A stretch of 23,673 bases of DNA, from assembly GCA_029265335.1 (NCBI GenBank), contig JAJUJN010000001.1, positions 1 to 23,673 of the forward strand, written 5' to 3'. The stretch comes from Alcaligenaceae bacterium. Lineage in GTDB: Bacteria; Pseudomonadota; Gammaproteobacteria; Burkholderiales; Burkholderiaceae_B. The notes below the pieces were generated by a model. That model was not told the origin of the DNA and searched no databases. It saw only the letters and a program-made list of their open reading frames with translations. Within the stretch, counting starts at the first letter, position 1. Each line of letters begins with the position of its first letter. Shown one piece after another: positions 1 to 23,673 of the stretch. The translations under genes were made by a program, and so were the position numbers.

Positions 1-314
1 CAAGAGTCGGCATACACGCGGCCATAGTGATGAAAGGCGCGGTAATGCTATTGCACCCAGTCGTCGGCGGCTGGCTGATGCCCCGATCCGGTTTCCAGAA
101 CTTCCACCAAAACGCCCGAGGACAACTCCACCACGCCGGGCCGTTGGGCTTCGCGCAAACGCAAGGCCAGACCTTCGGCAGCGTTGAGCTCGGCCAGCAG
201 CTGTTGATCGGCCGCCGACCATTCTCCCTCAGGCTGAAACGCCCGCCAGGCAAAGAAGATGCCCACGAGAATCACCACACTGGCGATCAGTGCCCGCGCA
301 ATCGGAGAGTTCAT
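1..314 (-). pseudogene. FKBP-type peptidyl-prolyl isomerase, interrupted by an in-frame TAG and cut by the left edge
   Basis: FKBP isomerases catalyse cis-trans isomerisation at proline bonds. The ATG at 314-312 overlaps the stop of the Sel1 gene as ATGA, which implies translational coupling. Residues 1-25 contain one membrane anchor (ALIASVVILVGIFFAW), so the protein should be inner-membrane tethered and face the periplasm. Residues 65-88 match the start of an FKBP domain (SSGVLVEVLETGSG, then DDWVQ). A TAG follows at 50-48, and the same frame then reads HYRAFHHYGRVYADS to the window edge. This corresponds to the family's HY-G-x-L-x-DG-x-x-F-DSS segment. The stop therefore replaces one conserved residue, and homology resumes immediately. 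As written, only an 88-residue product without a catalytic domain is made (48-314). Possible explanations are a recent nonsense mutation, a sequencing error, or amber readthrough. The rest of the domain lies outside the window. Confidence 0.7.
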
Positions 315-1408
315 GGAGTTTGCGGCGTAGCGGCACGCACGCGCGGCGCTTGTTCGTGCGCCAGCGCCCAGGCCAGAGTGGCTTGCAGCACTTCTTTGCG
401 CTCTTCGGCATCGAGCTCCGCTTGCAGAGCTTGATGCAGGGCCACGCCCTCTGCTTCTCCTTGAGCGGCGGCCAGGGCAGCCCATGTGGCTGCCGCGATT
501 CGATCAGGGCTCACGCCGTTGCCATTCAAATAACGCTGGGCAAGCCACAGCTGCATCGGGGCGTGGCCGGCCTGGGCCGCCAACTGCGTGTACTCGAGCC
601 GTGATTTCTCAGTGGCAGGATAGTTGCCTATGCCCTCCACATGAATTCGCGCCAGAAAATAAGAACCCAGGGGGTGATTCTGATCCAGGGCCTGCTCAAG
701 CAGTTGATGGGCCTCGATCAGGCGGCTGCTGTTGCCGCCCTGGGCATCGGCCACCCATACCGAAGCCAGCGCCACCCGCGCATCGGCGGAGTCATGTTGC
801 TCGATCGCTTGCTCGAACCAGGCCTCGGCCTGACCACGATTGGGGCCCAGTGCTGGGTCGAGGTAGAGCCAACCCAATTTGATGGCATATTCCTCACGAC
901 CTGACTCCGCCACGCGCTGATACCACTGCGCGGCTTCTTTCAGGTTGACTGCGGTGCCCTTGCCGTTCTCGTGCATCCAGCCCACATGCGACATGGCCTC
1001 AGGCGAACCAAGCTCCGCTGCCGCTTGGTAGGCTGCCAATACCGCCGGCCAATCCACGGGCGATTGGCGGCGCAGGGCCGCTGCTCGTTCCAGCTGGTCG
1101 CGAATCTGAAGGTTGGGCGGGGCAATCTCGCTGGAAGCAGCACTCTCATCCGATGTGGCAACTACGCCCGATGCAGTACCTTCCCCCGATGCGGCACCCT
1201 CGCCCGATGCGGCACCCTCGCCCGATGCCGCAACTTCGCTGGATGTGGCAACTTCGGCGGCCGCCGCTGCCGGCGGTGTGCTGGGCTTCGCTGCCCGGGC
1301 CGACCCCAGACAAGCCAGGCACAGCAGCAAAGCTAACGCCACCCCGGCTCGTTGCTGCCATCCGCTCCCGCGAGTTGTGCGTATCGATAGTGGCATGAGT
1401 GGAGCCAT
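311..1408 (-). CDS. Exported Sel1-repeat (TPR-like) protein
   Basis: The product has 365 residues. Residues 20-39 form a signal peptide with a likely SPase I site after SARA. Residues about 43-97 are a low-complexity Ala/Ser/Gly/Glu linker encoded by an 18-bp tandem repeat. From about residue 120 onward there are Sel1-like helical repeats, for example GSPEAMSHVGWMHENGKG and GHAPMQLWLAQRYLNGNGVS. Sel1 repeats are protein-interaction scaffolds, and export places this one in the periplasm. Its ATG (1408-1406) shares a base with the pstB stop as TGATG, so it is coupled to pstB. Its own stop overlaps the FKBP start. An alternative ATG lies four codons in, at 1396. Its place in a phosphate operon suggests an envelope role under phosphate limitation, but no specific function can be assigned from the sequence. 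Confidence 0.85.
   Translation of the reverse strand: MAPLMPLSIRTTRGSGWQQRAGVALALLLCLACLGSARAAKPSTPPAAAAAEVATSSEVAASGEGAASGEGAASGEGTASGVVATSDESAASSEIAPPNLQIRDQLERAAALRRQSPVDWPAVLAAYQAAAELGSPEAMSHVGWMHENGKGTAVNLKEAAQWYQRVAESGREEYAIKLGWLYLDPALGPNRGQAEAWFEQAIEQHDSADARVALASVWVADAQGGNSSRLIEAHQLLEQALDQNHPLGSYFLARIHVEGIGNYPATEKSRLEYTQLAAQAGHAPMQLWLAQRYLNGNGVSPDRIAAATWAALAAAQGEAEGVALHQALQAELDAEERKEVLQATLAWALAHEQAPRVRAATPQTP
1150..1257. repeat. Six-copy 18-bp tandem repeat inside the Sel1 gene
   Basis: Units begin at 1150, 1168, 1186, 1204, 1222 and 1240. The two central units are identical (CCGATGCGGCACCCTCGC on the plus strand) and the outer ones have diverged. Eighteen bases encode six residues of the Ala/Ser/Gly/Glu linker on the minus strand, so copy-number changes would alter linker length without shifting the frame. 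Confidence 0.85.
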
Positions 1409-2268
1409 CAGCCGTACCGCCCGGTAATGTAGTCTTCGGTTTGCTTTTTGCCCGGGGTCACGAAGAGCGTTTTGGTGTCGTTGAATTCGATCAGCTCGCC
1501 CAGGTACATATAGGCCGTGAAATCCGACACGCGGGCAGCCTGCTGCATGTTGTGGGTAACAATCACGATCGTGAAATTCTCTTTGAGCTCCACCATGAGC
1601 TGCTCGATCTTGGCGGTGGAGATCGGGTCGAGCGCCGACGTGGGCTCGTCGAGCAACAGCACCTCGGGCTCGATCGCAATGGCCCGGGCGATCACCAGTC
1701 GCTGTTGCTGACCGCCCGACAGGCCAAACGCGTTTTTCTTGAGCCGGTCTTTTACCTCGTCCCAGAGCGCCACACGGCGCAGGGAACTTTCCACGGCTTC
1801 GTCGAGCAGCGCCCGGTCTTTGACCCCTTGCAGACGCAAGCCATAGGCCACGTTGTCGTAGATCGACTTGGGAAAGGGGTTGGGCTTCTGAAACACCATG
1901 CCCACTTTGCGCCGCAGCTCCGACACGTCTACGTCGGGATCATAGATATTCTGGCCGTAAAGACGAATGCTGCCCTCGACGCGGCAGTCGTCCACCAGGT
2001 CGTTCATGCGGTTGAAGCAGCGCAGCAGCGTGGATTTGCCGCAGCCCGATGGGCCGATGAATGCCGTGACCCTTTCGGTAGGAATGGTCATGCTCACCGA
2101 TCTCAGGGCCTGCGTCTCGCCGTAGAACAAATCAAGATCGTTCACCGTCAGGGCAATATCGAGCTCGCTGAGCGATTCGGCAGGCTGCGGGAACTCGCCG
2201 TTGGCGCCAGGCGCCGAACGTGTCGCCCCCGCTGTGGGTTGGGTTGACGGAGAGCTGAGGGTAGTCAT
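1408..2268 (-). CDS. pstB: Phosphate ABC transporter ATP-binding protein PstB
   Basis: PstB is the cytoplasmic ATPase that powers the PstSCAB high-affinity phosphate importer. In the 286-residue form I see Walker [10 protein letters not shown] (72-80), the Q-loop in FQKPNPFP (Gln about 127), the ABC signature LSGGQ (183-187), Walker B VLLLDEP (203-209) and the H-loop His (about 239). The C-terminal YITGRYG is typical of PstB. The N-terminal 30 or so residues are a Ser/Thr/Pro-rich extension before the ABC fold. I chose ATG 2268 because GAGG lies about ten bases upstream. A TTG at 2292, overlapping the pstA stop as TTGA, would add eight residues and remains possible. The stop forms TGATG with the next gene. 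A phoU gene often follows pstB, but none does here. Confidence 0.97.
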
Positions 2269-2288
2269 GGCAGGTTGCCTCGTTTGAA

Positions 2289-3947
2289 TCAATCGCTCTC
2301 GACGCGATATTTTTCGCGGAGATGGTTGCGGATAAGGATCGCAGAAAGGTTCAGCACCACAATCAACAGCACGAGAATCAGCGCCGTGGCGTAAACCAAG
2401 GCTTCGGCCGCTTCAGCGTGCGGGCTCTGAAAGCCCACGTCGTAGATGTGGAAACCCAAATGCATGATCTTGCGATCCAGATGGATATAGGGAAAGTTGC
2501 CGTCGATCGGCAGCGACGGCGCCAGCTTCACCACGCCCACCAGCATGAGCGGCGCCACTTCGCCCGCGGCCCGGGCAATCGCCAGAATCAGGCCCGTCAT
2601 CATGGCTGGCGTGGCCAGCGGCACCACCACCTTCCACAGGGTTTCACTCTTGGTGGCGCCGAGCGCCAGCGAGCCCTGACGAATGGTGGACGGAATGCGG
2701 GCCAGGCCTTCTTCGGTAGACACAATCACCACCGGCAAGGTGAGCAGCGCCAGCGTGAGCGAGGCCCAGAACAGCCCTGGCGTGCCGAAGGTGGGCGACG
2801 GCAAGGCCTCGGGATAGAACAGGCGGTCGATGCTGCCCCCCAGCACGTACACAAAAAAGCCGAGCCCGAACACACCAAACACGATCGACGGCACGCCCGC
2901 CAGGTTGTAGACCGAGATTCGTATGGCTTTGAGCAGCGGCCCCTGACGCGCGTACTCGCGCAGATAGATGGCCGCCAGCACACCGAAAGGTGTCACGATG
3001 ACCGACATCACCAGCACCATCACCACCGTGCCAAAAATCGCCGGAAAAATACCGCCCTCGGTATTGGCCTCGCGGGGGTAGCCCAGAATGAAATCGATGA
3101 AGGCTTCGCCGTAAAAGGCCACTTTCTGCCACACCGACATGGCGTTGGGCTGCCAGGCCTTCACGATCAGGTTCAAGGGCACGGTGACTTCTTCGCCACC
3201 CACGGTGCGCATCACCAGGCTGTCGCGCTGACTGTCGGCCACCACCGCGTTCAGCCGTTGTTGCACCTCTTGGTAGGTTTCGTCGAGCCCGGCACGTCGC
3301 TCGGCCAGTGATGCCTCGAGGTCGGCGTTGAGCTCTCCGTTGAGCTCGGCGCGCCGTCGCTCCAAACGCAGAGTGTCGATCTGGTGGTTGATGCCCCCGA
3401 TCACGTGGCGCTCGATCTGTTCGATTTCGTCGTGCAGGCGGTTGCTGCGATCGAGCCGGCGCTGCAATTCGGGCCACAGCGCCTCGCCTTCGGCCACCAC
3501 TTGGTCGTTTTCCAGCAATCGCACCGGGGTACCGAAGAGGTTGCCCCACTGGCGCCTTTCCAACACCGTGGCCTCGGCCGGATACCGAAAATCGCTTAAA
3601 AAATCATCGACAAAGTAAGCAAAATCGCGATTATTGACGTCGCGGTTGGCCAGCTTGAACAAATGGCGCGTCACCAACAGCTGCTCTTCGGGCAGCGGCA
3701 CGCCGGCCTCGCGCAGGTTCTGCGCCGTGAGCGTCTCGCTCTTGCGCAGCTGCCCCAGAATCACCTGCTCGGCCTGGCCGGGCATGGCGTAGTCGGCCTC
3801 GATCAGGCTGTGCGGCCAAAAGTGACCAAAGCCCCGCACCAGAATCAGCGCCAGCAGGCCAAACACCATGATGATGCTGATGCTGATCGCACCAGCATTC
3901 AACCACACCCAGGGCGCACCGCTTTTCCACCAATTACCAAACTTCAT
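2289..3947 (-). CDS. pstA: Phosphate ABC transporter permease PstA, long form with a coiled-coil insert
   Basis: PstA is an inner-membrane permease subunit of the phosphate importer. At 552 residues it is much longer than the roughly 300 residues of E. coli PstA. TM1 is about 15-38. Residues about 40-270 form an extra soluble region, expected to be periplasmic. It includes a strongly charged, probably coiled-coil stretch at about 157-240 (for example [20 protein letters not shown]). The canonical permease domain follows at about 300-545. Its EAA-type cytoplasmic loop ([20 protein letters not shown], about 422-441) contacts PstB. The start ATG is clear. The gene begins 18 bases after the pstC stop, with only a weak ribosome binding site. 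The enlarged form is familiar from several gammaproteobacteria and fits the equally enlarged PstC next door. Confidence 0.95.
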
Positions 3948-3965
3948 CGTTTTGCCCAGGTCGTG

Positions 3966-6266
3966 TTAGAGAGAGGCGTAGCGCTTGCGCAAGCGCTGGC
4001 GCACTACCTCGGCGAGCGTGTTCACCGCGAAAGTAAAGGCCAGCAGCACCAGGGCCGAAAGGAACAGCACCCGGAAATGCGTGGAGCCCACCGCTGTTTC
4101 CGGCAGCTCCACCGCGACGTTGGCCGCCAGCGTGCGCATACCCTCAAAAATGTTGAAATTCACCACGGGGCTGTTGCCCGAGGCCATCAGCACGATCATG
4201 GTTTCGCCCACCGCCCGGCCCAGGCCTATCATCACCGCCGAGAAGATGCCCGGACTGGCAGTCAGCAACACCACCCCCATCACCGTCTGCCAGCGAGTGG
4301 CGCCCAGCGCAAGCGAACCTTGCGACAAATGCTTGGGCACACTGAACACCGCATCTTCGGCGATCGAGAAAATGGTGGGAATGACCGCAAAGCCCATGGC
4401 CATCCCTACGATCAGGGCATTGCGCTGGTTGTAGGCCACGCCCATGTCGGTGAGCCATTGCCGCATGGAGCCGTCGAAGAAGGTCACCTCTACCCAGGGG
4501 CTGGCGGCCACTGTGACCCAACCCAGCAGAATGATCACCGGCAGCAAGAGCGCGGCTTCCCAGCCGGCCGACACGCGCTGGCGCAGCGGCTTGGGCGCCA
4601 CATGCCACAGCCAGCCCGCCAGCAAGATACCCAGAGGGATAAGCAGTGCTCCCACCACCAGCACCGGCAGATGATTTTCGATGAATGGCGCCAACCAGAT
4701 GCCGGCCAAAAAGCCCAGAATCACGGTGGGCAGCGCTTCCATCAATTCGATGGACGGCTTCACCAGACGTCGCATCGGCGCCGACATGAAATAGGCGGTA
4801 TAAATGGCTCCCATAATGGCCAGGGGCATCGCCATGAGCATCGCGAAGAAAGCGGCTTTAAGGGTGCCCACCGTCAGCGGCACCAGGCTGAACTTGGATT
4901 CAAAAGCGTCGTCGCTCGAAGACGATTGCCAGACCCATTCAGGTTGGTTGCGGCCTTCGTACCAAACTTTGCCCCACAGCGCAGTCAACGAAGTTTGCGG
5001 GTGAGGGTTGTCGATGGCCACGCGACGCAGGCCCTCCTCGCCCGCGGCCGCCACCAGGGCAAGCTCGTCGATGGGCGAGATGGCCACGGCGGTAATGGGC
5101 GAGTTGGCAGCCTTCAACATCTTCAACGACTGGCTGGATGTCGCGTAGTGCAGGCCCAGGTTGCCGCTCGCGTCGCCAGTCAGAAAGCCCTTGCGAGCAT
5201 ATTCCGGTGCGATCACCGTGATGGCGTCGGGGTGTGAGGAAAATTCGCGAATGAAAGTGATGTGACTGTCGCCCGTGGCTTCGTCGCGCACCAGAAACCA
5301 CTCGCGCAGGCTGCCGTCGCTGCCGCCCACGATCAAGCCACGCGAACCCACCAGGAATTCGGCCTGAGTCACTTCCGCGTGGCCGTCCACCAGCCTCACA
5401 CTCTCGATCAGGCGGGCTTCGGCCGGGTTCACAATATCGATGTTGTGCAGCGTGCCGGATTCATCCAAAACCAACAGATTGCGCAAGGTTTCGTTGATCA
5501 GAATCTTGCGCACCGACCCTTCGATGGGCGGCAGACGATAGTCATCACGGGAAATCTGCAAGTCGCCAGTGAGCAGGTTGGAGCGCGTGGTGAACACGGC
5601 CATCACCACTTCGCCATCCTCGTTGCCGGCGGCCACGATATAACCACCCCGACCATCCATGATGGCCAAGGCGCTGTACTCGGCTCCATCGTCACCGGCA
5701 ATGGCCAGCGGCTCTTCACCCAGAGGCCAGGCCAACTGCGGCGTGATCAAACGTTCGCCGTCGGGATACGAAAGCTCCCAATCGAGGCGCACCGGCAGCA
5801 CTGTGCCGTCGGAAAACCCATAAACAAACAGCCGCTTTCGACTCTCGGAATGGCCAAAGCCGACGATTTCCACATCGTCGCCCATCGGAATTCTGGATTG
5901 CGAGCGAACGGCGCCGGAATTGGCATCGAAGAATGTGATGCCGCCGGCGTCGTCGAAACGCGCACCCAGGGTTTCGTATCGATCCAGCACCAGATGCAGC
6001 GGCTTCGCGTGTGCGTCTGGGCCCGCCTGCACCACGTATTGTCCATCCAATTCCATCGAGACCGGCTTGAGCAGGGGGATGGTTTCGTAGAACAGGTAAA
6101 GGAAGATGAGCGCCAGGGCGAAGATGACACCCAGGCCACCTGCTGCTACGCCCAGCCGCGAAGCACCATCTCGCATCTTGCGTCGCCGACGCAGGCGCTC
6201 ACGCTGCTCGGGACCGGGCAGCAGGGTCGATTGACCGCGATCGACGGAGGATGAAGCATGAGCCAT
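3966..6266 (-). CDS. pstC: Phosphate ABC transporter permease PstC, long form with a propeller-like insert
   Basis: PstC pairs with PstA to form the phosphate channel in the inner membrane. This protein has 766 residues, against about 320 in E. coli. A basic N-terminus (RERLRRRRK) precedes TM1 (about 38-60). Residues about 70-440 are an additional soluble region. Its repeats resemble WD/beta-propeller blades, for example FLVGSRGLIVGGSDGSLREW and SPITAVAISPIDELALVAAA. The permease domain occupies about 462-766. Its coupling loop ([20 protein letters not shown]) precedes GLGRAVGETM. The insert follows TM1 and should face the periplasm. The ATG at 6266 is the natural start, with only a loosely placed AAGAG upstream. 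A large stem-loop lies between this gene and pstS. Confidence 0.95.
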   Translation of the reverse strand: MAHASSSVDRGQSTLLPGPEQRERLRRRRKMRDGASRLGVAAGGLGVIFALALIFLYLFYETIPLLKPVSMELDGQYVVQAGPDAHAKPLHLVLDRYETLGARFDDAGGITFFDANSGAVRSQSRIPMGDDVEIVGFGHSESRKRLFVYGFSDGTVLPVRLDWELSYPDGERLITPQLAWPLGEEPLAIAGDDGAEYSALAIMDGRGGYIVAAGNEDGEVVMAVFTTRSNLLTGDLQISRDDYRLPPIEGSVRKILINETLRNLLVLDESGTLHNIDIVNPAEARLIESVRLVDGHAEVTQAEFLVGSRGLIVGGSDGSLREWFLVRDEATGDSHITFIREFSSHPDAITVIAPEYARKGFLTGDASGNLGLHYATSSQSLKMLKAANSPITAVAISPIDELALVAAAGEEGLRRVAIDNPHPQTSLTALWGKVWYEGRNQPEWVWQSSSSDDAFESKFSLVPLTVGTLKAAFFAMLMAMPLAIMGAIYTAYFMSAPMRRLVKPSIELMEALPTVILGFLAGIWLAPFIENHLPVLVVGALLIPLGILLAGWLWHVAPKPLRQRVSAGWEAALLLPVIILLGWVTVAASPWVEVTFFDGSMRQWLTDMGVAYNQRNALIVGMAMGFAVIPTIFSIAEDAVFSVPKHLSQGSLALGATRWQTVMGVVLLTASPGIFSAVMIGLGRAVGETMIVLMASGNSPVVNFNIFEGMRTLAANVAVELPETAVGSTHFRVLFLSALVLLAFTFAVNTLAEVVRQRLRKRYASL

Positions 6267-6332
6267 GCGGAGAACTCTTGTTCAGTGCCGGCAAGCGGCA
6301 GAATCCATTCAAATAGCAGGTGCGACAACGAG

Positions 6333-6401
6333 GCCAGGGCGCCCATCGAGACACTCCGCGGCGGTGAAACCGCGGAGGTTGTCACGATGGGTGGCCCTGG
6401 C
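6333..6401 (-). promoter_or_regulatory. Large stem-loop between pstS and pstC
   Basis: This is a nested inverted repeat. The outer arm GCCAGGG (6333-6339) pairs with 6395-6401, CCCATCG (6342-6348) pairs with 6385-6391, and a perfect 8-bp inner stem CTCCGCGG (6354-6361) pairs with 6370-6377 around an 8-base loop. No T-tract follows on the minus strand, so it is not a canonical terminator. It most resembles an intercistronic hairpin that stabilises pstS mRNA or partly reduces expression of the downstream permease genes. Confidence 0.75.
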
Positions 6402-6425
6402 GGACACCCATAAGAGAGCTTGAGG

Positions 6426-7400
6426 TCAGTTCAGACCTTTCTCATTGCGGAAGCGCTCAGCCACACTGGCGGGAAGGGTGACGAAGCCATCACGGTTCAC
6501 CACTTCCTGGCCTTCCTTGGACAACACCAGGCGGAAGAACTCGCCCTCGAGCGGATTCCAGCCTTTGTTGGGGTCGGCGTTGGCGTAGACGAAGAGGAAG
6601 CGGGCAAGGGGATAGCTGCCATCGACAGCGTTCTCGCCAGTGGCTTCCACGAAGGGCTGGCCTTCTTCGCGAGCCAGCGGCACGACGCGAACGCCCGAGG
6701 TCTTGTAGCCGATACCGGAGTAACCGATACCGCCCAGGGTTTGCTCAACACCGCGCACCACGGCCGAGGAGCCGGGCTGCTCGTTCACGGTGGACTTGTA
6801 GTCGCCGCCGCACAGGGCGTTTTCTTTGAAGAACCCGTAGGTGCCCGAAACCGCGTTGCGACCGTAGATGGTGATGTCGCGATCGGCCCAGCTGCCGTCG
6901 AGACCGGCCTCACCCCAGTTGGTGATGTCGTTGGCATAGCCACAAGCACGGGTGGCCGAGAAGATAGCGTCGACCTGCGGCAAGCTGAGACCTTCAATGG
7001 GGTTGTCTTTGTTCACGTAGACGGCCAGCAGGTCGATGGCCACAGGCACCTCGGTGGGAGCGTAGCCGTAACGATCTTCGAACTCGCGAATTTCGGAGTC
7101 GCGCATGGCGCGGCTCATGGGTCCAAGGTTCGCGGTGCCTTCGGTAAGCGCGGGAGGCGCGGTGGAAGAACCGGCACCCTGGATCTGGATGTTGACGTTG
7201 GGGTAGAACTCGGCGAACTCTTCGGCCCACAGCGTCATGAGGTTATTGAGGGTATCGGAGCCGACCGAGGTCAAGTTGCCCGACACACCCGAGACAGTTT
7301 CGTACGACGGAAGGTTGGGATCCACCTGAGCGACGGCAGCGCCAGCGGCGATCCCGAATGTGGCGGCAACCGCAGCGATCAGAGGCTTCTTCAGCATCAT
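6426..7400 (-). CDS. pstS: Phosphate-binding periplasmic protein PstS
   Basis: PstS captures phosphate in the periplasm and delivers it to PstCAB. The 324-residue product has a Sec signal peptide ([16 protein letters not shown], cleaved near AAVAQ). Phosphate-contact motifs of the family are present: VGSDT (46-50), [11 protein letters not shown] (75-85), the Asp in [10 protein letters not shown] (about 123) and [12 protein letters not shown] (180-191). Two cysteines (about 153 and 197) could form a disulfide. I chose the first of two tandem ATG codons (7400-7398). AGGA lies nine bases upstream, and a signal peptide starts there directly. The frame is open for 30 more codons upstream, but that part does not look like a signal sequence. 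It is the first gene of the operon and sits behind an array of Pho boxes. Confidence 0.97.
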
Positions 7401-7493
7401 GTCCAGATTCCTATGTTTGGAGTGGCAAACACGAGTTGCGCCGCCTGGTTGCATGTGTTTGACATGCGGCACAACGTCGATGACCGCCATTTT

Positions 7494-7544
7494 TGGACAA
7501 TCAGATGACAGGAATATGAAGCTCAGATGACATATTTATGACAC
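7494..7544 (-). promoter_or_regulatory. Tandem Pho box array (five 11-bp-phased half-sites) upstream of pstS
   Basis: On the minus strand five 7-mers start exactly 11 bp apart: GTGTCAT (7544-7538), ATGTCAT (7533-7527), GCTTCAT (7522-7516), CTGTCAT (7511-7505) and TTGTCCA (7500-7494). The PhoB consensus half-site is CTGTCAT with a 4-base A/T-rich spacer, so the first pair (spacer AAAT) is nearly ideal. The third and fifth copies are degenerate. The array ends 94 bases before the pstS ATG. I could not fix a single -10 element with confidence. Confidence 0.88.
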
Positions 7545-7621
7545 TCGACTGGATTGCGAAGCCGATGGCAAGCGAATGCACGGTGAACGAGCTTGCGCTG
7601 CGCCCCGGCTTTGCCATGCGC

Positions 7622-8014
7622 TCAGGCTTGCGACCGAAAGGCGAGATCCTGCAATTTGCCAAGCATCTTCGACATATGCACCATGTCTTCGGAAGGGATC
7701 TGCCGCACCACTTCACCGGTTTCGACATCTACCACCTGAACCACCACCCGGGAGGTGTCTTCGTCGAGCTCGAACCTCAGGTTGGTGCTCCAGGCACCAA
7801 GCTTGTCGTTGAGCTCTTCGAGCGTTTGCTGCAGGTTCTGGCTGGCTGCGAACGGATCGTCTGCGCCGGCCTGGCTGTGGCTATGGGCACGCTGTGGCTG
7901 CAGCGCGGGCGTGACGCGATGAGCCGGCGGCACATGGTTCTGTGGCGGAACTGAGGGCTGGTCTGGAGCCGCCACTACCACTGCGGCTGAAGGAGGAAGG
8001 GGCGTGAGGGCCAT
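7622..8014 (-). CDS. flaG: FlaG family flagellar protein
   Basis: The 130-residue product carries a FlaG domain in its C-terminal half. It reads LEELNDKLGAWSTNLRFELDEDT, then VVVQVVDVETGEVVRQIPSED, then MVHMSKMLGKL. The family pattern is a helix, then LRFxxDEDTGRxVVxVxDxxTGEVIRQIPSEE, so recognition is firm. The N-terminal half is Pro/Ala/Val-rich and probably disordered. FlaG proteins influence flagellar filament length in some species, but the mechanism is poorly defined. The ATG at 8014 has GGGAG seven bases upstream, and an upstream TTG at 8068 is less likely. No flagellin or fliD gene is next to it, which is unusual because flaG normally sits beside fliC and fliD. A FliA-like promoter upstream supports membership in the flagellar regulon. 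Confidence 0.9.
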   Translation of the reverse strand: MALTPLPPSAAVVVAAPDQPSVPPQNHVPPAHRVTPALQPQRAHSHSQAGADDPFAASQNLQQTLEELNDKLGAWSTNLRFELDEDTSRVVVQVVDVETGEVVRQIPSEDMVHMSKMLGKLQDLAFRSQA

Positions 8015-8063
8015 GCCGGTCTCCCGAATGGAATGAGGGTTGGTGAGCGCTCGGATACGTTGG

Positions 8064-8077
8064 GCCAAACCTTTGGC
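8064..8077. promoter_or_regulatory. Palindrome in the flaG leader
   Basis: GCCAAACCTTTGGC has perfect 6-bp arms around CC. It lies 7 to 20 bases downstream of the predicted FliA -10 element, at or just after the expected transcription start, and 50 bases before the flaG ATG. It could be an operator or a 5' mRNA hairpin. Confidence 0.45.
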
Positions 8078-8084
8078 AAAACGT

Positions 8085-8111
8085 ATTACGGCATGTAACC
8101 CTGCAACTTAA
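8085..8111 (-). promoter_or_regulatory. Candidate FliA (sigma-28) promoter for flaG
   Basis: The minus strand reads TTAAGTTG (8111-8104), exactly 11 bases, then GCCGTAAT (8092-8085). The enterobacterial FliA consensus is TAAAGTTT, N11, GCCGATAA. The match is 6 of 8 in the -35 and 5 of 8 in the -10, with the key GCCG intact and the spacing exact. It lies between the reductase stop and flaG, about 70 bases from the flaG ATG. Confidence 0.65.
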
Positions 8112-8136
8112 GGCACGACACTTGCCCCGTACGATC

Positions 8137-9210
8137 TCAGCTTTCGAGTTCCGCCAGCGTGGGGTAGTCGGTGTAGCCTCTGGCCTCGCCTTGGTAGAAG
8201 GTGGCTTTGTCGGGCACATTGAGCGGCGCCCCCAGGCGCGCGCGCTCCACCAGATCGGGGTTGGCCAGAAAGGCCTTGCCGAAAGCCACCAGATCGGCCT
8301 CGTCGTTGACCAATGCCGCCTCGGCAGTTTGAGGATCGAAACCCCCGCAGAGGATGAAAACTCCTTTCCACAGCCGTCGCAAGGCGGTGAAGTCGAATCC
8401 GGGGGTGCCCAGGGTGACGACATGCAGGTAGGCCAGCCGATAGGCGTTCAAACGCTCCACCACATGGCGGAAAGTGGCCTCGGGGTTGGAATCGCTCATG
8501 CTGAAATTCGTGAACACGGGCGAGATCCGAACACCCACGCGCTCTTCGCCAAACTCTGCCGCCACCGCCTCCACGATCTCACAAAGCAGGCGGCTTCGAT
8601 TGGACAGCGAACCGCCGTAGTCGTCGCTGCGTTGATTGGTGCTGTCACGCAGGAATTGATCGATGAGATAGCCATTGGCGCCATGGATTTCCACCCCGTC
8701 GAAACCTGCCTCTTTCGCTTTGCGAGCGGCGTGGGCAAACTGCTCCACGACTTGCGGAATTTCGTCGCGCTCCAAGGCCCGCGGCACAGGATAAGGCTGT
8801 TCGCCCGCTGGCGTGAAAAGCTTGCCCGCCGGCGCGATGGCCGATGGCGCTACCGGCGCGGCGCCCCCCGGTTGAAACAACGGATGCGACAACCGGCCCA
8901 CGTGCCAGAGCTGCAGGAAGATCCGCCCGCCGGCTTCGTGCACGGCGTTCGTGACTTCCTGCCAGCCCGCCACTTGCGCGGCTGAGTGGATCCCCGGGGT
9001 TCGCATATAGCCCTTGCCCTGCGGCGACACTTGCGACCCCTCTGAAATGATGAGGCCAGCACTGGCGCGCTGACGGTAATATTGCACCGCCAACGGGCCC
9101 GGCACGTCACCCTCGAGCGCCCGGCAACGCGTGAGCGGCGCCATGACCATGCGGTTGGGCAGTTGCAAAGGGCCTAAGGCAAAAGATTCCAGCAAACGCT
9201 TGGAAGACAT
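8137..9210 (-). CDS. Alkene reductase, Old Yellow Enzyme family (NADH:flavin oxidoreductase)
   Basis: This is an FMN-dependent TIM-barrel enzyme that reduces activated C=C bonds, such as enones and related electrophiles, with NAD(P)H in the cytoplasm. The 357-residue length fits the family. It begins with the usual N-terminal strand and FMN loop (LGPLQLPNRMVMAPLTRCRA, 12-31). Further on it has QLWHVGRLSHP (100-110) and HGANGYLIDQFLRDSTNQR (176-194). In the latter, His176 and Asn179 would hold the substrate carbonyl and Tyr181 is the likely proton donor. DDYGGSLSNRSRL and the phosphate-binding FCGG-type segment (ILCGGFD) follow. The ATG at 9210 has an excellent AAGGAG six bases upstream. A GTG at 9279 would add 23 unlikely residues. 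It resembles NemA-type reductases, but the substrate cannot be read from the sequence. Confidence 0.93.
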   Translation of the reverse strand: MSSKRLLESFALGPLQLPNRMVMAPLTRCRALEGDVPGPLAVQYYRQRASAGLIISEGSQVSPQGKGYMRTPGIHSAAQVAGWQEVTNAVHEAGGRIFLQLWHVGRLSHPLFQPGGAAPVAPSAIAPAGKLFTPAGEQPYPVPRALERDEIPQVVEQFAHAARKAKEAGFDGVEIHGANGYLIDQFLRDSTNQRSDDYGGSLSNRSRLLCEIVEAVAAEFGEERVGVRISPVFTNFSMSDSNPEATFRHVVERLNAYRLAYLHVVTLGTPGFDFTALRRLWKGVFILCGGFDPQTAEAALVNDEADLVAFGKAFLANPDLVERARLGAPLNVPDKATFYQGEARGYTDYPTLAELES

Positions 9211-9300
9211 GAACACTCCTTCAAAAATGCTTGGGGCAGCTGACTCATCGCCCGAGGTTTCCAGGGGCTGATCGTACACGGCCTATAGAATGACCGAACA

Positions 9301-9336
9301 CCAACCGTTGGAACGTTTTGACCCCCTGGGGTTCAA
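9301..9336. promoter_or_regulatory. Two dyads in the divergent reductase / EAL-protein intergenic region
   Basis: CCAACCGTTGG (9301-9311) is a perfect 5-bp inverted repeat around one C. TTGACCCCCTGGGGTTCAA (9318-9336) is a second, nearly perfect dyad. Both lie between the two divergent starts at 9210 and 9376, where a shared operator would be expected. No regulator gene is adjacent, so this remains a candidate site. Confidence 0.35.
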
Positions 9337-9375
9337 CAGCCGCCCAGCCTCCCGTCGTCCGCCACGAGGGGTATC

Positions 9376-11622
9376 ATGGCTCAACTTACGTGGCGGGCTG
9401 AGATCCACATGATGATGCATCTGTGCCGGAGCGCCTTGAGGGCAAGCGCCCTGGTGCTTTGCATGGCAAGCCTGACTGCCTCGGCCAGCACCGAGGTTCG
9501 GGTAGGCGTGCACCACAATCCGCCCAAGTTGATGCTCGACGCCAACGGTTGGCCCAGCGGAATTCTGGGCGACCTCCTGCAGGAAATGGCGCGCCAGAAC
9601 GAATGGACGCTCGTGAGCGTGCCCTGTTATTGGGAACAGTGCCTGGAGTCTTTGCAAGCCGGTCGTATCGACCTGGTTCCCGACGTCGCGTTCACTGCCG
9701 AGCGCGCCCAGCGTTTTCAGTTTCACCAACAGCCTGTGCTGCGAAGCTGGTCACAGCTCTATCGCCGGACCGATATCCCGCTGCGCAGCATTACCGATCT
9801 CGCCGGCAGGCGCGTTGCGGTCCTGGCCAACTCCACCCAGCAATTTGAACTGCAACAGATGCTGGCCGAGCTGGATATTTCAGCGGAGCTGGTGCCTGTA
9901 CGGGGTTACGACGAAGCGTTCGACATGGCCCGCCGCGGCACGGTCGACGCAGTCACCACCAACCGACATTACGGCGAACTCCACGCGGCAGCGGCCGAAC
10001 TCGAGCCCATGCCCTTCGTGTTTGAACCATCCAGGCTGTTCTTTGCCGCGGCACCGCAGGTTGACCCTGCATTGCTCGCTCAGATCGACGCCACACTCGC
10101 GCAATGGACCGAGCAGCCCGATTCCTATTATTACAGTGTTCTGCAAGCCTGGAGTCCCCTCGCAAAGCCAGCGGGAGCGCCACGCTGGCTGTGGCCCTTG
10201 CTGGGGGTGCTGGCACTGAGCTTGCTCGTGGTATTGGTGATGAGTTTCTGGCTGCGCCGCCAGATTCATAAAGGCCAAAGCGAACTCCGCCGTCTCAGTG
10301 CCGAGATTGCCGAGCAACAACGCGTGGTGCGCGACATGCAACCACTCGCCCAGCACGATCCGCTCACCCTCCTGCCCAACCGTCTTCAGTTCGAGGAGCA
10401 ACTCCGCCACTGCCTGGAATCGTTAGGCAGTCAGCCCGCTTCAGGCACTTTGCTGTTGATCAACCTCGACAACATGGCGATCCTCAACGAACAATTGGGT
10501 TATGCCTGCGGCGATCTGCGATTGCAGCAGGTTGCCCAGCGTCTGGTAGCAGGCGTGGCCCATAACCAATTCGTGGCCCGCGTTGGGGGCGACCAATTTG
10601 CGGTGCTGATTCCCGATCTGGGCGTGGCGCCGCAAGACGCAGCAGCCAGAGCCTCTTCGCTGGCGCGAGGTGTATTGCGCAACCTCTCGCAGCCGCACGA
10701 TTTGAATGGTCACCCGTGGCAAGGCACCGTAAGCATAGGCATCGTGTTGCTGGCCGACGCTCAGAACAGCGTCGATACCATCCTGCGCCACGCCGACTTC
10801 GCTTTGCTGCAGGCAAAAGCCGCGGGCGGAGACACCTTCCGGCTGTTCCACCCCGAAGTCTCGGCCATGCTCTCTGCGCGCAACGCGCTGGATACGGAGC
10901 TGCGGCAGGCCATTGAGCACGAACAATTTGTTCTGCATTACCAGCCCCAGGTAGACGTAAACAGAGAACTGACGGGCTACGAGGCCATGGTTCGCTGGCA
11001 ACATCCCAGCCGGGGCCTGTTGCTGCCTGTCCATTTCATCCCTTTTGCCGAAGCCTCTGAACACATACTTGCCCTCAACGACTGGGTGCTGCGCACCGCC
11101 TGCGCTCAGCTGGCCCAATGGGGTCAGTCGGCCGAATACAGCCACCTCACTCTGGCCGTGAACATAGGCGCCACCGAACTGCTGCGCCCCGATGGCGCCC
11201 AACAGATTCTGCAATGCCTGGCCGATGCCGGGGCCAACCCGAGCCGTCTTGAACTCGAGATCAACGAGACCGATATCATCGACGACGTCGACGCCACCGT
11301 GGCGCGCCTCCGTGAGCTACGTACCGCCGGAGTTCGCATCACTCTCGATGATTTCGGCGCGGACTACTCACCGCTCAACTATGTCACGCAATTGCCGATA
11401 GACCGGCTCAAGATCGATATGTCTTTGGTGCGCGACTTGCTGCACGATGCCAACGACGTGGCCATTGTCAGCACCATCATCTCGCTGGCCCACAGCCTGG
11501 ATCTCGAGGTCATCGCCGAAGGGGTGGAAAGCGAGGCGCAACGCGATATCCTTTACGAGTTGGGTTGCCGGCACTTTCAGGGGTACTGGTTTGGCCGGCC
11601 CGAACCCTGGCCCCCCACCTGA
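9376..11622 (+). CDS. Periplasmic-sensor c-di-GMP phosphodiesterase (SBP_bac_3 / degenerate GGDEF / EAL)
   Basis: The 748-residue inner-membrane protein has a signal/anchor at about 16-37 and an extracellular-solute-binding (family 3) sensor at about 40-250. A TM segment (about 271-293) and a short helical linker lead to a GGDEF domain (about 325-490) and an EAL domain (about 505-742). The GGDEF motif reads GGDQF (404-408), and the metal-binding DxD reads NLD. Cyclase activity is therefore probably lost, and the domain may be regulatory. The EAL site looks complete despite reading EAM (536-538): Asn596, Glu628, Glu631, Asp658-Asp659, Lys679, Glu715 and Gln735 are all in place. It should hydrolyse c-di-GMP in response to a periplasmic ligand. 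GAGGGG precedes the ATG at 9376, and a second ATG cluster at 9409 would start closer to the signal sequence. Confidence 0.92.
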   Translation: MAQLTWRAEIHMMMHLCRSALRASALVLCMASLTASASTEVRVGVHHNPPKLMLDANGWPSGILGDLLQEMARQNEWTLVSVPCYWEQCLESLQAGRIDLVPDVAFTAERAQRFQFHQQPVLRSWSQLYRRTDIPLRSITDLAGRRVAVLANSTQQFELQQMLAELDISAELVPVRGYDEAFDMARRGTVDAVTTNRHYGELHAAAAELEPMPFVFEPSRLFFAAAPQVDPALLAQIDATLAQWTEQPDSYYYSVLQAWSPLAKPAGAPRWLWPLLGVLALSLLVVLVMSFWLRRQIHKGQSELRRLSAEIAEQQRVVRDMQPLAQHDPLTLLPNRLQFEEQLRHCLESLGSQPASGTLLLINLDNMAILNEQLGYACGDLRLQQVAQRLVAGVAHNQFVARVGGDQFAVLIPDLGVAPQDAAARASSLARGVLRNLSQPHDLNGHPWQGTVSIGIVLLADAQNSVDTILRHADFALLQAKAAGGDTFRLFHPEVSAMLSARNALDTELRQAIEHEQFVLHYQPQVDVNRELTGYEAMVRWQHPSRGLLLPVHFIPFAEASEHILALNDWVLRTACAQLAQWGQSAEYSHLTLAVNIGATELLRPDGAQQILQCLADAGANPSRLELEINETDIIDDVDATVARLRELRTAGVRITLDDFGADYSPLNYVTQLPIDRLKIDMSLVRDLLHDANDVAIVSTIISLAHSLDLEVIAEGVESEAQRDILYELGCRHFQGYWFGRPEPWPPT

Positions 11623-11690
11623 TCAGCCGCAACCTCAGCCTTCCGCGTGGTGCGCGCCGCCACTTTCCCTGCTCCTTACTCTTTCTGTGT

Positions 11691-12548
11691 ATGTCGTTTC
11701 AGCTCCCGCCCCGCCGTTCCGTCCTCTTCATGCCGGCCAATCGCGAGCGCGCTCTCGATAAAGCCCGCGAGCTCGATGCAGACGCTTTGATCTTCGATCT
11801 CGAAGACGCTGTGGCCCCCAACGCCAAGGCTCAGGCTCGAACCATGGCTTGCGAACGGGTGGCCGCAGGGGGTTACGGCTCGCGCGAGGTTTTGGTGCGC
11901 ACCAACGCCCTCGGGTCGCCTTGGTTCGAAGACGATCTTGCCGCCCTGGCACAAGTTCCTGTGCATGGCGTGGTGATCCCCAAAGTGGATTCCGCAGCCC
12001 AGGCGTCCAGCTGCGTGCAACGCTTGCGGGCGCTGGGGAGCACGGCGCCCGTGTGGGCCATGATCGAATCGCCGGCTGGCGTGAGCGCGGCCGGCGAGAT
12101 CGCTGCCACCCCGGGTGTGGCCGCGCTGGTGATGGGCACGAACGATCTGTTGAAAGAGCTCAATGCCGTCGACACCCCCGATCGCCGTGCGCTGTGGTAC
12201 GCCCTGGGCAAAGTGGTAAACGCTGCTCGCGCCAACGGCCTGACAGTGCTCGACGGCGTGTCGCCGCTCATCGACGACGCTGCCGCCTTGCGGGCCGTAT
12301 GCGAGCAGGGCCGCATCTTCGGTTTCGATGGCAAAACCCTCATCCACCCTCGGCAGATCGAGCCGGCCAACGCAGCCTTTGGCCCCGACCCCAACGCCGT
12401 GGCCACGGCCCGACGACTGGTGGCGGCGTGGGCAGCGGCGCCCGCCGACGCCGGTGTGATTGCGGTGGAGGGTCGCATGGTGGAGCAGCTGCATGTTGAA
12501 CAGGCGCGCGCTCTGTTGGCTTTCGCGGAGGCGATTGAACAACGTTGA
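11691..12548 (+). CDS. CitE-like HpcH/HpaI aldolase/lyase (CoA-thioester lyase type)
   Basis: This family cleaves or forms C-C bonds in CoA thioesters such as malyl-CoA, citramalyl-CoA or citryl groups. The 285-residue product starts with RRSVLFMPANRERALDKA (8-25), followed by IFDLEDAV (34-41), VLVRTNALG (67-75), AMIESPAG (123-130), MGTNDL (148-153) and GFDGKTLIHPRQIEPAN (211-227). Arg70, Glu126 and Asp152 fit the family's substrate and Mg2+ sites. There is no CitD or CitF partner, so a stand-alone lyase is more likely than citrate lyase. The start at 11691 has no obvious ribosome binding site. It was chosen because homology begins within ten residues, and ATG 11730 would be too late. It follows the EAL gene by 68 bases. 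The exact substrate is not determinable. Confidence 0.88.
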   Translation: MSFQLPPRRSVLFMPANRERALDKARELDADALIFDLEDAVAPNAKAQARTMACERVAAGGYGSREVLVRTNALGSPWFEDDLAALAQVPVHGVVIPKVDSAAQASSCVQRLRALGSTAPVWAMIESPAGVSAAGEIAATPGVAALVMGTNDLLKELNAVDTPDRRALWYALGKVVNAARANGLTVLDGVSPLIDDAAALRAVCEQGRIFGFDGKTLIHPRQIEPANAAFGPDPNAVATARRLVAAWAAAPADAGVIAVEGRMVEQLHVEQARALLAFAEAIEQR

Positions 12549-12676
12549 GCCGCTCAACAGAAATGGGTTAGCTTGCGGCTTCGCGCCATGCCGCATGCGC
12601 AACTCGAAAAACACCAACAAACGATTACCCCAACCAGCGTTACGTGCCCTTCAACCGATTTCTCACAGGAGACAGC

Positions 12677-13939
12677 ATGAATCCCGCACGCCGTGAATGG
12701 TTTCGACAGACCGGAGGCCTCACCCTGGCCGCCGGGCTGGGCAGCAGCGCCCTCACCGCCCGAGCCGCCACCGCCGAGAGCCCAGCAAGCCCCGCAGAAT
12801 CTGCTGCCGTCCTGCCGGCTACCCGTCGCTTCCCGGGAGTGGAGGGCATGGTGTATCTCAATTCGGCTGCGGTGCATCCCTGGATCGACAGCGCCACTGC
12901 GGCGATGCAGCAATATGCGCAAAACAAGCTCACCGGTTCGGGTGGCCGAATCAACGCCCTGGCGTCGTTCGGCAAACTGGTCAATGCCCCGGTAGAAGCT
13001 CTGGCCTATGCACCGAGTACGTCGATGGGCGAATATCTGGTCACGCGTTCGCTGGGCCTGCCGGAGTCGGGTGGCAAAGTGGTCACCGATGCCCTGCATT
13101 TCACGGGATCTTTCTACCTCTACGAGCAGTATCAGCGTCAGGGGCTCGAGGTAGAAATCGTGCGCATGGATCCGCAACATGGCATCAACCTCAACGATCT
13201 CGACCAAGCCATCACCCCGGGCACGCGTCTGGTCGCCATTTCGCAGGTTTCGCTCTACAACGGTTTTGAGCACGATTTGCGCGCGGTGTGTGAGCTCGCC
13301 CACGCCAAGGGGGCGCTGGTTTACGCCGACATCATCCAGGCGGCGGGCACCGTTCCTGTAGATCTCAGCGCCAGCGGCGTCGATTTCGCCGCCTGCGGCA
13401 CCTACAAATGGCTGATGGGCGATTTCGGCTTTGCCTTTTTATACGTGAAGCCCGAATTGCTCCCCGAACTGCAACGACCTTGGTACGGGTATTTGCAAAC
13501 CGCCAATTTTGTGAACCCCACCACGCGTCTGTACCCGCTCGACCCCACCGGCGAGCCGCCCTTCGAAAGCGTGCCCCGCGACACCGTGGGCGGATATTTC
13601 AATGGTGCCTTTCCGGCCCGTGCGGTAGAAGCCGCGGCACAAGCCGGCATCGACTGGTTGCTGGAAACCGGCGTGGCGAATATTCAAGCCTGGCGCCAAC
13701 CCCTGGTGGATGCTGCGCGTGCCGAGCTCACCGACCGTGGCTTCGAGTGCGTCACACCCGAAGGCACGCGCACACCCATTCTCACCTTCGCCTACCGCAA
13801 CGCTGAATCACTTGCACCGCGCCTGGAAGCCGATAACATCAAACTCACCTTGCGTGGCAACCACATACGAATCTCGCCATCGGTCTTCAACACCATGGAC
13901 GACATCCAAGCGCTGCTGGATGCCATCGGCAACCCTTGA
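12677..13939 (+). CDS. Tat-exported aminotransferase class V (cysteine desulfurase-like, PLP fold) protein
   Basis: The 420-residue product has an N-terminus with a twin-arginine pattern, ARREWFRQTGGLTLAAGLG (4-22). An Ala/Ser/Pro-rich linker runs to about residue 50. The rest is a fold-type I PLP enzyme. It has YLNSAAVHPW (60-69), a phosphate-cup-like STSMGEYLV (114-122), ISQVSLYNG (188-196), VYADIIQAAG (215-224, with Asp218 expected to pair with the PLP ring N) and GTYKWLMGDFGFAFLYV (241-257, with Lys244 as the likely Schiff-base lysine). A C-terminal segment with RISPSVFNT is typical of the class. AGGAG sits five bases before the ATG at 12677. Whether it acts as a desulfurase, lyase or transaminase cannot be told. 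Export of a PLP enzyme, with cofactor loaded before Tat transport, is plausible but uncommon. Confidence 0.87.
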   Translation: MNPARREWFRQTGGLTLAAGLGSSALTARAATAESPASPAESAAVLPATRRFPGVEGMVYLNSAAVHPWIDSATAAMQQYAQNKLTGSGGRINALASFGKLVNAPVEALAYAPSTSMGEYLVTRSLGLPESGGKVVTDALHFTGSFYLYEQYQRQGLEVEIVRMDPQHGINLNDLDQAITPGTRLVAISQVSLYNGFEHDLRAVCELAHAKGALVYADIIQAAGTVPVDLSASGVDFAACGTYKWLMGDFGFAFLYVKPELLPELQRPWYGYLQTANFVNPTTRLYPLDPTGEPPFESVPRDTVGGYFNGAFPARAVEAAAQAGIDWLLETGVANIQAWRQPLVDAARAELTDRGFECVTPEGTRTPILTFAYRNAESLAPRLEADNIKLTLRGNHIRISPSVFNTMDDIQALLDAIGNP

Positions 13940-13962
13940 ACTCCCTTCATGGTTGATTTCTC

Positions 13963-14361
13963 ATGACGCAATCCACCACTCCCCTCGAATATCTCGATTC
14001 CGGCCTCACCCTGCCCCCCGGGGTTCCTTTCTGCGAAGCGGTGCGCGCCGGCAACACCTTTTATTTTTCTGGGCAGATCGGCAACGTGCCGGGCAAGCTG
14101 GAACTGGTGCCGGGCGGCATCCAGGCCGAAGCCGAGCAGCTCATGAAAAACATGGTCACGTCGCTGGAGGCTCACGGCCTCACCGTGGCGAATGTGGTCA
14201 AGTGCACGGTGATGCTCGCCGACATGAACGAATGGGCTGGCTTCAATGCAGCCTATGAGCGTTGCTTTCCCGCGGGTCGCAGGCCGGCGCGCAACGCCTT
14301 TGGCAGCAGTGGGCTGGTCGCGGGCGCTCGGGTCGAAATGGACTTCATCGCCGTCCTCTAG
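13963..14361 (+). CDS. RidA family (YjgF/YER057c/UK114) enamine/imine deaminase
   Basis: RidA proteins hydrolyse reactive enamine and imine intermediates released by PLP enzymes. The 132-residue length is standard. Motifs include FCEAVRAGNTFYFSGQIG (23-40), a mid-protein ANVVKCTVMLADM (76-88), FNAAYERCFP (94-103), RPARNAFG (107-114) and VEMDFIAVL (124-132). Arg110 is the conserved carboxylate-binding arginine and Glu125 the conserved acidic residue. The gene starts 23 bases after the PLP-enzyme gene and is probably co-transcribed with it, which fits the metabolic logic. No export signal is visible, so it should be cytoplasmic while its neighbour appears exported. The ribosome binding site is weak. 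Confidence 0.93.
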   Translation: MTQSTTPLEYLDSGLTLPPGVPFCEAVRAGNTFYFSGQIGNVPGKLELVPGGIQAEAEQLMKNMVTSLEAHGLTVANVVKCTVMLADMNEWAGFNAAYERCFPAGRRPARNAFGSSGLVAGARVEMDFIAVL

Positions 14362-14373
14362 CATTCCGCAGGC

Positions 14374-14474
14374 GGGCGGCCACCTCAAAACTGCCATTCA
14401 CGATACGATCAGAAGCTTTGTGTATGCTGGCTCGCCGCCTGCGGCGGGCTGCGATGGGCATTAAGTGGCCGCCC
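14374..14474. promoter_or_regulatory. Structured intergenic region upstream of the unknown 484-residue protein
   Basis: A perfect 10-bp inverted repeat, GGGCGGCCAC (14374-14383) and GTGGCCGCCC (14465-14474), encloses about 81 bases. Inside it lies a compact hairpin with 8-bp arms (14431-14438 and 14441-14448; CTCGCCGC / GCGGCGGG with one G-U pair). No T-tract follows on either side. It ends 84 bases before the next start codon. It could be a leader structure for the downstream gene or the 3' end of the CitE-RidA transcript. Confidence 0.5.
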
Positions 14475-14558
14475 ACCCTGCTCGCCTTATCGTTTTCACA
14501 GCATTTCAGCCGTGTCAGCCGACGCGTGCGCGGCCACTTCAGAACAGGAGCTTGCAAT

Positions 14559-16013
14559 ATGATGGAATCCGCCCCTACGGCTTCGCTCGATAGCGCCATG
14601 CGTCGACGCGACACTTCGCTCACCACCGACCAAAAAGCTCTCCAGATCAACCTCGATAAGTTCAAATATGGGTCGATCGTGGAAATCGGTGCGGGCCAGG
14701 AAGTGGCTCGCCGCTTCTTCAAAGTGGGCGCCGCTGCGGGCACCATCGCCAAAACCATGTCAGCCTACGACATGGCGGTGAGCGACGACATCTATGGTCA
14801 TGTGGACCGCTACGTGAGCCGTGAGCGTCTGTTGCAGATGCTCGATCACGAGTTCACGCAAGTGGTGGATCGCCTCACCCACATCCGACCGCGCAACACC
14901 ACCTTCTTTGCCTACGCCGCCACGGTAACCGCCCGCAGCTACAAGCAGAAGAACGAGTGCCACGGCTGGATCGGCATCCGCCTGCAACTGCATCCAGGGG
15001 CGGCGCCCAGCGACATCATTCTGCATGTGCGCATGCTCGACAACGAAAATGCCCAGCAATCCGAAGCCCTGGGCATTCTCGGGGTGAACCTCATCCACAG
15101 CGCCTACTACCATCACGGGCAGCCCGAATGGATCATCGAAAGCCTGTCGGACGGGCTCGGCCACGATCGCATCGAGGTCGACCTCATCCACTTCAGCGGG
15201 CCTTATTTCGAAGAGGTCGAGAACCGGCTCATGAACCTGCACCTCATCCGGAGCTGGCTCACCCGTGCGGTGGTCTTCAACCCGAATGGTGAGGTGGTGG
15301 TGCCGGGCGAACTGCTCTACCGCAAACCGGTGCTGGTGATGCGTGGCAGCTTCAACCCCGTGACCAACGTAAACATCGACATGATGCATTCCGGCTTGCA
15401 TCAATACAGTCAGGTTTCGGCGGTGGAGCCGAGCGAGGTGGTGGCCCTGGCAGAAATCACCATCAACTCGCTGGTCAGCGGCGATAACGTGGATGGTGCG
15501 GATTTTCTGGCCCGCATGGACCTCCTCGCCACCCAGGGCTTCACGGTGATGATTTCCGACTACGTACGCTACTTCCGCCTGCGCGCCTACCTGAGGCGTT
15601 ACACGCAGAAGCCCATCGGCATCGTGCTGTCGGTGCGCGACTTCCAGTACCTCTTCAACCAGAAATACTACGACGGCCTGGAAGGTGGCATTCTGGAGGC
15701 GTTCGGCAAACTATTCCCCGACAACACTCATGTGTATGTGTACCCGGCCCGACCTCAGCAGGGTGATGAGCGCGAACTGATCACGCTCGACAACGTGAAG
15801 GTGCCCGATAACCTGGTTCACTTGCTCGCCCACCTGAAGGCCAACCGCAAGCTGCTCGCCATCGAACCCCACGACGACGAACATTTGCACATCGATTCGG
15901 GCGAGGTATTGGCGGCCCTGCGCCGCGGACGCGGCGCCTGGGAGCAGGCGGTGCCCGAAAACGTGGCCAAGACCATCATCGAGCGACGTTTGCTGGGGTT
16001 TGATACCGCCTGA
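14559..16013 (+). CDS. Conserved protein of unknown function (about 484 residues)
   Basis: I cannot assign a function. The product looks soluble, with no signal peptide or membrane segment. The N-terminal part has a striking block, IVEIGAGQEVARRFFKVGAA and then TIAKTMSAYDMAVSDDIYG (40-79). I recall such a block from a widespread uncharacterised family. Other blocks are ECHGWIGIRLQLHPG, SDIILHVRMLD, QSEALGILGVNLIHSAYYHH, ERIEVDL-type segments and KYYDGLEGGILEAFGKLFPD. A mid-protein VMRGSFNPVT superficially resembles the start of nucleotidyltransferases such as NadD, and I recall databases sometimes carrying that name. No HxGH or ISSTxxR-type motif supports it. AGGAG lies eight bases before the ATG at 14559, and an adjacent ATG at 14562 is an equal alternative. 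It is monocistronic and convergent with the next gene, 18 bases away. Confidence 0.85.
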   Translation: MMESAPTASLDSAMRRRDTSLTTDQKALQINLDKFKYGSIVEIGAGQEVARRFFKVGAAAGTIAKTMSAYDMAVSDDIYGHVDRYVSRERLLQMLDHEFTQVVDRLTHIRPRNTTFFAYAATVTARSYKQKNECHGWIGIRLQLHPGAAPSDIILHVRMLDNENAQQSEALGILGVNLIHSAYYHHGQPEWIIESLSDGLGHDRIEVDLIHFSGPYFEEVENRLMNLHLIRSWLTRAVVFNPNGEVVVPGELLYRKPVLVMRGSFNPVTNVNIDMMHSGLHQYSQVSAVEPSEVVALAEITINSLVSGDNVDGADFLARMDLLATQGFTVMISDYVRYFRLRAYLRRYTQKPIGIVLSVRDFQYLFNQKYYDGLEGGILEAFGKLFPDNTHVYVYPARPQQGDERELITLDNVKVPDNLVHLLAHLKANRKLLAIEPHDDEHLHIDSGEVLAALRRGRGAWEQAVPENVAKTIIERRLLGFDTA

Positions 16014-16031
16014 AGCTATGCGCTCAAGCCA

Positions 16032-19004
16032 TCAATGGTAGCGATAGGGCGTGGCGGCGGGTAGGTCGATATCGCTGTCGATCTGCCCAAAGCCCACGCG
16101 GGTGGCCCGAGCCATGTGCTCGCGCGTGGCCGGGTCGGTGATGAAGTCGAGCGGCGAGGTGGCCGCCAGAATCCGTTCTGGCGCTACCGGCTCGCTGATC
16201 AGATACCCCTGCACGTAATCCACCCCCAGTTCGGCCAACAACTCCAGCGTGGCGTGGTCTTCTACCCATTCGGCAATGCTGCGCATGCCCAGATTGCGCG
16301 CCAGCTGCACGATCGCCTCGATGATGGCCACGTTGGCCGGATGATGGGTAATCGCCTGCACGAAGGAGCCGTCGATTTTGAGCGCATCCGCCGAGAGTTC
16401 CTTGATATAGAGGAAAGAGGTGTAGCCTGCCCCGAAGTCGTCGAGGGCAATGCGTGGACCGAACTGCCGGAGGTCTTCGATGAAGCGACGACTGTTGTCG
16501 ATATCGTGCAAGGCCACACCTTCGGTGATTTCGATGCAGAGCAAGTGCGCCACATCGCGAAAATCGCCGAGAATGCCGCAGACTTCTCTCAAGAAGCTTT
16601 CGTCGTTGAGCGAGGCGCCACTCAGGTTCACACAAACAAACCGGGTGCGGCTGAGCTGGGCTCGATTCGCTTGTATCCAATGCAGGGTGGTGCGCAGCAC
16701 CCATTTGTCGAGCGCCGCAATATTGCCGTTGGCCTCGGCCGCTGCCACCAGGGGGCCGGCGGCAATGACTTCGCCTTTGGGCCCGCGCATGCGCACCAGC
16801 ACTTCGAAATCCATGGAAGCATGCGGCGCGTGCAAGGACAGAATGGGCTGCATGAGCAAGAAAAGATCCTGCGTTTGAAAATTGCTACCCAGCGAGTTGA
16901 ACAGCTGCAGCTCGCGCTCGCGCTCGGCAAAAGCAGCAGCATTGCGCTCGTACACCGCGAGCCTGCCCGGCCGGCGCGCTTTGGCATCGCGGCAGGCGCG
17001 GTCGGCGGTGGCGATCACATCTTTGATGAGCAGCTCGGGGGTGACCTCTACCAGCCCCACCGACAGCAGCACCTGAAAAGCCTGGGTGCGCACCTGGAAA
17101 TGTCGGCCCACAATACTGTCGATCACCCGCTGGCAGCACACAATGGCATCGGCCATGGTCAGCCCGGGGAGCACCAGCAAGAATTCGTCGCCCCCAATGC
17201 GCCCTACCTGCAGCCCTTCGTGCAACGTAGCCTGGATGCGCTCACAGACCTGCCGCAGCACTTCATCGCCAGTATTGTGGCCGTAAAGGTCGTTGATGAG
17301 CTTGAAACGATCGAGATCCACATACGCCACGGCCAGGGTAGCGTGGGGCTGATCGCGGGTTTCTTCCAGGGCGCGTTTCAGTTCACGCTCGATCCCCCGA
17401 CGGTTGAGCACCCCCGTGAGCGAGTCGTAGTTGGCCAAATAGCGCAAGCGCTCGGTGAATTTCTGCCTTTCGGTGATGTCCTGCAGCGACCCTTCGATCC
17501 ACTCTCCCACGCGCGCGGCGCGCACCAAAAACCACACTGCGTCTTCGTTGTTGGCCTGGCACGAGACTTCGAACTCGATGTTGTCGTCGGCATCGGCCAG
17601 GCTCTGGAGCTTCTGCCAAGAGGCATCGTCGAACACCTCGGACCAGCGCGTGGCATGCAGCGGCGCGGTAGGCAGACCGGGCATCTGATGCATGGCGTTG
17701 TTGACTCGCAAGAACCGACCTTGCTCGTTAAGGGTAAACAGGCCCACGGGTGTTACCTGGTAGGTGCGCTCCAGCTCGGCCTGGGCGCGCCACCGCGTAC
17801 GCCGCTCTTGCCGCACCTGGTCGGCGAATGCAAAGGCTGCCATCAGGCTGGCCGCCAAGGCAGCCGTGACACTATTGAATGCCCCCACCAAAAACTGAAA
17901 GTCGAAGGCGGCGGCGATCACCTCGGACAGCGAGGCAAACAACACCAGGCCCAGCGCCGCCGAATACCAGATGATCGCGCGAGTGCGCAGCTGCAGCAGA
18001 CAGCGCAGCATGAACACCACGATGATGCTGGCGCCGATGGTGACTATCACCCACATCACCGGCAGAAACTGAGCAAAGGGCAGTGCTATGGCTGCCACCA
18101 GCAGCACCACGCCCAAGCGCTGTCCGAAGCGGATGGAACGATCGCCCAGCTGTTCGAGTTCCTTGGCGAACACCTGCCGAAACAGGGTGTAGGTCACGAT
18201 GTAATAGGCGCCGATGGTGATCTGGCGCACCATGTGCATCCAGTCGGGCGGGATGGTCCAACCCAGCCATTGGCTATCCCAGCCCATGGTGATGCCGCCC
18301 AGTCGCAGGTTGCCGATGAGCCACACGGCAAGCAAGGCGTATCGTGACTCCCGGTTGATGAGCGCGGTGAACAGGGCGAAAAGCGCCAGCATGACCAGCG
18401 CGCCTTCAAACAGCCCGGACCCCCACTGGAAGCGCTGGGTGGCTGGCGACAGGCTGGCCTCGGGCCACGAGGTGGCGGTGACCACTGCCGGACCGCTGTG
18501 CACCACGCGGCAAATGGCGCCGGCGCTGGTGGCCGGAACCACAAAACCGGCACGAAATGCGCTGACCGTTCCGGTGGTGGCCGCGCGGTTGCCGGCACCC
18601 AAAGGCGCCAGCGTGTCTGCGCGCCAGCAGTCGAGACTCTGCGCGTGTCGCGAAGGCAGCTCAAAAACCCGCGGCTCGCCGCCGGAGGGCTGCGACGGCA
18701 GAGCCACCCACACGGGTGACTCCGATAAACGGGTGTCGAAACGTGTGATCGCCGGCGCAATCGCCAGCTGCTCTTGCGCCTGCTCCGGCGACCACCCTGC
18801 GTTGTCGGGCTCGAGCAGCATGGGGATTGCGAGCGCGGGGGCGTGCTCGCGATCGACCGGGTTCGCTGCCTGGACCAGCACGAGCATCGTGAAGACCGCC
18901 AGGACGATCGGCACGACGTAATAGGAAAAGCGATTGAGCAAGAGGTCGATCAACGCACCCAACTGACTCGTGGCTTTGTTTGACGACTCCGGGTTTGCAA
19001 GCAT
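16032..19004 (-). CDS. Membrane-bound 7TM / PAS / GGDEF / EAL c-di-GMP enzyme
   Basis: The 990-residue protein has an N-terminal TM (about 29-46) and an extracytoplasmic domain (about 47-195). A seven-helix membrane region of the 7TMR-DISM kind (about 198-395) leads to a PAS-like domain (about 408-515). GGDEF (about 520-690) and EAL (about 700-950) follow. The cyclase motif is intact (GRIGGDEF, 601-608) with DLDRFKLINDLYGHNTGDE upstream. No RxxD inhibitory site precedes it. The EAL site is also complete: Glu734 (EVL), Asn793, Glu825/Glu828, Asp855-Asp856, Lys876, Glu912 and Gln932. It could therefore both make and break c-di-GMP, with direction set by the sensor. The start at 19004 is the only reasonable ATG, though its ribosome binding site is weak. 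It lies 105 bases downstream of the FeeM-like gene, beyond a strong hairpin. Confidence 0.93.
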   Translation of the reverse strand: MLANPESSNKATSQLGALIDLLLNRFSYYVVPIVLAVFTMLVLVQAANPVDREHAPALAIPMLLEPDNAGWSPEQAQEQLAIAPAITRFDTRLSESPVWVALPSQPSGGEPRVFELPSRHAQSLDCWRADTLAPLGAGNRAATTGTVSAFRAGFVVPATSAGAICRVVHSGPAVVTATSWPEASLSPATQRFQWGSGLFEGALVMLALFALFTALINRESRYALLAVWLIGNLRLGGITMGWDSQWLGWTIPPDWMHMVRQITIGAYYIVTYTLFRQVFAKELEQLGDRSIRFGQRLGVVLLVAAIALPFAQFLPVMWVIVTIGASIIVVFMLRCLLQLRTRAIIWYSAALGLVLFASLSEVIAAAFDFQFLVGAFNSVTAALAASLMAAFAFADQVRQERRTRWRAQAELERTYQVTPVGLFTLNEQGRFLRVNNAMHQMPGLPTAPLHATRWSEVFDDASWQKLQSLADADDNIEFEVSCQANNEDAVWFLVRAARVGEWIEGSLQDITERQKFTERLRYLANYDSLTGVLNRRGIERELKRALEETRDQPHATLAVAYVDLDRFKLINDLYGHNTGDEVLRQVCERIQATLHEGLQVGRIGGDEFLLVLPGLTMADAIVCCQRVIDSIVGRHFQVRTQAFQVLLSVGLVEVTPELLIKDVIATADRACRDAKARRPGRLAVYERNAAAFAERERELQLFNSLGSNFQTQDLFLLMQPILSLHAPHASMDFEVLVRMRGPKGEVIAAGPLVAAAEANGNIAALDKWVLRTTLHWIQANRAQLSRTRFVCVNLSGASLNDESFLREVCGILGDFRDVAHLLCIEITEGVALHDIDNSRRFIEDLRQFGPRIALDDFGAGYTSFLYIKELSADALKIDGSFVQAITHHPANVAIIEAIVQLARNLGMRSIAEWVEDHATLELLAELGVDYVQGYLISEPVAPERILAATSPLDFITDPATREHMARATRVGFGQIDSDIDLPAATPYRYH

Positions 19005-19051
19005 GTACGACCAACCAGTAGGCGCCCGAACCCATGGCGTGCGGGCAAACA

Positions 19052-19086
19052 GGCAACCGGCCGCTCCCCGGTGGCGGCCAGTTGCC
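19052..19086 (-). terminator. Strong stem-loop after the FeeM-like gene (possible terminator or attenuator)
   Basis: On the minus strand, GGCAACTGGCCGC (19086-19074) pairs with GCGGCCGGTTGCC (19064-19052) across all 13 positions, counting one G-U pair, around a 9-base loop. It begins 24 bases after the synthase stop and is followed by TGTTTG, only a weak T-run. It may end the synthase transcript partially, leaving some read-through into the c-di-GMP gene. Confidence 0.6.
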
Positions 19087-19109
19087 CCGAAAGTTACGCC
19101 TGGAACGCC

Positions 19110-19886
19110 TCATTCGGCGGCCATGGCCGGTTGCTGCGCTGCAACTGCAACCGGCGCGTGCAGCGGCCGCTGGCGCGACGGCGTGACGATGATGTCGGGG
19201 TGGTGCGTTTCGAACACAAACCGATACAAGGGGTGCCGGGCTGCGCGCCACCGCTCCTGAGCAGTGGCAACTTCGAACGACAACACACGATGCGGGATGT
19301 TACCCGCATGCTGCATGGGGATAAAGCCGACATCGGGAAAAACCTCCTCGAACAGCAGTGCTTCATATTGGCGATCGAGCGGTGAGCGCCCTGCAATCAC
19401 CATGTAGTCAATACCCGCTTGCACACAATACAGGTAGTAGGCCTTGAAGATGGCTGTCTTGGCCAAACGGCCCGCACTGCCCAGCGTCACGCCGAGGCGG
19501 GTGGCTTCTGCCAGGGCTTGCTGACCCAGCCATTCGGGCAGGGTCACGGATTGCTCCAGCCACAGGGGCTCGTGCGAATTGGTTTGAATGCGCATGGTGC
19601 CCAGGGGCTGGCCATCCAGTTTGGATTCGGCCAGCAGCACCGCTACCCCCGGCGCAAGGTCGTGGCTTTCGGGCGCCTGCAGTTTGTTGGCAAGTTCGGG
19701 CACGTGCCGCTGATACGCCGACTGCCGCAGGCTGATCGCCTTGTGCATGGCCTGGGTATCGGTGGCCACTCGAACCGTGAAGGGCAAGCGTTCAGTGGCC
19801 AGATGGCCGACTTCCATGGGGTGCGGAACGCTGGCACGAAAAGAAGCAGGAACGCGTGTGGACGAACGCAGAGCGTGAGCTTGCAT
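19110..19886 (-). CDS. FeeM/LuxI-like N-acyl synthase (GNAT-fold autoinducer-synthase-related)
   Basis: The 258-residue protein resembles N-acyl amino acid synthases of the FeeM type, which share the LuxI acyl-homoserine-lactone synthase fold and use acyl-ACP. A variable N-terminus of about 36 residues precedes PFTVRVATDTQAMHKAISLR, then RQSAYQRHVPEL (54-65). An acidic pair (Glu73/Asp76) may match the LuxI DxxD. LDGQPLGTMRI (90-100) resembles the GxxRL strand. ALAEATRLGV (124-133) carries the LuxI-like E-x-x-R signature (Glu127, Arg130). KTAIFKAYYLYCVQAGIDYMV (143-163) and a long acyl-pocket region follow. An Ala-rich C-terminal tail ends it. GGAG seven bases upstream fixes ATG 19886. It is divergent from a LuxR-type gene. 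The acyl-acceptor (amino acid or homoserine lactone) cannot be told, and a general GNAT role is the alternative. Confidence 0.75.
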   Translation of the reverse strand: MQAHALRSSTRVPASFRASVPHPMEVGHLATERLPFTVRVATDTQAMHKAISLRQSAYQRHVPELANKLQAPESHDLAPGVAVLLAESKLDGQPLGTMRIQTNSHEPLWLEQSVTLPEWLGQQALAEATRLGVTLGSAGRLAKTAIFKAYYLYCVQAGIDYMVIAGRSPLDRQYEALLFEEVFPDVGFIPMQHAGNIPHRVLSFEVATAQERWRAARHPLYRFVFETHHPDIIVTPSRQRPLHAPVAVAAQQPAMAAE

Positions 19887-20101
19887 GATGTAACTCCGGT
19901 AGGGTTGGGTGAGAAAAATCGGCATGGCGAACGCGCCGTAAATACCGACATTTGTAGATTCTCACGTACCGGGCATTTAGAAAACCACGCACGCGCCCCC
20001 GGAGGTTCAAATTTCCCACCGAGAAACGGGTTCAACACCAACCAATCCGCCCAGCGGCACAGTTTGTCTCCAGAGAAACACCCATTGCAAATCCACCTCG
20101 A
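19887..20101. promoter_or_regulatory. Divergent control region between the FeeM-like and LuxR-type genes
   Basis: This 215-base region holds promoters for both genes. I see TTTGTCTCCAGAGAAACA (20063-20080), an imperfect dyad centred on CA. GAGAAAC occurs twice (20021-20027 and 20073-20079), 52 bases apart. GGTTCAA also occurs twice (20004-20010 and 20029-20035). GGCGAACGCGCC (near 19926-19937) could form a small hairpin. No convincing -35/-10 pair was found on either strand. Confidence 0.45.
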
Positions 20102-20995
20102 ATGTTTACAGTAGTGAACGATCGTTTCAGTGAATCTTTTTGTGTCATGCAAGCCTTGCCTCTTCCTGCGGCAACCGAACGCGGCCCTGGCGCCCTCGAG
20201 CAGCTTCTGCCCGTGTTGGGCGAACCCGATTTCGGCCAGCAAAGCCTGCAGCTGCTCAGTCAGGTGTTACCGGTGGCGTCGTGGTCGGTGTATCAACTGA
20301 GCACCGCCGGCATGCACATGCATTTATCCGGCAGCATCGGCGTGCCCGATACCACCAACGAATGCTGGGATGCGTATCGCAGCGGTCTATACCGTCACGA
20401 CAGCAGCTTTCATCATCTGCGGCGCGCCAGCGCGGGCGCCCACCTGGCGCTGGGCCACTGGCGTGCTCAAGACATCGCTCGTGCGCATCGGGCCGGCATC
20501 TACGAACCGCACGGCATGTGCGAACGCGTATCCCTGGTGAATTTCGACCCCGACGGCCTGCTCGCCCTCAACCTCTATCGCCACGATCACCAACCCAGCA
20601 TCTCCGCCGGGGCTCTCCGCGATCTGCAAATGGTGGGTTATCTACTGTCTCTCTGCGTCAAACGCCACATCGAACTCAGCACGCGTTTGTCGGGCTCGGC
20701 GACGGCACACCATGCCAACCCCGAGTGTGCGCCACTCAGTTCGGCTGAGCAGCAGCTTCCAGACCCCAACGCGGCTCTGGTTCAGCGCCTGCAAGCCATG
20801 TGTCCCGCACTCACCGCGCGCGAGCTCGATGTTTGCTCTCGGCTGGCGCGCGGCCTTACCTACGATGGCATCGCGGCCGATCTCCAGATTTCGCCTACCA
20901 CGGCCAAAACCTACCGAAACCGGGCGTTCCAGCGCCTCGACATCCGGCATCGCAACGAGCTCTTTCGCCTGCTGTTGCAGCCTCCCACTCACTGA
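20102..20995 (+). CDS. LuxR-type HTH transcriptional regulator
   Basis: The 297-residue protein has a C-terminal LuxR/FixJ-type helix-turn-helix (about 233-292) reading CPALTARELDVCSRLARGLT, then GIAADLQISPTTAKTYRNRA. The order LTxRE, IAxxLxIS and TAKTYxNRxFxRL is diagnostic. The N-terminal region (about 30-190) is not an obvious AHL-binding domain of the LuxR/TraR kind, nor a phospho-receiver. It is rich in His, Trp and Tyr and may be a GAF-like ligand pocket. Two starts are possible. ATG 20102 gives 297 residues, and ATG 20147 gives 282 and places a DNA palindrome (20115-20129) in the promoter or leader instead of the coding sequence. Neither start has a strong ribosome binding site. Its divergence from an acyl synthase suggests it senses that product. 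Confidence 0.88.
   Translation: MFTVVNDRFSESFCVMQALPLPAATERGPGALEQLLPVLGEPDFGQQSLQLLSQVLPVASWSVYQLSTAGMHMHLSGSIGVPDTTNECWDAYRSGLYRHDSSFHHLRRASAGAHLALGHWRAQDIARAHRAGIYEPHGMCERVSLVNFDPDGLLALNLYRHDHQPSISAGALRDLQMVGYLLSLCVKRHIELSTRLSGSATAHHANPECAPLSSAEQQLPDPNAALVQRLQAMCPALTARELDVCSRLARGLTYDGIAADLQISPTTAKTYRNRAFQRLDIRHRNELFRLLLQPPTH
20115..20129. promoter_or_regulatory. Palindrome at the 5' end of the LuxR-type gene (lux-box-like candidate)
   Basis: TGAACGATCGTTTCA has a perfect core AACGATCGTT (20117-20126) and near-symmetric flanks (TGAA / TTTCA, one base short on the left). Its centre resembles the GATCG core of classical lux boxes. It lies inside the first codons if translation starts at 20102, or 18 bases upstream if it starts at 20147. 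Confidence 0.4.
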
Positions 20996-21000
20996 TGCTC

Positions 21001-21034
21001 GTCCTTTTCTCGGAGGACAGACCGCCACTGGCGG
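21001..21034 (+). other. Two short hairpins between the LuxR-type and esterase genes
   Basis: GTCCT (21001-21005) pairs with AGGAC (21014-21018), and CCGCC (21022-21026) pairs with GGCGG (21030-21034). They lie just after the regulator stop. No T-tract follows, so a terminator role is only possible. Confidence 0.3.
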
Positions 21035-21084
21035 CGATGCTTACCATGAGTAAGTATTCTTCATCACGTGAACGGGAGACATTC

Positions 21085-22692
21085 ATGCGCTTCGTACCCG
21101 ATCTACCCTTGCGGTCCATCGCCGCGGTCGGCATGCTCAGCATGCTTGCCGCCTGCGGCGGCGATGATTCGTCACCACCGCAGGCGCTCAGCTGCACAGA
21201 CCTCGTCAACACGCCACTCGGCGATGCCGACCTCACCGCGCAGCAAGTGGCCGAGGGCACCCAGGTGGCCTCGGTGAGCACCGTGGCGCACTGTCACGTC
21301 ACCGGCTACCTCGATCGCCGCACGGGGGAAGACGGCAAGCCTTATGCGCGCGGCTTCGAAATACGTATGCCCGACTCCTGGAACGGCCGCTTCCTCTATC
21401 AAGGCGGAGGCGGCAACGACGGCGCGATCCGCCCGGCCTTGGGCACCCAGGCCACCCTGGAGCCGGCTCTCAACCAGGGCTTTGTTGTGGTCTCCACCGA
21501 TGCCGGCCACCAGGGTTTGGATGCCTCCTTCGGCGCCGATCCGCAAGCTCGCATCGACCACGCTTATGCCGCTCACGATCGCGTGGCACGGGCCGCCAAA
21601 ACTTTGATCGAGGCGCGCTACGGTGTGCCGCCTGATCATTCGTACTTCATCGGCTGCTCGGGCGGCGGCCGCCAGGGCATGATGTTCACCCAGCGCTTCC
21701 CCGACTATTTCGATGGAGTTCTGGCCATGGCGCCGGCCATGAGCGTGGCCAAAGAGGCCACCATCGCGGCAGCCTGGAGCACCCAGCAGCTCATGGCCAT
21801 CGCCCCCACCAACGACAGCGGCGAGCCTATCCTGTCGCAAGCCCTCACAGACAGCGACCTTGGCCTGGTCCGACAAAGCATTCTCGAGGCCTGCGACGCC
21901 CATGACGGCATCGAAGACGGTCTGGTGAGCAAACCGGGAGCCTGCACCTGGGAGCCCACCGAACTGGCCTGCAACGGCTCCAGCGACGCCTGCCTCAGCA
22001 ACGACAAAATCGCTGCCCTGCAAGCCGTGGCGATGCCACCGCGCAACAGCGCTGGCGAAGCACTCTACACCGACTGGCCCTGGGATCCCGGCATTGGCCA
22101 TCCGGCCAACGACTGGCGGGCCTGGCGCCTGGGCACTTCGCCTACCAGTGCGGCCAACGCCAGACACATCACGCTCATGCAAGATGCTCTGCGCTGGGAG
22201 TTCTTCACTCCGCCCGATCCCGATTTCAACCTGCTGGATTTCGATTTCGATACCGATCCGGCACGCATGGAGGAGTTCGCCGCTATCTACAACCACGACC
22301 GCGACGCCAGTATCGATGCATTCAAGGCCCATGGTGGCAAATTCATGATCGTCCACGGTATGGCCGACCCGATCTTCTCGCCCAGCGAGAGCGTCGATTA
22401 CTACCAGCGGCTGCAAGCCGCCCATCCCGAGGATCATGAAGATTTCAGCCGGCTCTATCTGGTGCCCGGCATGGCCCACTGCCAGGGTGGCGCCGCCACC
22501 GACCGCTTTGATGGCCTGGGCCAGATGGTGAACTGGGTAGAGCAGCAGCAAGCGCCAACCGAGATCATCGCGTACGGTAGTCAGGTATTCCCCGATCGCA
22601 GTCGGCCGCTCTGCCCTTACCCCAGCTATGCGCAATACACCGGCGAGGGCGACCCCGAAGACGCCAGCAACTTCGTTTGCGCCATGCCGTAA
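21085..22692 (+). CDS. Tannase/feruloyl esterase family lipoprotein (MHETase-like family)
   Basis: This family hydrolyses esters of aromatic acids (gallates, ferulates, and in MHETase a terephthalate ester). The 535-residue precursor has a lipoprotein signal peptide with lipobox LAAC (Cys24), so it should be lipid-anchored outside the inner membrane. The catalytic set is the family's CS-D-HC arrangement: Cys191-Ser192 in GCSGGGRQG, Asp428 in HGMADPIFSP and His465-Cys466 in GMAHCQGG. The two cysteines are expected to bridge next to the triad. CDAHDGIEDGL (270-280) resembles the calcium-binding loop. A lid-like region occupies about 225-420. GGGAG lies seven bases before the ATG at 21085. It is followed by a TctC-type receptor, which suggests the product is taken up. 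The actual ester is unknown. Confidence 0.92.
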   Translation: MRFVPDLPLRSIAAVGMLSMLAACGGDDSSPPQALSCTDLVNTPLGDADLTAQQVAEGTQVASVSTVAHCHVTGYLDRRTGEDGKPYARGFEIRMPDSWNGRFLYQGGGGNDGAIRPALGTQATLEPALNQGFVVVSTDAGHQGLDASFGADPQARIDHAYAAHDRVARAAKTLIEARYGVPPDHSYFIGCSGGGRQGMMFTQRFPDYFDGVLAMAPAMSVAKEATIAAAWSTQQLMAIAPTNDSGEPILSQALTDSDLGLVRQSILEACDAHDGIEDGLVSKPGACTWEPTELACNGSSDACLSNDKIAALQAVAMPPRNSAGEALYTDWPWDPGIGHPANDWRAWRLGTSPTSAANARHITLMQDALRWEFFTPPDPDFNLLDFDFDTDPARMEEFAAIYNHDRDASIDAFKAHGGKFMIVHGMADPIFSPSESVDYYQRLQAAHPEDHEDFSRLYLVPGMAHCQGGAATDRFDGLGQMVNWVEQQQAPTEIIAYGSQVFPDRSRPLCPYPSYAQYTGEGDPEDASNFVCAMP

Positions 22693-22736
22693 CTCAAGCA
22701 CAGTCGCCATTTTCTTTTACACAGGCATATCGCCAT

Positions 22737-22764
22737 GGTCGGTGGGCTCCGAGGCCCACCGACC
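22737..22764 (+). promoter_or_regulatory. Perfect 11-bp intercistronic hairpin between esterase and TctC genes
   Basis: GGTCGGTGGGC (22737-22747) and GCCCACCGACC (22754-22764) form a perfect stem around TCCGAG. No T-run follows, and it lies 21 bases before the receptor ATG. It may protect or process the receptor mRNA, or attenuate read-through from the esterase gene. Confidence 0.7.
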
Positions 22765-22785
22765 GAGACACTCCAGGAGGCAATC

Positions 22786-23673
22786 ATGAAACAACGTTGG
22801 CTCAAGTCAGGTACCACTTTCGGTCTGCTCTTTGCCCTGCCCTTTGCCGTTGCGGCGCAATACCCCGAACGCACCATCACGGTCGAAGTGGGCTTCCCGC
22901 CCGGCACCGGCCCCGACATCGTGGCCCGCACGCTGGGCCAGCAAATGGGGCGTGAGTTGGGCGAAGCCGTGATCGTGCAGAACAAGGCGGGCGCAGGTGG
23001 CCAGATCGCCGCCCAATCCGTGGCCAACGCCAAGCCCGATGGCTACACCCTGCTGCTGGGTGAGGTGGGCTCCATGGCCATCGCACCGGCGGCCTACAAA
23101 CAGCTCAACTACGACGTCACCACCGACTTCGCTCCCATTACCGAAGCCGTTCGGGTGAATATGGTGCTGGCCGTGCCGGCTGATTCTCCCTACAACAGCC
23201 TCGAGGAATTCCTCGAAGGGGCCCGCAGTTCCGAGTTGCCGATTAACTTTGGCACCTTCGGTGCGGCCACTCCCGGCCACTTCGGCGCCGAGCTGTTCGC
23301 CTCCGAGGCCGATTTCGAAATCGAAAGCGTGCACTATCGCAACACCAGCGACGCCATCACCGGCTTGGTGAGTGGAGACGTGGCTGCGGCCTTCATCACC
23401 ACCGCCATGGCAGGCCCCTACGTGAGCGATAACCGCCTCAAGGCGCTGGCCGTGACAGGTACCGAACGCTTCCCGATGTTCCCCGACGTCCCCACCTTCA
23501 TCGAAGCCGATATGCTCGACGTCGACTTCGGTGCCTGGTTTGCCTATTTCGCCCCAGCCGGCACGCCCGATGACGTGCTCGACATCCTGCAAGAAAAAAT
23601 CGCCCTGGCCCTTGAGGCCGACGCCGTCATCGAACCCCTGGCCAAGGCCGGTTTCGTCATGATCGGCTCGAGC
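22786..23673 (+). CDS. Tripartite tricarboxylate transporter substrate-binding protein (Bug/TctC family), cut by the right edge
   Basis: These periplasmic receptors bind carboxylates, including aromatic ones such as terephthalate in TphC, and pass them to TctAB-type permeases. The frame is open for 296 codons to the window end without a stop, so a short C-terminal part is missing (the family is usually about 320-330 residues). A Sec signal peptide covers about 1-24 (cleavage near AVAA). Family motifs follow: VGFPPGTGPDIVARTL, VIVQNKAGAGGQIAAQ, AKPDGYTLLLG, FGTFGAATPGHFGAELF, MFPDVPTFIEA and WFAYFAPAGTPDD. A perfect AGGAGG (22775-22780) sits five bases before the ATG. It follows the esterase gene by 93 bases and a hairpin. 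Permease genes, if present, would lie beyond the window. Confidence 0.95.
   Translation, partial: MKQRWLKSGTTFGLLFALPFAVAAQYPERTITVEVGFPPGTGPDIVARTLGQQMGRELGEAVIVQNKAGAGGQIAAQSVANAKPDGYTLLLGEVGSMAIAPAAYKQLNYDVTTDFAPITEAVRVNMVLAVPADSPYNSLEEFLEGARSSELPINFGTFGAATPGHFGAELFASEADFEIESVHYRNTSDAITGLVSGDVAAAFITTAMAGPYVSDNRLKALAVTGTERFPMFPDVPTFIEADMLDVDFGAWFAYFAPAGTPDDVLDILQEKIALALEADAVIEPLAKAGFVMIGSS

Follow-up and report, generated by a model that had tools for sequence, protein, structure and literature searches.

A FeeM-like synthase and a membrane c-di-GMP enzyme are encoded as a conserved gene pair in Burkholderiales and may form a lipid-signal synthase and its receptor

Introduction

Genes for a putative acyl-signal synthase, a divergently transcribed LuxR-type regulator, and a membrane protein with c-di-GMP output domains lie next to each other in a 23,673-nucleotide stretch of an Alcaligenaceae genome, the whole of which we refer to as the window. 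An earlier note on this DNA had proposed that the three genes form a quorum-like circuit feeding into c-di-GMP, which raises the question of which of them belong together and in which direction a signal might pass. The genes rpfF and rpfR, the first of which encodes a crotonase-fold enzyme, are likewise neighbours. Like the arrangement proposed here, RpfF/RpfR combines a fatty-acyl signal synthase with a GGDEF-EAL protein that translates this signal into c-di-GMP. Besides binding BDSF, RpfR binds RpfF and restrains it (PMC6361424).

Results

The synthase is FeeM-like

All three genes were found to be open over the coordinates given in Table 1. The synthase start at 19886 was preferred because of the GGAG located 7 nt upstream and because a homologue that is 81% identical (P0002) has the same start. 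The E-x-x-R signature noted earlier is present, and the suggestion that the protein is closer to FeeM than to LuxI was borne out by fold and, at a score just short of the cut-off, by profile. The window synthase matched PF21926.2 at E 9.7e-6 with 25.9 bits, slightly below the cut-off of 27, and PF21926.3 is listed for it in the protein database's own annotation (P0001); a genome scan with PF21926.2 at E 0.001 did not return the window genome among its matches. Fold comparison identified the FeeM fold, with 18% identity to structure 2g0b, and hhalign against FeeM-type synthases gave a remote match (E 9e-5, probability 59%). When solved structures were searched by the synthase sequence no match was obtained, and a search with the synthase alignment returned two matches that were chance-like in appearance. 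By our own count E127 matched chain position 96 of 2g0b, which was taken as Glu95 of FeeM. Glu95 is the FeeM catalytic glutamate, and the E103A substitution in Nas354 abolishes activity (PMC4897644). E127 was kept in 36 of the 42 paired synthases examined and absent in six, and it was absent in 2 of 52 members of synthase alignment A1. Since the pair is kept where E127 is missing, some pairs may make no N-acyl amino acid.

The window synthase shares its fold and an aligned catalytic glutamate with FeeM and with the NAS-PilZ fusions Nas343/Nas354, and is likewise tied to c-di-GMP. Acyl-ACP chemistry is expected, by which it would make an N-acyl amino acid. Its clade is nevertheless remote, with conserved residues of its own (R54, H61, R130 and H199-R200), and in place of a fused PilZ domain it has a membrane enzyme, encoded by its own gene, as c-di-GMP partner. 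An AHL synthase was ruled out: none of the 52 synthase members matched the AHL-synthase Pfam family at E 0.01, the window synthase did not match the NCBIfam AHL-synthase family, and AHL synthases ranked below FeeM in the fold comparison. What is shared with LuxI/LuxR is a GNAT-fold synthase with E-x-x-R and, in the window, a divergent LuxR-type HTH gene.

Table 1 Features of the synthase, enzyme and regulator genes in the window
Feature	Coordinates	Strand	Remarks
Membrane c-di-GMP enzyme, proposed receptor, 990 aa	16032..19004	-	adjoins synthase in relatives
EAL domain	16188..16886	-	EVLVR and other catalytic residues present
GGDEF domain	16974..17435	-	motif GGDEF intact in window protein
PAS domain, residues 418-512	17469..17753	-	window scores under PAS cut-offs
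7TM bundle, residues 182-417	17754..18461	-	contains E361; PF07695 match under cut-off; helices in model
Periplasmic beta-domain, residues 60-181, proposed ligand sensor	18462..18827	-	conserved S-R-H, G-P, Cys pair
FeeM-like N-acyl amino acid synthase gene, 258 aa	19110..19886	-	271 aa if read from ATG 19925
E127-A-T-R130 motif	19497..19508	-	E127 aligned with catalytic Glu of canonical N-acyl amino acid synthases
Shine-Dalgarno GGAG, 7 nt 5' of ATG 19886	19894..19897	-	read from sequence
LuxR-type HTH regulator, divergent	20102..20995	+	local neighbour, no conserved module part

The partner is a membrane enzyme with a periplasmic sensor domain

The protein downstream of the synthase, described earlier as 7TM/PAS/GGDEF/EAL, was confirmed as such, and its full order is a signal-anchor helix, the periplasmic beta-domain, 7TM, PAS, GGDEF and EAL. 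Both the GGDEF and the EAL catalytic residues are intact in the window enzyme. PF07695 matched it at E 3.4e-5 (24.3 bits, cut-off 29) and matched all 50 aligned members at E 1 (best 7.8e-11); PF07695.18 is annotated in many database homologues, and the helices of the 7TM part were seen in the structure model of the window enzyme. The solved structures nearest to the whole 990-residue model belong to the PAS-GGDEF-EAL protein PA0861 (31-32% identity), and the best 50 fold matches were all PAS/GGDEF/EAL structures, that is, the output half and not the sensor half. The periplasmic beta-domain (residues 60-181) is seen in the same model, and a search with it alone gave no match. The enzyme resembles 7TMR-DISM c-di-GMP enzymes in its modelled periplasmic domain and 7TM bundle and in its GGDEF/EAL output; it differs in being paired with a dedicated synthase and in a periplasmic part that matches 7TMR-DISMED2 weakly, in 3 of 50 members (best E 0.0069). 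7TMR-DISMED2 domains are predicted carbohydrate binders (PMC8846402), which weighs against the receptor role proposed below.

The synthase and the enzyme form a conserved two-gene module

The link to c-di-GMP proved much stronger than the earlier reading had it, as the synthase gene is a conserved neighbour of the gene for the 7TM/PAS/GGDEF/EAL enzyme. The pair was present in all 13 named loci. The synthase was found in 16 of 300 order genomes, and the same 16 were those with a strong match to the first 420 residues of the enzyme (E 4e-24 or better); the other three matches to these residues were weak (E 2.3e-5 or worse), in a search that scored just the best few candidates per genome. In a family sample of 151 genomes the enzyme was paired in 13 of 13 synthase genomes, and among plasmid and megaplasmid loci the pair occurred in all five retrieved, from 13 records matched. 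When the order and family samples were pooled, the two genes were adjacent in 27 of 28 synthase genomes, and in the remaining one (G229) both lie at contig ends. Of 30 loci holding both genes, 26 were tandem and 4, all named loci, were convergent, so the link survives inversion.

The sensor half of the enzyme was next to 29 of 29 synthases of the paired type vs 0 of 30 canonical synthases, in loci with 1.5-kb flanks; the canonical controls were the best PF21926 matches given loci, and some of the 29 paired loci share one genome. Three of the 30 canonical loci had a neighbouring GGDEF-EAL gene (L079, L082 and L085, all of family f32). These were rejected as a precedent, because two larger stretches showed a GGDEF-EAL protein that is soluble and differently built, encoded beside a biosynthetic cluster and a topA-like gene. 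A wider host range found no support either: among 229 genomes of the class searched by alignment, the window genome was the sole match.

Two genes travelling together on mobile DNA could be inherited jointly with no shared function, as might be suspected from the sporadic distribution of the pair and from its presence on plasmids, one of which was typed conjugative. An all-against-all comparison of 32 stretches argues against this: only the synthase and enzyme families, plus frames overlying them (judged from printed examples), recurred in most stretches, and the other families reached 10 of 32 at best. Adjacency also outlasts inversion and deep divergence, persisting down to a synthase identity of 37%, and residue-level differences in the enzyme track synthase presence (see below). 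We consider joint inheritance of this kind extremely unlikely.

The LuxR-type regulator is a local neighbour

The regulator is, as had been reported, a LuxR-type HTH protein that lacks a recognisable AHL-binding domain. Its C-terminus carries a GerE HTH, and a search of residues 1-230 gave no match to any Pfam family, autoinducer-binding domains included, at a threshold as permissive as E 10. It is divergent from the synthase, 215 bp away. The dyads described at its start exist as inverted repeats, all of which are weak. They comprise a 10-bp palindrome, AACGATCGTT (20117-20126), for which we estimate a chance of about one in five that any such palindrome occurs in a stretch of this kind, and two long-range inverted repeats. 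A sigma-70-like promoter was not found in 18900-20250.

The co-occurrence of all three genes across genomes, which the note had asked to check, was seen for the synthase and the enzyme and not for the regulator, which had been cast as part of the circuit. No relative of the regulator adjoined the synthase in any other locus searched: in loci L001-L068 a direct search recovered only the window's own stretches, besides a weak match in L068 (E 0.037), and five plasmid loci gave no match at E 1e-5. Relatives were found in 3 other genomes of 200 in the order (G062, G155 and G192), none of them among the 16 synthase-bearing order genomes, and in 12 of 150 other family-sample genomes, where the best matches were 32-38% identical. 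Four of the latter (G001, G563, G589 and G611) also have the synthase, on different contigs. The LuxR-type gene was therefore rejected as a member of the module.

A circuit of the kind first envisaged, with the regulator sensing the synthase product and governing the operon, would agree with the divergent position of the regulator in the window and with a 34-38% relative being present somewhere in 4 of the 12 further synthase-bearing genomes of the family sample. Given that in those four genomes the relative sits on another contig, that none was seen next to a synthase at any other locus covered, and that the protein has no known ligand domain, we judge such a circuit very unlikely. The LuxR-type gene is best described as a local neighbour, with or without a regulatory role towards the synthase in this single lineage.

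Synthase divergence tracks the sensor half of the enzyme

Synthase and enzyme distances correlated across 14 genomes (r = 0.85), and the correlation was r = 0.83 with rpoB distance removed (p = 0.0005). Synthase distance correlated at r = 0.88 with the first 420 residues of the enzyme and at 0.71 with the output half. The 14 genomes were drawn from 18; G159 and G196 had no rpoB match, rpoB was on two contigs in G026, and the pair was on two contigs in G229. The longer open piece represented the G001 enzyme, and residue numbers rather than aligned domains defined where the enzyme was divided into N- and C-terminal parts.

Across 35 loci, the partial correlation with the synthase given the other domains was 0.47 for 7TM, 0.28 for the periplasmic domain, 0.13 for PAS, 0.09 for GGDEF and 0.11 for EAL. 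In a restricted set of 25 loci just the 7TM part stood out (0.54), with the periplasmic domain (0.18) close to GGDEF (0.16). Raw correlations over the 35 loci were high throughout, with the periplasmic domain at the bottom of the range (7TM 0.93, PAS 0.88, EAL 0.88, GGDEF 0.85, periplasmic 0.83). This set omits duplicates (L052, L201 and L014), a split enzyme (L051), L067/L068, and one tandem synthase copy each in L197 and L200. The synthase and its partner thus diverge in a correlated manner, most strongly in the 7TM part. R119-H120 of the enzyme was altered in 3 of 6 partners of synthases without E127 vs 0 of 33 where E127 is present, an association that amounts to only two independent contrasts.

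The prominence of the 7TM part would also be expected if the product were an aminolipid or surfactant abundant in the membrane, and if the enzyme monitored the state of the cell's own envelope, not a released signal; such N-acyl amino acids act as biosurfactants (PMC4897644). Feedback of this kind does not alone explain why S-R-H and G-P are conserved in the periplasmic domain, and appears improbable to us.

Sensor residues are lost in a synthase-free clade

The 31 synthase-free copies of the enzyme that were examined, from 47 such genomes, form one clade. No divergent synthase was detected beside them (L163-L193) by BLAST or by family profile, and 29 of the 31 loci contain a lysA-like gene, named from reading the sequence. 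Sensor residues held by the synthase-linked copies are lost in this clade: E361 was present in 0 of 31 synthase-free vs 39 of 40 linked copies, G171 in 3 of 28 vs 39 of 40, and R119-H120 in 2 of 28 vs 36 of 39. The Cys pair was retained in 28 of 31. EAL residues were kept in all 31, and EAL was intact in all 40 linked copies. These counts take all 40 linked rows, including two identical pairs and L068, whose link to the L067 synthase was assumed. At an EAL identity of 0.60-0.65, periplasmic identity was 0.27 in the synthase-free copies vs 0.40, a comparison that excludes 11 rows of a divergent synthase-linked clade and two duplicates; with all rows the values were 0.34 for the periplasmic domain and 0.56 for EAL. 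As the clade represents a single evolutionary change, the drift of its sensor could follow another change of role.

Drift in the synthase-free clade is not limited to the sensor. The GGDEF motif was intact in 13 of 31 synthase-free vs 34 of 40 linked copies.

This joint decay of GGDEF and sensor where the synthase is absent would be expected if the enzyme sensed another cue and its c-di-GMP controlled the synthase, the product then being an effector such as a biosurfactant, an antibiotic or a membrane lipid. This reverse flow would likewise keep the pair, and FeeM-type NAS-PilZ fusions (PMC4897644) show that a c-di-GMP link can run the other way. No PilZ or other c-di-GMP-binding domain was, however, detected in the window synthase or in the 52 aligned members, for which PF21926 was the sole Pfam family listed. 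A PilZ fusion likewise does not account for P0006 (376 aa), in which a stretch of the synthase itself is repeated. The synthase, moreover, co-varies most with 7TM given the other domains, not with GGDEF or EAL, and more with residues 1-420 than with the output half. We regard reverse flow as unlikely, though of some weight.

Discussion

The genes, the folds, the catalytic residues and the strict pairing described above are features of the loci themselves. Because the pairing is so strict, the synthase probably makes the signal sensed by the enzyme. The likeliest reading, to which we give somewhat short of an even chance, is a lipid-signal synthase acting with a cognate membrane c-di-GMP receptor, in a manner like RpfF/RpfR with different parts. 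The FeeM-like enzyme would move an acyl chain from acyl-ACP onto an amino acid, or onto some similar amine, to yield an amphiphilic N-acyl compound, which would partition into the membrane or periplasm. There it may be sensed by the periplasmic beta-domain and the 7TM bundle of the neighbouring enzyme, and sensing would shift the balance between synthesis by GGDEF and breakdown by EAL, such that the c-di-GMP level changes. The nature of the product, its binding, and the flow of signal from product to c-di-GMP are what we infer from these genes.

The pair does not belong to the RpfF/RpfR system, as its synthase has the GNAT/FeeM fold and is not an RpfF enzyme, and its partner lies in the membrane, with proposed sensing parts in the periplasm and the 7TM bundle, unlike a soluble PAS receptor with an FI domain. 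The signal expected here is an N-acyl amino acid, in contrast to the cis-2 fatty acid of RpfF/RpfR. It also differs from LuxI/LuxR, in that the synthase is closer to FeeM by fold and the regulator is neither conserved nor equipped with an autoinducer-binding domain.

Many Burkholderiales in the order and family samples have genes for the synthase and the c-di-GMP membrane protein side by side, and no report of the pair was found among the matches listed in the open-access literature. More tentatively, the pair may represent a dedicated form of N-acyl-amino-acid signalling in which the 7TM membrane protein is both direct receptor and c-di-GMP enzyme, carrying information from outside to the second messenger within one protein, widespread in Burkholderiales and present on some plasmids. 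If this is true, 7TM GGDEF-EAL sensors of this type would, as far as we have found, gain their first assigned ligand. The pair occurs in soil and plant-associated strains, among them Paraburkholderia phymatum STM815 (on pBPHY01), and the synthase-free clade of the same enzyme provides a built-in comparison. In these bacteria lipid signalling would then be wired into biofilm control, by a route for which we found no earlier report.

Genes of the window and architecture of the partner

The three genes that the earlier note had combined into a candidate signalling circuit were each confirmed as real open reading frames. The start of the synthase was placed at the ATG at 19886, which is preceded by GGAG 7 nt upstream and agrees with the start of homologue P0002 (81% identical). 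The assembly that contains the window comprises 543 contigs (2.65 Mb, 89% complete).

Features of the window, with other genes observed in it
Feature	Position	Strand	Remark
Membrane c-di-GMP enzyme (partner), 990 aa	16032-19004	-	Open frame
FeeM-like synthase	19110-19886	-	Open frame
LuxR-type HTH gene	20102-20995	+	Open frame
ATP-binding protein, two permease-like proteins and one phosphate-binding-like protein	1408-7490	-	One run; from the translations, resembles a pst phosphate transport operon
SBP_bac_3-GGDEF-EAL protein	9376-11622		Another c-di-GMP enzyme, with no relation to the synthase pair
Protein of about 545 aa	14376-16013		Convergent to the c-di-GMP enzyme; neither Pfam nor NCBIfam gave a match at E 0.01

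The model of the partner (mean pLDDT 84.5) gave the order of one N-terminal helix, a beta-domain (residues 60-181), seven helices (182-417), PAS, GGDEF and EAL, with the domain arrangement unsure because of a pTM of 0.47. Over the 7TM part, each of the 50 aligned proteins matched 7TMR-DISM_7TM at E 1 (best 7.8e-11), with the window protein scoring under the cut-off. GGDEF and EAL residues were invariant in this 50-row alignment, and in a wider set of synthase-linked partners EAL was intact in 40/40 and GGDEF in 34/40. No RxxD inhibitory site was seen upstream of GGDEF when the sequence of the window protein was read.

The synthase and partner are adjacent across genomes

The co-occurrence of all three genes raised in the earlier note held only in part. 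The synthase and c-di-GMP enzyme form a conserved pair, whereas the LuxR-type gene adjoins the synthase only in the window among the loci examined. The synthase was present in 16 of 300 order genomes, and the identical 16 strongly matched the partner sensor half (residues 1-420, periplasmic plus 7TM); the other three matches were weak (E 2.3e-5 or worse). In the family sample of 151 genomes the partner adjoined the synthase in 13/13, as it did in all 13 named loci found with a synthase. When both samples were pooled, the genes were adjacent in 27 of 28 genomes with the synthase. The exception, G229, has the synthase running past a contig end and the partner starting close to the end of a different contig, the pattern expected if the contigs broke between the two genes.

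Among 30 loci with both genes, 26 were tandem with the synthase first and four were convergent. An all-against-all comparison of 32 neighbourhoods, in which frames overlying the two genes were recognised from printed examples, found any other real family recurring in at most 10. In Paraburkholderia and Caballeronia, the synthase also occurred on 13 plasmid or megaplasmid records; the partner was adjacent in all five loci fetched from these, including pBPHY01 of P. phymatum STM815 and a P. graminis plasmid typed as conjugative.

As a control, 30 loci of canonical FeeM-type synthases (PF21926) with equal flanks gave no match to the partner sensor half; an unrelated GGDEF-EAL gene lay nearby in three, all of family f32. 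Two loci of that family (L208:3539-9117 and L209:3288-8835) were read as carrying an adenylyltransferase/nitroreductase-like fusion and other enzymes, sets that resemble the N-acyl dehydrotyrosine clusters described in PMC12479983, and have a soluble GGDEF-EAL gene close to a topA-like gene. Separately, G611 and G631, which belong to a single genus, carry two copies of the synthase in tandem ahead of the partner (L197:5284-6965 and L200:4636-6316), with overlaps of 4 and 56 bases between the open frames; these copies could possibly provide two signals for a single receptor.

Synthase divergence tracks that of the partner, most clearly in its 7TM part

Across 14 genomes, synthase and partner distances were correlated at 0.85, and at 0.83 with rpoB distance removed; the correlation was 0.88 for partner residues 1-420 versus 0.71 for the output half (p = 0.0005 each). 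Over 35 loci, raw correlations with the synthase were 0.93 for 7TM, 0.88 for PAS and EAL, 0.85 for GGDEF and 0.83 for the periplasmic domain; given the other domains, these became 0.47 for 7TM, 0.28 for the periplasmic domain and 0.09-0.13 for PAS, GGDEF and EAL. When the set was restricted to 25 loci, 7TM alone stood out (0.54; periplasmic 0.18, GGDEF 0.16).

The catalytic Glu, E127, was absent from 6 of 42 paired synthases. Loci L063-L067 and L009 have G, Q or Y in its place, yet retain the pair. Sensor residues R119-H120 were altered in 3/6 partners of E127-less synthases versus 0/33 others (Fisher 0.002), and the Cys pair was missing in 4/6 versus 0/33 (Fisher 0.0002), an association that the tree, with just two independent contrasts, cannot test. 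In three such partners (L064, L066, L068) the GGDEF motif is degenerate as well.

Partner copies without the synthase

A partner relative was found in 60 genomes of the family sample and the synthase in only 13. The synthase-free set comprised 31 of 47 such loci (L163-L193), a 7TM-PAS-GGDEF-EAL clade common in the family of the window, with a lysA-like gene in 29/31. In a quick maximum likelihood tree of 71 sensor halves, made without bootstrap, these copies formed one clade (SH-aLRT 99%, one label change), and 0/500 label shuffles were as low. Two genomes from the family of the window, G011 and G568, have enzymes whose sequences, across the stretch that entered the tree, are identical to the enzymes in Schauerella fraxinea and Achromobacter aestuarii (L003, L002), an indication that the window comes from Burkholderiales.

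EAL was similarly conserved in both groups (median identity 0.66 within synthase-free copies versus 0.64 within 29 main synthase-linked rows), with its catalytic residues intact in 31/31 synthase-free copies. Periplasmic identity was 0.28 synthase-free versus 0.39 synthase-linked, and 0.27 versus 0.40 with EAL identity matched at 0.60-0.65. E361 was present in 39/40 synthase-linked versus 0/31 synthase-free copies, G171 in 39/40 versus 3/28 and R119-H120 in 36/39 versus 2/28; the Cys pair was kept in 28/31 synthase-free copies. Change extends beyond the sensor, with GGDEF intact in 13/31 against the 34/40 of linked copies. The synthase-free copies look like phosphodiesterases from which the sensor signature, and in many cases the cyclase too, has been lost; because one event underlies it, this comparison is suggestive and no proof.

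The main rival reading is that information flows in reverse, with c-di-GMP governing the synthase, because GGDEF decays in partner copies without the synthase and because synthase-PilZ fusions exist (PMC4897644).

A proposed signal and receptor

The components of the pair are of already known kinds. Among the papers listed by searches of an open-access library, none reports the pair itself, the nearest being that NAS-PilZ fusion paper. The simplest account, which we propose, is that of an N-acyl signal maker and its cognate membrane receptor. The pair would resemble RpfF/RpfR (PMC6361424) in its way of working, but is made of other parts and lies outside that family. The synthase would make an N-acyl signal, and the partner would convert it into a change in c-di-GMP.
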